Shown piece by piece: positions 1 through 64,000 of a stretch of DNA of 64,000 nt. This DNA comes from Maribacter algarum (ex Zhang et al. 2020). Its GTDB lineage: Bacteria > Bacteroidota > Bacteroidia > Flavobacteriales > Flavobacteriaceae. The DNA is taken from positions 1,178,001 to 1,242,000 of the forward strand of contig NZ_VATY01000001.1 in NCBI RefSeq assembly GCF_005885635.1, written 5' to 3'. Positions within the stretch are counted from its first letter, which is position 1, and each line of letters begins with the position of its first letter. The notes under the pieces were generated by a model. That model saw only the letters and a list, made by a program, of their open reading frames with translations, ran no database searches and was not told where the DNA came from. Position numbers and translations under genes: made by a program.

Positions 1-3000
1 ACAGTTTGCTATGGGAAATCTCTGGAAACGGCCTAGAACAGACGTCTTACCTATACGGAACGATGCATGTAAGCAAGCGAATCGCTTTTCGTCTAGATGA
101 TGTTTTCTACCAAGCCTTGGAAAAAAGTGACGTCGTTGCTTTAGAATCAGACCCTGATACTTGGTTAGATAATGATATCAATTCCAATGCTATCTCCAAC
201 GGTTTTATGGCCAAAGGTTTTTATACCTATCCTTTTGCGATAAAAAATCCGAAGAAAGAAGAAATCGGCTCCTATCTCGCCTTTGAAGACCGCAGGGTTA
301 ACAGTATTTTATATCGTACGAATGAGTATTCCCAAAATTTCGAAGAAGAGACCTACCTTGATATGTTCATTTACCAAGCGGGAAAGAAATTCGGCAAAAA
401 AGTAATTGCCCTTGAAGATTTGGAAGAATCATCTGCGCTTGTTGGTCGTGCCAGTCTAAACGCAATGAAGAAAAAACCAGACGAGTGGTTGCAGAAAAAG
501 ATGCAGGAGTCCGACCCCATGACTTTACTTCAAGATGCCTATCGAAATCGAGATATAAATATGCTTGATTCTATCGATAAGGCCATGTACACCGACCATT
601 ACCGTAAGAACATGTTGACCATTCGCAACCGGAATATGGCGAGTAAACTGGACTCGGTCATGCGAACAGCCAAGGTCTTTACAGGAATTGGGGCAGCCCA
701 CCTTCCAGGAAAACTGGGCGTAATCGCTATGCTCCGTGATATGGGGTATACGGTCAAACCGTTGACTTCAAGAGCGACCTCAAGAGGAAGGGTTTTGAAA
801 CAAAAGATTGAAGACAGTCTGGTACAGAATACGTACAAAACCGTAAGGCCGGATGATGATTTTTTCAGAATCAACTTACCGAATAAACTGTATCCAATCT
901 CTGAATTTGTGAACACCACTTACATTTCACCCGATTTGGCCAATGGCAGTTATGTAATGCTAAACCGTATCAATACTTTTTCCTATTTAAAAAAAGAGCA
1001 TACCTATACTTTGGATGATTTGGATAAGCTTTTGTTTGAGAATATTCCTGGTAAAATCATAGAAAAGACAAGGTTTACCCGAAACGGTTTCGAAGGATTG
1101 GATATTCGAAATCAGCTTAAAAATGGAGACCATCAACGGTATCATATTTATGTAACCCCCTTGGAAATCCTGATGTTTAAAATGGGAGGTAAAGGCAATT
1201 ACGTAACCCAGTATTCCGACACGATTTTCAATAGTATACAATTCAAAAAGCTAGACAAAAAGATTACTAAAATCTCATCAGGATACGATGATTTTGAGTT
1301 AGCAATGCCTCAACTTTACAATTTTACAAACCGCTATCGAAAAGGGCAACGTTTGGTGCAAGCTTATGATTCAATTACTAAAGACTACTACTTCCTACGA
1401 AAGGTTACGCTAAACGATTTCAATTTTATTGAGGAAGATACTTTTGAACTTAAACAAATTCAAAAACGTTTTTACCAAGATTTAGAGCTAACCCCAAAAT
1501 ACAACGCTTGCCAAGGGAATTCCTTAACTTCAAAAGCAACCTTGGATAAGGGGGAAAACACAAATTTATATTTAAAAACGACTTTTAAGCGCGGTGATTA
1601 TTACTTAATGGGAATTGTTACGAAAGAGGAGCAACACGCCACTGATTTTTTCGATTCTTTCAAACTTAAAAAACCTGTTTATACGGATGCCTTTAAAAAG
1701 GTACGCGATACGGCGATGCTCTTTACTTCGGTAAGTTCTGTAAAACCGGTGAAATTCGTAGAAAACAGCCTCAACTATTATAATGGTGAAAACAAGCCAA
1801 AATCGTATAGCGCCTTCAAAAAGAAAAGTGTTTATCAGAACAAGAATAACGAAGCCATTACGGTGGAACTGAATAAATCTCATGATTTTTTAATGTTCAA
1901 TCATATCGATTCGGTTTGGGCCTTGCGGAAAAAAATATATGCCAATAAGCGCTTTAAAATCCACAGTGAAAAGGACAGTATGCGGGCTGCAGGAGAATAT
2001 GAGCTCAATTTGACCTTGACCGATACTGCGAGTACTAGAGGCATTCTCATTAAAAACATTGTGAAAAACGGACTCTTATATGAGTTGAAGTCTAAAGTGG
2101 ATACCATTGATAAGCCCAGTCGTTTTGTGACGGAATTCTTTCAGAATTTTACGCCTTTTGACACAGTAGTGGGTAAATCCATCTTAACCGATAAAACAAC
2201 GGATTTCTTTAAAGCACTACGTGAAAATGATAGTATTGTTTCCGATGGATATTCTTTTATCAAGTTTCAGAAAAAGCACATCGATTCGCTGAAATATTAC
2301 ATTTCTGAATTTGATTTTCCTGAGGATAAAAAATACATTCAGTCCTATTTAATCCAAAAGTTGGCTAAACTAGATGATCCTCAGGTGAATTCATTTTTCA
2401 AGGAATTCTATGCGAAATCGTATAACAACTCAGTCGCACAGACGAAAATACTAACGGCAATTACCAAAAAGGCAGATGAGGAATCCGTAGACCTTTTGTT
2501 GGAATTGATGTCAAAGGACTTGCCTTTGGTCTCAAATAAATTTGAAATCCACAAAATCTTCAAACCCTATATGGACAGTCTTCCGATGGCTAAAAAGTTA
2601 TATCCTGAAATATTGGATTATAGCGCCATCGAAGAGTACAAGTCTCCAATTTTTATGATGTTGGCCGATTTAAAAGCAAAGGGGCTTATCAAACCAAAAA
2701 GTTATAAAAAGTATCGAAAACAAATCTTGAACGATGCTAAAATACAATTGAAGCGGCAATTGGGTCAGAATTCATTCTCCTATAATCAAAGGGATGTATA
2801 TGGTTTAGCCCCACCGGCAAACGGGTCGGTCGCAAACACTAAAGTTTTAGAAGATTACGCTGTCTTGTTGTATCCATTTGTTAAGGAAAAGGATGTGAAG
2901 CAATTCTTTAACCGCCTGCTTTTGGTAAAAGACCCCAAAGTAAGAACAACCTACGCTGCTTTATTGACCAAGAATGAATTGACACTTCCGTATGGCATGT

Positions 3001-3464
3001 TGGATTCCTTGGCGGGTGATATCAATAGTAGGGCTTTGCTATTCAACAAACTTAAAGACATCGGAAAATTGGCATTATTTCCTTATAAATACAGAAATGA
3101 GCAGTCTCTAGCGGAAGCCAATCTATTTGGTTTTAAGCACTTCGACAATAAAAAAGATTCTATCGCATTCTTAGAAAAGCGTACTTTGGAGTACCGGGGC
3201 AAAGCCTTTACAGGATACTATTTCAAGACGAAAAATGGCAATGACTATGACAAAAATTTCAAAATGCACTTGGTCGTTTTCGACAATCAGAAACCCTTAA
3301 GTACAAAACCTTTCTATAGTAGTGATGCTCTTCGCATCGAAGATACTGATACGGACAAAGAAGTGCTGGAATATGTTACCGAAGGTTTCCTGCTCAAAGA
3401 CCGAAAGCGTGCTATTGTTTACAGGCCAAATGGATATGGGGCTTATGGTTTTCATGGGTATTGA
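1..3464 (+). CDS. GumN/TraB-like large protein, 5' end cut by window
   Basis: The first ~270 residues read as a TraB/GumN domain: a LWEISGNG start-like segment, SYLYGTMHV with the conserved histidine, the ALESDP acid motif, and GIGAAHLPGKLGVIAMLRDMGY at its end (shown in parts; GIGAAHLPGK is the key motif). This family is proposed to hold metal-dependent hydrolases, often secreted. The remaining ~880 residues are not a GumN domain; residues ~700-1000 are helix-rich and look like HEAT-type repeats (inference). Typical GumN proteins are near 300 residues, so this is a fusion or a large family variant. The frame is open to base 1 and the apparent first codon (TTG at 6) sits inside the conserved domain, so the true start and probably a signal peptide lie upstream of the window. 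The next gene is convergent. Confidence 0.75.
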   Translation, partial: SLLWEISGNGLEQTSYLYGTMHVSKRIAFRLDDVFYQALEKSDVVALESDPDTWLDNDINSNAISNGFMAKGFYTYPFAIKNPKKEEIGSYLAFEDRRVNSILYRTNEYSQNFEEETYLDMFIYQAGKKFGKKVIALEDLEESSALVGRASLNAMKKKPDEWLQKKMQESDPMTLLQDAYRNRDINMLDSIDKAMYTDHYRKNMLTIRNRNMASKLDSVMRTAKVFTGIGAAHLPGKLGVIAMLRDMGYTVKPLTSRATSRGRVLKQKIEDSLVQNTYKTVRPDDDFFRINLPNKLYPISEFVNTTYISPDLANGSYVMLNRINTFSYLKKEHTYTLDDLDKLLFENIPGKIIEKTRFTRNGFEGLDIRNQLKNGDHQRYHIYVTPLEILMFKMGGKGNYVTQYSDTIFNSIQFKKLDKKITKISSGYDDFELAMPQLYNFTNRYRKGQRLVQAYDSITKDYYFLRKVTLNDFNFIEEDTFELKQIQKRFYQDLELTPKYNACQGNSLTSKATLDKGENTNLYLKTTFKRGDYYLMGIVTKEEQHATDFFDSFKLKKPVYTDAFKKVRDTAMLFTSVSSVKPVKFVENSLNYYNGENKPKSYSAFKKKSVYQNKNNEAITVELNKSHDFLMFNHIDSVWALRKKIYANKRFKIHSEKDSMRAAGEYELNLTLTDTASTRGILIKNIVKNGLLYELKSKVDTIDKPSRFVTEFFQNFTPFDTVVGKSILTDKTTDFFKALRENDSIVSDGYSFIKFQKKHIDSLKYYISEFDFPEDKKYIQSYLIQKLAKLDDPQVNSFFKEFYAKSYNNSVAQTKILTAITKKADEESVDLLLELMSKDLPLVSNKFEIHKIFKPYMDSLPMAKKLYPEILDYSAIEEYKSPIFMMLADLKAKGLIKPKSYKKYRKQILNDAKIQLKRQLGQNSFSYNQRDVYGLAPPANGSVANTKVLEDYAVLLYPFVKEKDVKQFFNRLLLVKDPKVRTTYAALLTKNELTLPYGMLDSLAGDINSRALLFNKLKDIGKLALFPYKYRNEQSLAEANLFGFKHFDNKKDSIAFLEKRTLEYRGKAFTGYYFKTKNGNDYDKNFKMHLVVFDNQKPLSTKPFYSSDALRIEDTDTDKEVLEYVTEGFLLKDRKRAIVYRPNGYGAYGFHGY

Positions 3465-3546
3465 AAGTAGAGGTTAGACCTCTGCGCTGTTGGAGGCAAA
3501 AATCAAAACTGGAATATTCCCAAGTAAATACTACCGAACTGTTTAG

Positions 3547-5223
3547 CTATTCCAAACTATCCTGAAGTACCTCAACCGCTTTTGTTGTTAAAGAATCAAC
3601 TTCCATAACTGGTATTGAATCCATTTCTGGGAGCTGTTTTATATCCAAATCATTTTTGTTTGGATAGAGTTGTTCATCGGTCAAATTTTCAGAAGCTTTC
3701 CAAGTTTCCCCCAATTGATCTAGAATTGTTGTTGTCCATCTTGAAGGGTGTTTGGCGTCGATCCATATTACATCTCGATATTCAGCGTCAACCAAAGCTA
3801 AATCAGGAGTAGCGGCACCATCGAATTGTTTACTATCATCTTTTACGGCCGCAACTGTACCCAAAACGAACATACGTTTCTTACCAGCAATATGTTTTAT
3901 GAATGGGCGAAATTCCACGGGTTTATTTACAGACCAATCGTATTCCTTTTTCGATTCAATCACCTTTAAAGGCATAGCGGATACGCCGGCATAACCTTCT
4001 TTTTTGGCCGCATGGTCGTAATAATACAACTTCTGGGAGCCATCTGCCGGAATCATAACACTAAAGGCTAAACTGGTTCTTTCATCGCCGATAGGTTCCA
4101 GACCGAACCAATGGTAGAGTCCGTCTACCGCATCTGTTTTCATACCTTCAAAATTGAAGTCCGTTACATAAGGTTGTTGATTTTGGTCTTCTGGCAATTC
4201 AGGAATTTTTACCGCTGTTTTCATATTCCAGGGGAGTGGGTCAGTGAATCCGCCTAAAAATTGGAGTGACTGTGCTTGCAATTGCGAAATGCGTTCTGCA
4301 ACTGTATTCTGCCCTTTCAAATAGGGGTGGTTTTTGATTTCATCAGGCGCGATATACGTCCCTTTACCAATGGTAACACGCTCCATATAATCATTAATAT
4401 CATGTTCACCAGAGTCAACCACCATTACGCCTCCATAAGTCGGATAAGGAAAGAAAAAGCCTTTCCATTTAATCAAGTTTACTACTTGTACCCATTTGTC
4501 TTCATCATTTTTCATGTAGAACACATCGCTTGGTTCCATAGTGAAAAGTTGAAAGAAATTGAAACGCTGAACTACAGCATTGTACGTATTGCGACTAAAT
4601 GCTAAAGATTCCCCAATTGAAAAAGTTACTGGAACGCGATTCTCGTTCGAAAACCTTGGAAAAGGTGAAGTACTCTCCACCATAAAAATCTCTTCGGTAT
4701 TGTCATTCATTCGCTGCCAAGTATATTCTTTAGCAGGTTGTACGGCCATAGTCCATTGGTTCGTACTATCGACACGTACGAGTTGCGGTAAGGAAACTTC
4801 CTGAGTCTCACCCACGGACTCGTAGGCCATAGTAACAATATTATTAAAAGGCTGAATTCGTTCGTTTTGAGTCAAGGGGAGTTCATCCAACTGCTCTAAA
4901 TTCAGATTGTTGAAGACATTATAAGTCTGCATGTAATTGTAGAGATTCAGCTTCCATCCGAAGAACCATAGCGTAGCAAAGAAACCAAAGATTCCCACTA
5001 AAATTAAAATGCGTTTGCCTGTGCTAGCAGCGCTTCTGAACTTTGTTAGAGTTAGCCATAAGAAACCAATTCCTAGAAGGATAATGAAAATGTACTTTCT
5101 TAGAAATAAGAGAGCTGGTTGGTAGTCATCTCGAAGAAAGAACAACAGTAATATCATAACGATTGCGCCTAAAATGACGATTCGTTTTTGCCTCTTTCCC
5201 TTATTGTAGTATGATTTGATCAT
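3547..5223 (-). CDS. Membrane-anchored protein of unknown function (AAA+ cluster, last gene)
   Basis: I do not recognise a named family. The 558-residue protein starts with a very basic stretch, then three hydrophobic segments at about 17-32, 43-60 and 70-92, followed by ~460 residues without further obvious membrane spans. The soluble part is rich in aromatic residues and beta-strand-like stretches (WKGFFFPYPTYGG, GLYHWFGLEP). It is the last gene of a minus-strand run that begins at 12086; the gap to the DUF3592 gene before it is 21 bp, so co-transcription is likely. The ATG at 5223 directly precedes the basic and membrane part, which supports this start. Function is unknown; by context it may be the membrane anchor or effector of the AAA+ cluster (inference). 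Confidence 0.7.
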   Translation of the reverse strand: MIKSYYNKGKRQKRIVILGAIVMILLLFFLRDDYQPALLFLRKYIFIILLGIGFLWLTLTKFRSAASTGKRILILVGIFGFFATLWFFGWKLNLYNYMQTYNVFNNLNLEQLDELPLTQNERIQPFNNIVTMAYESVGETQEVSLPQLVRVDSTNQWTMAVQPAKEYTWQRMNDNTEEIFMVESTSPFPRFSNENRVPVTFSIGESLAFSRNTYNAVVQRFNFFQLFTMEPSDVFYMKNDEDKWVQVVNLIKWKGFFFPYPTYGGVMVVDSGEHDINDYMERVTIGKGTYIAPDEIKNHPYLKGQNTVAERISQLQAQSLQFLGGFTDPLPWNMKTAVKIPELPEDQNQQPYVTDFNFEGMKTDAVDGLYHWFGLEPIGDERTSLAFSVMIPADGSQKLYYYDHAAKKEGYAGVSAMPLKVIESKKEYDWSVNKPVEFRPFIKHIAGKKRMFVLGTVAAVKDDSKQFDGAATPDLALVDAEYRDVIWIDAKHPSRWTTTILDQLGETWKASENLTDEQLYPNKNDLDIKQLPEMDSIPVMEVDSLTTKAVEVLQDSLE

Positions 5224-5244
5224 AATGTTCCGATTTAAAAAAAA

Positions 5245-5652
5245 TTAATTCCGCATATAGAGCAAGTATCCTCCTCCAATAATTAGTAAGGGTGAAGCGA
5301 TGCATAACAAAACAATACACCAGCGATACAGGCCCCAAAATGAAATGGTTTTCACCTCGTCGTCATCCTTCTCGTCATAAACGATTTTTACTTTTTCGCC
5401 AACTTTATACGCTGGTGGATTTGAACTGATATCACTTTCATATCTCCGAACTTCTTGCTGACGATCAGCGAATTCAAATACAGGTTTATAGGTTGAACCA
5501 TCACTACCACTTACAGTTATCATTTCTACAACTGTCGCCGTTGTTTTAATCCCAGTGCTTAGTAGGTCTCTCGTATTGTTATAGGAACGCATGGCGAAAT
5601 ATAGCGAAACCATTCCCCCAGCAAATAAAGCCCAATATAGATACTGTATCAT
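5245..5652 (-). CDS. DUF3592 domain membrane protein
   Basis: A 135-residue protein with a membrane segment at each end (about 3-20 and 108-130) enclosing a beta-rich core. The core has the hallmarks of DUF3592: TATVVEM, YKPVFEF, and YKVGEKVKIVYDE near residues 80-92. DUF3592 proteins have no established biochemical role; they are small membrane proteins. It lies 21 bp before the 558-residue membrane protein and 126 bp after the 174-residue membrane protein of the same strand, so it belongs to the AAA+ cluster. Confidence 0.75.
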   Translation of the reverse strand: MIQYLYWALFAGGMVSLYFAMRSYNNTRDLLSTGIKTTATVVEMITVSGSDGSTYKPVFEFADRQQEVRRYESDISSNPPAYKVGEKVKIVYDEKDDDEVKTISFWGLYRWCIVLLCIASPLLIIGGGYLLYMRN

Positions 5653-5778
5653 AATTTTTTAGGTCCCTAGGAAATTTCAATACCTTAGCTAAAATGCATC
5701 TCCCCCGTAACTTTAGGACGCTCGATGCGACTGAGATTTTCTAATTGCAATACTGAATGTGCCAAAATCTGGCTATTC

Positions 5779-6303
5779 CTATTTTATCATCCCTTTATCC
5801 TTAAATCGGTCTCTTGCCGATTTCTTAGCCTCAACTTTTGGTTGCGTCTCAGTAATTTCTTCAACCTTGGCCTTGGGTTCTTCGATGGCTTCCTCTTCTC
5901 CATCAACTAGATCTTCTACTAAGTCCTTTCCTTTATCAAACACCTTTTCTAGGTTCTCCTTACTCGTACTATCCCTAGTAAAAATTACCGCAGAGGCGAC
6001 GTAACTTCCTATCAAAGTTCCTACAATTGCTGATGCGAAATATTGAATGAAGAATACATTTATTGGTGTTACAAAAGTGACTATTCCGGCACCAACTGCA
6101 AATAAAAGGGTTATCCATACCAGGCGGAGTAAAAAAGGTTGCTGGTGAATAAATCCTTTTCGGTTATCCGATTTCATTTGCAAATCTTTAGCGTGAGTTA
6201 TTTTATTAGCTAAACGATAGATTTTATTGCTTTTTGACTCTCTCCAATACCAAACGATTCCGAACAAAATTGCTCCGATAAATACAATGATTTCTAGTGT
6301 CAT
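5779..6303 (-). CDS. Small membrane protein with acidic cytoplasmic-type tail
   Basis: A 174-residue protein of no family I recognise. One membrane segment lies at about 3-20 and a second hydrophobic block at about 58-110 could span twice. The last 55 residues are highly charged (EEEAIEEPKAKVEEI, then KKSARDRFKDKG) and look disordered or coiled. It is the fifth gene of the minus-strand cluster, 50 bp after the 416-residue protein. The 126-bp gap to the following DUF3592 gene is the longest gap in this part of the run and may hold an internal promoter or processing site; I see no clear TAnnTTTG box there. Confidence 0.65.
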   Translation of the reverse strand: MTLEIIVFIGAILFGIVWYWRESKSNKIYRLANKITHAKDLQMKSDNRKGFIHQQPFLLRLVWITLLFAVGAGIVTFVTPINVFFIQYFASAIVGTLIGSYVASAVIFTRDSTSKENLEKVFDKGKDLVEDLVDGEEEAIEEPKAKVEEITETQPKVEAKKSARDRFKDKGMIK

Positions 6304-6353
6304 ACTTTTTATTTTTGGCTACTCCCTTATAAGTTGTTAATACTTCAATATTG

Positions 6354-7604
6354 TTACATTCCCTGTTTTTGGTTGTTTTCAAGTATCTCTTCAATCACCC
6401 AATCCTGATAGTCGGGTTTCCATTCTGAGTATACCCTGTAAAACTGTTCTTTATCATACCAAAATAGATGAACTGGGTCTTTCGGTACAATCTTAGAAAG
6501 CAATTTCCAAGCTAATTCTTCCTCCTCTTCCTTTAACGAAGGATGCGGTTCATGCAGCACTTTTACAAAATGCGGGTCGACATATTCCTGAAGCTTAAGG
6601 TTCTTGTCGACAATCAAGCGCTGATAATACAATTCCACCCCCGAAATTCTTTTTTGGACTTCTTTTGGCAGCTTATTAAGATATTTCTTGAACAGAAAAT
6701 GACTGTCTAAAATTTCACTTAAGGGATGTTCTGTTTTTTTGGTTTCTTCAACAAAGACATGCTTTTTAATTCGGTCGTATCTCTGACTTCGCATAGCTCC
6801 TTTGAAGTCCTTTCTAAGAACCAAATTACTTACTAAAGCATCCATTAGTTCGTCATGGTCTTTATGAAATAACATTACTTCATGAGCGGAGTCGTTTATA
6901 GCACTTTTGAACATCTTTTCATCTTCGAAAATCAAGATTTTCTTTACAAAGTTTTTCAGAACGAACACACCACCAAAAGCCCTGGTATAAAATGAACTTA
7001 CTTTAAGTTGTATAGGTTCGAGCTTCAATCTCCGTCCTCTTAAATCGCCATACTCCTTGGCGGAATTCAACAAATGATTATGTACATCACGGTCGATGAA
7101 ATTATTATCTCGATTGAAAAAATTGATGAAAGCTTGTTGCTCCATCTGCTTTTTATCCAGGTCATTTAGAAGTGCAAACGTGACTTCTATTTTATCATAG
7201 CGTAATAAATCAAAAGGTTCAAAGAAGGCATCAATCTTTTGGTCTAAATGCAAAACCAAAGCGGAATCTTTCGTAATATCTCGAATTTCCCGTCCGTAGG
7301 CCGCAAAAACAGCTTCCATTACATCGCGGTCAAAACTGTGCGAAGGCATGTGTACGGGTTTGTTTTCTTGTTGGGGCGAAATGATAATGGCATTTACATT
7401 TGCCTCACCGGTATTTAGATAGTAATTGTCTTTTTTCTCAACAGCTACTTCGGGACTCCAACCCATTCCGTCAATGGAAAAGGTTTTGAGTTTGGTCGGC
7501 GTAACCCCAAGCATGGCCAAACATTCATTGTAGCGCTTCGCCAACGAGCCCGAAAGGGTCGTCAACGCACCACCAAATAAACCTGCCGCCCTTAGTTTCT
7601 CCAT
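6354..7604 (-). CDS. Unknown protein coupled to the AAA+ ATPase
   Basis: A soluble-looking 416-residue protein with no signal peptide and no family I can name with confidence. The N-terminus is glycine-rich (AAGLFGGALTTLSGSLAKRY), and charged helical stretches follow. Its start codon shares one base with the stop codon of the AAA+ gene (base 7604), a TAATG-type junction that implies translational coupling and a shared, perhaps stoichiometric, role. It may be an adaptor or substrate-binding partner of the ATPase (inference from coupling only). Confidence 0.7.
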   Translation of the reverse strand: MEKLRAAGLFGGALTTLSGSLAKRYNECLAMLGVTPTKLKTFSIDGMGWSPEVAVEKKDNYYLNTGEANVNAIIISPQQENKPVHMPSHSFDRDVMEAVFAAYGREIRDITKDSALVLHLDQKIDAFFEPFDLLRYDKIEVTFALLNDLDKKQMEQQAFINFFNRDNNFIDRDVHNHLLNSAKEYGDLRGRRLKLEPIQLKVSSFYTRAFGGVFVLKNFVKKILIFEDEKMFKSAINDSAHEVMLFHKDHDELMDALVSNLVLRKDFKGAMRSQRYDRIKKHVFVEETKKTEHPLSEILDSHFLFKKYLNKLPKEVQKRISGVELYYQRLIVDKNLKLQEYVDPHFVKVLHEPHPSLKEEEEELAWKLLSKIVPKDPVHLFWYDKEQFYRVYSEWKPDYQDWVIEEILENNQKQGM

Positions 7605-9565
7605 TAGTTACCGTTCTCAAATAATTTGTTCGCTTCCAAACTAACATTTAAATCATGAACACGCTGGTCGACTTTACGTTTGAAATCTGTATCTGCAATC
7701 GTGGCCACATTATCCAAATAGCGGACCGTTTCTTGTCTTCGGATGTCAGAAAAGTCAAGTCCTTTCATATTTCCTTTCATCAGTTCCTTCAACATTTCAA
7801 ATTTTGTGTCATAGTCTTTTTTGAAATATAAGGTTGGGTCATTAAACCAATCTTCGGGAAGGTCGAAATCTGTCAGCCTTAATGAAACAGCGCTTTGGAT
7901 ATTTCGGATATCCCGTGAAGAGAAAAACGGAAATGAATTCTGAATGTGCTTGTACAGTTCTGCAAAAAACATATGCTCATTAGTCTTGTGTTTAGCTTCC
8001 GTCTGCTCATATATTTCAAGTACCTTAGCTTCGGTCGGCTTTTCAGATTGATTTAAAATCTCGCTTAAGTTTTTTGCTAAACCTTGTTCGCTCAAGAATT
8101 TATATTTCTCCGGATTTTTCATGTTTACAAAGTCCGGCATCGTTTTTTCAAACTTCTTCCACCAGATATAATCTTGGTCAATAAAATCGGGAATAGTACG
8201 AGCTCCATCAATCTTAAATCGCCCTTGCACACGAGAAATCACCGCTTTATCCAGCATTTCAGGAAGGTTTGTGAACAATCCAATAGAACTGTTGCCGTAA
8301 TTAATAGCATAGGCACCTTCAGTATATCTTAGGAATACACCAATTACTTCTTTTACCCCTGCGGAAACACCTTGTGCAGTTCGTTCCTGCAAGTTGTTTT
8401 CAGCGTCATCAATCGGTGCAAAAATGAGTTTGTTTGGGTCTTGTAGCGGTTTCATCCATTGCACCATTTTTTCCGCGGAACCTCCTTGAAACGTAGATAT
8501 CAAAGTGTCCGGCATTGGATGAAATAAAAACGGAATATCCAAGACATCACATTGTTCTTTCAACTTGGTGGCGATGGCGGCAATCAACATACTTTTGCCC
8601 GTTCCGGGGATTCCGTAGCCCATGAAGACCGGCATGAATCCGCCTAGCTCTTGAAAAGGATTCTTCTTGGCTGCAAAATCATAACTCATCATTCGTTCGG
8701 TCAGACGGCGCGCGAAATGCTTCGCATCACGGTTACCAACAATTTCCTCAAAGCGGATTTTATTGAACTCAACACTTACCGCGGTTCCTTCAAAAACATT
8801 CTCCCATCCAGAAATCGCGAACTCACTTTTTTCAAGCTTGTAGGTTCTATCCTCTATGGTTTCGGTATACTCGAAAGTGCTAAGACGCTGCTGTATTTCT
8901 GAAATAAGTGCTTCGAAGTATACTACGGTAAAATTGGTTACCTCCTCATCTGAGGTAATAATCTCAGGATGGCTCATATACTTATCGTAGTAAAACAACA
9001 TGCATGAAATTCCCTTTAGTGGCGAAAGCACCGAAAGCTCGGGAATGCCCGCAAACTTGTTTTTCATCACACTCAAATCATCCGAAGCCACAGGTTTTAA
9101 ATCGAACAAGATGCGACAGGCGATACCGTGTAACATAAAAGCCGTTGCCGTTTGTTGTTTGGAATCATACTCACGACGTTGACTAACATCTAAGGTAGAC
9201 TTACGCTCATTTAAGGTTGACAATCCCGAGGCATCTGAATAACTATCGCGCAGCCAAATGCCCATCGTTAGACCCTCCTGCAAAGCATATAATGCCCTGT
9301 TTAAATGCAAGGGAATGGCAACCGAATCAGGTAATAATCGCTTCTTTAAAGACAGAATCGTTTTTGAAACCGATGTCACTTCATTGGTCGCATTGCCTGT
9401 TGCTTTAGACAGGTATAAAAGAATAGACTCATCCTTTTTGTTCTTGTTTCGGCTTTTGGCTTTACCACCTTGTTCCCATTGAATACCTTTTAAATAGGAT
9501 GTCGCCTCGTCACGAAGCGAATTCAACTCGGAGTTTTTTATAGGGAATGTGCTGTTGTGTTCCAT
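7604..9565 (-). CDS. AAA+ ATPase, single domain
   Basis: A 653-residue protein. The Walker A motif GYGIPGTGKS lies at about 316-325 and the Walker B-like LIFAPIDDAE at about 378-387, with two acidic residues in place of the usual DE. A downstream VISRVQGRFKID stretch is a plausible arginine-finger/sensor region. The first ~300 residues form a helical domain I do not recognise. Proteins of this fold remodel or unfold other proteins using ATP. It is the third gene of the cluster, 5 bp after the 350-residue gene and overlapping the 416-residue gene by one base. No protease or helicase domain is visible. The arrangement of coiled-coil protein, ATPase and membrane proteins suggests a membrane-associated remodelling machine (inference). 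Confidence 0.8.
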   Translation of the reverse strand: MEHNSTFPIKNSELNSLRDEATSYLKGIQWEQGGKAKSRNKNKKDESILLYLSKATGNATNEVTSVSKTILSLKKRLLPDSVAIPLHLNRALYALQEGLTMGIWLRDSYSDASGLSTLNERKSTLDVSQRREYDSKQQTATAFMLHGIACRILFDLKPVASDDLSVMKNKFAGIPELSVLSPLKGISCMLFYYDKYMSHPEIITSDEEVTNFTVVYFEALISEIQQRLSTFEYTETIEDRTYKLEKSEFAISGWENVFEGTAVSVEFNKIRFEEIVGNRDAKHFARRLTERMMSYDFAAKKNPFQELGGFMPVFMGYGIPGTGKSMLIAAIATKLKEQCDVLDIPFLFHPMPDTLISTFQGGSAEKMVQWMKPLQDPNKLIFAPIDDAENNLQERTAQGVSAGVKEVIGVFLRYTEGAYAINYGNSSIGLFTNLPEMLDKAVISRVQGRFKIDGARTIPDFIDQDYIWWKKFEKTMPDFVNMKNPEKYKFLSEQGLAKNLSEILNQSEKPTEAKVLEIYEQTEAKHKTNEHMFFAELYKHIQNSFPFFSSRDIRNIQSAVSLRLTDFDLPEDWFNDPTLYFKKDYDTKFEMLKELMKGNMKGLDFSDIRRQETVRYLDNVATIADTDFKRKVDQRVHDLNVSLEANKLFENGN

Positions 9566-9570
9566 AAATG

Positions 9571-10623
9571 TTATTCTAGTTTCAAACTCGGAATCTCAAT
9601 TGGATTCCCTGTTAATGCATTAATGGTTTCAGGGATATTGTCATACATCGCTTGCATTACACGATGCGGACAGAAAAGGTAGTTCTTTGCTTTTGACTTT
9701 TCCCAAACTTGTAAAACTTGTTTATTGAAGAAATTGCCTTCTTTGAATTCAGAAGTCGAAACGGCTTCATCAATATGAACCGAAATCGCATAAGCCGAAA
9801 GGTCAAAGGTTTTTTCTATAATTGCTTTCAAAATGACATGCGTAACTTCAAGCTCATCTTTCGCAAAAACGCTATGCAATGGACCTAAATCTATTTTTTT
9901 AATACGCTTCGGAAATACGTAGGGCAGCTTCTTATCAATAGCATAAGCCATCATGTCAATATCCATATTTCGATCTGCAGTATTTTCTAGAGCCGCATAA
10001 ATTTCTCCTTTTACATCTTCAACTTTCTCCTTATGCAAATCGAAGTACATAAAGCAAATAAAAGGTCGGTTAGCCGTTACATCATAGAAAGACCAACTGA
10101 CCATATGCTCGGCGTCCAATCCCATTACAGGAAGGATTTTGCCCTGCACAAAACGTTTGTAAATAAACTGCTTTTCTACGGATGAATAGTAAATAACTGA
10201 TGCTGCTTGATGCAACTTTCGGTCATTGATGGGTTGCTTATCTTTTAACAAGGTTTCGAGAAATTCTGCCTTCACTTTTGAGACATCGGGAAGCTTGCTA
10301 ACGTGTTCTTGCTTTAACTCCAGGTCGTTATACAGGTACCGAAACTCTAAGTAATTCGGAAATCCGGATTCGGTTAAATCCACACGCATTTTTTCATCAT
10401 CATCAAATAGGTATTTGATTCGGAAGGCTTCCAGCGAATAGGTCAACAACTCACAATACTGCTTTACAAAAGTTGTCTCGGCATCAGTGCAGATATTTTC
10501 CTTTTCGATACTATTAACCAATTCGTTGAGTGCATGCGCAACAATCTTAAAATAGACTTTATACTGCTCTTTTGTTTCTAGAACAGCGCTATCTAAAGGT
10601 GTAACGATTTGGTTAATGGCCAT
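9571..10623 (-). CDS. Unknown soluble protein upstream of the AAA+ ATPase
   Basis: A 350-residue protein of unknown family, without signal peptide or membrane segment. It begins with a helical domain (LNELVNSIEKEN, YCELLTYSLEAFRIKYLF) and has a mixed alpha/beta C-terminal half. The stop lies 5 bp before the AAA+ start, so the two are almost certainly co-translated. The 122-bp gap to the coiled-coil gene before it contains a palindromic repeat (10666-10722), which could affect relative expression within the run. Confidence 0.7.
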   Translation of the reverse strand: MAINQIVTPLDSAVLETKEQYKVYFKIVAHALNELVNSIEKENICTDAETTFVKQYCELLTYSLEAFRIKYLFDDDEKMRVDLTESGFPNYLEFRYLYNDLELKQEHVSKLPDVSKVKAEFLETLLKDKQPINDRKLHQAASVIYYSSVEKQFIYKRFVQGKILPVMGLDAEHMVSWSFYDVTANRPFICFMYFDLHKEKVEDVKGEIYAALENTADRNMDIDMMAYAIDKKLPYVFPKRIKKIDLGPLHSVFAKDELEVTHVILKAIIEKTFDLSAYAISVHIDEAVSTSEFKEGNFFNKQVLQVWEKSKAKNYLFCPHRVMQAMYDNIPETINALTGNPIEIPSLKLE

Positions 10624-10665
10624 GAGCTAAGTAAGTTTTTATAAAAAATGGAAGTCAAATAGTTG

Positions 10666-10722
10666 CTGTCTCCTCGAGCGGAGTCGAGAGGTAATTGTTC
10701 TCGACTCCGCTCGAACTGACAG
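10666..10722. repeat. REP-like palindrome within the AAA+ cluster
   Basis: Two arms, 10666-10690 and 10700-10722, pair over CGAGCGGAGTCGAG and over the outer CTGTC, with a few mismatches between and a short AT loop. The GC-rich CTCGACTCCGCTCGA core stands out from the AT-rich surroundings. Such palindromes recur between genes in Flavobacteriaceae genomes (from memory). There is no T-run, so it is not a normal terminator; it may be an mRNA-stabilising or attenuating hairpin between the first and second gene of the run. Confidence 0.8.
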
Positions 10723-10745
10723 TGAAAAACTCTAAAAAGTTGAAT

Positions 10746-12086
10746 TTAACTTAGTAAGTCATCTTCAGCAGCTGGCGCTGGCGCAGGAGCATCGTCATCC
10801 CCTTTTTCTGAGGGCGTAGCACCATCATTGGCATAGTACTCCTCAAAAATCTCCTTCATATCGATACCATATCTATCGGCGAAGTTCTTTTGAATTTCAG
10901 AATCCTTGACCCGGATTTCTTGAAGCGCTTCTGCATAACTGGAGTATACGCCTTGCATCACTTTCTCATGCACAGGAATGTTATCCATCATTTCTTGACG
11001 TGCTTTGGCACTTGCGGTATGCATAGAAGCTAAGGTTTGTCCGATATGTTCATCTGTTTTGACACCTAAATGTTCTAGGATTGCTGCAAACTCTTGATCA
11101 GTTCTTGCCTTTAAAGCGACAACATAACCATCATAATACTTCAAGCGTTCATCGGTATCACTTTTCAGTTTTGCACGGTGTGTTTGCAAGTTGCTTCTAA
11201 GTGAAGTCAATACTTTAATGGTCAAGTTGTGCTTATGAACAAAACTATCTTTACTAGCTGCAAGTGTGGTATACGCATTTTTCAGCCCCTCTAATTCCTC
11301 AACCTTTTGCTCGATAGTTGTAACTTTTCCTATAGCTTCAGAGTAAGCCGAAGATTGCTTATCTGAAATCTCTTCGAGGGCTTGACGTGCTTGTTTTAAA
11401 AGTGCATATTGCTCTTCCAACTTATCTTCAGTCTCCTTTTTCTTTTCGAGCGCCTTTGTATGATTCTTGCTTGCTTCGACTATCGCCACCTGAAGTTTGT
11501 CTTCTACTTCCTTGATTTCAGTTTCGCGTGTTTTTAAACGACCAACCGCTGCCTGACTTTTATAAGACAACTCATTCAACAAGGTTTGAACATCAGCCGT
11601 TTCAATTCGCTCTTGAAACATGGCCTTTGCCTTCATATCAGCACCTTCTCTTGTTTTTTGTGCCGCGTCAAGTTCTGCCTGGCGCTTTTTGATTTTTGAC
11701 TTTCTACCCCAAAGGTTGTTCCACCAATTGTCTTTTACCTTTTCCGCATCTTCTAAAGCTATTTTAGCGCGTTCCAAAGCTTTCTGAGCATCATCGATAA
11801 CCTTTTGCTCTTTTGCATTTAGTGTCGAGAATTTTTCAAAGATGATACCAACCTCATCTTGGTAATCGGTCAGGTCTTTGATAGCCTCTAATAGCGACTT
11901 TCTATCAGTTTCGGCCATTCCCACAACATCATCAAGGGTGGCATTCAATATTTTCTGACGCACATTTGGGTCATCTTCTTGTGCAAGCTTGGACTTCATT
12001 TGGTCCACCGCCTTGCCCCAATTGACATCTACTTTTTCTTGTTTGGAAGTGGAATCTGTTTCTAATAAATCAAAATCGTCGGCCAT
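10746..12086 (-). CDS. Long coiled-coil protein, first gene of the AAA+ cluster
   Basis: A 446-residue, highly charged protein. Residues ~95-300 are near-continuous coiled coil (runs such as AQKALERAKIALEDAEKVK and EKKKETEDKLEEQYALLKQ). A tryptophan-rich break DNWWNNLWGRKSK lies near residue 120. The tail is acidic with an Ala-Pro run before DDLLS. No signal peptide or membrane span. It loosely recalls TelA-like or PspA-like helical proteins, but I cannot assign either. It opens the minus-strand run; its upstream gap (12087-12300) is shared with the divergent DUF1460 gene. Possible role: filament, scaffold or membrane-binding coat handled by the AAA+ ATPase (inference). Confidence 0.75.
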   Translation of the reverse strand: MADDFDLLETDSTSKQEKVDVNWGKAVDQMKSKLAQEDDPNVRQKILNATLDDVVGMAETDRKSLLEAIKDLTDYQDEVGIIFEKFSTLNAKEQKVIDDAQKALERAKIALEDAEKVKDNWWNNLWGRKSKIKKRQAELDAAQKTREGADMKAKAMFQERIETADVQTLLNELSYKSQAAVGRLKTRETEIKEVEDKLQVAIVEASKNHTKALEKKKETEDKLEEQYALLKQARQALEEISDKQSSAYSEAIGKVTTIEQKVEELEGLKNAYTTLAASKDSFVHKHNLTIKVLTSLRSNLQTHRAKLKSDTDERLKYYDGYVVALKARTDQEFAAILEHLGVKTDEHIGQTLASMHTASAKARQEMMDNIPVHEKVMQGVYSSYAEALQEIRVKDSEIQKNFADRYGIDMKEIFEEYYANDGATPSEKGDDDAPAPAPAAEDDLLS

Positions 12087-12300
12087 TCTATGGAGTGTTT
12101 TTAGGTTTATAAATTTGAACTTTCAATTTCGGTAAAAAAACCGAGGTGTAAAAGCCCTTTCGTTTAAGAGCGCAAATTATATGTATATGGAATTTTAGTT
12201 TTGTTACGAATAAAATAAAATTCGATTTCTAAAAAGGAGGTATTTCCATATTCTTACCAAATTAAACTTGGCTTAATAATTGCTTATTTTTGAAAGATAT

Positions 12301-13143
12301 ATGAAGACAACAAATCTACTCTTGTTTCTTTTTTTGACTGTACAGGTTTTAAGTGCGCAACAAATCACATGCTCAAAAGCAGATAAAGAAGCCTTTGAAA
12401 ATAAGACCATTGAAATTGATGGATTGCTAGAAAGTAATCTCGGAAAAACCATTGTAGCGGTTGGAAAGACTTTTAAGGGTATTCCTTATGTCGCCAAAAC
12501 CTTGGAGATAGGAGAAACTGAAACTTTGGTTATTAATTTACAGGGACTCGATTGTACTACTTATGTCGAAAATGTTTTGGCTTTTAGCGCCTTATTACGA
12601 GAAGGGAAAGCCGATTTTGAAAGCTTTACAAATATTCTAAAAACCATTCGGTATAAAGATGGAAAGCTCGATGGATACGGATCACGACTACATTATTTTA
12701 CAGAATGGATTCGTAACAATGAGAAAAAAGGTTTATTGAAAGATATCACTGCTGAAGTTGGTGGAATTGAAATCAAAAAGGATATTAATTTCATGGGAAC
12801 ACATCGTGATTTGTATCCTTTTCTGAAAGACGATAATAACTTTGAAAAGATTCTGGCTACAGAAAGGGAATTGGCAAAAGAGAGTTTTTGTTATCTCCCT
12901 CAAGATCAAATCGAGGCAAGCGAACATTTGATTCAGACGGGAGATATCATTGCTTTAGCAACCTCAATAAACGGACTCGATGTTACCCATACTGGAATCG
13001 CCACTCTTGAAAAAGATGGGCGAATTCATTTGTTGCATGCTTCAACGGGTTCCAAAGAAGTAGAAGTCTCTGAACTTCCATTGGCAGAATATTTAAAGAA
13101 AATTAAAAAGAATACCGGTATTTTGGTTGCACGACCCTTATAG
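12301..13143 (+). CDS. Secreted DUF1460 (amidase-like, NlpC/P60 fold) protein
   Basis: The 280-residue product opens with a signal peptide (residues 1-20, ending LSAQ). DUF1460 features follow: GLDCTTYVENV with the presumed catalytic Cys85, and DVTHTGIA with the presumed catalytic His near residue 230. Structures of this family show a cysteine peptidase/amidase fold acting on cell-wall fragments; the exact substrate here is not known. I chose ATG 12301 over the in-frame TTG at 12280 because only the former puts the signal peptide at the N-terminus. A -7-like TATTTTTG is at 12285-12292, so the TTG at 12280 would lie upstream of the transcript. It is convergent with the VOC gene, with only 2 bp between stops. 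Confidence 0.85.
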   Translation: MKTTNLLLFLFLTVQVLSAQQITCSKADKEAFENKTIEIDGLLESNLGKTIVAVGKTFKGIPYVAKTLEIGETETLVINLQGLDCTTYVENVLAFSALLREGKADFESFTNILKTIRYKDGKLDGYGSRLHYFTEWIRNNEKKGLLKDITAEVGGIEIKKDINFMGTHRDLYPFLKDDNNFEKILATERELAKESFCYLPQDQIEASEHLIQTGDIIALATSINGLDVTHTGIATLEKDGRIHLLHASTGSKEVEVSELPLAEYLKKIKKNTGILVARPL

Positions 13144-13145
13144 AT

Positions 13146-13520
13146 TTAAATTCTCCAAGGCGGGTTCTTTCGGTTTACTCCTCCAAAAAATAAAATAATT
13201 TGGTTATTGTCAACATCTCGTAATCGAGCTTCACGCCACTTCCAATTCTTATCATTTGGAAGTTCTTCAAACTCTATTCCCTTTTCTATTAAAGCTTTTA
13301 CATGTTCATCTAAGTTTGAACACTCAAAATAGACATGTACTCCATCCCCAGTGGGTAATTTTTCTACTTGATGAATAGAAAACGTTGCATCTCCTTCGGG
13401 GCATTCAAATCGAGCGTAGTGTGGTAAGGCTTCAACAATCAGTTGAAGACCAAGTTTTTGATAAAAAGGAATTGACTTTTCTAAATTAAGCGAAGGGACC
13501 GTTATTTGGTTTAGGTTCAT
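13146..13520 (-). CDS. VOC-family (glyoxalase/bleomycin-resistance-like) protein
   Basis: A 124-residue single VOC domain: NQITVPSLNLEKSIPFYQKLG at the N-terminus, ARFECPEGDATFSIHQ, then VHVYFECSNLDEHV and ARLRDVDNNQIILFFGG. These are the two paired beta-alpha-beta3 modules of the family. Candidate metal ligands are in the FSIHQ and LFFGG segments, but which reaction is catalysed cannot be read from sequence. It follows the AraC-type regulator by 21 bp on the same strand and may be co-transcribed with it. Confidence 0.85.
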   Translation of the reverse strand: MNLNQITVPSLNLEKSIPFYQKLGLQLIVEALPHYARFECPEGDATFSIHQVEKLPTGDGVHVYFECSNLDEHVKALIEKGIEFEELPNDKNWKWREARLRDVDNNQIILFFGGVNRKNPPWRI

Positions 13521-13541
13521 TTTTGAATTCTTATGGTATCA

Positions 13542-14429
13542 TCAGTTAGCCAAACCCATCAAATATTTCTTGGGCGTGGTGCCATACTTCTTTTTAAAAG
13601 CAGCGATAAAATGACTCGCTGTACTATACCCGACTTTTAATCCGACCTCATTTACATTGTGTTGTCCTGTTTCAAGCATTTTTCGGGCGTATTCCATCTT
13701 ATAATCAAAAAGAAAACTGAAAACTGAATCTCCATAAATCTGTTTAAAGCCCTCTTTCAGTTTTTTAAGGGATAACCCGATCTCCTCTGAAAGTTCTGTC
13801 AGCGTTGGTGGTTCTGCCATTCGGGAAATCATTATTTCTTTCGCCTGACGGATGCGGCGCACATTGTCCTCGTCCACTAAAAAGGGACATTGTTCAATGT
13901 CAGCTTCCGAACCTTTGTTGAAGTACAAAGAAATCAATTCGTAAACTTTCCCTTTGATATACAATTCTTTAATAGATGGATGCAGGTTGTAATTCATCAT
14001 CTGACTCAATACTACCGCAATAGCAGGACTCACACCTTCTTGAGTATAGTATTTCTTGTCTTTATTCTCCTCACTCAAAAATGGAATATAGCTTGCTTCC
14101 TTTGAGAAAAGGGAATGGAATTTTCGAATCGTCATTACCACTGATACCAACCATGAATTGGGGTTTAACTCCAAGTTTAAGGGCAAGTCCATTTGGGTAT
14201 TATAAAGCAAAAGAGAGTTTTCCTCGGACACTTCCAAAGCATACCGACCGTCATTGAAAACAAACTTGGCATTCCCCTTAAGACAAAAGTGAAATTGAAT
14301 AAAAGAACTATCTATTGCACGGCTAACCTTCTGAATATGAGATGTATCGTTCTGAATTTTAAGCACATAAAATCCTTCTTCTATTAAAACTTCCTGAAAA
14401 GAACCTTGAGCGACATTTTTTACTTCCAT
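13542..14429 (-). CDS. AraC-family transcriptional regulator
   Basis: A 295-residue protein with an N-terminal ligand or dimerisation domain and a C-terminal AraC/XylS DNA-binding domain (about 195-292), seen in TLTELSEEIGLSLKKLKEGFK and VGLKVGYSTASHFIAAFKKKYGTTPKKY (each a helix-turn-helix). I chose ATG 14429 over the in-frame TTG at 14438. It is divergent from hemA. A near-perfect 27-bp palindrome (14450-14476) lies 20 bp before its start, in a position to repress it. AraC regulators of this type in Bacteroidota and other phyla often respond to iron or siderophores; control of the haem genes by it is inferred from position only. Confidence 0.88.
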   Translation of the reverse strand: MEVKNVAQGSFQEVLIEEGFYVLKIQNDTSHIQKVSRAIDSSFIQFHFCLKGNAKFVFNDGRYALEVSEENSLLLYNTQMDLPLNLELNPNSWLVSVVMTIRKFHSLFSKEASYIPFLSEENKDKKYYTQEGVSPAIAVVLSQMMNYNLHPSIKELYIKGKVYELISLYFNKGSEADIEQCPFLVDEDNVRRIRQAKEIMISRMAEPPTLTELSEEIGLSLKKLKEGFKQIYGDSVFSFLFDYKMEYARKMLETGQHNVNEVGLKVGYSTASHFIAAFKKKYGTTPKKYLMGLAN

Positions 14430-14448
14430 AAAAACCAATATTTAATGC

Positions 14449-14477
14449 ATTCTATTTAGAAAGGTTCTAAATAGAAT
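14449..14477. promoter_or_regulatory. Palindromic operator (iron-box-like) between araC-type gene and hemA
   Basis: Arms ATTCTATTTAGAA (14449-14461) and TTCTAAATAGAAT (14465-14477) are exact reverse complements with the spacer AGG. The core fits the ATTTAGAA-N3-TTCTAAAT form used by Fur-superfamily iron regulators (Irr-type iron control elements look alike). The inner 23 bp (14452-14474) share 19 bases with the sufA operator at 53963-53985. It lies 20 bp from the regulator's start codon and 156 bp from hemA, so the regulator gene is the more direct target. Confidence 0.8.
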
Positions 14478-14604
14478 ACTGCAAATCATCTGATAACCTT
14501 ATAAAAATAAAGCTATTCAACGAAAAAACATTGAAATAGGTGTAAAAATACTCGTATCGATACTAATTGTTCCGCTAGCGTTATTTTTTTAAGTTCGATG
14601 CTTC

Positions 14605-14612
14605 TATTTTTG
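14605..14612 (+). promoter_or_regulatory. hemA -7 element
   Basis: TATTTTTG matches the Bacteroidota -7 consensus TAnnTTTG and ends 20 bp before the hemA ATG. No TTG is seen at the expected -33 distance, so the promoter may depend on an activator; the divergent AraC-type protein is the obvious candidate (inference). Confidence 0.5.
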
Positions 14613-14632
14613 CTTCCGTTCGGAAAAATTGC

Positions 14633-15892
14633 ATGAAGGATTATCACATTTCACGACACAGTTCTTTTTATACCATAGGTCTTAACTACAAAAAGGCAGA
14701 TGCTGAACTTCGTGGTCGTTTTAGTATGGAAAACGCCCAAATGATTTCCCTTTTGGAAGATGCCAAGGACCAAGGCATTGATGGTTTACTTGCTACTTCT
14801 ACGTGCAATCGAACGGAATTACACGGCTTTGCGCAACATCCATTTCAATTGATAAAATTGCTTTGCCAACACACCCAAGGTACAGTAGAAGAATTTCAAG
14901 AAGTCGCTTATGTGTACAAGAACAATGACGCTATTGGCCATTTGTTTAAAGTAGGTACGGGATTGGACAGCCAAATACTTGGTGATTTTGAGATTATTAG
15001 TCAGCTCAAACAAAGCTTTAATCGTTCTAAAAAATTGGGTATTGCGAATCCGTTTATTGAGCGTTTGTGCAATTCGGTTATTCAAGCAAGCAAGCGTATC
15101 AAGAACGAAACCGAAATTTCTTCAGGCGCTACTTCGGTCGCCTTTGCTTCGGTACAATATATCATGAAGAATGTGCCTGAGATTTCAGAGAAAAATATTT
15201 TGCTCTTTGGAACTGGAAAAATAGGAAGAAACACTTGTGAAAATCTAATCAAACACACCAAAAATCCTCATATCACTTTAATCAACCGAACACGAGGTAA
15301 AGCTGAGCAAATTGCCGGAAAATTCAATCTTGACGTCAAAGATTTTGGTGATTTACAAACTGAAATCAGAAAATCAGATGTTTTGGTAGTGGCTACTGGG
15401 GCACAGTCACCAACGATTTCCAAAGAACTTATCTATACAAAGAAACCATTACTGATTCTAGATTTGTCTATTCCTAAAAATGTTTCAGACGACGTTTCCG
15501 AATTGGAAAATGTAACTACGATACATTTGGATCATCTTTCGCAAATAACCGATGAGACTTTGGAGCGACGCAAGCAATTTATTCCCCACGCGGAAGCGAT
15601 AATTGAAGATATTAAAGAGGAATTTATACGGTGGTTGGAAACACGAAAATTCGCTCCGGTTATCAAAGCTTTGAAGAAAAAGTTGAAGACTATGAAAGAG
15701 GAAGAAATGGACTATCAGTCTAAAAAGCAATCCGATTTCAACGAGGAGCAGGCTGACCTTATATCCAATCGTATCATTCAAAAAATCACCAAACAATTCG
15801 CCAACCATCTCAAGGATGATTCAGTAGATGCGGACACTAGTTTGGCACTTATCAAAAAAGTTTTTCAACTCGAAATCGAATCTCAACAATGA
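14633..15892 (+). CDS. hemA: Glutamyl-tRNA reductase
   Basis: Converts glutamyl-tRNA to glutamate-1-semialdehyde, the first step of C5-pathway tetrapyrrole synthesis, in the cytoplasm. The 419-residue length fits. The active-site cysteine is in TSTCNRTELHGF near residue 60; the NADPH-binding segment is ILLFGTGKIGRNTCENL near 190-206, followed by TLINRTRGKAEQIA; the helical dimerisation domain closes the protein. It opens the haem cluster and its stop overlaps the next start by 4 bp (ATGA), giving translational coupling to hemC-hemD. A -7 box is at 14605-14612. hemL, the next enzyme, is not in this window. Confidence 0.97.
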   Translation: MKDYHISRHSSFYTIGLNYKKADAELRGRFSMENAQMISLLEDAKDQGIDGLLATSTCNRTELHGFAQHPFQLIKLLCQHTQGTVEEFQEVAYVYKNNDAIGHLFKVGTGLDSQILGDFEIISQLKQSFNRSKKLGIANPFIERLCNSVIQASKRIKNETEISSGATSVAFASVQYIMKNVPEISEKNILLFGTGKIGRNTCENLIKHTKNPHITLINRTRGKAEQIAGKFNLDVKDFGDLQTEIRKSDVLVVATGAQSPTISKELIYTKKPLLILDLSIPKNVSDDVSELENVTTIHLDHLSQITDETLERRKQFIPHAEAIIEDIKEEFIRWLETRKFAPVIKALKKKLKTMKEEEMDYQSKKQSDFNEEQADLISNRIIQKITKQFANHLKDDSVDADTSLALIKKVFQLEIESQQ

Positions 15893-17475
15893 GCAAAGTA
15901 ATACGCATCGGTACTCGCGATAGTGAATTGGCATTATGGCAGGCAAATGCTGTTAAAGATATGCTCGAAGAATTGGGGCATCAGACCGAGTTGGTTCCAG
16001 TAAAATCTGCTGGAGATTTGGTTTTGGATAAACCCCTCTATGAATTGGGCATTACTGGTATTTTCACAAAATCTTTGGATGTTGCCATGTTAAACGGCGA
16101 TATTGATATCGCTGTACATTCCATGAAGGATGTGCCAACTGCGCTACCAAAAGGAATTGTGCAAGCAGCCGTTTTAGAGCGTGCAAATTTCATGGATATT
16201 CTTGCCTACAAAGACAATCAAGAGTTTTTAGCTCATCCGGAAGCAACCATTGCTACTGGTAGCCTTCGGAGAAAAGCACAATGGTTAAATCGCTACCCAA
16301 CACATACTGTGGTTGATTTACGTGGAAACGTAAATAGCCGCATGCAAAAACTGAATGACAACGATTGGAACGGAGCTATTTTCGCAGCAGCAGGATTAGA
16401 TCGCATCGGACTAGAGCATGAGCATACCATAGGTCTAACCTGGATGGTGCCCGCACCGGCACAAGGTGCAATCATGGTTGTTGCCATGGAAGCAGATGAA
16501 GAAATTCGGGAAATCTGTGCAAAACTAAATCATGAGCGCACAGAAATCTGCGTAACTCAAGAGCGTAAATTTTTAAGATTATTAGAAGGCGGTTGTACTG
16601 CCCCTATCGGTGCTTTATGCTATATCAACAATGATAATAAAGTTGTTTTAAAAGGAGTGTTATTAACGGTTGATGGCTCTAAAAAACTAGAAGCAGAAAT
16701 CACCGCTAATCTTGGCGAACATCAAAACTTAGGAGTTGATTGTGCCAATAGCATTCTCGCACGTGGCGGTAAGCGATTGATGAGTGAAGTCCAAAATGCT
16801 TCCCTGCCAACACATGTTTATGCCACTAAAAAACTAACCGAAGCACAAAAACGATTGTTCAACAATGTGATTGGTGTGAAGTCCGATGATTTTATTCGCG
16901 TTAGCATGAATAGGCTTTCCCCTGCAAAGCTAAAATCAGAATTTCAAAATGTTGTTTTGACAAGTCAGAACGCTGTGGAAGCTATACTTTCTAGCGTTTC
17001 ACCCGATGAACTAAAGTTCAAAAATATTTACTGCGTAGGCAGAAAGACAAAACGTTTGATTGAAAATAAAATCGGGCCCGTTGCTCAAGTAAAAAGCAAT
17101 TCAAAAAAGTTAGCAGAATATCTAGTAGAATTTATTGATGGTACAGAAGTAACCTATTTCTGTAGCAACATTCGATTAGATGATTTGCCTACTATTTTGA
17201 TGGAAAATAAGATTAGGGTTAATGAAATAGAGGCTTACGAAACCAAACATGCCAAAATAGAAGTAGATGATTCTGTAGAAGGAGTTTTGTTTTATAGTCC
17301 CTCCACAGTGGATAGTTATTTGCAAAACAATTCCACTAATAAGATTGCCTATTGTATTGGAGAAACCACTGCGGAGCATGCTAGAAAACATTTTGAAGAT
17401 GTGAGGGTCGCGAAGATGCCTTCAGTGGAAAGTGTGATTGAATTGGTGAATGAGAACTATAAAAAGAAAAACTAA
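15889..17475 (+). CDS. hemC: Hydroxymethylbilane synthase / uroporphyrinogen-III synthase fusion
   Basis: Residues 1-~300 are HemC: IRIGTRDSELALWQA at the start, HSMKDVPTALP, GSLRRKAQW, DLRGNVNSR, and the dipyrromethane-binding cysteine in LLEGGCTAPIGA. Residues ~310-528 are a HemD domain: VVLTSQNAVEAIL, IYCVGRKTKRLI, YFCSNIRLDDLP and VLFYSPSTVDSYL. The protein therefore makes and closes the linear tetrapyrrole to uroporphyrinogen III. No stop or frameshift lies between the domains; the 528-residue length equals the two enzymes joined. It overlaps hemA by 4 bp and is separated from hemE by a palindromic repeat. Confidence 0.95.
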   Translation: MSKVIRIGTRDSELALWQANAVKDMLEELGHQTELVPVKSAGDLVLDKPLYELGITGIFTKSLDVAMLNGDIDIAVHSMKDVPTALPKGIVQAAVLERANFMDILAYKDNQEFLAHPEATIATGSLRRKAQWLNRYPTHTVVDLRGNVNSRMQKLNDNDWNGAIFAAAGLDRIGLEHEHTIGLTWMVPAPAQGAIMVVAMEADEEIREICAKLNHERTEICVTQERKFLRLLEGGCTAPIGALCYINNDNKVVLKGVLLTVDGSKKLEAEITANLGEHQNLGVDCANSILARGGKRLMSEVQNASLPTHVYATKKLTEAQKRLFNNVIGVKSDDFIRVSMNRLSPAKLKSEFQNVVLTSQNAVEAILSSVSPDELKFKNIYCVGRKTKRLIENKIGPVAQVKSNSKKLAEYLVEFIDGTEVTYFCSNIRLDDLPTILMENKIRVNEIEAYETKHAKIEVDDSVEGVLFYSPSTVDSYLQNNSTNKIAYCIGETTAEHARKHFEDVRVAKMPSVESVIELVNENYKKKN

Positions 17476-17477
17476 AA

Positions 17478-17586
17478 CGTCTTTGCGAGGTATTCAAGTG
17501 AAACGTAGAATGCCGAAGCAATCTGTTAAACGTATCTAGAAAGGTTCAACAGATTGCCGCGTCGCGAAAAGCTCCTCGCAAAGACG
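17478..17586. repeat. REP-like nested palindrome between hemCD and hemE
   Basis: Outer arms CGTCTTTGCGAGG (17478-17490) and CCTCGCAAAGACG (17574-17586) are exact reverse complements. Inner arms GCAATCTGTT (about 17518-17527) and AACAGATTGC (17548-17557) are also exact. The nested layout gives a long two-part hairpin in RNA. Elements with CTTTGCGAGG ... GAAGCAATCT arms are scattered in many Bacteroidota genomes (from memory). It starts 2 bp after the hemCD stop and ends 13 bp before hemE, so it fills the gap and could act as a partial terminator or mRNA stabiliser. Confidence 0.9.
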
Positions 17587-17599
17587 AATAATAAGCAAT

Positions 17600-18628
17600 A
17601 TGAGTATTAAGAACGATTTGTTTTTACGCGCCCTAAAAGGCGAAACCGTTGAAAGACCTCCTGTTTGGATGATGCGTCAAGCTGGGCGATATCTTCCTGA
17701 GTTTATGGAAATCAAAGCCAAATATGATTTTTTTACGCGCTGTCAAACTCCCGAGTTAGCCTCTGAAATTACGGTGCAGCCCATCCGCAGGTATGGTATG
17801 GATGCTGCTATTTTGTTTTCTGATATTTTGGTGATTCCACAAGCGATGAATATTGAGGTGGAGATGAAACCTAATTTTGGTCCGTATTTACCTAATCCGA
17901 TTCGTTCTCAAAAGGATTTGGATTCCGTTATCATTCCGGATGTTGAGGATGCCTTGGATTATGTTATTGAAGCTATCAAAGCAACGAAAGAAAAGTTGAA
18001 TGATGAAGTCCCACTTATTGGTTTCGCAGGGTCTCCATGGACGATTCTTTGTTACTGTGTGCAGGGACAAGGCAGTAAAAACTTCGATAAAGCCAAGGAA
18101 TTGTGCTTTACGCAACCTGTTGTTGCACATTCCTTACTTCAAAAAATCACGGATACCACGATTGCCTATTTGAAAGCAAAAGTAAAAGCAGGCGTAAACG
18201 CTGTACAAGTCTTTGATTCTTGGGGAGGCATGCTTTCACCAACGGATTATCAAGAATTCTCTTGGCAATACATTCAACAGATTGTTGATGCCTTAAAAGA
18301 TGAAACTCCGGTAATCGTCTTCGGAAAAGGATGTTGGTTCGCGTTAGGAGATATGGCAAAGTCAGGTGCTTCCGCATTGGGTGTAGATTGGACCTGTTCT
18401 GCACGAAACGCTCGTTACCTAACCGGAGGAAACATTACGCTTCAGGGTAATTTTGACCCATCGCGTTTGCTATCGTCACCAGCTGACATTAAGAAGATGG
18501 TAACCCAGATGATTAACGAATTTGGAAAGGACAAGTACATCGTAAATTTAGGGCACGGTATCCTTCCGAATGTTCCTGTGGAAAATGCAAAAGCATTTAT
18601 TGATGCCGTAAAAGAATATACCTTCTAA
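17600..18628 (+). CDS. hemE: Uroporphyrinogen decarboxylase
   Basis: Removes four carboxyl groups from uroporphyrinogen III to give coproporphyrinogen III. The 342-residue length is standard. Signature [15 protein letters not shown] lies at about 21-35; [15 protein letters not shown] holds the catalytic aspartate region; [12 protein letters not shown] is the second signature; [11 protein letters not shown] and LGVDW follow, with [11 protein letters not shown] near the end. It continues the haem cluster and leads into a GNAT gene 24 bp downstream. Confidence 0.97.
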
Positions 18629-18652
18629 CCCCTAAGGTGAAAATAAAAAGCT

Positions 18653-19189
18653 GTGGTGTTCTTAGAGTTCGATGATTATTATATTGACGCTATCCATGAA
18701 AAATATGCATGGCGACTTTGTGATTTTTGCACAATAAACACTGAGCGCCTGCAACGTTATTTTCCGAAGACTCTTGAACAAAACCTAACTCCTGATTTAT
18801 CAAAATACTTTGTGGAGCGAAAAATTAGGGCTTTTCAAAACAAAGAAGAATTTCTGTTTGTCCTAAAGGAAAAAGAAAATCATACCCTCATCGGACTAAT
18901 CTATCTCAAAGAATTGGATTGGGAGAAAAAACAAGGTGAGCTAGCCTATGCATTAGGCTATCAAGTAGAGAGCAAAGGCTACATGACCGAAACCGTCAAA
19001 GCAATTTCCAAGTGGGCTTTTGGAGAACTACAACTGGAAACACTGCAAATCATTACCCATAAGTCCAATTCAGGCAGCATTCGTGTCGCGCAGAAATGTG
19101 GTTTTACTTGGCAGAAAGTCCTACTTGGAGAACATACCCCGCCAGGCGAAAGTCCATTAGACATGGAATTATATGAACTTTATGCTTAA
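18653..19189 (+). CDS. GNAT-family N-acetyltransferase (RimJ/RimL-like)
   Basis: A 178-residue GNAT domain: LIGLIYLKELDWEKKQGELAYALG, then the acetyl-CoA segment YQVESKGYMTETVKAISKWAF, and SGSIRVAQKCGF near the end, as in RimJ/RimL-type proteins. The acceptor (protein N-terminus, small molecule or antibiotic) is not visible. The likely start is GTG 18653; no ATG occurs before the conserved part. It sits 24 bp after hemE and 3 bp before hemF, so it is co-transcribed with haem genes although no role in haem synthesis is known. Confidence 0.85.
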   Translation: MVFLEFDDYYIDAIHEKYAWRLCDFCTINTERLQRYFPKTLEQNLTPDLSKYFVERKIRAFQNKEEFLFVLKEKENHTLIGLIYLKELDWEKKQGELAYALGYQVESKGYMTETVKAISKWAFGELQLETLQIITHKSNSGSIRVAQKCGFTWQKVLLGEHTPPGESPLDMELYELYA

Positions 19190-19192
19190 ATC

Positions 19193-20095
19193 ATGAAAGA
19201 CAAATTTTACACATATATTCAAAACCTTCAAGACACTATAACTTCTAAATTGGAAGAAGTTGACGGCAAGGCCAAATTTCAAGAGGATATTTGGGAACGC
19301 CCAGAAGGTGGAGGTGGCCGCACGCGCGTCATTGAAAATGGAGATGTATTTGAAAAAGGCGGCGTGAATATTTCCGGGGTTCATGGAGCCCTCCCCGAAA
19401 GTATGCAGAAGTATTTCGGAGTGGAAGATGCGGACTTTTTTGCTTGTGGCTTAAGTTTGGTTTTACACCCAAAAAATCCGATGGTACCGACGGTTCATGC
19501 AAATTGGAGGTATTTCGAAATGTATGATAAACAAGGGAATATTGTTGACCAGTGGTTTGGAGGAGGGCAAGATTTGACTCCGTATTATCTTTTTGAAGAA
19601 GATGCAATTCATTTTCATTCCGTTTGTAAAAAAGCTTGTGACTCACATCATCCTGAATTCCATTCAAAATATAAAAAGCGCTGTGACGAATATTTTTGGA
19701 ATACACATCGTGGTGAAGCGAGGGGTTTAGGTGGATTGTTCTTTGATTATTGCAAAGCGACCGACAAGATGCAAATGGAAGATTGGTACAACTTTGTTAC
19801 AGAAGTTGGCGATAGTTTTTTAGAGGCTTATATACCAATTGTTATAAAACGTAAAGGCATAGGATTTACTAAGCTTCATCGCGATTGGCAAGAGGTCAGA
19901 AGAGGGCGTTATGTAGAGTTCAATTTAGTACATGATAAAGGTACATTGTTCGGTTTAAAAACGAATGGACGTATCGAAAGTATCCTCATGAGTCTACCAC
20001 CTCATGTACAGTGGAAGTATGACCATCACCCTGAAGAACGGAGTGAAGAAGCCAGGCTTATAGAGGTATTGAAAAAGCCCAAAGATTGGGTATAA
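19193..20095 (+). CDS. hemF: Oxygen-dependent coproporphyrinogen III oxidase
   Basis: Oxidatively decarboxylates coproporphyrinogen III to protoporphyrinogen IX using O2, which indicates aerobic haem synthesis. The 300-residue length is typical. Signatures: GGGGRTRVIENGDVFEKGGVN near 43-63, VPTVHANWRYFEM with a conserved histidine, WFGGGQDLTPYY, and HRGEARGLGGLFFDY. The stop is 15 bp before a 52-codon gene and a membrane-protein gene, so the haem operon may run on into these. Confidence 0.97.
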   Translation: MKDKFYTYIQNLQDTITSKLEEVDGKAKFQEDIWERPEGGGGRTRVIENGDVFEKGGVNISGVHGALPESMQKYFGVEDADFFACGLSLVLHPKNPMVPTVHANWRYFEMYDKQGNIVDQWFGGGQDLTPYYLFEEDAIHFHSVCKKACDSHHPEFHSKYKKRCDEYFWNTHRGEARGLGGLFFDYCKATDKMQMEDWYNFVTEVGDSFLEAYIPIVIKRKGIGFTKLHRDWQEVRRGRYVEFNLVHDKGTLFGLKTNGRIESILMSLPPHVQWKYDHHPEERSEEARLIEVLKKPKDWV

Positions 20096-20110
20096 ATTTA
20101 TTTTTTTGGT

Positions 20111-20269
20111 ATGGCTAAAAAAGGAAAAGCAAAAAATACCGTTAATAAAGCGAAACATACCAAGCTTATGAATCGAAAAAAGAATAAGCTGAAGAAAGAG
20201 GAAGCTTTCAGAAAGGAACGCCTTAAAGCCATAATTAAGCAAAGCTTACTAAAAAACCAAAACGAATGA
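20111..20269 (+). CDS. 52-residue lysine-rich peptide
   Basis: An ATG at 20111 opens 52 codons ending with TGA at 20267-20269. The product starts MAKKGKAKNTVNKAKH and is strongly basic with a helix-prone middle (KKNKLKKEEAFRKERLKAII). Its stop overlaps the ATG of the bestrophin-like gene in an ATGA junction, which argues for real translation and coupling. It resembles small nucleic-acid- or ribosome-binding basic peptides only in composition; no family is recognised. Confidence 0.6.
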   Translation: MAKKGKAKNTVNKAKHTKLMNRKKNKLKKEEAFRKERLKAIIKQSLLKNQNE

Positions 20270-21045
20270 CTTTACTAAAATATGTAGCTCGCATAGGGCT
20301 CATTATAAATTGGAAGACACTTTTGATTACCTTTCTATCTATCGTTTCCACAGCATTTTGTCTTCATTATGAAATTAAGGCAGACTTTCCTTTAACCTTG
20401 ATCGGCACCGCTATTGTTTTCCCCATCGTATTCTCTATTGGCGGAGCCTATAAGCGTCGTGAAGTTGCCTTAGATGAGTACGGTTCTATAAAAGCGCATG
20501 GACGAGCCTTGTACTTTGCGGTTTCGCATTGGCTGGAAAATCCGCCGGAAGAACTAAAAACCGAATTGAAGGGACACCTGAAGTCTCTTATGAATTCTTG
20601 TAGAGAGATTTTTACACAACCTGTCGACCGATTGGAAGAATATGAAAAAAATGTGTATTCTGATTTTCACGAACTTTCCGTTTTTATAAAATCTATGCGT
20701 TCACATGGCTTGCCTTCTGGTGAAGCTTCCAGGTCCAATCAATTTCTAAGTAAAATGATGATTTCCTTCGAACGAATCAAACATATTTATCAATATCGAA
20801 CTCCCCGTACCTTGAGAACCTACAGTGATATTTTTATTGTTATACTTCCCGTTATTTACGGCCCTCACTTTGCAGAAAGCGTAACAAGTTATAGCTATGG
20901 GCTACAATTTGCGGTACCCGTTTTGTTTAGTGTGATTCTAGTGGCGCTGGATAACATTCAGTCGCATTTGGAAAATCCTTTTGACCAGCAAGGGGAAGAT
21001 GATGTTCATATCAACGTAGAAAAGTTTATTCGAAATTTAGGATAG
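20266..21045 (+). CDS. Bestrophin-like (UPF0187-type) membrane protein
   Basis: A 259-residue protein with two hydrophobic pairs: about 15-62 (NWKTLLITFLSIVSTAFCL and FPLTLIGTAIVFPIVFSIGG) and about 188-228 (IFIVILPVIYGP, LQFAVPVLFSVILVALD). The C-terminal DNIQSHLENPFDQQGEDDVH recalls the bestrophin signature in which a conserved LE-PF is followed by an acidic D-D-H/I segment. Bacterial homologues form ion channels (sodium- or chloride-conducting). It is coupled to the 52-codon gene before it by a 4-bp overlap. Family assignment is from pattern only. Confidence 0.6.
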   Translation: MTLLKYVARIGLIINWKTLLITFLSIVSTAFCLHYEIKADFPLTLIGTAIVFPIVFSIGGAYKRREVALDEYGSIKAHGRALYFAVSHWLENPPEELKTELKGHLKSLMNSCREIFTQPVDRLEEYEKNVYSDFHELSVFIKSMRSHGLPSGEASRSNQFLSKMMISFERIKHIYQYRTPRTLRTYSDIFIVILPVIYGPHFAESVTSYSYGLQFAVPVLFSVILVALDNIQSHLENPFDQQGEDDVHINVEKFIRNLG

Positions 21046-21099
21046 CTACATAAGGCTATACTTGTGGTTAATTACATATTTTTATAAAAAATCACCAAG

Positions 21100-22395
21100 A
21101 TGTTAGAAAGTCTTCTTGAGGCATTAAAGTTATCACCTAATAATGTGCCTCTTAAATTCCAAATCGCTAAGCTTTACCTTCAAAATGGCCAGTACGAAGA
21201 TTCTCAGAATCACCTACAGGATATAATTAATATTGACCCTAGTCATTTAGATGCCAAATACGAGCTTGCAAATTGTTTTTATAGACAAAGCAAGCTATCC
21301 GCTACTGAAGTATTGCTCGAGGAACTAATTAGTAATAGTCGGGAGAACCGCTTTCTTGAACTACTTTGTTATTGTCAAATCAAGCAAGAAAACTACTCAG
21401 ATGCGCAACAAACTTATCAGAGTATAATCGAGACCGATCCATCATATTCCAATGAAGATTTTGACGCCAAACTCAAAGTAAACACCATTTCTGATGATAG
21501 TGAGTTTGTTGATGAGGACGCCATTTCATTTCTTAAAAAGCCAGATATGGGATTCAAGGATATCGGAGGAATGGATCATGTGAAAAACGAAATATCCTTA
21601 AAAATCATTAAACCCCTAGAGCACAAAGACCTTTATAAGGCTTATGGGAAAAAAATTGGAGGGGGAATTCTTTTATATGGCCCTCCTGGTTGTGGAAAAA
21701 CACATCTTGCTAAAGCTACTGCTGGTGAAATAAATGCAAATTTCATCAATGTGGGAATCAACGAGATTCTAGATATGTGGGTGGGAAGTTCAGAAAGAAA
21801 CTTGCATCAAATATTTGAAACGGCCCGTAGAAATACACCTTGTGTCATATTTATTGATGAAATTGATGCACTGGGTGCCAACAGAAATGATGTGAACAAG
21901 GCTGCGGGTCGAACAGTTATCAATCAGTTTTTATCAGAACTTGATGGCATTGATTCCGAAAATGATGGAATATTGATTATCGGAGCCACTAACGCGCCGT
22001 GGTATATCGACCCAGCTTTCAGAAGACCCGGTAGGTTCGATCGAATAATCTTTGTTTCGCCGCCAGACCTTCAAGCAAGAGCTGCTATTTTTGATATTCA
22101 ACTGAGAGATAAACCTATAGAAAATATAGACTTTGCTGCTCTCGCAAAAATTTCAAAAGAGTTCTCGGGGGCAGACATCAAAGCTTCTATTGATGTCGCA
22201 ATAGAAAACAAACTGGAAAAAGCTTTTGTCGATGGCATTCCGAAACCGATAACCACAAAAGATGTTTCGAATGCTATTAAAAAAATGAAACCCAGTACCA
22301 AAGAGTGGTTTGGATCTGCCAAAAACTATGCTCTGTATTCAAATGATGGTGGACTATATGATGATATTCTGAAATACTTGAACATTAAAAAGTAA
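21100..22395 (+). CDS. TPR-AAA+ ATPase
   Basis: A 431-residue protein. Residues 1-~130 hold tetratricopeptide repeats (NVPLKFQIAKLYLQNGQYED, LDAKYELANCFYRQSKLSA). A classic AAA domain follows: Walker A GPPGCGKT at 194-201, the pore-loop-like region DMWVGSSERN, Walker B FIDEIDA at 251-257, sensor-1 GATNAPW, and arginine fingers in RRPGRFDR. It resembles Cdc48/FtsH-type AAA modules with no protease domain and one ring. It shares one base with the next gene (TAATG at 22393-22397), which also carries TPRs. Likely a protein-remodelling ATPase with TPR-bound clients (inference). Confidence 0.85.
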   Translation: MLESLLEALKLSPNNVPLKFQIAKLYLQNGQYEDSQNHLQDIINIDPSHLDAKYELANCFYRQSKLSATEVLLEELISNSRENRFLELLCYCQIKQENYSDAQQTYQSIIETDPSYSNEDFDAKLKVNTISDDSEFVDEDAISFLKKPDMGFKDIGGMDHVKNEISLKIIKPLEHKDLYKAYGKKIGGGILLYGPPGCGKTHLAKATAGEINANFINVGINEILDMWVGSSERNLHQIFETARRNTPCVIFIDEIDALGANRNDVNKAAGRTVINQFLSELDGIDSENDGILIIGATNAPWYIDPAFRRPGRFDRIIFVSPPDLQARAAIFDIQLRDKPIENIDFAALAKISKEFSGADIKASIDVAIENKLEKAFVDGIPKPITTKDVSNAIKKMKPSTKEWFGSAKNYALYSNDGGLYDDILKYLNIKK

Positions 22396-23624
22396 TGGAA
22401 TCGAAAAATCTCACCCGTGGCACACAACTAATTCAGCTTGGAAGGTATAAAGAAGCCATTCCTTTCTTACAAAATGCTATTGCAGAAGATCCCGACAATT
22501 GGACTGGAAAATATCATTTGGCAATTTGTTTTTTTGATACCGGCGAATATTCCAAAGCATCAAAATTAGCAGATGGTTTGTTGCATGACATGCCCAATGA
22601 TCCGGATTTATTTTTCTTGAAAGCTCAGATAGCGCTGCGTCAAGACAGGGATGAGGAAGCTATGGAATTTGTTAATGAAGCCATCTCCTTATATCCTTAT
22701 AGTGCTGATTATTTTGCCTTTAAGTCTGGATTATTATTAAACAAGAAAAAATATGAAGAGGGCTTAAGGCTTGTGAATGAAGGATTAAAAATTGATGCCA
22801 AAAACGCATACTGCCTTAATATTAGAGCTCAGATCCTTACCAAGCTCGATCGGGTAGAAGAAGCGAATGAGACCGTAGAAAACATTTTGTTCGACAATCC
22901 CGAAGACAGCTATTCGCATGCAAATGTCGGTTGGGTTGAACTTGAAAACGGAAACAATAAAAAAGCTCTAGAGCATTTTAAGGAAGCTTTGCAATTTGAC
23001 CCGAATTTCGAATATGCCCGCGAAGGGATGAGTACCGCACTTAAAAGCAAAAATTTCTTTTACCGTTGGTATTTGAAATATTCATTTTGGATTGCAAAAC
23101 AATCCTCTAAAAATCAATGGGCCTTCATTATAGGCATCTACTTAGTTTATCGCGTAAGTATTAAGGTTTTGAGTGCTAGTGATATGACCTATCTTGCCAT
23201 ACCCTTGATGATTGCCTACTTGCTTTTCGCTCTTGGTGGATGGATTATGGAACCTTTGTCAAATACCATTTTGAATTTTGACACTTATGGGAAGTACTTA
23301 CTGGCTAAGGATGAAAAAATAAGCGGCTACGTTTTCGGCGTCTTATTGGTTTTGGGAATAGCAGCGATTGCTACCTTTTATTTTCTAAACATGGAGTACG
23401 CCCTTGTACTTGGGGTAACCTTTATCTGTGCCTTGTTACCACTTCCTAGAGGTTTTTTGTTAAAAAGTAAAAAAGCTAGGTTAATGGGAATTATTTATGG
23501 TTCAATCATGATATTGACGGGTTTAATCGGACCTTTCTTCATCGATATGTATACAATCGGTATTGCGGTTTTTATAATGATGATGGCTTACACTTGGATT
23601 GGAAATTTTATTGAAAGACAATGA
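22395..23624 (+). CDS. TPR protein with C-terminal membrane domain
   Basis: A 409-residue protein. The first ~215 residues are five or six TPR units (AIPFLQNAIAEDPDNWTGKY, KYEEGLRLVNEGLKIDAKNA, ALEHFKEALQFDPNFEYA). The rest has about six hydrophobic segments between residues ~240 and 405. The start overlaps the TPR-AAA+ stop and its own stop overlaps the lipoprotein start (ATGA at 23621), so the three are translationally coupled. A membrane receptor for the AAA+ partner is the simplest reading (inference). Confidence 0.8.
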   Translation: MESKNLTRGTQLIQLGRYKEAIPFLQNAIAEDPDNWTGKYHLAICFFDTGEYSKASKLADGLLHDMPNDPDLFFLKAQIALRQDRDEEAMEFVNEAISLYPYSADYFAFKSGLLLNKKKYEEGLRLVNEGLKIDAKNAYCLNIRAQILTKLDRVEEANETVENILFDNPEDSYSHANVGWVELENGNNKKALEHFKEALQFDPNFEYAREGMSTALKSKNFFYRWYLKYSFWIAKQSSKNQWAFIIGIYLVYRVSIKVLSASDMTYLAIPLMIAYLLFALGGWIMEPLSNTILNFDTYGKYLLAKDEKISGYVFGVLLVLGIAAIATFYFLNMEYALVLGVTFICALLPLPRGFLLKSKKARLMGIIYGSIMILTGLIGPFFIDMYTIGIAVFIMMMAYTWIGNFIERQ

Positions 23625-24223
23625 AAAACAAGCTGATTCTATTTGTTTCGATCGTATTATTTGCAATGTCCTGTACTACCAAAAAATCAAAAAGCGATAT
23701 TGAAGTAGTATTTACGCAGGACACCTTAAGCGTTGGTTATACGTATTGGTGGCCACAATCCGGGCCGTTTATTGGGGCATGTGGAGAAGAACTTTCACTT
23801 GTTTTTGAAGGAACAGTTACAAGTCTTAATGAACCAACGGATGACCCGGGCCCATTGTACACTTCCCAAAAGGGTATTGTCGAAATTGAAAAAGTATATA
23901 AAATCAAGGATTTAGGGGCGAATAGCTACACAGGGCAAAATTTTTTTACAACCGATTGTTTTTATCAAAGTGGTGTAAACATTGGTGACCAGGTATTGAT
24001 TTTCTGTTACGATTATGAAGATAGTTATACAATTCCGGGTAAAAATTCTATTGTTAAAATAGACCCAATGGATTTCGCAACAGTTGCCTCTATTCGCACC
24101 TACATTGATTCTGACCAGAATCCGCTTTCTATTAAGGAAGATATTGAAATATGGGAAGCACATGACTTAGGAGAAGGTCTTAAAGAAATTATTCAGTGTA
24201 AAGAAGAGATTGGAGTTGAGTAG
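23621..24223 (+). CDS. Lipoprotein of unknown function
   Basis: A 200-residue protein with a lipoprotein signal peptide ending FAMSC (lipid-modified Cys near residue 18). The mature part contains several cysteines (GACGEEL, TTDCFY, LIFCYD), a pattern seen in tissue-inhibitor-of-metalloprotease-like secreted bacterial domains, but I cannot make that assignment firmly. Last gene of the TPR-AAA+ operon; convergent with the helicase gene 24 bp away. Confidence 0.65.
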   Translation: MKNKLILFVSIVLFAMSCTTKKSKSDIEVVFTQDTLSVGYTYWWPQSGPFIGACGEELSLVFEGTVTSLNEPTDDPGPLYTSQKGIVEIEKVYKIKDLGANSYTGQNFFTTDCFYQSGVNIGDQVLIFCYDYEDSYTIPGKNSIVKIDPMDFATVASIRTYIDSDQNPLSIKEDIEIWEAHDLGEGLKEIIQCKEEIGVE

Positions 24224-24247
24224 TTTCAATAACGCTCTTAATGCTCA

Positions 24248-26887
24248 TTATTTCCAAGTAATCGCTTTTTTAGAAACTTCTTTGAATTGATACATAATAT
24301 GTGAAAGTCTTGCTTTCAACAACTCTTTTCTTCCCTTTAGTGAACGGGTATACAAGAGTTTTGATGAGTCCACATGTTTTTTCCAACATTGATGAAAAAG
24401 TTGGGCGTCTTCTTTTCGCTTTCCAAATTGGGTAGGCACTACGTAATAATTTCGTAAGCCCCAATGGCGCTTTATCCAATGTTTATATACTAGTAAATAT
24501 CTAGGATTTTCAACTGGTGCTAAAATCTCAGCCAATAAGTTCACAAACAAGGTGCTTTCTGCATTCGTGGCGCCTTTAAGATAACACACAAATGTTCCGT
24601 TTAGCTGTTGTTCCGTTTCCACAGATACTTCTTTAATAGGGGTATGCAGTCTATCTGTTCTATTTACAATATCTAGTAATGCGTTCCCAATCCTCTTGGT
24701 TTTCTTGTAGGTGTTTCCGAATAACAAATACAGTTTGATTGCCTTATAGGTCTTCGGTGCGAACCCAACAAAAATTCCTGCTAAAAAAATATAAATAAAT
24801 TGAACTACGCCTTTCGTAAATAATGTTCCTAAATGTTTTATCAAAAACTCCGGAAAAAATAAACCTGCGCCTACTACTACCTCGAGAAACAAATATTTCG
24901 AAGCACTACCCCATCGCAATCTTTTTGCTTCCTTAAAGGGCAATTTATCTAAATAAGGTATTTTAACTTCACGAATAAGAACACTCCCTTTTTCAATGGC
25001 ATCAAACCACCTGTTCTTCAATACCTTTCTTTGTGACGCTGCTTCAAACATCTTAGCGTTCAAAGCTTCTAGATTTATGTTAGGATTAAAATCAGTAGGA
25101 ATTTGAAGTCGCTCTATTCCATTTTCGATATACGTGGTTTTTGAAAGTGATACTCCTGAAAATGCTTCAAATCTTTTGTGTAGTTTTTCTAGGTCTTTGC
25201 CTCCGCCTATAACGGTTGGGTCAAGACAAGCTAGATGCCAAATGTTTCCGGTTTTATTTGGTATTTTTTCATCTATTCGAATTGCACGTCCGCGCATTTG
25301 ATTTGAAGACACGAAAGAACCGATATAAGAAGCTAATATCAAGGTGTTTATAGCGGGAGCATCCCATCCTTCGCCAAGCAAAGACTTTGTGCCCACAAGA
25401 ATTTTAAGAATCCCTTTTTGAAACAATTTTGTTATACTCGCTACGATGGTATTTTTTACTGAACCAAAAGAGTTAATGACAACGAATTCATCATCCGATT
25501 CTAAGGTCAGAGCCTTAAAATTTGAACTACTCACTTCCTTTTTAAAATGGTGTAATGAACCTTTAGGTATGATGACCAAAGAACCTGATAACACGCCAAT
25601 ATTTTCCTTTGAAACGCCAGTAGTTCTTAGGTATTGAAAAATCGAAACCACACCTAACTTTTTGAGTTCAGTAGTATCGTCACCGTTAAAATCTAAATAT
25701 TCTTTTCGAATAAAGTCAGTCAGTATTACCGCTTTTAGCTCTTGTCCTAATCTCCCTTTTTCAAAAGAAACTATCTCAGAAATACTTTTTAATTTAGAAG
25801 GACTATTGGCTAGGTTTCGATACAATTGTTCATCTCCGATAAAATTGACCCTTTTCTTATTGTAGACACCTATTCGAGAAAGTTGCTTCTCTATATCAAA
25901 AAGTAAGGCTTCATATGCTTCTAGTGACTCCCGTTGTTCTACTAATAATTCTTGCAGTAAAACTTCTAACCATTCATAGGTTAAGTTGGGAAATTGAACA
26001 TTATTAACATCAAATCCTAAAAACTTGAGCTTCTTTTTATCGGTTTTACGTCCACAGGCATTTAAAAAAATTAGTATCGATGAGAAAAATTCTGGATTCT
26101 CATATATATCTTCTAGCGACTGCTCTGATTGAGTATATATGGGAAGTTCTGTTATCAGTTTTTGAAAATCGGCATTAGCAACCAACGCATTATTAAATGC
26201 AATTATCTGTTCCCGATACGCAACGATATATTTGATTTGAGCTTCATCGGGTTGAGAGAAATGAACAAAATCTTGGTGTGGACAAAGGTCCCCGTTTGCA
26301 ATTAAGTCGGGTACTGCAATTTCATCATCGAGCGGGCCACAAAGCTCAAAATATTTGTTCAATTCTTGAGCAGTACTGTCATAAGGTGGAGTGGCTGTCA
26401 GCGAAATTACAGTCATATGCTCTATCTGTTTCAACGAGAAAAGACTCTTCCACCAAGCATTTTTTAAATGATGCGCTTCGTCTAAAACAAGGGTTTGTAT
26501 ATTATGTTTTGTAATGTAATCAAGGAGAGACTTTTCACTTTCAATTAAAGATTTATCTAAAGCATGTAAAGATTGATAGGTTGAAAAGGTGAGCAAAGAT
26601 GGTTTTTTGATATCTAGAGTGTAATTGTCAAACGCATTATTGGCAAGAAAAAAAGTCTCTAGCCTATCTTTCCATTGATTTCGTATCGTAAGTGTAGGTG
26701 AAAGGATAAGCGTAGGTTTATTTACGCGTATCAGCATTTCCAGACCCAAAATAGTTTTGCCCGACCCAGGTGGAGCTACGATATGAAGGTGGTTATCCTT
26801 AATGTGATTTTCAAAACGGTTAAGGAATTTCTCTTGATAACTTCGCCAAGTAAATTTGAATTTTAAATTTTTTTGGAGTTCGCTCAA
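24248..26887 (-). CDS. SF2 DEAD/DEAH-type helicase with C-terminal membrane segments
   Basis: An 879-residue protein. Motif I APPGSGKT lies at 39-46, motif Ia LILSPTLTIRNQW, motif II DEAHH at 136-140, motif III SLTATP near 162-167, and motifs V/VI in LGEGWDAPAINTLILAS and QMRGRAIR. These place it among SF2 nucleic-acid translocases. Unusually, residues about 660-710 contain two strongly hydrophobic stretches (VVVGAGLFFPEFLI, VQFIYIFLAGIFVGFAP), which suggests a membrane hairpin, followed by ~170 residues of unknown fold. It stands alone on the minus strand between the lipoprotein and hemB. Role unknown. Confidence 0.8.
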   Translation of the reverse strand: MSELQKNLKFKFTWRSYQEKFLNRFENHIKDNHLHIVAPPGSGKTILGLEMLIRVNKPTLILSPTLTIRNQWKDRLETFFLANNAFDNYTLDIKKPSLLTFSTYQSLHALDKSLIESEKSLLDYITKHNIQTLVLDEAHHLKNAWWKSLFSLKQIEHMTVISLTATPPYDSTAQELNKYFELCGPLDDEIAVPDLIANGDLCPHQDFVHFSQPDEAQIKYIVAYREQIIAFNNALVANADFQKLITELPIYTQSEQSLEDIYENPEFFSSILIFLNACGRKTDKKKLKFLGFDVNNVQFPNLTYEWLEVLLQELLVEQRESLEAYEALLFDIEKQLSRIGVYNKKRVNFIGDEQLYRNLANSPSKLKSISEIVSFEKGRLGQELKAVILTDFIRKEYLDFNGDDTTELKKLGVVSIFQYLRTTGVSKENIGVLSGSLVIIPKGSLHHFKKEVSSSNFKALTLESDDEFVVINSFGSVKNTIVASITKLFQKGILKILVGTKSLLGEGWDAPAINTLILASYIGSFVSSNQMRGRAIRIDEKIPNKTGNIWHLACLDPTVIGGGKDLEKLHKRFEAFSGVSLSKTTYIENGIERLQIPTDFNPNINLEALNAKMFEAASQRKVLKNRWFDAIEKGSVLIREVKIPYLDKLPFKEAKRLRWGSASKYLFLEVVVGAGLFFPEFLIKHLGTLFTKGVVQFIYIFLAGIFVGFAPKTYKAIKLYLLFGNTYKKTKRIGNALLDIVNRTDRLHTPIKEVSVETEQQLNGTFVCYLKGATNAESTLFVNLLAEILAPVENPRYLLVYKHWIKRHWGLRNYYVVPTQFGKRKEDAQLFHQCWKKHVDSSKLLYTRSLKGRKELLKARLSHIMYQFKEVSKKAITWK

Positions 26888-26900
26888 GAGTTAAGGTGTT

Positions 26901-26933
26901 TTGACAAATTTAAAAGGATAATAAGTAACTTTG
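26901..26933 (+). promoter_or_regulatory. hemB promoter
   Basis: TTG at 26901-26903 and TAACTTTG at 26926-26933, spaced 22 bp, fit the Bacteroidota -33/-7 consensus. The predicted transcript start near 26939 leaves about 19 nt before ATG 26958. Confidence 0.7.
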
Positions 26934-26957
26934 AGTTTCATAAAAGAGGGCAATTCA

Positions 26958-27947
26958 ATGTATCCATTAAAAAGAAACCGTAGACTAAGAGTAAACGATT
27001 CCATTCGTCATTTAGTGCGCGAAACAATCATAACTCCAAGTGACTTTCTAGTTCCATTATTTGTTGTGGAGGGAAAAGGAGTTAAGGAAGAAATAGCTTC
27101 TATGCCCAACTATTATCGCATGAGCCTAGACAATCTTGAAAAAGAGGTCAAGGAACTATGGAATATGGGACTTTGCGCTGTTCTTCTTTTTGTAAAAGTC
27201 CCGGATAATTTAAAGGACAATAAAGGGACAGAAGCCTTGAATCCCAACGGATTGATGCAATTAGCCATAAAAACAGTTAAGAATGCTTGTCCAGAGATGT
27301 TGGTGATGACGGATGTAGCCCTTGATCCTTATTCTTCTCTAGGTCATGATGGAATTGTTCAAGACGGACAAATATTAAATGATGAGACTTCGGAAATTCT
27401 TGCGGAGATGAGTGTAAGCCATGCCGATGCAGGAGCCGATTTCGTCGCACCTAGTGATATGATGGATGGACGTATTTTAACGATTCGGGAAGCCTTAGAA
27501 GACGAAGGTCACATCAACACTGGAATTATGAGCTACAGTGCAAAATATGCCAGTGCATTTTATGGTCCTTTTCGAGACGCTTTAGATTCCGCTCCTGTAA
27601 ATATGAAAGATGTACCTAAAAACAAGAAAACCTATCAAATGGATTCTGCAAATCGTTTCGAGGCGATTTCGGAAACCCAAGCTGATATCGATGAAGGTGC
27701 GGATATCGTAATGGTAAAACCCGGATTGGCTTATTTGGATATTGTTCGAGAAATCAGAAATGAAGTTGATGTCCCCGTTGCGGTATATCAGGTAAGTGGA
27801 GAATACGCCATGTTAAAGGCCGCAGCAGAAAAAGGATGGTTAGACCATGACGCGGTTATGATGGAGCAATTACTTGCCATAAAAAGAGCCGGTGCCAATA
27901 TCATTGCGAGCTACTTTGCGAAAGATGCTGTTCGATTGATGGGATAA
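26958..27947 (+). CDS. hemB: Porphobilinogen synthase (delta-aminolevulinic acid dehydratase)
   Basis: Condenses two aminolevulinate molecules to porphobilinogen. The 329-residue length is typical. Signatures: VMTDVALDPYSSLGHDG (metal/substrate region), GADFVAPSDMMDGR, the first Schiff-base lysine in MSYSAKYASAFYGPFRDA, and MVKPGLAYLDI with the second. I chose ATG 26958 over the TTG at 26931 because the latter lies inside the -7 element. It has its own promoter and is separated from the other haem genes by the helicase and the TPR-AAA+ operon. Confidence 0.97.
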   Translation: MYPLKRNRRLRVNDSIRHLVRETIITPSDFLVPLFVVEGKGVKEEIASMPNYYRMSLDNLEKEVKELWNMGLCAVLLFVKVPDNLKDNKGTEALNPNGLMQLAIKTVKNACPEMLVMTDVALDPYSSLGHDGIVQDGQILNDETSEILAEMSVSHADAGADFVAPSDMMDGRILTIREALEDEGHINTGIMSYSAKYASAFYGPFRDALDSAPVNMKDVPKNKKTYQMDSANRFEAISETQADIDEGADIVMVKPGLAYLDIVREIRNEVDVPVAVYQVSGEYAMLKAAAEKGWLDHDAVMMEQLLAIKRAGANIIASYFAKDAVRLMG

Positions 27948-27988
27948 TTATTCTATTTGTCATTCCGAAAGGAATAAACCCTTTATGA

Positions 27989-29320
27989 ATGAAATTACAT
28001 ATTTTTATACTCATTGGTTTATTATTCTCCAAAGCCCACTCTCAAAAGGCCTTACAAGAGATTGATGACCCTGTATTTGATTCAGAGTTCGGTTACGCAA
28101 AACCTTCAGAAGTCAAGCTAGATTCTTCTTATATCCATATCAAAGTAGATTCCATTATTAATGATGGAATCGAAAATGAAGCATTTCCAGGAGCTCAAAT
28201 TCTAGTTGCCAAAAACTCAAAAATCATATTTCACAAGGCTTATGGTTTTCATACCTATGATAGTATTCAAAAAGTTGCCTTGGATGATATTTACGATTTG
28301 GCGTCTGTTACGAAAATTACGGGGCCATTACCGGCAATAATGAAATTAGTGGATGAAGGTAAGTTAGATTTAGATAAACCTTTTAGTACGTATTGGAAGC
28401 CTTGGCGGAAAATAAAGGATAAGAAGAACTTGACGTTAAGGGAGATTTTGGCTCATCAGGCAGGATTGACCCCGTACATCGTTTTCCTTAATGAGGTACT
28501 TAAAAGAAACGGAAAGGTAAAAAAGCGGTTTGTTCAAACATCGGCCTCTTCTGGGTTTGAAAACCAGGCCTATGATGGACTCTTCATCAAGAATAATTTC
28601 AAGCGTAAGATGATCCAAATGATAAATAGGTCAAAAGTGTCCGAAGAAAAAAAATACAAGTATTCAGGACTGACTTTTCTGATTTTTCCACAACTCATAG
28701 AACAATTAACAGGCCAATCCTATGAAAACTACCTGGAACAGCACTTTTATAAACCGCTAGGAGCAAGTAATATGGGATTTCGGCCAAAAACCAAAGGATA
28801 TACAAATCGAATAGTTCCCACTGAGCAAGACACTTTGTTCCGTCATACCCTTACGCAGGGATGGGTACACGATGAGAATGCTTCTTTATTAGGGGGAGTT
28901 TCCGGTAATGCAGGTTTGTTTGCAACAGCAACCGACCTAGCCAAACTGATGCAAATGTATATGCAATATGGTTTTTACAATGGCAAAAGATTTGTTTCTG
29001 AGGCTACGATAAAAGAGTTTATAAAAGTGCAGTATCCAGAAAACGAAAATCGACGAGGATTAGGATTTGACAAACCACTACTTGGCAACGATACCTTGGA
29101 TCATAAAGAAGCATATCCTGCTAAGTTGGTTAGCTTAGAAAGCTTTGGTCATTCAGGGTTTACTGGAACTTTCGTCTGGGCCGACCCAAAAAACCAATTG
29201 GTATATATTTTTCTCTCAAACCGTGTAAATCCTACTAGAGCACATCGAAATTTGTATAAACTCAAGATTCGGGAAGCGGTTCAGCAGGTGTTTTATACTG
29301 CCAACGTACCTGCGGATTGA
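27989..29320 (+). CDS. Secreted serine hydrolase, beta-lactamase class C-like
   Basis: A 443-residue protein with a signal peptide (1-~18, ending KAHS). The SxxK nucleophile motif is SVTK in LASVTKITG, near residue 107. The tyrosine motif is YKYSGLTF (YSG rather than YxN). HSGFTGT is the third, KTG-like motif. Such proteins are esterases, D-amino-acid peptidases or penicillin-recognising enzymes; substrate is not deducible. A fragment resembling a dispersed palindrome (TCATTCC-GAAA-GGAAT, 27960-27975) lies in the short gap after hemB. Confidence 0.85.
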   Translation: MKLHIFILIGLLFSKAHSQKALQEIDDPVFDSEFGYAKPSEVKLDSSYIHIKVDSIINDGIENEAFPGAQILVAKNSKIIFHKAYGFHTYDSIQKVALDDIYDLASVTKITGPLPAIMKLVDEGKLDLDKPFSTYWKPWRKIKDKKNLTLREILAHQAGLTPYIVFLNEVLKRNGKVKKRFVQTSASSGFENQAYDGLFIKNNFKRKMIQMINRSKVSEEKKYKYSGLTFLIFPQLIEQLTGQSYENYLEQHFYKPLGASNMGFRPKTKGYTNRIVPTEQDTLFRHTLTQGWVHDENASLLGGVSGNAGLFATATDLAKLMQMYMQYGFYNGKRFVSEATIKEFIKVQYPENENRRGLGFDKPLLGNDTLDHKEAYPAKLVSLESFGHSGFTGTFVWADPKNQLVYIFLSNRVNPTRAHRNLYKLKIREAVQQVFYTANVPAD

Positions 29321-29373
29321 GCATTCTCATGTACTGATAAAATTGGTATCTTCGTAATTCAAAACTACCGTAC

Positions 29374-30492
29374 ATGGGCCTGTTGATTTTTTACGCTGTA
29401 ATTTCCATTTTCTTCTCCTTCCTCTGCTCCATTTTGGAAGCTGTTTTGTTGAGTGTAAATCCGACTTTTATAAATCTCAAAAAGAAAGAGGGTAAGGCCT
29501 ACGCCACTACTCTAGAAGAACTTAAAAAAGATGTGGATAAACCACTTATCGCCATTCTTACTCTAAATACGATAGCACATACGGTGGGTGCAATTCTAGT
29601 CGGTGTTCAAGCCAAAGCGGCTTATGCCGAAATGTATGGAAATACCACGAGGTCTATCTTAGGTGTGGAATTTACCGAGGACTTGATGGTTGGGGTTGTT
29701 TCAACTATTATGACCATATTGATTTTAGTGGCCTCAGAGATTATTCCTAAAACCATCGGAGCGACCTACTGGAAGCAACTTTCCAACTTTAGCGCTAAAA
29801 CTCTACGCATTATGGTTTTGGCATTAAAATATACAGGTTTGCTTTGGGTACTGCAGCTTTTCACAAAGTTGGTAGGCGGTAAAGGTCACCATGGAAGCGC
29901 ACTTAGTAGGGAAGATTTTACAGCGATGGCCGATATTGCACATGAAGATGGAGTTTTTGAAAAGTCTGAATCTACCATTATCAAAAACCTATTACAATTT
30001 GACGAAGTTTTGGTAAAAGATATAATGACCCCAAGGGCGGTGGTTAAAATGACATCTGAAGACCAGACCATTCAAGAATTCTTTACGGAGAATCCTAAAT
30101 TACGCTTTTCAAGGATTCCCGTTTACAGCCAAAAAGAAGATCATATCACCGGTTTTGTGCTTAAAAACAATGTATTAGAGGAAATGGTAAATGGCAATGG
30201 CGAAGTACCTCTCTCGGAGATTCGCAGGGATATCATGATTACAAAACGAAATACGCCTATTCCTGAGTTATTCGAGACCTTGATCCGCAAAAGAGTACAT
30301 ATGGCACTTGTGGTGGATGAATACGGTTCTATAAGTGGTCTAGTCACTATGGAAGATATCATAGAGACCTTGCTAGGTTTGGAAATTATGGATGAAAGTG
30401 ATAGCGTAGCTGATTTACAGGAATTAGCCCGCAAAAATTGGGAGACCAGAGCAAAGAAATCCGGACTAATAGAAGAACGCAAGGAAGAATAA
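29374..30492 (+). CDS. DUF21/CBS-domain protein (CNNM/CorB-like)
   Basis: A 372-residue protein with the DUF21 (CNNM) transmembrane domain in residues 1-~180 (hydrophobic segments near 2-22, 60-80, 105-125, 135-160) and a CBS pair at about 205-335 (VKDIMTPRAVVKMTSEDQ, ALVVDEYGSISGLVTMEDII). Relatives transport Mg2+ or other divalent cations. The CorC/HlyC C-terminal domain seen in longer relatives is absent. It is followed 4 bp later by the repair methyltransferase gene, indicating an operon. Confidence 0.9.
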   Translation: MGLLIFYAVISIFFSFLCSILEAVLLSVNPTFINLKKKEGKAYATTLEELKKDVDKPLIAILTLNTIAHTVGAILVGVQAKAAYAEMYGNTTRSILGVEFTEDLMVGVVSTIMTILILVASEIIPKTIGATYWKQLSNFSAKTLRIMVLALKYTGLLWVLQLFTKLVGGKGHHGSALSREDFTAMADIAHEDGVFEKSESTIIKNLLQFDEVLVKDIMTPRAVVKMTSEDQTIQEFFTENPKLRFSRIPVYSQKEDHITGFVLKNNVLEEMVNGNGEVPLSEIRRDIMITKRNTPIPELFETLIRKRVHMALVVDEYGSISGLVTMEDIIETLLGLEIMDESDSVADLQELARKNWETRAKKSGLIEERKEE

Positions 30493-30496
30493 TCGT

Positions 30497-30970
30497 ATGG
30501 AAACCGCATATATAGCTACGCCTTTGGGAGTTGCAAAATTAGAGGGTACTGCCAATGGATTGTCTGCAATATCGGTTTTAGATACAGAAGAGACTCTTAC
30601 CGATGTGATTCCCGAAGCACTCGAAGATGCCGTTTACCAATTGAGAGAGTATTTCGACGGTCAACGCGAAAATTTCGATCTTCAATTGAATCCACAAGGA
30701 ACGTCCTTTCAACAAGGGGTTTGGGAAGAACTTCTTAATATTCCGTTTGGTAAAACGATGTCGTATTTAGAGCTTTCGAAAAAACTGGGTGATGTGAAGG
30801 CCATAAGGGCTGTTGCTGCGGCAAATGGCAAGAATCCGCTATGGATAATTGTGCCTTGTCATCGGGTAATTGGAAGCGATGGTTCTCTAACCGGATATGC
30901 TGGAGGATTACATCGCAAAAAATGGCTTTTAGCCCATGAAAATCCGGTGAAGCAAGGTTCTTTATTTTGA
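30497..30970 (+). CDS. ogt: Methylated-DNA-protein cysteine methyltransferase
   Basis: Suicide repair protein that takes methyl groups from O6-methylguanine. The active-site motif IVPCHRVIGSDGSLTGYAGG is intact, preceded by FQQGVWEELLNIPFGKTMSY and AVAAANGKNPL. At 157 residues it is the single-domain Ogt/MGMT type without an Ada regulatory domain. It starts 4 bp after the CBS-protein stop. Confidence 0.95.
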   Translation: METAYIATPLGVAKLEGTANGLSAISVLDTEETLTDVIPEALEDAVYQLREYFDGQRENFDLQLNPQGTSFQQGVWEELLNIPFGKTMSYLELSKKLGDVKAIRAVAAANGKNPLWIIVPCHRVIGSDGSLTGYAGGLHRKKWLLAHENPVKQGSLF

Positions 30971-31173
30971 TGATTACCAACAATTGGGTCTTTTTTCAAA
31001 TTGTAAATGATTCCGATTCTCGTAGTTATCTAGCTTCATCAAAAAGGAATATCCCAACTATTGTATATAAACAAACTTGTAGGTCGGTTCTTATTATTTG
31101 AGTAAGAAAATACATAATATTTAGTTTATCTCTTTTTACTTTGTATATTTAGGGGTCAAACCATCGCCAAAAG

Positions 31174-31887
31174 ATGCTTTCCAGAATTAATTTAGAGCAT
31201 ATTCTTTTTCTCGATATCGAAACGGTTCCAGAAACGCAATCTTTCGATGAACTTGATGACGAAAAAAAAGCGCTTTGGGATCAAAAATCAAAATACCAAC
31301 GCAAGGATGATTTTACTCCTGAGGAATTTTACGAGCGCGCAGGTATTTGGGCGGAATTTGGTAAAATTATCTGTATTTCAGTAGGGTATTTCAATTTTAA
31401 AGGAGACATACGAACTTTCAGAACCACGACTTTCCACGGCGGGGAAGTAAAACTCCTAAAAGAGTTCAAGAACTTACTGATTACCCATTTCAGTAGCGCA
31501 AAACATCTATTATGTGGTCATAACGCCAAGGAATTCGATTTCCCTTATATCGCAAGACGGATGATTATCCACAATATAGAACTTCCCTATAAACTGAACC
31601 TTTTTGGTAAAAAACCATGGGAAATTCCACACCTAGATACCATGGAACTCTGGAAATTTGGTGATTACAAGCATTTTACTTCCCTCAAATTACTGGCGAA
31701 TATTTTAGGCATACCTTCTCCTAAAGAAGATATCGATGGCAGTATGGTAAGGGAGGTGTATTATGAAGAAAAGAATCTCGATAGGATTATTACCTACTGT
31801 GAACTAGACGTGGTAACCACCGCGCAGGTCTTTCTAAGACTCCGAGGAGAAGAATTGCTAGCGGAAAATGAAATCAAAAATATCTGA
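31174..31887 (+). CDS. PolB-like 3'-5' exonuclease
   Basis: A 237-residue RNase H-fold protein. The DEDD metal motifs are visible: FLDIETVPE near 11-19, LLCGHNAKEFDFPYIARRM near 112, and ITYCELDVVTTAQVF near 212. It matches the stand-alone family related to the DNA polymerase B proofreading domain. Natural substrate unknown. Its stop is 2 bp from the convergent EEP-protein stop. Confidence 0.88.
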   Translation: MLSRINLEHILFLDIETVPETQSFDELDDEKKALWDQKSKYQRKDDFTPEEFYERAGIWAEFGKIICISVGYFNFKGDIRTFRTTTFHGGEVKLLKEFKNLLITHFSSAKHLLCGHNAKEFDFPYIARRMIIHNIELPYKLNLFGKKPWEIPHLDTMELWKFGDYKHFTSLKLLANILGIPSPKEDIDGSMVREVYYEEKNLDRIITYCELDVVTTAQVFLRLRGEELLAENEIKNI

Positions 31888-31889
31888 TA

Positions 31890-32864
31890 CTACCCGTTAT
31901 ATTTTAGTTGAATATACACGGGGAAGTGATCACTATAGCCCCCAATATATTTTCTGCCAGCGTAAGTTCTATAGGGTGTTCCTTTAAACTTCCCTTTAAA
32001 CTCAGTTAAAAAGGCTTCATCAAAAATATTGGCATGGGCAAAACTATGGGTACCTTTTTCGTAATTCAATAAATTATGCGATACCATAATTTGGTCAAAG
32101 AGCATCCAAGTCTGTTTGTAATTCGCACTACCCCGTTCAGGGCTAAGCAGCTTTTCCATAGGGTTGTATAAATGGTCACACTCCATGAGCGATTTTATGC
32201 TTTCTGAATCAGGGCCATCATTAAAATCTCCCATTACTATGTAATTGGGGCTTTCAACCGTAGCATCTATCTTGGCCATATACTCCTTTATAGTTTCAGC
32301 CGCCTTAACCCTTTTGGAACTGGTTTCGTCCTGACCATCTCTGCGAGAGGGCCAATGATTAACGAACACATGAACTTCCTCGTTATTCAATTTCCCTTTT
32401 ACATATAAAATGTCTCGCGTGGTATCTCTTCTGCCATCCTTTTCGAAAATCATTAATGTGATAGGCTCTGAATACAGTACTTCAAAATTTGATTTTTGAT
32501 AAATAAGAGCAGTATCGATTCCTCTTTCATCCGGAGAATCGTAATGAACATAACCATAATCAATATCACGAAGGGGTTCTGCACTGATTAAATCCTCGAT
32601 TACCTTCTCATTTTCCACCTCTGCAATTCCGAGTATAACAGGTGGGTTTTTAGTGGACTCGTCTCCAATTTCAGAAATAGTCTTCGCCAATTTATACAGC
32701 TTGCGCTTATACCGTTTCATTGACCATTTTTTGAAACCTGTAGGTGTGAAGTCATCATCCAAAGTATTTGGATCATCATTGGTGTCGAACAGATTTTCTA
32801 GGTTATAGAAACCTACGGTAAAAATGTTCTTTCCCTTTTTCTTTTTAAAAAATGAGAAAATCAT
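31890..32864 (-). CDS. Endonuclease/exonuclease/phosphatase-family protein
   Basis: A 324-residue EEP-fold protein: VGFYNLENLFDTNDDP (metal-binding Asn and Glu), ILGIAEVEN, HVFVNHWPSRR, YIVMGDFNDGPDS and GGYSDHFPVYIQL. All core catalytic motifs (N, E, H, D-x-N, D-H) are present, so it should be active. No clear signal peptide; the basic KKKKGK start suggests a cytoplasmic form. Substrate (DNA, RNA or phosphoester) is not deducible. Divergent from hflX. Confidence 0.88.
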   Translation of the reverse strand: MIFSFFKKKKGKNIFTVGFYNLENLFDTNDDPNTLDDDFTPTGFKKWSMKRYKRKLYKLAKTISEIGDESTKNPPVILGIAEVENEKVIEDLISAEPLRDIDYGYVHYDSPDERGIDTALIYQKSNFEVLYSEPITLMIFEKDGRRDTTRDILYVKGKLNNEEVHVFVNHWPSRRDGQDETSSKRVKAAETIKEYMAKIDATVESPNYIVMGDFNDGPDSESIKSLMECDHLYNPMEKLLSPERGSANYKQTWMLFDQIMVSHNLLNYEKGTHSFAHANIFDEAFLTEFKGKFKGTPYRTYAGRKYIGGYSDHFPVYIQLKYNG

Positions 32865-32931
32865 GGTTTTTATTGTTGGGGATTCAAATTTACAAAAATC
32901 GTTACCTAGATTTGCACTTTAAAATGGGTTT

Positions 32932-34146
32932 ATGCTTGAAAAGAAGTCGATAGATTATGAAAGGGCGGTACTTATTGGTATAATGAACCGCGAACAAAAT
33001 GAAGAAAAGGTTACTGAATATCTCGATGAGCTTGAGTTCTTGACCTATACTGCAGGAGGCGAAGTATACAAACGTTTTGTACAACGTATGGATGTACCCA
33101 ACCCGAAAACCTTAATCGGGAGCGGTAAAATGTTAGAAGTAGAAGCCTATGTTGAAGAACATGAAATTGGTTCTGTAATCTTCGATGATGAGCTTACACC
33201 CGCACAACAACGTAATATTGAAAAACAATTACGCTGCAAGATTATAGATCGCACGAGTCTTATTCTGGATATTTTCGCGCAAAGGGCACAAACAAGTTAT
33301 GCTCGTACACAGGTGGAATTGGCACAATATGAATATCTACTTCCAAGATTAACCGGACTATGGACACACCTTGAACGACAAAAAGGGGGTATTGGAATGC
33401 GTGGTCCTGGTGAAACGGAAATTGAAACGGATAGGCGTATCGTTCGTGATCGCATTTCATTATTGAAAAAGAAACTGACCAAAATCGATCGCCAAATGGA
33501 GACCCAACGTGGTAATCGCGGAGCTTTGGTTCGCGTTGCTTTGGTGGGATATACTAATGTTGGAAAATCCACATTAATGAATGTCGTCAGTAAAAGCAAG
33601 GTATTTGCTGAGAATAAACTTTTTGCAACCTTAGATACTACGGTTCGCAAAGTTGTGCTAGGAAATCTTCCCTTTCTATTGAGTGATACGGTTGGGTTTA
33701 TTCGTAAACTTCCCACACAACTTGTTGAGAGCTTCAAGAGCACCTTAGATGAAGTTCGTGAAGCTGACTTATTATTACATGTCGTAGATATATCGCATCC
33801 GCAATTTGAGGAACACATAGAATCGGTCAATAAGATTCTGGCCGAGATTAAAAGTTCGGATAAGAAAAGTATCATGGTCTTTAATAAGATTGATCAATAC
33901 AAACACGAGACTATAGATGCAGACGATTTAATTACGGAAAAAACAGCCAAACACTTTACCATTGAAGAATGGAAAAAAACCTGGATGCAAAAGGTTGGTG
34001 ACCGAGCCCTCTTTATTTCAGCTTTGAACAAACAGAACTTAGACGAGTTTCGAAAAAGAGTTTATAATGAAGTGCGGGATATACATGTAACTCGTTTTCC
34101 GTATAACAACTTTCTATATCCAGAACATTTAGACGAATATCAATAG
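32932..34146 (+). CDS. hflX: Ribosome-associated GTPase HflX
   Basis: A 404-residue HflX. The N-terminal domain has PNPKTLIGSGKMLEVEAYV and VIFDDELTPAQQRNIEKQL; the linker has QLAQYEYLLPRLTG-like sequence and RGPGETEIETDRR; the G domain has G1 GYTNVGKST, G3 LSDTVGFIRKLP and G4 FNKIDQ. HflX splits stalled or idle ribosomes. A TAGATTTG -7 box is at 32907-32914, 17 bp before the ATG. Confidence 0.96.
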   Translation: MLEKKSIDYERAVLIGIMNREQNEEKVTEYLDELEFLTYTAGGEVYKRFVQRMDVPNPKTLIGSGKMLEVEAYVEEHEIGSVIFDDELTPAQQRNIEKQLRCKIIDRTSLILDIFAQRAQTSYARTQVELAQYEYLLPRLTGLWTHLERQKGGIGMRGPGETEIETDRRIVRDRISLLKKKLTKIDRQMETQRGNRGALVRVALVGYTNVGKSTLMNVVSKSKVFAENKLFATLDTTVRKVVLGNLPFLLSDTVGFIRKLPTQLVESFKSTLDEVREADLLLHVVDISHPQFEEHIESVNKILAEIKSSDKKSIMVFNKIDQYKHETIDADDLITEKTAKHFTIEEWKKTWMQKVGDRALFISALNKQNLDEFRKRVYNEVRDIHVTRFPYNNFLYPEHLDEYQ

Positions 34147-34275
34147 GGCAAACCCTCTCTTAGAGTGAGGTCGAGCTTTTCGCTATATTTTTTTAGGGAA
34201 TAAAAGCCTAAAAAAGATGCCGCTGCAATCCCTTTTGCAAAAAAACCCACTTTCTTTTCCTACATAAAAGTGCAG

Positions 34276-34371
34276 TTCGTCGAAGAAATAAAACTGTTCA
34301 TATTTTTCACAACATCGTAGCTTCACTTCACAACAATAATTTAGATTGGTCAAGAATCATCTATATCTTTA
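34276..34371 (+). promoter_or_regulatory. Activator sites and -7 box of small RNA unit A
   Basis: TTC-containing repeats start at 34276 (in TGCAGTTCGTCGA), 34297 (GTTCAT), 34306 (TTCACAACA) and 34327 (TTCACAACAATAATTTAG). Spacings are 21, 9 and 21 bp. TATCTTTA follows at 34364-34371, exactly 37 bp after the last repeat. Units B and C share this layout. Two helical turns between direct repeats fits LytTR-type regulators (inference). Confidence 0.7.
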
Positions 34372-34377
34372 CCATGT

Positions 34378-34497
34378 TATTAAGTGATAGTTTGACCCAA
34401 TATCAATACTTAAAACCTACAAGCTTACGGAATACCAAACCAAATTAACCCAAACCTACTTTTTACAAAAGCCCTCCAGATTGGAGGGCTTTTTTTA
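34378..34497 (+). ncRNA. Candidate small RNA A
   Basis: About 120 nt between a predicted start just after the -7 box and an intrinsic terminator. The 5' part shares ATTAAGTGATAG and TTGACCC with unit B. CCTACTT is at 34455-34461, just before the terminator, as in B and C. A 24-codon frame (ATG at about 34374) is not conserved in the other units. It lies in the 648-bp gap between hflX and the secreted protease; I see nothing definite in 34147-34270, and only a possible protease promoter in 34498-34794. Confidence 0.6.
34471..34497 (+). terminator. Intrinsic terminator of RNA A
   Basis: Stem GCCCTCCA (34471-34478) with TGGAGGGC (34482-34489), a 3-nt loop and an eight-base T-run (34490-34496 region). 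Confidence 0.9.
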
Positions 34498-34794
34498 TTC
34501 TAGCTTATGGAATGGACTAGCTCATTGGTTGTTCTCTCCAAAATGATACTTCGGACTGCTCTCTGATACTCCTAATCAATCTTCCATTTCGAAAAAATAT
34601 CATCTAATTAAGAAACTTTTTTGTTAAAAAACATAGGTTTTTTATTATTATATTGTAGTCGCCTATTTAGTTGACCCCATACTAAAATTCCCCTCATCAA
34701 TAAGTAGCCTTAATTCATCTATGCATTTTCTCAAATCATAGTTTAAACCGAGTACACAAACTATTTAATATTAACCCCTTAAAACCCCATTATT

Positions 34795-37155
34795 ATGAGA
34801 AAAAATTACTCAAAATTACTCTCTTTAATTTTATTTTTTGCCCTAATTAGTTCTAGTGTTCAAGCCCAACAAGCTGATTTAGAAAAACGGCTTGAAATAA
34901 TTAAACAGTCTCAAGAAAATTTAAAAACTGGGCAATTGATGAGCCCCGATCTAGCTGAAATTGCAGAAGGCAAGCTCTCTATCTTTAACCAAAATAAGTA
35001 TATAATTCGAAATGGAGAAGTATTCCTGATAGCAAGATGTAAATCAAATGTAAACGCATTGGCCGATGAACTTAGAACTCTCGGAGCCAAAAAAATAAAA
35101 AAGTACAACCGAACGGTAACTTTCCGCTTAGCTGTAGATAAAGTTATGCAGTTAAATAATTGTACTGAACTCAGTTATGCCAGACCTGAAATAAAACCGC
35201 ATGCCCAGGTAGGTTCTGTTGAGAACGAAGCGTTCGAATCATTAAAAGTAAATCTGGTATCGAAACGTTTTGGACTTACAGGAAAGGGCATCAGAATTGG
35301 TGTTTTATCCGATAGTTATAATACTTTAGGCGGAGAGGCTGCTGGTATTGCAAGCGGTGATCTTCCCGGACCGGGTAATCCTAATGGTTATGAAACACCA
35401 GTAACGGTGTTGTCAGAACTAGAAGGAGGCACAGGTATTGACGAAGGTAGAGGGATGATCGAGTTAATCCATGATTTAGCTCCAGAAGCCGAAATATTCT
35501 TTTACTCAGCATTCAACGGTTATTTTGATTTTGCCGATGGCATAAGAGCTCTAGCTGATGCCGGATGTGATATCATCGTTGATGATATTATTTATTTTGC
35601 AGAACCTTACTTTCAAAATGGTGCAATTGCCCAAGCGGTCAATGAGGTTAGCAAAGGTGGTGCAGCTTATTTCAGTTCTGCAGGAAACTCCGGAGAACAG
35701 TCTTATGAAAGTGATTTCAGAGCGGTCAATCCTTTAAATGTCCACGATTTCGATGACGGAGAAGGTGTCAATTTTTTCCAAAGAGTTGAGGTGGCCTCAG
35801 GACAACAACTTAATTTATTTCTACAATGGGATCAACCGAGTCCATTTTTCACTGATGGTCCCGGCGCAACAGACGATAGACTAGAGACGAATCTAGATAT
35901 TTTCGTTTTTGACCCAGATAGCGGGGCACTTATCTTTCAGACTACTAGTTTAAATACCGACGATAATATTGAAGGTATTGGTTTTACCAACAATGGTCCT
36001 GATAGTTTCATTTTCGATATGGCCGTAGTAAAACAATCAGGCCCTGATCCTCAAAGGATAAAGTGGGTAAACTTTGGAAGTGACTTAAATGTTACGTTTG
36101 ACACCAACAGTTCAACGGTTGTAGGGCATGCCAATGCCCAGAGAGCTATAGCAGTTGGAGCGGTTGCATTCTTTAGGGTAGAAGGTTTTCAAGATCGCCC
36201 TTCTACGGATATCAACGGATTTTCTTCACTCGGTGGTACGTTCTTAAGACTTAACGACAACGGATCACGTAAGCGTCAGCCTTTAGACACTAAAAAACCA
36301 AACATATCTGCCACTGATGGGACAAATACTACCTTCTTCGGAAATGATATTCCTGATATTATTGGTGGCGTGCCGGTAGAAGAAGATACGAATCCTAATT
36401 TCTTCGGAACCTCAGCCGCTGCACCACATGCCGCTGCTGTAGCTGCTTTAATGCTACAGGCCAACCCTGATTTGGCACCTAATAAAATTAGAAATATTTT
36501 GCAGAATACAGCAAGTGATATGGACGACCCTTTAACCGAAGGATTTGATAGTGGATATGATAGAAAAACAGGCCATGGGTATGTTAATGCAGTGAAAGCG
36601 GTTAGGCGGGTTATCGCACAAGTTGGTACAGAAGACCTTGAGCTTTCCCCTGTTTGTACCGATGATAATGATACGGAACTCAGATGGCAGGTTGACAACC
36701 CCAATCCGTTTAATGTTAAGTACGACTTCAGAATTTTGGGCACGGGTCAGAAGGGTGAATTAGTTGCCCTACCAGGAGAAAATTTCTTTCTTAGTCAAAC
36801 CGTTCGCGGACAAAATAAGGCAAGAATCAAATGGGATATAAAAGGTGAAAGTAAGCCAGGTCGTGCTACCGCAACTTTCGACTTCGACGATTGTGATGAT
36901 TCAGATACTGGAAAAGGTCTTGTTGTTCATCCGAACCCGATTCGTAATTATGCGACTGTTTCATTTAATTCGAATGAAAATAAACATAGTTATGTAAATG
37001 TTCGGAAGCTCAATCCGACGGCCCCTATCGTGCTTAGTGTTCCTGTAACACTTTGTGAGGGGGAGAATAATTTTCACATTGATTTTTCTTCTTTGAAGAA
37101 AGGACTTTATATTCTGGAACTTGAAGGAGTAACCAAGAAAATCATTAAGAAATAA
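34795..37155 (+). CDS. Secreted S8 (subtilisin-like) serine peptidase with C-terminal sorting domain
   Basis: A 786-residue protein with a signal peptide (1-~25, ending VQAQ). Catalytic Asp is in IGVLSDSYNT near residue 180, His in GMIELIHDLAPEAE near 228, and Ser in FFGTSAAAPHAAAVAALML near 543; the oxyanion Asn is in SSAGNSGEQ. This spacing, with Asp and His motifs close together, fits the S8 subgroup common in environmental bacteria. The last ~85 residues (LVVHPNPIRNYATVSF ... GLYILELEGVTKKIIKK) resemble a type IX secretion type-A sorting domain, so it is probably exported across the outer membrane. A terminator follows at 37180. Confidence 0.9.
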   Translation: MRKNYSKLLSLILFFALISSSVQAQQADLEKRLEIIKQSQENLKTGQLMSPDLAEIAEGKLSIFNQNKYIIRNGEVFLIARCKSNVNALADELRTLGAKKIKKYNRTVTFRLAVDKVMQLNNCTELSYARPEIKPHAQVGSVENEAFESLKVNLVSKRFGLTGKGIRIGVLSDSYNTLGGEAAGIASGDLPGPGNPNGYETPVTVLSELEGGTGIDEGRGMIELIHDLAPEAEIFFYSAFNGYFDFADGIRALADAGCDIIVDDIIYFAEPYFQNGAIAQAVNEVSKGGAAYFSSAGNSGEQSYESDFRAVNPLNVHDFDDGEGVNFFQRVEVASGQQLNLFLQWDQPSPFFTDGPGATDDRLETNLDIFVFDPDSGALIFQTTSLNTDDNIEGIGFTNNGPDSFIFDMAVVKQSGPDPQRIKWVNFGSDLNVTFDTNSSTVVGHANAQRAIAVGAVAFFRVEGFQDRPSTDINGFSSLGGTFLRLNDNGSRKRQPLDTKKPNISATDGTNTTFFGNDIPDIIGGVPVEEDTNPNFFGTSAAAPHAAAVAALMLQANPDLAPNKIRNILQNTASDMDDPLTEGFDSGYDRKTGHGYVNAVKAVRRVIAQVGTEDLELSPVCTDDNDTELRWQVDNPNPFNVKYDFRILGTGQKGELVALPGENFFLSQTVRGQNKARIKWDIKGESKPGRATATFDFDDCDDSDTGKGLVVHPNPIRNYATVSFNSNENKHSYVNVRKLNPTAPIVLSVPVTLCEGENNFHIDFSSLKKGLYILELEGVTKKIIKK

Positions 37156-37179
37156 AAATTACTCATTGAAGTTATAAAA

Positions 37180-37207
37180 GGGACTGTTAAAAGCAGTCCC
37201 TTTTTTT
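37180..37207. terminator. Terminator after the S8 peptidase
   Basis: Stem GGGACTG (37180-37186) with CAGTCCC (37194-37200), followed by seven T residues (37201-37207). The upstream A-rich flank means it can also serve the convergent minus-strand operon ending at 37209. Confidence 0.88.
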
Positions 37208-37208
37208 A

Positions 37209-37814
37209 TTATCTGTTTTTCTTCTGCTCCGCTTCTCTTTGTAAGCGCACGGCTTCCCTTTGAAGACGTTCAGCCTCTCTTATTTTTCGCTCGGCTTCTC
37301 GCATGAGTTGCTCAGCTTCACGTTCAAGACGCTCTTCTTCTCGTTTTTTCTTCTCTTCTTCATGCTTCTCTTCTGACTTACCTGAAGTATAGTTCTTAAT
37401 GTTTTTGGTAATCATTTTTAGCTTATTGAACAAAGATGAAGAAACCAGTTCCTTGTCCACAAAAATTCTTAAACTACCATCATCTACCTTGACTTCATAA
37501 CCCGTATCTCCACTATATTCCATTTTCCATAATTCCTTAGTCCCTGAAACTTTCATGTTTCTTTGACCTAATTCCTCCTTTAAATATGCTCTTATTTTTG
37601 TTGTTTTTCGGTCTGGAAACTTCGCCCTTACCTTGTAGGTGTCATCTGAATCACTTGTTGAGAAATACATGTTTTCATTTCCTGAAAAAGAAAGATCTCC
37701 ATCCCAAGAAAAAGATATGTCATTATTTGTTTTTTTCGAATCAGACTCCTCCTGGGCATGTGTATTAAGGATTCCTATTAATATGCTTAAAAAAAAATAT
37801 ACTAAAGTTCTCAT
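37209..37814 (-). CDS. Secreted small protein with charged coiled-coil tail
   Basis: A 201-residue protein with a signal peptide (1-~20, ending NTHA). A beta-rich domain (about 30-140) is followed by a long charged helix made of near-heptad repeats of REAE(R/Q) type (residues ~145-200). The beta domain aligns with that of the adjacent 152-residue protein: WKMEYSGDTGYEVKVDDGSLRI here against WKKTAPDGKLAYKVEVKKNKLRI there, so the two are tandem paralogues. Last gene of the histidine-kinase operon. Function unknown; a periplasmic or envelope role is inferred. Confidence 0.7.
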   Translation of the reverse strand: MRTLVYFFLSILIGILNTHAQEESDSKKTNNDISFSWDGDLSFSGNENMYFSTSDSDDTYKVRAKFPDRKTTKIRAYLKEELGQRNMKVSGTKELWKMEYSGDTGYEVKVDDGSLRIFVDKELVSSSLFNKLKMITKNIKNYTSGKSEEKHEEEKKKREEERLEREAEQLMREAERKIREAERLQREAVRLQREAEQKKNR

Positions 37815-37825
37815 GATTTCTGTTT

Positions 37826-38284
37826 TTAACTATTAATTGATTTGATGAATTCTTGCCCTAATTGGCTAAGTAGATTATAAACCTGGCTATCTGAGTTCTT
37901 GCGTGTTACTTCGATACGGAGTTTGTTCTTTTTGACTTCAACCTTATAAGCTAGTTTTCCGTCTGGTGCTGTTTTCTTCCAAACCATGGTTTGGAATCCT
38001 GAAGAAATAGTATCTACGTCTAAGACTTTGGAAACCACTTTTTGAATCTTGTCAATCTGACCTTCATCAAAAAACAAATTTATTTTGTAAACTTTATTGG
38101 TCAACTTGACGGTATACACATCTTCAAACTGATACTCATAGTGAGCTCCTTTCATAGAGGCTTTAAAGTCATATATCTCAACAGATTCTGAACTTAACAG
38201 AAAGCTGTAGTTCTCTTCTTCTTGAGAAAATACGCTGGCTATGGCCAATACCGTCATACAAATTGTGATTTTTAAATTTTTCAT
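37826..38284 (-). CDS. Secreted small protein, paralogue of the next gene
   Basis: A 152-residue protein with a signal peptide (1-~20, ending VFSQ) and one beta-rich domain. It shares the TYKV-to-NLL pattern of the 201-residue neighbour but lacks the coiled-coil tail. The gap to the paralogue is 11 bp and to the serine hydrolase before it 32 bp, which supports one transcript with the sensor kinase, regulator and hydrolase. No family recognised. Confidence 0.7.
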   Translation of the reverse strand: MKNLKITICMTVLAIASVFSQEEENYSFLLSSESVEIYDFKASMKGAHYEYQFEDVYTVKLTNKVYKINLFFDEGQIDKIQKVVSKVLDVDTISSGFQTMVWKKTAPDGKLAYKVEVKKNKLRIEVTRKNSDSQVYNLLSQLGQEFIKSINS

Positions 38285-38316
38285 GATTTTTCGTTTTTGA
38301 ATTATAATTGATGATT

Positions 38317-39531
38317 CTACTTTGCAATTTCGTTTTGATAAGCCCTAATGGCATTCCAGCTTGCTTGAACTAACTTGGCCGCTTCTGGATTGTCAATAAC
38401 ATTTGAATTGGTAAAGAAAATGGCGCCTAGCTTGATATCTTCGTAATAGTACATCAAGGTCATAATGCCCGGATCAGCCCCATTGTGACCAATTATGTTA
38501 TTTCTATTATGCTCCCAGAAATACCCATAATTATCCTTTACTTCCTTCTTACTGTTGTACTGCTGCTTAGTCAGTTTTCCTATCATCATTTCTTTGGCTG
38601 AATCTTGTTTGAGTATAGTTCCCTTCCCATAATAACAGTTAAGCATTTCTTGGGCATACTTTGTGAGACCGAGCACGCTGGTACATAACCCACCGTCGGG
38701 ATAACTATTCAACGAGTACCTTGGGAACGCAATACTAGTATCGGAATATGTTTTTGCAAAATTGTTAACATCGATAGAATTGTAGGACCATCCGATATCT
38801 TTAATTTTTACTTTATCGAAAATGTGTTCTTGTGTAAACTCGGAAAACGATTTTCCAGAAGCTACCCCAATACAATACCCTGCCAACGCAGCGCCCATGT
38901 TAGAGTATGTGTACCGCTCACCCGGTGCGGTCTTCAAAAAATTCTTCTTTTGATACATACTACCATCAGTTGAAAAATATTCATGTAGAAAAACCCCAAG
39001 TTCCATAGCTTCGTTCTCCAATAGATTTTTCATGTATTTAGCGGTTTCTCTATCATAAATAGAAATATCAACGTTTTTGGGGTTTTCCAAAACATAACTT
39101 CTATCATATGATTCATCCGTGTCCTGTATTCCAGAGGTATGGGTCGCTAAATGTGTGATGGTTATTTGTTCCTCTGGATAACTTGGATGAATAACCTCGA
39201 ATGGCAGAATATCGTTTATCGGAGTTTCCATAGAAAACAGACCTAGTTCTACCGCTTTCATTAAAGAAACGCCAACAAAGGTTTTCGAAATTGAACCAAT
39301 ATTATGAACTGTATTGACAGTATATGGTTTTTTGTTTTCCTTATCTGCATAGCCATAGCCTTTTTTGTATAGAATGGTATCTGGAGAAAACACAGATACA
39401 CCAAAACCTACCAGCCCTTTTTGTTTGCTAATACTATCTAATTTATGATGTAAGGTTTCTTCCGGTGTTTGGGCAATAGCGTTTAATAGTACTGTGATGA
39501 GCAGTAACAAAGTGATTGCTGTTTTTTTCAT
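38317..39531 (-). CDS. Secreted serine hydrolase, beta-lactamase class C-like
   Basis: A 404-residue protein with a signal peptide (MKKTAITLLLLITVLLNAIAQ in outline, residues 1-~20). SxxK motif is SISK in HNIGSISKTFVGV; YSN in YTYSNMGAALAG is the intact YxN motif; HNG in IIGHNGADPG is the third motif. All three are canonical, so the enzyme should be active as an esterase or peptidase. I chose ATG 39531; an in-frame upstream start at 39603 would add 24 residues before the signal peptide and overlap the regulator. It follows the response-regulator gene by 43 bp. Confidence 0.87.
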   Translation of the reverse strand: MKKTAITLLLLITVLLNAIAQTPEETLHHKLDSISKQKGLVGFGVSVFSPDTILYKKGYGYADKENKKPYTVNTVHNIGSISKTFVGVSLMKAVELGLFSMETPINDILPFEVIHPSYPEEQITITHLATHTSGIQDTDESYDRSYVLENPKNVDISIYDRETAKYMKNLLENEAMELGVFLHEYFSTDGSMYQKKNFLKTAPGERYTYSNMGAALAGYCIGVASGKSFSEFTQEHIFDKVKIKDIGWSYNSIDVNNFAKTYSDTSIAFPRYSLNSYPDGGLCTSVLGLTKYAQEMLNCYYGKGTILKQDSAKEMMIGKLTKQQYNSKKEVKDNYGYFWEHNRNNIIGHNGADPGIMTLMYYYEDIKLGAIFFTNSNVIDNPEAAKLVQASWNAIRAYQNEIAK

Positions 39532-39574
39532 GTTTTTCGTTTTTTGATAGATGAGATAAACTCCTGTTATTGAC

Positions 39575-40270
39575 CTACCCTTCGGCAGGCAAGTTGATTT
39601 CAAATGTTAATCCGACACCTCGAACACTTTCTATAGCAATGTTTGAATCTTGCTTAAAGTATTTCCGAAGTCGGCTTATGAATACGTCCATGCTTCTCCC
39701 TGAGAAAAAGTCGTCGTTGCCCCAAACGTCTTTGAGGAGGTCTTCGCGTTTTATCATTCTATTTTTATGTTCATATAGATATTGTATCAAAACGGTTTCC
39801 TTTTCCGTTAAACGCTGCTCTTCGCTTTTAAAACTTAGTTTGTGGTTTACAGCGTCAAACTGATATAAACCTATGGTAATTAGCACTTCTTTTTTCGGTT
39901 GAATTTTTCGCATGCGCTTCAAAATATTTTTCATTCGAAGAACTAAAATGTCTGCCTCAAAAGGTTTTACGATATAGTCATCAGCTCCTAATTTCAAACC
40001 TGTAATTCTATCTTCTTTTAGCTTCTTTGCGGTCAGAAAAATAAAAGGTACTTCCGGGTTTAATTCCACCACCTTTTCTGCTAAGGTAAAACCATCCATT
40101 TTTGGCATCATCACATCAAATACGCAGATATCGAAATGGTCTTTTTCAAAACATTCCAAAGCTTCCTTACCATCTTTGGCCCAAGTGACCTGATAGTCAT
40201 GTATTTCTAAATACTGTTTTAAAATACTTCCGAAATCAAAATCGTCTTCTGCTAATAATACGTGTGTCAT
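39575..40270 (-). CDS. OmpR/PhoB-family response regulator
   Basis: A 231-residue two-domain regulator. The receiver domain has the acidic pair at 9-10, phospho-acceptor Asp52 in CVFDVMMPKMDG and the switch lysine in DDYIVKPF. The C-terminal winged helix (about 130-228) has LTEKETVLIQYLYEHKNR and DVFISRLRKYF, followed by SVRGVGLTFEI. It lies 6 bp after the kinase gene. Its likely binding sites are the TTAAC repeats upstream of the kinase gene (41737-41837). Confidence 0.95.
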   Translation of the reverse strand: MTHVLLAEDDFDFGSILKQYLEIHDYQVTWAKDGKEALECFEKDHFDICVFDVMMPKMDGFTLAEKVVELNPEVPFIFLTAKKLKEDRITGLKLGADDYIVKPFEADILVLRMKNILKRMRKIQPKKEVLITIGLYQFDAVNHKLSFKSEEQRLTEKETVLIQYLYEHKNRMIKREDLLKDVWGNDDFFSGRSMDVFISRLRKYFKQDSNIAIESVRGVGLTFEINLPAEG

Positions 40271-40276
40271 ATAATC

Positions 40277-41665
40277 TTAACTAACCGGTATATTAATAAT
40301 AAAACTAGTTCCTTTATTTACTTCACTCATTAATGAAATGCTTCCATCATGCGCATCTATTACCTGTCTCGTGTAATACAGACCAAGACCTAACCCTTTA
40401 ACATTGTGAACATTTCCAGAAGCCACCCGATAGAATTTCTCAAAAACTTCCTTTTGGTGTTTGTTTGAAATTCCTATTCCGTTATCCTGAATTTCGATTT
40501 CATAATGATTGTTCCTTAATCGAGTGTTGATCTTTATTTCTATGGATTCCTTTCCATATTTTACCGCATTTTCAAGAATGTTGAACAAGGCCGTAGTGAA
40601 TAAGAATGAGTCAATGCGAAGCACTACCTCTTTAGGTTCAATATATTTTTGAATCGTTAAATCTTGACTCTGAACGGACAAAGAAAAATCTTCAATGATA
40701 TTCCTAAAGTAATCATCATCGATTACTTGTTCTTTATTTAAAACAAAATCCTCCGACCCCAAACTATTGGTCATGACTTGGTCAATAAGCTTTTGTAACC
40801 TTGAATTCTGACGGTCAATAATACCAAGTGTATTTTCGAAAATTGCGGGCGACTGCAATATTTCCTTTTGCCTTAAGCTCTTGGAAGCCAAGCTTAAAGT
40901 AGCAAGGGGCGTTTTAAGCTCATGCGTTATGTTATTGATAAAATCCGATTTAACATCAGCTACTTTTTTTTGCTTGATTAAATTCTTAATTGAGTAATAA
41001 AATAATCCAGTCACGAAAAGAAATACCAAAACTGAAGCTATTAACAAACCTGCCATTCGGCCTAAAACTATTCTTTTCCATTCTGAAATACTCATTTGAT
41101 CTCTTGTCGTAACTAGAAACTCAAAAGTTCTTGCTACTCCTTGGTCATCAATTTGAGTATAATCGGTTTGCCATCTTGCCTGACTTACACGGTAACCTTC
41201 TTCATCTTTAAAATTCTCTCCAAGTACAAAAATCGGGTTCTCTTCGTTGAATGCAAATACCGTGTCGTTTGCAACAGAATCTAGAATAATGATAGAATAT
41301 ATGTTCTTCTTAAACTGAACATCATACCCCAAATTTGATTTTCTTACTTCATTCTGATATAGTTTGTTAAATGCCTTGGATAAAGAGTCTCTTTCAGTTC
41401 TTAACTCGTTCAAAAACTCATCTCTACCTAAATTCTCGAATCTATATTCCCAAAGAAGCTCAACAAACTCCTGTCCCCATATCTCTGCGGTCTCAACCAC
41501 CAATTCCGCCTCGTCATCTAATCTTCCAATAGCATCTGAGGTTTCGTTCAAAAATGCCTTCTTCTTTAGTTCGTAAGTATTATATATGAGATAGACCTGA
41601 ATACTTGTTAAGGCTAATAGTGTGATTATTGCGGTTACAATAAGTATGTTTATTCTTTTCTTCAT
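40277..41665 (-). CDS. Membrane sensor histidine kinase
   Basis: A 462-residue kinase with membrane segments at about 8-28 and 205-226, enclosing a ~175-residue periplasmic sensor domain of no recognised type. The HisKA box has His248 in NNITHELKTPLATLS; the ATPase domain has NILENAVKYGKE (N box), IEIQDNGIGIS (G1) and GLGLGLYYTRQ (G2). It opens a five-gene minus-strand operon (kinase, regulator, serine hydrolase, two secreted paralogues). A TACTTTTG -7 box (41692-41699) lies about 27 bp before the ATG. Confidence 0.95.
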   Translation of the reverse strand: MKKRINILIVTAIITLLALTSIQVYLIYNTYELKKKAFLNETSDAIGRLDDEAELVVETAEIWGQEFVELLWEYRFENLGRDEFLNELRTERDSLSKAFNKLYQNEVRKSNLGYDVQFKKNIYSIIILDSVANDTVFAFNEENPIFVLGENFKDEEGYRVSQARWQTDYTQIDDQGVARTFEFLVTTRDQMSISEWKRIVLGRMAGLLIASVLVFLFVTGLFYYSIKNLIKQKKVADVKSDFINNITHELKTPLATLSLASKSLRQKEILQSPAIFENTLGIIDRQNSRLQKLIDQVMTNSLGSEDFVLNKEQVIDDDYFRNIIEDFSLSVQSQDLTIQKYIEPKEVVLRIDSFLFTTALFNILENAVKYGKESIEIKINTRLRNNHYEIEIQDNGIGISNKHQKEVFEKFYRVASGNVHNVKGLGLGLYYTRQVIDAHDGSISLMSEVNKGTSFIINIPVS

Positions 41666-41736
41666 GGTTTGCTATTTGACTGGCAACAGTTCAAAAGTAG
41701 AACAAACCCTAATTTTCGCATAAAAAGAAAACATCG

Positions 41737-41837
41737 TTAACCCACCATTAACGTTAATTCTACCGCAACCCCTTTTATTTAAGAAGTTTTAACCGCTTTG
41801 TTAATTGGCAGATTAACAAGTAAATGTATTCATTAAC
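41737..41837. promoter_or_regulatory. TTAAC repeat cluster upstream of the kinase operon
   Basis: TTAAC or TTAAT boxes start at 41737, 41748, 41754, 41789, 41801, 41813 and 41833. The pair 41737/41748 is spaced 11 bp and 41789/41801/41813 by 12 bp each, close to one helical turn. OmpR/PhoB-type regulators bind direct repeats with about 11-bp spacing (the Bacillus PhoP box is TTAACA-like). The cluster is 38 bp or more upstream of the kinase -7 box, which suggests autoregulation by the adjacent regulator. Confidence 0.5.
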
Positions 41838-41905
41838 ATTAAAAACAAACTCAAAGCTCCTCTTATGGACTAAAAAATAAGACTAGTATTTGTTGTTGCA
41901 TGTAA

Positions 41906-42001
41906 TTCATCGAACAAGAAAACCCGTTCATCCGAGACACAACATTATAGTATCCATTCACAACAATAATTTAGAAGAACCTAGAAACCACTATATCTTT
42001 A
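41906..42001 (+). promoter_or_regulatory. Activator sites and -7 box of small RNA unit B
   Basis: TTC-type repeats start at 41906 (AATTCATCGA), 41927 (GTTCAT), 41936 (GACACAACA, degenerate) and 41957 (TTCACAACAATAATTTAG). The 21, 9 and 21 bp spacings equal those of unit A, and TATCTTTA at 41994-42001 is again 37 bp after the last repeat. No TTG is seen at -33, consistent with activator dependence. Confidence 0.7.
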
Positions 42002-42007
42002 CATTGT

Positions 42008-42186
42008 AATTAAGTGATAGTGTTGACCCCAAATCGCCCCTTGAACTTAACTTAAATGTTGAATGTATCTTTTCCCAAATCGATACTTAGCCTAAAAAGC
42101 TTAAACCGATTTAAATCGGAACTCAAATTTTACGATAAACCTACTTATTAAAAAAAGCCCTGAATTACTTCTGGGCTTTTTTATTG
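42008..42186 (+). ncRNA. Candidate small RNA B
   Basis: About 175 nt from the predicted start to an intrinsic terminator. It shares ATTAAGTGATAG and TTGACCC near the 5' end with RNA A, and CCTACTT (42140-42146) before the terminator with A and C. Frames are short; a 32-codon frame starting near 42056 has no counterpart in A or C. It lies in the 860-bp gap between the kinase gene and the DUF3078 gene, directly ahead of unit C. Confidence 0.6.
42151..42183. terminator. Intrinsic terminator of RNA B
   Basis: AAAAAAGCCC (42151-42160) pairs with GGGCTTTTTT (42173-42182) around a 12-nt loop. The A- and T-runs on both sides make it usable in either direction. Confidence 0.8.
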
Positions 42187-42225
42187 ATTATCAATTATTT
42201 GTTATTGTATCAAAATAGCGTGCAG

Positions 42226-42322
42226 TTCATCGATTAAACCACACATTTTAACGCAGTTCACAACAGCTATTGATTCGTTCACAACAAAAATTTATTGGTG
42301 CGCCCCATGAAATATACATTAG
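42226..42322 (+). promoter_or_regulatory. Activator sites and -7 box of small RNA unit C
   Basis: GCAGTTCATCGA (TTC at 42226), a degenerate site near 42247, TTCACAACA at 42257 and TTCACAACAAAAATTTA at 42278. The last two are 21 bp apart, and TACATTAG (42315-42322) starts exactly 37 bp after the last. A TTGG lies 16 bp before it. The layout equals that of A and B apart from a 1-bp shift and one weakened site. Confidence 0.65.
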
Positions 42323-42328
42323 TCATGT

Positions 42329-42500
42329 ATTTGAGATTTAGTGTAATGTCCCGATGAAACTAATCTTAACCGAAAATTTTAAGTATTTGGATTGTGCCCA
42401 AGTTTTTACTTGACCTGAAATTTGATTTTATTGACTGTAACAACCAAATTTACGAATCCTACTTAACTAAAAACGCCCTGACAATGTCAGGGCGTTTTAC
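42329..42500 (+). ncRNA. Candidate small RNA C
   Basis: About 170 nt ending at a strong hairpin. Its body has diverged from A and B, but a GTGTAATGTCCC stretch matches their GTGATAG-TTGACCC segment loosely and CCTACTT (42458-42464) precedes the terminator. No frame longer than about ten codons opens with ATG near the start. The terminator is shared with the convergent DUF3078 gene, so the RNA could overlap that gene's 3' UTR. Confidence 0.5.
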
Positions 42501-42506
42501 ATTTTC
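42471..42506. terminator. Bidirectional terminator between RNA C and the DUF3078 gene
   Basis: ACGCCCTGAC (42473-42482) pairs with GTCAGGGCGT (42486-42495) around a 3-nt loop; T-rich tails occur on both strands. Confidence 0.9.
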
Positions 42507-42525
42507 TATAATTTTTGTCTCGACA

Positions 42526-43458
42526 CTATAAAGAATAGTTCAAGCCAAACAACCAGTAACTTTGCGTATTTGCATCAGTAGTTGCAAGAGTGGCACCAGG
42601 GTTTGCTCCAAGCGCAAAAGATTCTTGTTTGTTACCTCTTAAGCCAAACTCAAATCCAAGTCCAATTCCTTTCCACAAAGTATAACCGAAAGAATTTATC
42701 CAATTCCAGTTTGATAAGTCCCCACTCTTATAGCTTTGAAATGTAGAGAAGTTAGATTTAAAATTAACAGCTCCTAACTGTCTTGTATAATCAACTACGA
42801 TTTTAGCTCCGGTAGACGATTCGTAGGCTGCATCCTCTTCGGCAAATATGAAGTTGTAATTTAACGGGTGAACCACTACAACCATACCTTCAATAGGTAA
42901 CCAAGTAGCACCTATACCGATATCAAGGTAACCAGGGTTATTGAATTCATTAATTGAAGAACGAAATTCCCCTAAGGCCGATACTGCGAACTTTTTGCTC
43001 AAATTATAACCAAACAGGGATGTAAAATTGATTACATCTGTAGTTGGGTTAAATTTATCAGCATCTTCAGCTGGATTTTCAGCGTCCTTATCCTGTAACT
43101 TCACCCATTGAAGATTAACATTTGCAGAATTGTTCCAAAAGTATTTCTCTTTCTTCAAATTGGCGAAACCGTTAAGAGCAATACCAATGTTTCCGGCTGA
43201 GTTATTCGGCGTCGCTTGCTGATACCAATTATTTGAACCTGATAAGTTAGCTCCAATTGTGCCGAAAATTCCTTTTCGCCATCCAGGCAAACCATCGATT
43301 TCACCTTGAATGGCATCGATTCTTCCTTGAATAGCAGCAATCGAGTCGGCTTTAGGGCCTAACATTGCTTTAAGCTCTTCCGCTTTTTTTGTATCGTCTT
43401 GTGAATAGGTAAATGCCCCAGCAAATACCGTAAGCGCAACAAAAATTAATTTTTTCAT
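42526..43458 (-). CDS. DUF3078 outer-membrane beta-barrel-like protein
   Basis: A 310-residue protein with a signal peptide (1-~19, ending TYSQ), a short coiled segment (KAEELKAMLGPKADSIAAIQ) and then alternating beta strands ending in an aromatic-rich WLFGLNYSL, as in outer-membrane barrels. WRKGIFGTIGANLSGSNNW and the later WNNSANVNLQW fit DUF3078. Function is unknown for the family. A TACCTTTG -7 box is at 43496-43503. Confidence 0.8.
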   Translation of the reverse strand: MKKLIFVALTVFAGAFTYSQDDTKKAEELKAMLGPKADSIAAIQGRIDAIQGEIDGLPGWRKGIFGTIGANLSGSNNWYQQATPNNSAGNIGIALNGFANLKKEKYFWNNSANVNLQWVKLQDKDAENPAEDADKFNPTTDVINFTSLFGYNLSKKFAVSALGEFRSSINEFNNPGYLDIGIGATWLPIEGMVVVVHPLNYNFIFAEEDAAYESSTGAKIVVDYTRQLGAVNFKSNFSTFQSYKSGDLSNWNWINSFGYTLWKGIGLGFEFGLRGNKQESFALGANPGATLATTDANTQSYWLFGLNYSL

Positions 43459-43536
43459 AATGTTTAGTGTTTAAGTGTTTAAGGGAATTTTGCCGCAAAG
43501 GTAAGAATTGTTCACAGAAAATAAATAAAACGAAAT

Positions 43537-44043
43537 CTATTTCTTCTTAAAAAGAGGTACGGAAGAACAAGCCTCCCCATACATTATACTCTTAGCAACT
43601 GACTGTATTTTGGTTGTAATCCAGAGGTAAGCATTCGGTGGAACTGGCTTATTGCTACACCCTTTGATGATAATTGACTTGTCCTGAAATAGGGTGACAT
43701 CTATCTTTTCTATTGCCAGCTGGTACAATGAAGTTTCTAATTGTTCAAGATTACCTACAACAACCTTTTTGGCATACGGTTGAAGTTTGGAAGCAATCAA
43801 CATATTCGCCCAACCGGGAATAATAGCATCGGTGGAACAAGTCAACGCGACAAAGGCATTTTTGTATTGTTCCCAATTGTGTTCGGAAACATGGTTTCTA
43901 AACTCCTTTTCCCTTAAAATAAAACCTTCATGTAGCCATTCTTTGATATCTAAAACCACACGCTCTCCTTCGGGATAATAATCCTCTAAGTCAAAAGTGA
44001 TGAGTTTGCTTTGGGCAACTCTGTTTACGATTTCATCTGACAT
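43537..44043 (-). CDS. DUF2480 family protein
   Basis: A 168-residue soluble protein (LITFDLEDYYPEGERVVLDI, FVALTCSTDAIIPGWANML, IIIKGCSNKPVPPNAYLWI). These are features of DUF2480, a Bacteroidota family often found beside SUF genes (from memory). Its function is unknown. I chose ATG 44043; the frame extends upstream through a palindromic repeat (44061-44107) that is unlikely to be coding. It is the last gene of the sufE-DUF59 run. Confidence 0.75.
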   Translation of the reverse strand: MSDEIVNRVAQSKLITFDLEDYYPEGERVVLDIKEWLHEGFILREKEFRNHVSEHNWEQYKNAFVALTCSTDAIIPGWANMLIASKLQPYAKKVVVGNLEQLETSLYQLAIEKIDVTLFQDKSIIIKGCSNKPVPPNAYLWITTKIQSVAKSIMYGEACSSVPLFKKK

Positions 44044-44060
44044 AAAGTTTTCTTTAAAAA

Positions 44061-44107
44061 GATTCCCGCCTTTACTGAAATAAGTTCTGCGCAGGCACGG
44101 GAATGAC
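44061..44107. repeat. REP-like palindrome upstream of the DUF2480 gene
   Basis: Arms TTCCCGCCT (44063-44071) and AGGCACGGGAATGAC (44093-44107) pair as TTCCCG/CGGGAA and CCT/AGG with a small bulge. Elements of the type CATTCCCG ... CGGGAATGAC are dispersed in Bacteroidota genomes. It fills the 75-bp gap between the DUF59 and DUF2480 genes. Confidence 0.65.
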
Positions 44108-44118
44108 AATAAACTTTT

Positions 44119-44448
44119 TTAGAGCAACCCTAGTTCTAATTTGGCCTCTTCGCTCATTAAATCTTGTGTCCATGGTGGGTCAAAAGTAATTTCGACCTCG
44201 GCGTCTTTTACCATATCCAAAGATTTCACCTTCTCTTCAACCTCAACGGGAAGTGTTTCCGCTACCGGACAGTTTGGAGAAGTCAGTGTCATCAATATCT
44301 TGACATCATTTTCTTCATTGACCAAAACATCATATATCAGTCCCAATTCATAAATATCAACAGGAATCTCAGGGTCGTAAATGGTCTTAATAACACCTAC
44401 TATCTTATCCCCAAGTTCTTGGGTATCTATTGTTGTCTCTTCGCTCAT
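44119..44448 (-). CDS. DUF59/MIP18-family Fe-S assembly protein (SufT-like)
   Basis: A 109-residue single-domain protein with IKTIYDPEIPVDIYELGLIYDV and the conserved-cysteine segment LTSPNCPVAETLP, followed by VEITFDPPWTQDLM. Family members (PaaD, SufT, CIA2/MIP18) help load Fe-S clusters onto targets. It lies 7 bp after sufE on the same strand. Confidence 0.92.
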   Translation of the reverse strand: MSEETTIDTQELGDKIVGVIKTIYDPEIPVDIYELGLIYDVLVNEENDVKILMTLTSPNCPVAETLPVEVEEKVKSLDMVKDAEVEITFDPPWTQDLMSEEAKLELGLL

Positions 44449-44455
44449 ACTACTC

Positions 44456-44878
44456 TTAATTTAACTGTGTTTGATAGGCCACAGCATACAATTTTAATTG
44501 TTTTATCATGCTCACCAAGCCATTCGCTCTTGTGGGTGATAAATGTTCTTTCAATCCGATTTCATCGATAAAATCAGTATTTGCCTCAATAATATCCGTG
44601 GGCTTTTGATTGCTAAATGCTCGTATTAAAATGGCAATAATTCCCTTGGTAATTATAGCATCGCTATCTGCTGTGAAAACTAATTTATCACCTTCTAACT
44701 CCGCATGCACCCAAACCTTACTTTGACAACCTTTTATGATATTATCGTCGGTCTTGTATTGCTCGTCGATTAGTGGGAGTGCTTTCCCCAAGTCAATCAT
44801 ATATTCATAGCGCTGCATCCAATCCTCAAACATGGAAAATTCATCTACGATTTCTTCCTGAATATCTTGTATCTGCAT
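44456..44878 (-). CDS. sufE: Sulfur-acceptor protein SufE
   Basis: A 140-residue SufE. It takes persulfide sulfur from SufS and passes it to SufB. The acceptor cysteine lies in IIKGCQSKVWVHAEL near residue 51. DEFSMFEDWMQRYEYMIDLGK at the N-terminus is typical. It is followed closely by the DUF59 gene. Confidence 0.95.
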   Translation of the reverse strand: MQIQDIQEEIVDEFSMFEDWMQRYEYMIDLGKALPLIDEQYKTDDNIIKGCQSKVWVHAELEGDKLVFTADSDAIITKGIIAILIRAFSNQKPTDIIEANTDFIDEIGLKEHLSPTRANGLVSMIKQLKLYAVAYQTQLN

Positions 44879-44942
44879 ATGACCATCTTAATCTCCAAAA
44901 AAAGAGATAAATTATTGTGCAAAAATACGATAAGAATATCGG

Positions 44943-45371
44943 CTATTCAACAGTTTCTGACAATGCGAGTATTTGATTGATTAATGGTTCGAACAACTCG
45001 GGAACATTGCTATAATCTATCTTGAACACCATCTCTTTTGAGTCGTCAATTCCTTTAATCGTCAAAGTCGATCCAATAGCAGCATCTATACTCAGTTTTT
45101 CAGAATCAAAACCTTCAGTCTGGTCTGGTAGAGCTTCGCAGCGTTTTAAAAGAGCTTCCCATTCATCTTTTGGCATTACAACTTCGGTTCTATTTTCGGA
45201 AGTTCTGTTTTCAAGAACCGAAATTTTTTGTTTAGTCAATTCAATATCCTTGTATAACCCTCTAGAAGAAGCCAGATAGGTTACCTTAATCTCATTTGGA
45301 AATTGTTGTGCCGAACATCCTGAGATTATCATCAAAACCAGTAAACCTAAATAATATTTGCTTTTCATCAT
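44943..45371 (-). CDS. Small lipoprotein of unknown function
   Basis: A 142-residue protein with a lipoprotein signal ending MIISGC (Cys near residue 19). No recognised domain; beta-rich with EVVMPKDEWEALLKRCEALP. It lies between a terminator (45387-45412) and sufE (64-bp gap), so it may head the sufE transcript. Confidence 0.65.
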   Translation of the reverse strand: MMKSKYYLGLLVLMIISGCSAQQFPNEIKVTYLASSRGLYKDIELTKQKISVLENRTSENRTEVVMPKDEWEALLKRCEALPDQTEGFDSEKLSIDAAIGSTLTIKGIDDSKEMVFKIDYSNVPELFEPLINQILALSETVE

Positions 45372-45386
45372 AAGCCAAAGTAAAAA

Positions 45387-45412
45387 AAAGACACCTTAAT
45401 AGGTGTCTTTTT
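45387..45412. terminator. Terminator after the M43 protease gene
   Basis: AAAGACACCT (45387-45396) pairs with AGGTGTCTTT (45401-45410) around a 4-nt loop. On the minus strand the stem is followed by a long T-run, so it should stop transcription from the M43 gene and separate it from the lipoprotein-sufE genes. Confidence 0.88.
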
Positions 45413-45438
45413 ATGATTATATTATGGTAATAATACGG

Positions 45439-46533
45439 TTAGCTGCCTAAAAAACTTGCTCTAGCTCCACCGGGCGCAAAAATAGCTCGCATTCTAGATT
45501 TCTGACCTTCTGAGAACATATACATACAAGCATCATCAACATAGTCCATATAATTCATTGTCATGTCATTCGAACGACAGTTAACTGTTGGATATGAAGG
45601 ACAACCATAGTTAGGTGCATCAGAGCTAGGAGTATCAGTAACGAAGTCGTCACGCTTACATCTACCATCTCCCCAAATATGTCTCAGATTGGCCCAATGC
45701 CCTACTTCATGAGTCATAGTTCTACCACCATTAAATGGTGCTGAAACAAACCCTGTAGTGCCAAAAAACTGAGGTGAAACTACTACGCCATCTGTCGAAG
45801 CGCTGCCTCCAGGAAATTGAGCATAACCTAAAATTCCTCCACCAATATTACAAACCCACATATTTAAATGTGTTGCAGGAGATACCACATCAGAACCTCC
45901 GTTTGCCGAAGATTTCATGGCGTCATTGGTTCCCCAAGAAGTTCGAGAAGAAGAAACACGGATTACTTGGTCAAGAGTAAAATTAAAGTCAGAATCAGCA
46001 ACACGACCTGCAAATTCAGAAGGTACTTGATTTACATCACCATTCGTTGCGTTGAAGTCTTTATTCAAGACGGCTATCTGAGAATTAATTTGTGCATCAC
46101 TTATATTTTCGTTGCTATTGCTATAAATAACATGAACCACTACAGGAATATTTATTACTCCTAAACCGTCATCGACTGGATCTTCGCCTCCTCCATCACC
46201 GCCATTACCGCCGTTACCATTGCCGTTACCTGGTTTATCAGGCTTTTTAGATGCAATAAATTGTCTGGCATGTTTTTCAATGTCGAACATTCTTTTCTCA
46301 AGACCTTTGTTCGCCTTAAGGTTCTTATTCAACACACGCATGGTTGCACAATCTTTACCATTGTTTCCTTTTCCGGAGAATTCATTTTCTGCTTCATCAG
46401 TATAGACATAAAAGTCACTCATGTCTACTTGAACTTCCTGAGCTAAAATGTCATTTTGAACATCGGTTGTGTCTTGCTCACACGAGATTATCACTACTGC
46501 AAAAGCAGTTAAACTAAAAAGTACTTTTTTCAT
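45439..46533 (-). CDS. Secreted M43 (pappalysin-like) zinc metallopeptidase
   Basis: A 364-residue protein. A lipoprotein-type signal ends VIISCEQ, so it is probably anchored (Cys near residue 18). A Gly/Asn/Asp-rich linker (GNGNGGNGGDGGGED) precedes the catalytic domain. The zinc motif HEVGHWANLRHIWGDG (HExxHxxxxxH) and the Met-turn MNYMDY are intact. Family members cleave extracellular proteins. It lies inside the SUF region but ends in its own terminator and is not known to act in Fe-S assembly. Confidence 0.92.
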   Translation of the reverse strand: MKKVLFSLTAFAVVIISCEQDTTDVQNDILAQEVQVDMSDFYVYTDEAENEFSGKGNNGKDCATMRVLNKNLKANKGLEKRMFDIEKHARQFIASKKPDKPGNGNGNGGNGGDGGGEDPVDDGLGVINIPVVVHVIYSNSNENISDAQINSQIAVLNKDFNATNGDVNQVPSEFAGRVADSDFNFTLDQVIRVSSSRTSWGTNDAMKSSANGGSDVVSPATHLNMWVCNIGGGILGYAQFPGGSASTDGVVVSPQFFGTTGFVSAPFNGGRTMTHEVGHWANLRHIWGDGRCKRDDFVTDTPSSDAPNYGCPSYPTVNCRSNDMTMNYMDYVDDACMYMFSEGQKSRMRAIFAPGGARASFLGS

Positions 46534-46719
46534 ACTAAAGGGGAATTTTTTAAGTTAATGTGACGCGAATATATGAATTTTTAACAAATCATTAACTAAT
46601 TGTGAAATTATTTAAAGAACTGTTAAAACCGTTCGTCGATTTACCCTGATTTAATATAGGGATAACAGAGTCAAAAAGTTATTAACACGAAAGACCTCGA
46701 TGAAGGGAAATGATTTACT

Positions 46720-47940
46720 TTAAAGGAGCATGTTTTTTGCTCTTTTTACTCCTTCTACCAAAACATCTACCTCTTCTTTGGTATTATAAAAACAAAAGCT
46801 TGCACGAACCGTACCGGGAATATTGAAGAAATCCATAATAGGTTGGGCGCAGTGATGACCTGTTCTAACTGCAATTCCTAATTTATCCAAAATAGAACCA
46901 ATATCATACGGATGAACTCCTTCAATATTAAAAGATATCACAGAAGTTTTATCCTTTGCCGTCCCGTAGATTTTCAATTTGTCTATTTCGAGTAATTTTT
47001 GGGTAGCGTATTCTAAAAGCTCGTGCTCATACTTTGCTATATCATCGAATCCGATGGAATTCATATAATCAAGTGCAGCTCCAAAAGCAATACCACCGCA
47101 AATGTTGGGTGTACCTGCCTCAAATTTATGTGGTAAATCAGCATAAGATGTCTTCTCAAAAGTTACTTCAGCTATCATTTCGCCACCACCTTGATATGGA
47201 GGAAGTTTAGTCAACAATTCTTCCTTTCCGTAAAGCATTCCAGCTCCTGTTGGGCCACAAACTTTATGAGCGGAAATCGTATAAAAATCAACATCTAAAG
47301 CTTGAACATCAGCTACTATATGTGGAGCTGCTTGGGCTCCATCGATTAGAACGGCTGCGCCAACTCCATGTGCCTTTTCAATGATTTCTTCAATAGGGTT
47401 TATGGTTCCTAATGCATTGGAAATATGATTACAGAAAACCAGTTTTGTTTTGTCAGATAGGAGTTTATCATATTCATCCATCAATAATTCACCATCTTGA
47501 TTCATCGGAATTACTTTCAGCAATCCGCCAGTTCGCTCGCAGAGCATCTGCCAAGGCACGATATTGGAGTGGTGTTCCATCGCCGAAACTAGAACTTCAT
47601 CCCCTTTTTTTAAAAGCGATGAAAAACCATTGGCAACAATATTGATGCTATGGGTCGTACCAGAAGTAAAAATGATTTCATGTGCTTTCGCTGCATTAAA
47701 ATGTTTTTGAATTTTTATCCGCGCCTGTTCGTATTTATCAGTCGCTTCTTGGGACAGCGCATGAACACCTCTATGAATGTTTGCGTTGTAGTTTTGGTAA
47801 TACTCTACAATCACATCAATAACCTGTCGCGGGGTTTGCGAAGTGGCCGCATTGTCTAGGTAAACCAAAGGTTTTCCATTTACCTTACGGTCTAAAATAG
47901 GGAAGTCTTTACGGATTTCATTTACATCAAACATAGCCAC
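46720..47940 (-). CDS. sufS: Cysteine desulfurase SufS
   Basis: A 406-residue PLP enzyme of group II. It releases sulfur from cysteine as a persulfide. PLP lysine is in TISAHKVCGPTGAGML; active-site Cys is in VRTGHHCAQPIMDFF near residue 364; the N-terminus DFPILDRKVNGKPLVYLDNAATSQTP is diagnostic. It is separated from sufD by the porin-like gene. Confidence 0.97.
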   Translation of the reverse strand: MAMFDVNEIRKDFPILDRKVNGKPLVYLDNAATSQTPRQVIDVIVEYYQNYNANIHRGVHALSQEATDKYEQARIKIQKHFNAAKAHEIIFTSGTTHSINIVANGFSSLLKKGDEVLVSAMEHHSNIVPWQMLCERTGGLLKVIPMNQDGELLMDEYDKLLSDKTKLVFCNHISNALGTINPIEEIIEKAHGVGAAVLIDGAQAAPHIVADVQALDVDFYTISAHKVCGPTGAGMLYGKEELLTKLPPYQGGGEMIAEVTFEKTSYADLPHKFEAGTPNICGGIAFGAALDYMNSIGFDDIAKYEHELLEYATQKLLEIDKLKIYGTAKDKTSVISFNIEGVHPYDIGSILDKLGIAVRTGHHCAQPIMDFFNIPGTVRASFCFYNTKEEVDVLVEGVKRAKNMLL

Positions 47941-48016
47941 TAAATTGATTTACAAAGATACCTAGTATCCCCCGAAAAAGGGAAGGAATTTCTCTAATTA
48001 AAACTAGATTTTGTGA

Positions 48017-48664
48017 TTATAAGAAACTATAATTTGCTGAAAGCTGTAAGGCTACATTGTAGTTTTGAATATTCCCTTCAGCGCCGTTCAAACGGTTCCG
48101 TAGTCCAATGTAAAATCTTGGGGAAACCGAAAAACTTTCGCTCACATTAATTCCTATACCTGCTGCAACCCCGTAATCCAACTGAAAGTCTCCAGAAGTA
48201 GAAGTTCTATCATCAGGTAGCGTATCATCGCGCTGGTCGAGATTCTTGATTTTGGTCACTTGATTTAACAGGAATCCGAACTGTGGTCCAAACTCGACAT
48301 CCAAACGGTCATTTAGGGCAAACTTTCCAAGTATGGGTATAGTCAAATAATTGAACTGTACATTGGTGCGGATATCATTTTGATCTAATACCTCATCTCC
48401 ATTCTGAATGGTTAGCAAATCAGAACTAAATTGAAACCCTTGCGAGGAATACAACAATTCGGGTTGAAAGGAAAATCTATCGGTAAATTCTACCTCAAGA
48501 TAAACCCCAGCATGACCTGAAAAACGAAATTTAATTCCATCAGTCAAATCACCAATTATTGAAGAATAGTTTAAGCCTGCCTTTACCCCAAAAGTAGTTT
48601 CCTGGGCATTCAAAGTTACCTTAGAACTTAGTAAAAGTAAAAGAATACAAAGGCATTTTCTCAT
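48017..48664 (-). CDS. Porin-family outer-membrane beta-barrel protein
   Basis: A 215-residue protein with a signal peptide (1-~20, ending LNAQ). GVKAGLNYSSIIGDL, SGHAGVYLEVEF, DVEFGPQFGFLL and the C-terminal LQLSANYSFL are typical of small eight-stranded barrels (PorT/OmpW-like annotation in Bacteroidota). It is inserted between sufD and sufS on the same strand; no Fe-S role is known. Confidence 0.85.
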   Translation of the reverse strand: MRKCLCILLLLLSSKVTLNAQETTFGVKAGLNYSSIIGDLTDGIKFRFSGHAGVYLEVEFTDRFSFQPELLYSSQGFQFSSDLLTIQNGDEVLDQNDIRTNVQFNYLTIPILGKFALNDRLDVEFGPQFGFLLNQVTKIKNLDQRDDTLPDDRTSTSGDFQLDYGVAAGIGINVSESFSVSPRFYIGLRNRLNGAEGNIQNYNVALQLSANYSFL

Positions 48665-48714
48665 TTCAATGGTTGAATTATGAGGAATTTCAAATGAAGT
48701 GCAACTACAATTTG

Positions 48715-50031
48715 TTACAAATCAAAACCTAGATTAACTCCCAATTTTTTGGCAATCAATTTATTGATTCTAGCTTTCAATTCAGGAATGCGAACACTTT
48801 CTAAAACATTATTGGCGAAAGCATACATTAACAATGCTCGTGCTTCTTTCTCAGGAATTCCTCGTGATTGTAAGTAGAACATCGCATCCTCATCTAATTG
48901 GCCGATAGTACAACCATGTGAGCATTTCACGTCATCCGCAAATATCTCTAGTTGGGGTTTTGTATTGATGGTTGCCTTGTCGCTTATCAGAATATTATTG
49001 TTTTGCTGAAAAGCATTTGTTTTCTGTGCAATCTTGTCAACGATAATCTTTCCATTGAAAACACCTGTGGAATTTTCACCATAAATACCCTTATAATCTT
49101 GATGACTTTCGCAGTTGGGCTCTATATGGTGTACCAAGGTATGGTGGTCAACATGCTGCTTTTCACCAAGAATGGTAACCCCTTTCATGGTTGAATCCAT
49201 ATACTCACCATTCTGATAGAAATTAAGGTTATTACGTGTCAACTTTCCACCGAAAGAGAAGGTATGGACATTTACAAAACTTTTACTCTTTTGATTGATG
49301 TATGTATTATCTATCAATGACGCAGTAGCGGCATCGTTCTGTACTTTGTAATAATCTATAATAGCGCTCTTAGCAGCAAATATTTCGGTAACAGAATTGG
49401 TCAGAACTTCATTGGTAGTTAAGCTTTGATGACGTTCGATAACTTGAAGCTCAGCGTTTTCCTCAACAATTATGAGGTTTCTGGGCTGTAGCATCAAAGA
49501 AGCTTCATTTCCTGTCGCAAAGTGTACGATTTCAACCGGCTTCTTCGGCATTTTATTTTTGGGGATGTATATATAAGCACCTTCCCTACTAAAAGCCGTA
49601 TTCAAAGTCGTCAACGATTCATCTTTGGAAGCCACCTTATTAAAATATACATCGATGACTGCCTTATACATTGGCTTTGTCAAAGCTGAACTCATCAAAC
49701 AGATATCTACTCCGTCATGAGTTGTTTCCGAAAGATTGGAGCTATAGATACCATCGATAAATACAATTTTATAAGTATCGATATCGTGGATGAAATATTT
49801 CTTGACATCTTTATAATCAAGAGCGTTATCCTGTTTTGGAAAAATACTGAAGTCAATCTTTTGAAGACTGTTCAATGACGTATACTTCCAAGCCTCTTCT
49901 TTTTTAGACGGAAAGCCCTTCTGTTCAAAATTCTTCATGGCCTCCGTGCGCACATCATGTACAGGATGGTCAATATCGACGTTGTTCTCAAACGCCATGA
50001 AGGAAGAAACTAATTTATCTTTTAAATCCAT
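48715..50031 (-). CDS. sufD: Fe-S assembly scaffold protein SufD
   Basis: A 438-residue SufD. It pairs with SufB in the SufBC2D scaffold. KKEEAWKYTSLN, HHTLVHHIEPNCESHQDYKGI, GVFNGKIIVDKIAQKTNAFQ and KCSHGCTIGQLDEDAMFYLQSRG are typical; the C-terminal His/Cys segment near residue 370 is intact. It starts 4 bp after the sufC stop. Confidence 0.97.
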   Translation of the reverse strand: MDLKDKLVSSFMAFENNVDIDHPVHDVRTEAMKNFEQKGFPSKKEEAWKYTSLNSLQKIDFSIFPKQDNALDYKDVKKYFIHDIDTYKIVFIDGIYSSNLSETTHDGVDICLMSSALTKPMYKAVIDVYFNKVASKDESLTTLNTAFSREGAYIYIPKNKMPKKPVEIVHFATGNEASLMLQPRNLIIVEENAELQVIERHQSLTTNEVLTNSVTEIFAAKSAIIDYYKVQNDAATASLIDNTYINQKSKSFVNVHTFSFGGKLTRNNLNFYQNGEYMDSTMKGVTILGEKQHVDHHTLVHHIEPNCESHQDYKGIYGENSTGVFNGKIIVDKIAQKTNAFQQNNNILISDKATINTKPQLEIFADDVKCSHGCTIGQLDEDAMFYLQSRGIPEKEARALLMYAFANNVLESVRIPELKARINKLIAKKLGVNLGFDL

Positions 50032-50035
50032 AATT

Positions 50036-50788
50036 CTAAACCGTTGCTTCTTGCTTAATCCAATCGTATCCTTTTGCCTCTAGTTCCAAAGCCAATTCTT
50101 TGCCTCCAGATTTTACAATCTTACCGTTATGCAATACATGAACAAAATCAGGAACTATATACTCTAGCAAACGCTGATAGTGTGTAATAACAATTACTGC
50201 GTTGTCTTTACTTTTCAATTTGTTTACTCCATTGGCAACAATTCGTAACGCATCGATATCCAGTCCGGAATCTGTTTCGTCAAGAATGGCCAATTTGGGT
50301 TCCAACATCGCCATTTGAAAAATTTCATTTCGCTTTTTCTCTCCTCCTGAGAAGCCTTCGTTAAGTGAACGGGATAAAAATTTTCGGTCGATTTCCAACA
50401 TTTCAGCCTTTTCGCGAATCATTTTTAACATCTGATTGGCGGGCATATCTTCTAAACCTTTTGCCTTGCGGGATTCGTTGATGGCCGTCTTCATAAAATT
50501 GGTCACCGAAACACCTGGAATCTCCACAGGATATTGAAACGAAAGAAAAACACCTTTATGAGCTCTGTCTTCCGGAGCGTCATCTTCCAAATCCTCTCCA
50601 TCCAAAACCACACTGCCCTTGGTCACCTCAAACTCTTCTTTTCCAGCAATAACCGACGCCAAGGTACTTTTCCCTGATCCGTTAGGCCCCATAATCGCAT
50701 GAACTTCCCCAGCATTTACTTCAAGGTTGATTCCGTTTAATATTTCCTTGTCTTCTACACTCGCGTGTAAATCATTGATCTTAAGCAT
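50036..50788 (-). CDS. sufC: Fe-S assembly ATPase SufC
   Basis: A 250-residue ABC-type ATPase. Walker A is GPNGSGKST near 35-43; signature LNEGFSGGEKKRNEI; Walker B LAILDETDSGLD with the SufC-type DETDSGLDIDAL. It powers the SufB-SufD scaffold. It lies between the lactonase-like gene (5 bp) and sufD (4 bp). Confidence 0.97.
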   Translation of the reverse strand: MLKINDLHASVEDKEILNGINLEVNAGEVHAIMGPNGSGKSTLASVIAGKEEFEVTKGSVVLDGEDLEDDAPEDRAHKGVFLSFQYPVEIPGVSVTNFMKTAINESRKAKGLEDMPANQMLKMIREKAEMLEIDRKFLSRSLNEGFSGGEKKRNEIFQMAMLEPKLAILDETDSGLDIDALRIVANGVNKLKSKDNAVIVITHYQRLLEYIVPDFVHVLHNGKIVKSGGKELALELEAKGYDWIKQEATV

Positions 50789-50793
50789 ATTTT

Positions 50794-51675
50794 TTACTTT
50801 AAATATTCGGGTGCCTTCGGCATTTTATTAAAATCTTCTTTTTGGTGCTGTAGATACACCTTTGCATTTTTTTCTTTGGCAAAAGCTTCAAAAGCATCCA
50901 TACTTTTAAGGGTCTCCTCTACATCGGTATTAAAAACAGGAATTCTTCTATGTATTCTGTTTTCATATGTATGATATAAATCTCCCGTTAGCAATAAAGG
51001 ACCGTGTTCAGGCAGGTCGAGAAATAAGACCTGATGACCAGGCGTGTGCCCGGGCATTGATTTGATGATTACGCTTCCATCACCAAATACATCATGATCT
51101 CCTTTTAATTTTTGAACGGTCGTAAGTTCTTTGATGGCTTCATACAAACCTGCATTTTCTCCATTTTTAATCTCGTCACTAGTAATAAAATCATACTCCG
51201 TTTCTTGAACCAGCCAGATTGCATCCTTTAAAACATTGGCATGGCCACTATGATCAAAGTGTGAATGAGACATAGCAATATATTTAATGTCTTGCGGCGT
51301 CATTCCTATGGATTTCAATTGGCTCTTTACCGAATCCTTTCTAGAAATAGTGAAATTTCCCCCTGGCGGTGTAACCGGTTCCGGTGATGCTACGAGACCT
51401 TCTGGAAGACCGGCATCCCACATTAAATTTCCATTAGGGTGACTGATTACATAAAAGGCATCTGAAAACTCTTTTGTTTGACCTCGATACGTAGTGTCTT
51501 GCGAAAACAATTCTAGATTGTTGACCATGACCGTACCACCATCAAAAGTGTAGAGTTTTACCTCTGGTTTAACTATCTCGGCTACTTCCTCTTTTACTTC
51601 TTTCTTTACCTCTTTGCAAGAAAAGACAAGAACCGTTAAGGATAATAGTATGATTACATGTTTTTTCATTTTCAA
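50794..51675 (-). CDS. MBL-fold lipoprotein, N-acyl-homoserine-lactonase-like
   Basis: A 293-residue protein. The lipoprotein signal ends VLVFSCKE, followed by a KEEVAE-rich tether. The metallo-beta-lactamase motif HSHFDHSGH is intact, with SMPGHTPGHQVLFLD and LLTGDLYH supplying further metal ligands, so it should be an active hydrolase. The layout resembles AHL lactonases (AiiA-type), but many MBL enzymes act on other substrates. It sits between sufB and sufC with 5-bp gaps on both sides, so it is translated as part of the SUF operon. Confidence 0.88.
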   Translation of the reverse strand: MKMKKHVIILLSLTVLVFSCKEVKKEVKEEVAEIVKPEVKLYTFDGGTVMVNNLELFSQDTTYRGQTKEFSDAFYVISHPNGNLMWDAGLPEGLVASPEPVTPPGGNFTISRKDSVKSQLKSIGMTPQDIKYIAMSHSHFDHSGHANVLKDAIWLVQETEYDFITSDEIKNGENAGLYEAIKELTTVQKLKGDHDVFGDGSVIIKSMPGHTPGHQVLFLDLPEHGPLLLTGDLYHTYENRIHRRIPVFNTDVEETLKSMDAFEAFAKEKNAKVYLQHQKEDFNKMPKAPEYLK

Positions 51676-51680
51676 ATTTC

Positions 51681-53126
51681 TTATCCGACAGAACCTTCTA
51701 AACTAATTTCTAGAAGTTTTTGTGCTTCAACTGCAAATTCCATAGGAAGTTTATTCAGTACTTCTTTGCTAAAACCGTTTACGATTAATGCAATGGCCTT
51801 TTCCGTATCGATTCCTCTTTGGTTGCAATAGAAAATCTGGTCTTCACCTATTTTACTTGTTGTCGCCTCGTGTTCTATTTGTGCCGATTTGTTTTTTGCC
51901 TCGATATACGGAAAAGTATGCGCTCCACATTCATTCCCCATTAAAAGGGAATCACATTGCGAGAAGTTACGTGCATTTTCCGCTCTAGAACCAATTTGAA
52001 CCAAACCTCGATAACTGTTCTGAGATTTTCCTGCGGATATTCCTTTAGAAATAATAGTACTCCTGGTATTCTTTCCTAAATGGACCATTTTAGTCCCGGT
52101 ATCCGCTTGTTGAAAATTATTCGTAACCGCAATGGAGTAAAACTCTCCAACAGAATTATTTCCTTTCAGAATACATGAAGGGTATTTCCAAGTAACTGCG
52201 GAACCGGTTTCTACCTGCGTCCATGAAATTTTGGAATTCTTTTCACACAAACCTCTTTTGGTTACGAAGTTGTAAACTCCGCCTTTTCCTTCAGCATTAC
52301 CAGGATACCAGTTTTGAACCGTCGAATATTTTATTTCGGCATCATCAAGTGCAATCAGCTCAACAACAGCTGCGTGCAATTGATTTTCATCACGTGACGG
52401 CGCTGTACAACCTTCCAAATAACTAACATAACTACTCTCATCTGCAATTACCAAAGTTCGTTCAAATTGGCCTGTACCACCTTCGTTGATTCTAAAATAC
52501 GTTGATAATTCCATGGGGCATTTAACACCCTTCGGAATATAACAGAAAGAACCGTCTGTAAATACAGCCGAATTCAATGCAGCATAAAAGTTATCTGTTT
52601 TAGGTACAACCGTACCCATATATTTCTTAACCAACTCAGGATGTTCTTGAATCGCTTCAGAAATCGGCATAAAGATGATGCCTTTTTCCGCTAGAGTTTT
52701 TTTGAACGTGGTTGCCACTGAAACCGAATCAACAACAATATCAACAGCGACATTCTGTAGCTTCTTTTGTTCATCAACTGAAATCCCTAATTTTCGATAC
52801 ATCTCCAACAAATCTGGATCTACATCGTCCAATGATTTATTAGGATCAGCAGCTTTTGGAGCAGAATAGTAACTTATCGCCTGAAAATCTGGCTTTTCAT
52901 AATGCACATTTGCCCATTCTGGCTCTTCCATCTTTTCCCAAATGCGGAAAGCTTCTAAACGCCAATCCGTCATCCAATCAGGCTCGTTTTTCTTTTTAGA
53001 AATCGCACGAACGATATCTTCATTCAATCCTTTTGGGAAAGTATCAGACTCAATATCCGTATAGAAACCGTATTCATATTCTTTGGTTTCCAGTTCCTTT
53101 TTTAACTCCTCTTCAGTATATGCCAT
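51681..53126 (-). CDS. sufB: Fe-S assembly scaffold protein SufB
   Basis: A 481-residue Suf[49 protein letters not shown] (shown as separate motifs), [29 protein letters not shown] and [19 protein letters not shown], all conserved. The cluster-ligand candidates Cys and Glu in these motifs are intact. Assembles nascent Fe-S clusters with SufC and SufD. Confidence 0.97.
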
Positions 53127-53187
53127 AATCTTTTAAAGTCAACGAGGTAAAAAAGTTAAAGAGTTAAGGTTGATGGATACTTTTATC

Positions 53188-53565
53188 TCAACCAAAATCA
53201 TTTCTCTTCTTTACGTATTTTATATAGTTTGAAAGCTGCTTCGATATCCCCGAAATATCATTCTTTAAGTCATCCGCCTCCTTAGGTGTGATATACTTTA
53301 CAGTTTTCAACACATTAATAATATTCCTTACTTCACCGGCCGAGCCTTTTGAAAAATAAAGAAAACGTATTAATTCTTTATCTGTTTCTCTTTCGAAACC
53401 CTCTGCAATATTGTTAGATATTGAAAGAGTGGCTCTTTTTAATTGGTCAGTAAATGCCCATTCTTTTTTGAACTCCTCTTTTTTAAGCAATTCAAAAATC
53501 TCTATTGTAAACTCAATCGCGGCTTTGTAAACTTCAAGATCTTCAAAAGAAGTATACTTCGCCAT
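53188..53565 (-). CDS. Four-helix-bundle (23S rRNA intervening-sequence) protein
   Basis: A 125-residue protein of the IVP/S23 family: FEDLEVYKAAIEFTIEIF, DQLKRATLSISNNIAEGFER, FLYFSKGSAGEVRNII. Such genes were first seen within rRNA insertions and are also scattered as single genes; their function is not established. It lies between sufA and sufB and is flanked by imperfect inverted GTTAAAGAG-type repeats (53143-53163 and 53583-53604), hinting that it was acquired as a small unit. Confidence 0.9.
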   Translation of the reverse strand: MAKYTSFEDLEVYKAAIEFTIEIFELLKKEEFKKEWAFTDQLKRATLSISNNIAEGFERETDKELIRFLYFSKGSAGEVRNIINVLKTVKYITPKEADDLKNDISGISKQLSNYIKYVKKRNDFG

Positions 53566-53608
53566 ATTTTACTTTAACTTATTTCCTCCTTTAACTCTTT
53601 ACCTTACT

Positions 53609-53938
53609 TTATAATGAAAAGCTCTCGCCACAACCGCAGGTGCGTTGCGCATTCGGATTGTTAAAAACAAATCCTTTTCCATTCAGCCCACCCGAATATT
53701 CTAAAACAGTGCCTACTAGGTACAAAAAGCTTTTCTTATCTACGATGATACGAACATCATTGTCTTCAAAGACCTTGTCTGTTTCGCCCATCTTATTATC
53801 AAAATCAAGTTCATACGATAAACCACTACAACCCCCACTTTTAACGCCTACACGGACATAGTCCGTTGTCGCGTCAAAACCTTCTTCGGTCATTAGGTTC
53901 ATGACTTTTTGTTTTGCCGTTTCTGATACTTGAATCAT
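53609..53938 (-). CDS. sufA: HesB/IscA-family Fe-S carrier (SufA-like)
   Basis: A 109-residue A-type carrier. The three conserved cysteines are in KSGGCSGLSYEL and QRTCGCGESFSL. It holds and transfers Fe-S clusters or iron. I chose ATG 53938 (MIQVSETAK); the in-frame start at 53959 would overlap the operator region and add seven residues outside the domain. First gene of the SUF operon, behind a consensus promoter and a palindromic operator. Confidence 0.95.
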   Translation of the reverse strand: MIQVSETAKQKVMNLMTEEGFDATTDYVRVGVKSGGCSGLSYELDFDNKMGETDKVFEDNDVRIIVDKKSFLYLVGTVLEYSGGLNGKGFVFNNPNAQRTCGCGESFSL

Positions 53939-53962
53939 AATATTCTTGCTTGCTACCAAATT

Positions 53963-53985
53963 CTATTTGGTATGATTCTAAATAG
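53963..53985. promoter_or_regulatory. Palindromic operator on the sufA promoter
   Basis: CTATTTGGTAT (53963-53973) and ATTCTAAATAG (53975-53985) form an inverted repeat with one central base and two mismatches. It shares 19 of 23 bases with the araC-hemA operator (14452-14474). It begins 4 bp after the -7 box on the minus strand and covers the predicted transcript start, an arrangement typical of repression. Confidence 0.75.
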
Positions 53986-53989
53986 TTTA

Positions 53990-54019
53990 CAAATATAGGC
54001 TATAAGTCTCTTTTTACAA
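53990..54019 (-). promoter_or_regulatory. sufA promoter
   Basis: On the minus strand TTG (54017-54019), 19 bp, then TATATTTG (53990-53997): a full match to the Bacteroidota -33/-7 consensus. Predicted start near 53984, inside the operator. Confidence 0.85.
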
Positions 54020-54172
54020 GAGTTCCTAACATTATTATAACGTATGTTGAAATAGGGGTTTTCTATGGAAGAGTCAACAAAAAAACCAAGGCTGATTTTA
54101 AGAATGAATAAGTAGTCACTCTAGAATTTTTGGCGAGGGGTTTTTGCCTTTAAAAAGAACAGTAGATTTTCT

Positions 54173-55519
54173 CTATTTAACCTTAATAATTACGGCGTCG
54201 GATTTTCCTTTGTTCTGCAGATTTGGAAAATCATCACTTGACGTTTCACCAACCAAGATAATGCTTCCGTCTTCAGTTTCTATAGCGTCGAAACCAAAAT
54301 CAAGACCGGTTCCACCGAATGTTTTCTGCCATTCCATAGTACCCTTAGCATCTGTTTTTACCAGCCAAATGTCATTTTCTCCCGCATTCGCATTCAAGTC
54401 ATTGTTAGTGCTTTTGGAGTTTCCGGCAATAATAAAACCGCCATCTTTGCTCAAAGTAACACTTTGCCCATCCTCAAATTCGGCGCCGCCATAACTTTTA
54501 TCCCAAACTTTTTTCCCGTTGGCATTAATCTTAATCAACCAAATGTCAGATGCTCCATTATTTTTGGAAACATCAGCATCATGGCTAAATGAATTTCCTG
54601 TGATGACATAACCGCCATCTGCCGTTTTCGAAACATCTTGTGCTCTTTCAATCCCTGTCCCTCCAAAAGAACCTTCCCAAACTAAATTGCCCTTATCATC
54701 AACTTTAACCACCCAGAAATCGTAACTGCCTCGAGAATTTGCAATGTCAAAATCATTACTTTCTGTAAATCCAGCCATGACATATCCGCCATCATCGGCT
54801 CGGACTACCGAATGGGCACGGTCATTATTTGTTCCGCCAAAATATCCTCGCCACTCCACCTTAGCTTTGGCATCTATTTTTGTTCCCCAAAATTCTCCTA
54901 CCCCATGCGCCGTAATTGAATTTCTTTTTTCAGTATTGCCATCTGCTCTTGCCGAAGTGATGTCTAAAAATCCAACGAAAAATAATCCGCCGTCTTCTGT
55001 TTCCAGAAGGTCGTAGGAATGATCATGTCCTGAAAAACCGAAACTTTTTTCCCACTCTATATTTCCTGAGGCATCTAGCTTTAGAATCCAATTATCGTGA
55101 AATCCTTTGTTTACGGTTCCGTCACCGTCACTACTCATTGCATATCCTGTTAGAGCATATCCCCCATCTTGTGTTTGCACTAAACTTTGTCCACGGTCAT
55201 CTTTACTTCCGCCATAGGTTTTGCTCCATTGTACATTTCCCGATTCATCTAGCTTTAACAGCCAATAGTCATTAACCGCGGTAGTTTTTCCATTCAAATC
55301 ACCATCTGTACTATTTGAAAAACCTAAAACCGCAAAACCTCCATCAGTAGTAGAAATAATAGCTCTAGCGGTATCTTCTTCTGAACCGCCAAAGTTTTGC
55401 ATCCAATCTACCTCTCCTAAAAATGTTGTTTTCTGAATTTCTCCTATACCTTCAACATCTGAATCTTTAGTGCAGCTAAAGGCAAAAAATAGAATGACTA
55501 TGCATATAAATTTCTTCAA
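54173..55519 (-). CDS. Lipoprotein with about six repeated propeller-like units
   Basis: A 448-residue protein with a lipoprotein signal ending FAFSC. It then carries six or seven repeats of about 60 residues of the form W-x-K-(S/T)-(F/Y)-G-G ... DGGY-(V/A) ... WI-(L/V)-K-(L/V)-D, as in KTYGGSKDDRGQSLVQ and SFGGTGIERAQDVSKT. This is likely a beta-propeller surface protein. It follows the choice-of-anchor B gene by 2 bp; the pair probably forms an operon. Function unknown. Confidence 0.8.
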   Translation of the reverse strand: MKKFICIVILFFAFSCTKDSDVEGIGEIQKTTFLGEVDWMQNFGGSEEDTARAIISTTDGGFAVLGFSNSTDGDLNGKTTAVNDYWLLKLDESGNVQWSKTYGGSKDDRGQSLVQTQDGGYALTGYAMSSDGDGTVNKGFHDNWILKLDASGNIEWEKSFGFSGHDHSYDLLETEDGGLFFVGFLDITSARADGNTEKRNSITAHGVGEFWGTKIDAKAKVEWRGYFGGTNNDRAHSVVRADDGGYVMAGFTESNDFDIANSRGSYDFWVVKVDDKGNLVWEGSFGGTGIERAQDVSKTADGGYVITGNSFSHDADVSKNNGASDIWLIKINANGKKVWDKSYGGAEFEDGQSVTLSKDGGFIIAGNSKSTNNDLNANAGENDIWLVKTDAKGTMEWQKTFGGTGLDFGFDAIETEDGSIILVGETSSDDFPNLQNKGKSDAVIIKVK

Positions 55520-55521
55520 TC

Positions 55522-56754
55522 TTAATTTGATTTTCTAATGATAAACAATCCGGCATTGATATCGCTTACTACTATTTTTCCGCTCTCAAAATATGGGTAA
55601 ACACTCCATACCCCCGAAAACTGAGCTCTGTCTGAGGAGATAAAAGTATCGAAGAACCCTGATTCTGATATTGATTTGTTTGCAACTCCTGAAATATCCA
55701 AAACACGCACTCCTGCAGTATAATTAGCCAAAAAGTACTCATTTCCTTTTACATAACCATTGTGGTCAATGGCACTGGTTGTTCCTAAATAGGTGTCATG
55801 TTCAACAGGATTGTCTAAATCGGAAAAATCGAATACCAAAGTTCTTGATTTAAATCCGCGCTCCACTTCATCCAATTCATCTCCTAATAAAAAATACCGT
55901 TGGTCTTCAGTAAACCAACCTTGATGCGTGTACTCAATATTTGGATAACGAACAGAGGAAATAAATCGAGGGGCTTCCTTATCGGTAACATCCGCAATTA
56001 TAACAACGTCCTCATTTGCACCGACATAAATTTCTCTTCCCGTATAATCAGAATCAGGGCCGTTATACGTTATAACTTGGGCATCGTGAGAATAGCCATT
56101 GTCAGCATAGCCCCCTGTAGCCTGTGGGTTTTTAGGGTCTTGAATATTAATGAAATGAGCTCCACCACGAAATGCATCATCGCGAGCCGTTCCTACTACA
56201 TAAGCAAAGCCCGTATCTTCATTGATGACTATATTATGGGCATTTCCAAAACCCGTATATCTTGCATCAGCCTGAAAAGTGACAGGTGGATTATCAACAT
56301 TCCGCAATTTGGTCAGGTCTAAAACTTGCATACCGTGTCCAGGGGCTTCTGATACTATAAAGGCATGATCTTTATAAACTTTTACATCCCGCCAGGAAAT
56401 TGGATCTCCTGCGGAGGGCAGTTTTCCCAAATAAATCAGGTTTTCCTCATCAGAAATATCCACAAAAGCCGTCCCGTTGTCAAGTCCCATTATCGCATAT
56501 TCCTTTCCAGTTGTTGCATCTGTCCAGCCCCAGCTATCATTACCTGATTGTGCGCCAAAATCCTCTAAAGAAATTCGACCAATAAAATCATACCCATCGC
56601 AAGGGTAAGTTCCAGCCAAACCATTTTCACATGGGGTTACATTGGAAAGCAATGGAGTTTCAATATCAGGGCCGTCGTTCATAGTTGGACTTTCATCAAT
56701 TGTGCATCCGATTAAAAGTAATAGGGAGAGACCTAGGAAAACAGATTTTTTCAT
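55522..56754 (-). CDS. Choice-of-anchor B family lipoprotein (LVIVD repeats)
   Basis: A 410-residue protein with a lipoprotein signal ending LLIGC. The region GWTDATTGKEYAIMGLDNGTAFVDISDEENL and later HNIVINEDTGFAYVVG, VVIIADVTDKEAPRFIS and VRVLDISG are LVIVD-type propeller repeats of the choice-of-anchor B family. Such proteins are surface-exposed; ligands are not known. Confidence 0.88.
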   Translation of the reverse strand: MKKSVFLGLSLLLLIGCTIDESPTMNDGPDIETPLLSNVTPCENGLAGTYPCDGYDFIGRISLEDFGAQSGNDSWGWTDATTGKEYAIMGLDNGTAFVDISDEENLIYLGKLPSAGDPISWRDVKVYKDHAFIVSEAPGHGMQVLDLTKLRNVDNPPVTFQADARYTGFGNAHNIVINEDTGFAYVVGTARDDAFRGGAHFINIQDPKNPQATGGYADNGYSHDAQVITYNGPDSDYTGREIYVGANEDVVIIADVTDKEAPRFISSVRYPNIEYTHQGWFTEDQRYFLLGDELDEVERGFKSRTLVFDFSDLDNPVEHDTYLGTTSAIDHNGYVKGNEYFLANYTAGVRVLDISGVANKSISESGFFDTFISSDRAQFSGVWSVYPYFESGKIVVSDINAGLFIIRKSN

Positions 56755-56869
56755 TGTGTTTTTTATTTAATTCAGCAAAGATAAAGGATATCAGATTCCA
56801 TTACCATTAAAGCCAATCATAACTACAACAGTTTAATTCATATTAACCCTACGAAAGATTGGATATTTA

Positions 56870-56899
56870 TTGTCCCTTACTGTAATACTTCTACTTTTG
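56870..56899 (+). promoter_or_regulatory. thiL promoter
   Basis: TTG (56870-56872), 19 bp, TACTTTTG (56892-56899): full consensus. The ATG at 56904 is only 4 bp beyond, so the transcript is probably leaderless. Confidence 0.8.
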
Positions 56900-56903
56900 C
56901 AAT

Positions 56904-57953
56904 ATGCTAGAAGATAAAAATCAGGAGCGGACTTCTCTGGAAAAATTGGGTGAATTTGGACTTATAGACCATTTGACAAAAGAATTTACCATGCAACATG
57001 AATCAACCTTAAAAGGTATTGGTGACGATGCTGCTATTCTTGATTTCAAAGACAAGAAAACGGTGTTATCAACGGACTTGCTTATCGAAGGCGTTCATTT
57101 TGATCTTAGTTATGTGCCATTAAAGCATTTGGGCTACAAAGCGGTAGTTGTAAATCTATCGGACATTTACGCCATGAATGCAACGGCTACCCAGATTACC
57201 GTTTCGATTGCGGTATCCAATCGTTTTCCTTTGGAAGCAATCGAGGAATTATATGCAGGGATCGCATTAGCCTGTAAGAAATTTAAAGTTGATTTGATTG
57301 GTGGCGACACAACTTCTTCAACCACCGGATTACTAATAAGCGTAACGGCCATTGGCGAAGCCAATGAAAAAAATATCGCTTTTAGAAAAGGAACTAAGCC
57401 AAATGACTTGCTGGTTGTAACAGGTGATTTAGGAGGGGCCTATATGGGACTGCAAGTTTTGGAACGCGAAAAGGAGGTTTTTAAAGTCAATCCGAACAGT
57501 CAACCTGATTTGGAACCCTATTCATATATCGTTGAGCGTCAACTTAAGCCAGAAGCACGAAAAGATATTTCAGGATTATTACAGGTTCTGGGAGTTCAAC
57601 CTACTTCAATGATTGATATTAGTGACGGACTGTCATCTGAAATTCTACACCTGTGTAAAAACAGTGAAGTTGGTTGTAATTTGTTCGAGGAGAAAATTCC
57701 TTTGGATCCAACGGTTATATCAGCTTGTGAGGAATTCAATATTGACAGCACAATGGTAGCCTTAAGTGGTGGTGAAGATTATGAGTTACTCTTTACGGTG
57801 GACCAAAAAGACTTTGAAAAGATAAAAGGAAATCCGAATCTATCAATTATTGGTCATATGACCGATGCTTCTGAAGGCGCCCATTTGATTACCAGAGCCA
57901 ATACCAAGATTCCGTTGACGGCTCAGGGGTGGAACTCCTTCAAATCAGAATAG
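56904..57953 (+). CDS. thiL: Thiamine-monophosphate kinase
   Basis: Phosphorylates thiamine monophosphate to the pyrophosphate cofactor. A 349-residue PurM-fold protein: GIGDDAAIL near 39-47, LSTDLLIEGVHFDL, VVNLSDIYAMNATATQ, LIGGDTTSS, MIDISDGLSSEILHLC and LSGGEDYELLFTV are the ThiL signatures. The N-terminal TSLEKLGEFGLIDHLT is conserved in flavobacterial ThiL and supports ATG 56904 despite its closeness to the promoter. Confidence 0.96.
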   Translation: MLEDKNQERTSLEKLGEFGLIDHLTKEFTMQHESTLKGIGDDAAILDFKDKKTVLSTDLLIEGVHFDLSYVPLKHLGYKAVVVNLSDIYAMNATATQITVSIAVSNRFPLEAIEELYAGIALACKKFKVDLIGGDTTSSTTGLLISVTAIGEANEKNIAFRKGTKPNDLLVVTGDLGGAYMGLQVLEREKEVFKVNPNSQPDLEPYSYIVERQLKPEARKDISGLLQVLGVQPTSMIDISDGLSSEILHLCKNSEVGCNLFEEKIPLDPTVISACEEFNIDSTMVALSGGEDYELLFTVDQKDFEKIKGNPNLSIIGHMTDASEGAHLITRANTKIPLTAQGWNSFKSE

Positions 57954-58010
57954 CCTTTTTTCGAATCTCTAAGAAATGATTAGCTTGTACTTATAAGTGC
58001 TAACTATTTT

Positions 58011-59141
58011 ATGGAATCTATTTTAAATGCAGGTTTGGGAATTGGAGTTCTTATGTTCCTCCTACTGCTTTTCAAAAAACCAAAAAAGTCCGAAGATTAT
58101 CTCTTTCTTTCTTGGATTGTTATCACTCTTTTGCAGATTGTCTTCTCTCTTATTACCATTTATTATTTTGAATTAAAGGGAATATGGGCCATTCTCGGGT
58201 TCGGTCTTCCATTGCTTGGAGCTCCCCTTCTTTTTATATATATACTAATTCTTACAGGTCATTCAATTTCATGGAAAACCTTTATTGGTCATTTGTGTGT
58301 TTATCCTATCTATGTTTTATTGCTTTTAATTTTTCAGGAAACCTATTCCATGGAAATAGTAGCTTCTAACGGATTTCTGGACTTATCTGACAGTTCAAAT
58401 ATCTGGACAAATTATTATGCTATTCCCATGGCAATTTCAGGATTGATTTATTTCATATGGAATTTGACACTTCTAAGAACACACAGAGAAAAGATAGTCA
58501 ACCTATTTTCATTTAAAGAACGTATCAATTTAAAGTGGTTGGACTACATCGTGTATTCTTATCTTATTTTGTTTGTCTTAGCTTCTTTTCTGATTTTTGG
58601 GTCCATTCACTTTCAGTTATTCTCTATGAAAAGTGCTTTTGCCTTGGTGGGCATATTGCTATGTCTAATGCTACTAGTTTTTGGGTTTTATGGTTTTAGA
58701 CAAACCGCTATCTTTTCAAATAGGGAGATGGCTAAACCCATAGCGCCGTCTGGCATATCAAAAGCATCATATGCAAAATCAGGATTAGATGAGGAAAGGA
58801 TTAAAGACTTGGCAAAAACACTGTCAAACCATATGGAGACAACAAGTCCTTACTTAAATGAGGACTTAAATTTAAAAAATCTCTCTGCGGAATGTGGTAT
58901 ACAGCAAACTCATATTTCGCAAGTCATAAACCAACATTTCAAAATGAACTTTTATGACTTTATAAATCAGTACCGCATTGAGGAAACCAAAAAAAGACTG
59001 AGCTCCTCGGACTTCGACCATTTATCGGTTCTTGGAATTGCCTTTGAGTGCGGATTTAAATCAAAATCTTCCTTTAACCGATACTTCAAAAAGTATACTG
59101 GTGTTTCTCCCTCTGAATTCAAGAAAAAACAAACAAAATAG
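58011..59141 (+). CDS. Membrane-anchored AraC-family regulator
   Basis: A 376-residue protein with about seven hydrophobic segments in residues 5-235 and an AraC-type DNA-binding domain at about 280-373 (LKNLSAECGIQQTHISQVIN, LGIAFECGFKSKSSFNRYFKKYTGVSPSEF). The 7TM-plus-HTH layout is common in Bacteroidota and implies direct membrane sensing. It lies 57 bp after thiL; its likely targets are the two genes downstream (inference). Confidence 0.92.
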   Translation: MESILNAGLGIGVLMFLLLLFKKPKKSEDYLFLSWIVITLLQIVFSLITIYYFELKGIWAILGFGLPLLGAPLLFIYILILTGHSISWKTFIGHLCVYPIYVLLLLIFQETYSMEIVASNGFLDLSDSSNIWTNYYAIPMAISGLIYFIWNLTLLRTHREKIVNLFSFKERINLKWLDYIVYSYLILFVLASFLIFGSIHFQLFSMKSAFALVGILLCLMLLVFGFYGFRQTAIFSNREMAKPIAPSGISKASYAKSGLDEERIKDLAKTLSNHMETTSPYLNEDLNLKNLSAECGIQQTHISQVINQHFKMNFYDFINQYRIEETKKRLSSSDFDHLSVLGIAFECGFKSKSSFNRYFKKYTGVSPSEFKKKQTK

Positions 59142-59209
59142 GTTCAGCCAATCGGTTGGGTCGCCAATAGCAGCTCTTTATTCAATATTTGTGCAAAACC
59201 TCAAATAAA

Positions 59210-59884
59210 ATGGAAGAGTATACACTGATACACAAAATAAACATTGTAGTTCATGTTATTTCCGGTTCCTTGGCACTAATTCTAGCAATCATAGCGATGG
59301 CAGTTCGGAAAGGCGGAAAAACTCATAACCGGAGCGGGCAAATATTCCTCCTTCTTGTGACATTTGTAATAGCTACGGGTTTAATAGGTGTATTTGTTTT
59401 TAAGGTAAATACCTTTTTATTGGTGATAACCCTTTTAAGCGGATATGAAGCCTTTTCGGGATATCGGATTTTGAAATTAAAATCAAACACTCCAAAACTT
59501 TTAGACATTCTTGTAGCTTTACTAACGATGGCTTCTGGAATTTACTTTCTCTACTACTTCGAATCTATAGGAATGTATTGGTCCCCTGTAATTATTTACA
59601 GTACTATAGGAACTTTGTTCTTATTAATAACCTATGATTTTTTACGATACGTGATTCCCGCTAAACGATATAGAAGAATGTGGCTCTACGAACATATATA
59701 TAAGATGATAGCTGCCTTCACCGCATTATTATCCGCTTTTGTTGGCACAGTATTACCTCAGTATCATCCTTATAGTCAGTTTCTCCCATCTATTTTTGGT
59801 ACCATGTTGGCCATCGCTTTTATCGTGTATTTTTACAGAAAAAATAATAGCGCAAGAAATGAAGCTCCTCAAAAAAATAGCTAA
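59210..59884 (+). CDS. Multi-span membrane protein of unknown function
   Basis: A 224-residue protein with about seven hydrophobic segments (INIVVHVISGSLALILAIIA, IFLLLVTFVIATGLIGVFVF and others). The histidine near residue 14 and the KTHNRSGQIF segment recall DUF2306-type membrane proteins, but this is not secure. I chose ATG 59210 rather than the earlier in-frame alternative start at 59189. Its 3' end overlaps the alpha/beta-hydrolase gene by 26 bp. Confidence 0.7.
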   Translation: MEEYTLIHKINIVVHVISGSLALILAIIAMAVRKGGKTHNRSGQIFLLLVTFVIATGLIGVFVFKVNTFLLVITLLSGYEAFSGYRILKLKSNTPKLLDILVALLTMASGIYFLYYFESIGMYWSPVIIYSTIGTLFLLITYDFLRYVIPAKRYRRMWLYEHIYKMIAAFTALLSAFVGTVLPQYHPYSQFLPSIFGTMLAIAFIVYFYRKNNSARNEAPQKNS

Positions 59885-60890
59885 AGTTTTAGGTATATCT
59901 CTTTCAATCATATTAGTCGGCTGCGCATCAGTCCCGAAACTATCCAAAGCAGAAAAAGAAATTATTTCAGAAGTTGTAAAAACACCAATTCCTGAGATCA
60001 TACAAGGAGAAACAGGTTTTGCAAATTCAGGAAAACACCAAATATGGTTTGAAAGTATTCGTCCAAAAATTGAAAACAAAGGCGCAGTTGTCCTTATTAT
60101 GGGTAACGGAAACGATGCCCTGACCTGGCCCCCTCAATTTATTTCTAGTCTAGTCGGCAATGGTTATCAAGTCATTCGTTATGACCACCGTGGAACAGGT
60201 TTATCTATATCAGAAGAAAAATGGAAAAAGAAAAAAGCCTATTCATTAAATGATATGGCAGGCGATATTATTTCCATATTAGATGTGCTGAAGATTAAAA
60301 AGGCCCATATTGTAGGTATTTCCATGGGAGGTATGATCGGTCAAATCGTGGCGATAGAAAATCCGGAGAGAACCATAAGTTTAACTTCAATCATGTCCTC
60401 TGGTGATCCAATGGATCCAACTTTACCGCAAATGTCAAATGAAATTGTACCTGAAATGATATCAGCCATTTTCAAACATGGATTTTTCGGAGGCAAAAAA
60501 GGGCAAGTCCAACGCCAAATAATTCAAAAACGGATATTGATGGGTAAGGCCACTGGAGAAATTGATATTCGAACTATGGCACAAACGTCATTATATAATT
60601 TGAAAAAACGAGAGGGGTATAAGTTAATGTCAGCACGTCATCATTATAATGCTATTTTGAATTCATCCTCTAGGTATGTTCAACTAAGTCAGATTAAGAT
60701 TCCAACTTTAATCATTCATGGTCGTGAAGATCCAGTAATACCTATTCTTCACAGTGAAAAATTGGCGAAAATCATTCCAAATGCAGAAACCCTGTGGGTC
60801 AATAATATGGGGCATGATTTACCTGACGGTAAAATCATTGAAATTACCAAAATGATGCTTTTAAATTTTGAGCGAGCCTCTTCTGAGTAA
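59859..60890 (+). CDS. Alpha/beta-hydrolase lipoprotein
   Basis: A 343-residue protein with a lipoprotein signal ending IILVGC. The nucleophile elbow is GISMGGMIGQ (Ser in GxSxG), acid residue in IHGREDPVIP, and catalytic His in NNMGHDLPDG; LIMGNGNDALTW is the oxyanion-hole region. The triad is intact. Substrate unknown. I chose ATG 59859, which gives the lipoprotein signal; the longer frame from 59739 would overlap the previous gene by 146 bp. Probably co-transcribed with the membrane protein before it. Confidence 0.88.
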   Translation: MKLLKKIAKVLGISLSIILVGCASVPKLSKAEKEIISEVVKTPIPEIIQGETGFANSGKHQIWFESIRPKIENKGAVVLIMGNGNDALTWPPQFISSLVGNGYQVIRYDHRGTGLSISEEKWKKKKAYSLNDMAGDIISILDVLKIKKAHIVGISMGGMIGQIVAIENPERTISLTSIMSSGDPMDPTLPQMSNEIVPEMISAIFKHGFFGGKKGQVQRQIIQKRILMGKATGEIDIRTMAQTSLYNLKKREGYKLMSARHHYNAILNSSSRYVQLSQIKIPTLIIHGREDPVIPILHSEKLAKIIPNAETLWVNNMGHDLPDGKIIEITKMMLLNFERASSE

Positions 60891-60894
60891 ATGA

Positions 60895-60928
60895 CAAAAA
60901 AAGACCCCGGTCATCTGCGGGGTTATTT
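60895..60928 (+). terminator. Weak intrinsic terminator after the hydrolase gene
   Basis: ACCCCG (60904-60909) pairs with CGGGGT (60918-60923), preceded by an A-run and followed by TTATTT. The T-tract is short. Confidence 0.6.
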
Positions 60929-61156
60929 CAGCCAACAACTTTGTAAACAAAAAAGTTTCGCAAAGCTGGGCTTGAATAAAAAAATTCCCAAAAATTAAGC
61001 GTAATCCTTTCTAACTGTTGTGGGGCGAACGACAGGCAAGAGTAGTGGAGTTGACTTAGATTTCTGGGAATAAAAGTTGAATTCCAATTTGTATTTGAGA
61101 TTAGAATTCGTTTGCCAAAGCATAGTAGATGCTAGACCCGAAATTTCCGGATAGCA

Positions 61157-61375
61157 TTATGCAGCATGCTCTGCTGCTCTATGTCTTTTTTGATATATAG
61201 TTTCCAAGGTTTTATTGATATCCTGCAATTCAGGTGTCAAAGTTGATAAATTTCCGCTAACATCGGTAGTAACTTCTTTGCCACAGTGAATGCACTTGTA
61301 CTCTTTGATGTGAAGAGTAACTTTTTTTGAAACGGAGTAGTGATGTCCGAAAAGGTTACAAAATACTTTTTTCAT
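61157..61375 (-). CDS. Small zinc-ribbon-like protein
   Basis: A 72-residue protein. Cysteine and histidine pairs in VFCNLFGHHY and YKCIHCGKEVT suggest a metal-binding ribbon; the rest is helical and charged. Single gene in a sparsely coded stretch (60929-61715). The gap before it (60929-61156) holds nothing I can recognise. Confidence 0.55.
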   Translation of the reverse strand: MKKVFCNLFGHHYSVSKKVTLHIKEYKCIHCGKEVTTDVSGNLSTLTPELQDINKTLETIYQKRHRAAEHAA

Positions 61376-61715
61376 GCTTGTAGGTTTTACAAAACGCTTT
61401 CATGATTTGGGACAGGAAAACATTTTAATGCGATTTGGGTCAATTGTCTAGTGGTCTATTAAAACACCTAGGCATAAAGAACGTAGGCTTTTCATTTTTT
61501 ATTGGACTACTTCGTCGTTTCGAACCGTATTTTCGATGAACTGCATTTTTTTCGACAAACGGATTATTTTGCAAGACAAGTAACCTACTCTTTACTCGAT
61601 TAACTAACTTGTTCATTATCAATTATTTCAAAAATTCAAAGAGAAGCTTAATGCATTTTTATCTCTGAAAACTAGTGAAAACAATTTTGCTATCTTTCCG
61701 ACCTAGTATCGATTC
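61376..61715. other. Intergenic stretch without a supported gene
   Basis: About 340 bp. A 60-codon minus-strand frame (61440-61622) has a basic, low-complexity product and no clear promoter or ribosome site, so I do not call it. A TATCTTTC -7-like box at 61691-61698 is a candidate brnQ promoter element; no TTG is seen at the matching -33 distance. Confidence 0.4.
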
Positions 61716-63017
61716 ATGAACCAAACTAAAGAAACACTCGTAACTGCTTTCGCACTTTTCTCACTCTTTTTTGGTGCAGGTAACTTATTGTTACCTCCTC
61801 TTTTAGGATACAATGCAGGAGAAGATTGGCTATGGGTAACCTTTGGGTTTATGATTACCGCTGTAGTGATTCCCATTTTGGGTATTCTGGCACATGCTAG
61901 ATTGCAAGGCACCATGTTTGACTTTGGCAAAAAGGTGTCACCGGCCTTTAGTACGATCTATTGTATCATCGTCTACCTCATTTCAATCACCATCCCTTCG
62001 CCTCGTACGGCTTCTGCCACGCACGAGATTGCGATTCATCCTGCTTTTGGTACTAGTCCGTTGTTGACAAGTAGTATTTATTTTGCCCTGGTACTGGTAT
62101 TTGTTTTGAATCGTTCTAGAATTTTAAGCTTTATCGGAAAGTTCTTGACTCCTATTATAGTAATCATGCTTTTCGCCGTTATCGGCATCGGATTGTTTTC
62201 TTCGGATGGATTAATGAACACCTCAACCTTTGACGCTCCAGTGGTAAGTGGTATCCTAGAAGGCTATCAAACCTTCGACGCCATAGGTGCAGTTGTAGTG
62301 GGAGCAGTTATTATCATTTCATTAAACTTAAGAGGTCATGAAACCTTTGAAGCAAAAAAGGACATCATTCGAAAATCAGGATTCATTGCAGGATTAGGTT
62401 TACTCCTTATATATGCAGGATTGATTTCTGTGGGTTCTTTCTTCGGAGCTGATATTGAAATTGACAATACGCTTAGTGGTGATATGCAAAGAGCAAATCT
62501 CCTTCGGGGAATTAGTTTGGCTTCTTTAGGGACCTTCGGAAATAAAGTCCTTAGTATTCTAATTGCTCTAGCCTGTTTTACCACCGCCGTAGGAATCGTA
62601 ACAGGAACCGCCGATTATTTCAAAGGATTATTCAAAGGTTCTCAGAAAGCCTATGTTATTACCGGAATTCTTGGTTGTGCTATTGGTGTTTTAATAGGTC
62701 AGCTAGATTTTCATTCGATAATCGTTATTGCCGTTCCGGCTTTGATGATTATCTATCCTATTACTATTGTGCTGATTTTGTTGAATGTTGTTCCTGAGAA
62801 ATTTGCTTCGGCAAAAGTTTTTAAAATGTTAGTTATAACAACCATTCTGTTTAGTATTCCTGATTTCCTAGGAACTGTTGGTTTCGGGGAAGCCGTTGCT
62901 GGAGTTCAAAATTATATTCCTTTAAGTAAGTTTAGTATGGGGTGGGTGTTGCCTGCTTTGGTTGTTTTTGCTATTTTGAATCTAGGTAGCAAAAATCAAG
63001 AGCAAACTCAGAACTAA
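61716..63017 (+). CDS. brnQ: Branched-chain amino acid carrier BrnQ
   Basis: A 433-residue cation-coupled importer of Leu, Ile and Val. About 12 hydrophobic segments; the N-terminal ALFSLFFGAGNLLLPPLLG is the family signature, followed by PSPRTASATHE. The gene is single, with a terminator at 63167-63203. Confidence 0.95.
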   Translation: MNQTKETLVTAFALFSLFFGAGNLLLPPLLGYNAGEDWLWVTFGFMITAVVIPILGILAHARLQGTMFDFGKKVSPAFSTIYCIIVYLISITIPSPRTASATHEIAIHPAFGTSPLLTSSIYFALVLVFVLNRSRILSFIGKFLTPIIVIMLFAVIGIGLFSSDGLMNTSTFDAPVVSGILEGYQTFDAIGAVVVGAVIIISLNLRGHETFEAKKDIIRKSGFIAGLGLLLIYAGLISVGSFFGADIEIDNTLSGDMQRANLLRGISLASLGTFGNKVLSILIALACFTTAVGIVTGTADYFKGLFKGSQKAYVITGILGCAIGVLIGQLDFHSIIVIAVPALMIIYPITIVLILLNVVPEKFASAKVFKMLVITTILFSIPDFLGTVGFGEAVAGVQNYIPLSKFSMGWVLPALVVFAILNLGSKNQEQTQN

Positions 63018-63020
63018 GTT

Positions 63021-63150
63021 TTTTACTTCAATTGAAAATGAATATGGTATTCATGACGAACGTCCTAACAGCCATGATATCAATTTTTTGATTCTTCAGG
63101 TTCAATCTTATTTTTAAATATGGTTCTATAAATAGTTTTACTTTGGAGGG
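63021..63150 (-). pseudogene. Decayed copy of the 3' end of the peptidase gene at 63783
   Basis: Read on the minus strand the stretch gives residues matching the C-terminus of the gene at 63783-64000: YHGC, a stop, then DVRHEYHIHFQLK against FHGCQAVRHDDHIHFQLK. The upstream part (KTIYRTIFKNKIEPEESKN against KLFIEPHLKTRLNMKNQ) is in another frame, so there is at least one frameshift. The 19-base stretch at 63022-63040 is identical to 63782-63800. It is a remnant of a duplicated gene. Confidence 0.75.
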
Positions 63151-63166
63151 TTACTTCAAAATAAAT

Positions 63167-63204
63167 AAAAAGTCAGCAACGATTTCTCAAAGCTGACTTT
63201 TTTG
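63167..63204. terminator. Bidirectional terminator between brnQ and the small secreted protein
   Basis: AAAGTCAGC (ending 63176) pairs with GCTGACTTT (63192-63200), followed by a T-run on the plus strand and, via the A-run, on the minus strand. It lies downstream of the pseudogene remnant for brnQ transcripts. Confidence 0.85.
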
Positions 63205-63225
63205 GTCAAAAAGATTCTTTCAAAT

Positions 63226-63615
63226 TTAAAACGCAGTCCCTTTTTCCCCTTCATCTGCGCCGCCTGGAACCGTCGTTTTCGGCTGCGCTTTTCTCAAACA
63301 GTTACTGTATCTCAAATACAATTTATCAACTTGGTCAATCCATCCATCAGACCCTCTTACCAAGCGTGATATTTGTAGTAAAAGCTTTTCCGCGTCTACA
63401 TTACATTTATTGATTTTACTCCAAGTACTTGCCGAACGCCGCTTAGTCAGTTCTTTTCTTATTTCCTTGAGATCGTTTTCACGGTCCTCTACAAGTAACT
63501 TTTCATGCTTTTTAGCATCCTCACAATCTGCTTCATTTAGTCCTGTACAATCCACTTGCGCGTAACCAATTGATGTCACTAATAACATACTTGCGATTAA
63601 CAATAATTTTTTCAT
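63226..63615 (-). CDS. Small secreted cysteine-containing protein
   Basis: A 129-residue protein with a signal peptide (1-~19, ending GYAQ). The mature part is helical and charged with four cysteines (DCTGLNEADCED, INKCNVDA, YSNCLRKA) that could form two disulfides, and a Gly-rich tail. No family recognised. I chose ATG 63615, two codons inside the frame, as the start of the signal peptide. It sits between an intact peptidase gene and its decayed copy. Confidence 0.65.
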   Translation of the reverse strand: MKKLLLIASMLLVTSIGYAQVDCTGLNEADCEDAKKHEKLLVEDRENDLKEIRKELTKRRSASTWSKINKCNVDAEKLLLQISRLVRGSDGWIDQVDKLYLRYSNCLRKAQPKTTVPGGADEGEKGTAF

Positions 63616-63782
63616 AATCATAAAATTTTGAGGTTAATGTTTTCATTTATCTTATCTAATTTAATGAAAAATAAATAAAATAATTTACTTTTTCCTTACA
63701 GATATTGTAAGCCGTAATTAAATGTTTAAGGACTGTAATCATTCTAATCTTCCCGATTTTTTAAATACTGTTGCATTGAGGT

Positions 63783-64000
63783 TTACTTCAATTGAAAATG
63801 TATATGGTCATCGTGCCGAACCGCTTGGCATCCATGAAATCGAATTCTTTGGTTCTTCATATTCAATCTAGTTTTTAAATGTGGTTCAATAAAAAGCTTG
63901 CCCGTAGATGGCTGTTTCAAAATTTCCTGAATTAAATCCTTGGTTGCTTTTTCTGAAAAAGTCAGCTCTGAATTGATTATGCCGAAAGTCAAATACCTGG
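63783..64000 (-). CDS. Peptidase-like protein (M74/MepA-type C-terminus), 5' end cut by window
   Basis: Only the last ~72 residues are present and the frame is open to the right edge. KLFIEPHLKTRL and HGCQAVRHDDHIHFQLK are characteristic: the HDDHIH metal-ligand segment resembles the C-terminal motif of penicillin-insensitive murein endopeptidases (M74) and related LAS-fold enzymes. These cut cell-wall peptide bridges. The decayed copy at 63021-63150 shows the same C-terminus. Confidence 0.6.
   Translation of the reverse strand, partial: RYLTFGIINSELTFSEKATKDLIQEILKQPSTGKLFIEPHLKTRLNMKNQRIRFHGCQAVRHDDHIHFQLK

Follow-up and report, generated by a model that had tools for sequence, protein, structure and literature searches.

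Predicted tandem small RNAs under LytTR-type repeats and their complementarity to a second small RNA in Maribacter algarum and related bacteria

Small RNA (sRNA) sponges, LytTR-controlled RNAs and multicopy sibling sRNAs are already known from other systems. Sponge RNAs such as SroC and the chbBC spacer titrate an sRNA and relieve its targets. LytTR sites are direct 9-bp repeats of 9-12-9 layout, 21 bp apart and upstream of the promoter; in Gram-positive bacteria, LytTR-type regulators acting on such repeats drive a regulatory RNA in the pairs AgrA-RNAIII and VirR-VR-RNA. To our knowledge, neither RNAIII nor VR-RNA stands in an antisense relation to another sRNA family. According to the accessible sections of the respective papers, LhrC1-5 of Listeria monocytogenes are multicopy sibling sRNAs under one two-component system with the regulator LisR (PMC4132741); FopS and GibS of Bacteroides thetaiotaomicron represent, with RbpB, a multicopy sRNA family, FopS being found in Bacteroidaceae and pairing near the start codons of surface-protein mRNAs (PMC11697453); and the Rfp RNAs of Flavobacterium psychrophilum, for example Rfp18, are sRNAs mapped by RNA-seq, 45 of them non-antisense (PMC9723704).

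Here we analyzed three predicted sRNA units of Maribacter algarum, termed A, B and C, which match a second sRNA, D, encoded elsewhere in the genome. A/B/C resemble SroC and the chbBC spacer in the proposed titration of an sRNA, but they are dedicated multi-site genes in tandem, have their control boxes in common with the targets and belong to a different phylum. With RNAIII and VR-RNA they share the 9-12-9 repeats, and they differ from them in being antisense to an sRNA family. LhrC1-5, as far as the accessible text goes, are similar multicopy siblings with redundant C-rich pairing sites in each copy; they pair with mRNA, whereas A/B/C match another sRNA and lie under LytTR-like repeats (PMC4132741). 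D is, by description, somewhat like FopS and GibS in having a single-stranded 5' part and a terminator, and the accessible part of that account contains neither 'sponge' nor 'LytTR' (PMC11697453). D may be among the 45 non-antisense Rfp sRNAs and hence have been seen already as a transcript; the accessible account of these RNAs is without the term 'LytTR', and its sRNA section names no sponge (PMC9723704). A text search of the literature, which rarely reaches sequences and covers few subscription papers, yielded no account describing D, A/B/C or their combination.

Layout, control region and distribution of units A, B and C

The window, a stretch of 64,000 nucleotides (C1:1178001-1242000) of the 5.1-Mb genome, contains three units overall, as observed in the original prediction. 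B and C lie inside the 860-bp gap between a kinase gene (start 41665, minus strand) and a DUF3078 gene (end 42526), and the third copy, A, lies 3' of hflX (stop 34146), in agreement with the places given there. The units have a common design of 9-bp boxes, a -7 box, a body of 89-143 nt and a terminator, with no conserved frame (Table 1). The prediction had counted two complete designs in the gap, which is correct for B; C lacks box 2 and has a weak -7 box. The length of 170-180 nt applies to B and C with the terminator included and not to A, which measures about 116 nt. The predicted starts, defined as box 3 + 72 nt, coincide with those proposed before.

Table 1. Positions of the predicted features of units A, B and C in the window, and of one box-driven gene in a separate locus (last line).
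Feature	Position	Strand	Remarks
Unit A	34276-34493	+	
A control region	34276..34335	+	boxes at 34276, 34297, 34306, 34327 (steps 21/9/21); conserved in 92 units
A -7 element	34364..34372	+	TATCTTTAC; position conserved
A predicted sRNA	34378..34493	+	body and terminator; start inferred as box 3 + 72 nt
A CCTACTT	34455..34461	+	complementary to D hairpin loop
A terminator hairpin	34467-34493	+	
Unit B	41906-42182	+	
B control region	41906..41965	+	boxes at 41906, 41927, 41936, 41957; box 3 is GACACAACA
B -7 element	41994..42002	+	TATCTTTAC
B predicted sRNA	42008..42182	+	body and terminator
B D site 1	42027..42051	+	CCCCAAATC, gap, TGAACTTAAC
B D site 2	42074..42081	+	CCCAAATC
B CCTACTT	42140..42146	+	directly before terminator
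B terminator hairpin	42151-42182	+	
Unit C	42226-42498	+	
C control region	42226..42286	+	boxes at 42226, 42257, 42278; box 2 absent
C weak -7 element	42315..42323	+	TACATTAGT
C predicted sRNA	42329..42498	+	body and terminator
C CTTAACC	42365..42371	+	complementary to D
C CCTACTT	42458..42464	+	before terminator
C terminator hairpin	42470-42498	+	
MEAQ-type conserved protein	L234 about 3700-3990	minus	MEAQMNAPTQKEIQVYKNDFFSGIIMLTRKLFML; under boxes

In A and B the boxes begin with TTC at offsets 0, 21, 30 and 51; in C the distance from box 1 to box 3 is 31 instead of 30. The A/B/C promoters thus show the 9-bp direct repeats 21 bp apart that mark a LytTR-type promoter. Boxes 3 and 4 read TTCACAACA-N12-TTCACAACA. 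Allowing up to three mismatches, this pattern has exactly three sites in the window (those of A, B and C), compared to a mean of 0.15 in the shuffled window, where none of 100 shuffles reached three. The whole genome contains 43 such sites, versus 12 for the reversed control.

Related units were collected by their boxes with up to five mismatches, and the 223 candidate sites were reduced to 168 by removing repeats and short ends. We kept 149 units with up to four mismatches and a terminator 130-280 nt downstream; subtracting 10 small-protein mRNAs left 139, and reduction by similarity gave 92 non-redundant units, part of them from loci found by similarity to B and 57 from loci found by boxes only. 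A terminator was present in 151 of the 168 box-collected units, versus 4 of 168 shuffled sequences, and the terminators of the 92 units have 83 distinct stem arms. In the 92 units, information content has maxima at the boxes, at a TAnnTTTAC element located 58 nt downstream of them, and at TGTAATTAAGTGATAGTG, which covers the inferred start and the positions that follow it. Directly after this start, the stretch TTAAGTGATAGTGTTGA is conserved (42009-42026 in B, with an equivalent position in other units); it is without complement in D and might serve as a second seed or as a protein site. A conserved reading frame, which the original prediction had named as an observation that would speak against sRNAs, is absent from the 92 units, whose longest open reading frames scatter from 0 to 44 aa, and a coding function of A/B/C was rejected. 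The family thus combines a promoter and a terminator with the lack of a conserved frame, as independent non-coding sRNAs do.

A scan of named genomes with YACAACA-N12-TTCACAACAWWAATTTA yielded 87 stretches. Among the 80 listed, the hosts were mostly Maribacter, Zobellia, Muricauda/Allomuricauda/Flagellimonas, Eudoraea and Cellulophaga, followed by Pseudozobellia, Euzebyella and other or uncultured Flavobacteriaceae, a few bins labelled just Bacteroidia, Bacteroidetes or Flavobacteriales, and single records of Algicola sp. and Cytophaga sp. By tblastn, hflX was found on 48 of the 87 loci, DUF3078 on 53, and genes that we take to be SufE-like and SufT-like on 44 and 42, respectively. All 40 named loci holding both hflX and DUF3078 have the box pattern between them, and the ancestral order therefore looks like hflX, one to four units, DUF3078; 21 loci have one of the two genes and 26 neither. 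Other genomes carry 1-4 units at this place. Some box units lie elsewhere, and some are small-protein mRNAs. By similarity to B, 22 genomes match; G015, G022, G045, G047 and G049 match in the terminator only and were not counted as A/B/C holders. In this genome, A and B are separated by an S8 protease gene, an OmpR-type regulator-kinase pair, small genes and what we read as a beta-lactamase-like gene. The S8 protease (34795-37155) has a type IX secretion tail domain and is part of the segment that splits the A-B/C array.

Flavo-1 (RF01705), which had been suggested as a possible relative, accounts for the sole Rfam gathering match in the window, which scores 52.3 bits and lies at 34165-34243 on the minus strand, opposite in orientation to A, immediately upstream of that unit and outside A/B/C. 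Flavo-1 is absent among the 25 sub-threshold Rfam matches in 41600-42600 (E up to 5), none of which comes near its gathering score, and B and C have no Rfam gathering match. Kinship of A/B/C with Flavo-1 was therefore rejected, the units being without a covariance-model match at gathering score. The other part of the earlier interpretation stands: conservation, synteny, terminators and the lack of a conserved reading frame make it well supported that A, B and C, as predicted transcripts, are a sibling sRNA family with common control sites.

Complementarity of the unit bodies to D

A search with the conserved body words located an array of D at C1:1599.2-1600.1 kb (minus strand), flanked by genes that are presumably sodA and purF. 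In this genome the array consists of four tandem units of ~74 nt, each with a TAnnTTTG-like promoter, CCATAGCATAAGTAGGTTAAGTTCATGGTAAGATTTGGGG and a terminator, in this order. The predicted fold of D is a small hairpin whose loop region contains AGUAGGUU, followed by a single-stranded GAUUUGGGG and the terminator. In contrast to the variable promoter and hairpin, the 40-nt seed hardly changes across 85 collected units, although similarity to the seed was the basis of their collection and accounts for part of this invariance; 79 of the units have a TAnnTT-type -7 box. D promoters carry two weaker boxes of the same kind, 21 bp apart and at the same distance from the start, and D is therefore possibly co-activated. 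A covariance model detected D in 199 of 249 Flavobacteriaceae genomes, representing 189 of 235 genera, at 1-7 matches per genome; by BLAST, 30 of 59 genomes had D, among them this one and, through the hairpin alone, G049. A search of the D array against Rfam 15 (E<=1) gave 46 matches, none of which reaches the gathering threshold.

The conserved body words CCCAAATC, GAACTTAACC and CCTACTT are reverse complements of D, CCCAAATC matching GATTTGGG and CCTACTT matching AAGTAGG. Twelve of the 40 most enriched body 7-mers of the 92 units occur without mismatch in the reverse complement of the 40-nt seed, against a background of 25 matches in 4039 distinct body 7-mers (hypergeometric 7e-19, ignoring relatedness). 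The 57 boxes-only units gave the same 12 of 40, versus 24 of 3097. The top words, CCTACTT (82 of 92 units) and CCAAATC (57 of 92), lie opposite the loop and the single strand of D. The last CCTACTT is located 7-20 nt before the terminator in 80 of the 92 units, and 10 lack the word.

Duplex energies, calculated leaving out the RNAs' own folding, pointed in the same direction. The mean for the 92 units with D was -29.5 kcal/mol, compared to -19.1 for shuffled bodies and -18.6 for shuffled D, and each of the 92 lay below both of its own control means (common descent ignored). For the 57 boxes-only units the mean was -29.9 versus -19.0 with shuffling, each of the 57 being below its own shuffle mean. 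When 200 composition-matched 40-mers drawn from the window were scored, a single one outdid D, namely the antisense strand of B. The family thus shows the extended complementarity to an sRNA encoded elsewhere that is expected of sponges. In this genome it is clear for B (-37.6; 0 of 500 shuffles), marginal for A (-22.6; 39 of 500) and not significant for C (-22.4; 94 of 500).

Genome-wide, CCCCAAATC was in excess (61 vs 12), and most of the 30 sites viewed were not leaders. A general start-codon motif, ACCTACTT-N0-28-ATG, was discarded as it showed no genome-wide excess (122 vs 147 for the reversed control). CTTAACCTACTT with one mismatch allowed was below control (32 vs 137). Its five exact matches fall on the four D units and on a further unit, E, in each case on the antisense strand. 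Unit E lies on C14 at 289.6 kb between two convergent genes, with TGCAGTTCATCGATG upstream and a terminator. Its sequence, CCCAAATCTTACCAAACTTAACCTACTTA, is complementary to nearly all of D (-49.7 kcal/mol), and the stretch also occurs in seven other genomes of the genus (L266-L272).

A candidate LytTR regulator and the box-driven mRNAs

Control of the units by the adjoining OmpR-type response regulator and kinase (39575-41665) is unlikely, matches being found on only 8 of the 87 named loci, a count that includes paralogues at 28-40%. The genome encodes 24 LytTR domains. Our candidate regulator (C12:450096-450851) has a receiver and a LytTR domain, and its gene is followed directly 3' by a box pair with one mismatch and then by a gene for a TPR-HisKA_2 kinase. 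Orthologues of at least 90% identity are present in 16 of 59 genomes, own included, and A/B/C occur in all 16 as well as in G001 (57% complete). In 15 of the 16, the 420 bp following the regulator gene include a box pair (up to three mismatches), 71-333 bp past the stop codon; from the whole-genome rate, chance would place a box pair in well under 1 of 100 such stretches. G011 has no box after the regulator gene. In 11 of these 15 leaders, the predicted D pairing of the first 70 nt behind the inferred start is equalled by no more than 10 of 200 shuffles, and the other four show no D signal. Because the next start codon, where found, follows 266-359 nt after the box pair, the kinase leader is long and its D site falls close to the 5' end. 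Being far from the start codon, it would require another mechanism of repression.

In the larger set, a regulator orthologue (E<=1e-90) was found in 50 of 249 genomes. By eye, all 39 genomes with the box pattern hold the regulator and none of the 199 regulator-less genomes has the pattern; the reversed control pattern gave 2 matches in the same 249-genome scan. The LytTR regulator and the box sites thus co-occur. At least three D matches were present in 50 of 50 regulator genomes versus 22 of 199 others, again compared by eye. Boxes, D copy number, DUF6747 (see below) and regulator may share a clade by descent, and the tests are uncorrected for relatedness. A second type of short RNA under the same boxes, sharing TTTTTTCATTTTCATATAGTGTTCTCGTAAAAG, was seen in L014 (~1500), L016 (~1500) and L360; in G031 (L360) it directly follows the LytTR regulator gene, and in L014 and L016 it has no Rfam gathering match.

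D-complementary sites are found on the box-driven mRNAs of the LytTR-system kinase, of two small-protein families and of some secreted proteins. For the MEAQ-type protein (33-36 aa; own copy without a Pfam or NCBIfam match), at most 12 of 300 shuffles match the D pairing of the leader in 8 of 10 cases. For DUF6747 (Pfam PF20532), of which 30 of 63 copies were examined, 7 of 8 copies with boxes (up to five mismatches) pair with D at <=2 of 100 shuffles, compared to 4 of 22 copies without boxes (Fisher 0.001). DUF6747 occurs in 20 of 120 genomes, 17 of which have the box pattern and all 20 the LytTR regulator (by eye). Among larger box-driven genes, 5 of 12 have a D site of -22 or below versus 14 of 148 controls (Fisher 0.006), and a rank test on D pairing gave p = 0.16; this excess is modest and only suggestive. 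The 12-gene test replaced a first control (8 genes, mean weaker than controls), because motif-selected loci had been included in that control and open-ended genes lost. A lipoprotein-like gene (L208/L023; C1:451.9 kb, minus strand) has CCCCAAATCTACTACTTATG over its start, two upstream TTCATC-type boxes ~30 bp apart and strong predicted pairing with D (-30.4); it was counted among the 148 controls.

Proposed circuit and alternative explanations

We consider it probable that the mRNAs under D control and the multi-site decoy RNAs that titrate D are turned on jointly by a LytTR system. The 9-12-9 direct repeats, at about -102/-81 and -72/-51, are the probable binding sites of the LytTR response regulator, which would activate transcription of A, B and C as non-coding decoy (sponge) RNAs. 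Their words CCCAAATC, GAACTTAACC and CCTACTT, often repeated, would pair in the cell with GAUUUGGGG and the loop AGUAGGUU of D, taking D out of action. Free D would pair with the box-driven mRNAs and repress rather than activate them. Its predicted sites lie around the start codon in the genes for DUF6747, MEAQ-type small proteins and some secreted proteins, and close to the 5' end in the long leader of the TPR-HisKA_2 kinase gene next to the regulator. In this way the regulator would raise its own mRNAs while simultaneously removing their repressor, forming a coherent feed-forward loop, with feedback of the circuit on its own kinase.

The roles of D as regulator and A/B/C as sponge are assigned on the basis of the wider range of D and the strand that the mRNA leaders share with A/B/C. 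The pairing itself is symmetrical, and A/B/C might be ordinary sRNAs regulating mRNAs, with the TTAAGTGATAGTGTTGA 5' stretch, lacking a D complement, as a possible separate seed, and D a sponge limiting them. We regard this as unlikely. Of the 210 genomes that lack the A/B/C box pattern, 160 have D, and the D seed hardly varies, arguing that D has a job without A/B/C. Moreover, the box-driven leaders carry the A/B/C strand and therefore could pair with D, but not with A/B/C.

Decoys of the CsrB/RsmZ kind offer a different model, in which A/B/C and the mRNA leaders would share a motif for an RNA-binding protein and the match to D would be secondary. The repeated C-rich words of A/B/C would suit such a motif, and Bacteroidota RRM proteins, RbpB for example, bind multicopy sRNAs according to the accessible sections of PMC11697453. 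Nevertheless, this explanation is quite improbable: enrichment is seen for three separate words of the D complement, and E matches the complement of D over nearly its entire length, an antisense gene that a protein motif does not predict. That the units are promoter duplicates ending at terminators and without regulatory function appears very improbable, despite the visible tandem duplication with diverging bodies and the poor C-D pairing in this genome, in view of words kept in place across genera, such as the last CCTACTT before the terminator, and of terminators kept with so many distinct stem arms.

Beyond the titration of D by decoys under LytTR control, we lean slightly towards a two-tier RNA circuit of Bacteroidota, in which D was captured in one large clade by a LytTR two-component system that would control the mRNA targets of D, its own kinase and anti-D genes, namely multi-site A/B/C and the near-full-length antisense E; D copies are higher in the genomes with the system. 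If this is true, D would be a core flavobacterial regulatory RNA outside Rfam 15, with a candidate regulator and testable targets, and A/B/C would represent a case of sRNA-sponging genes multiplied in tandem.
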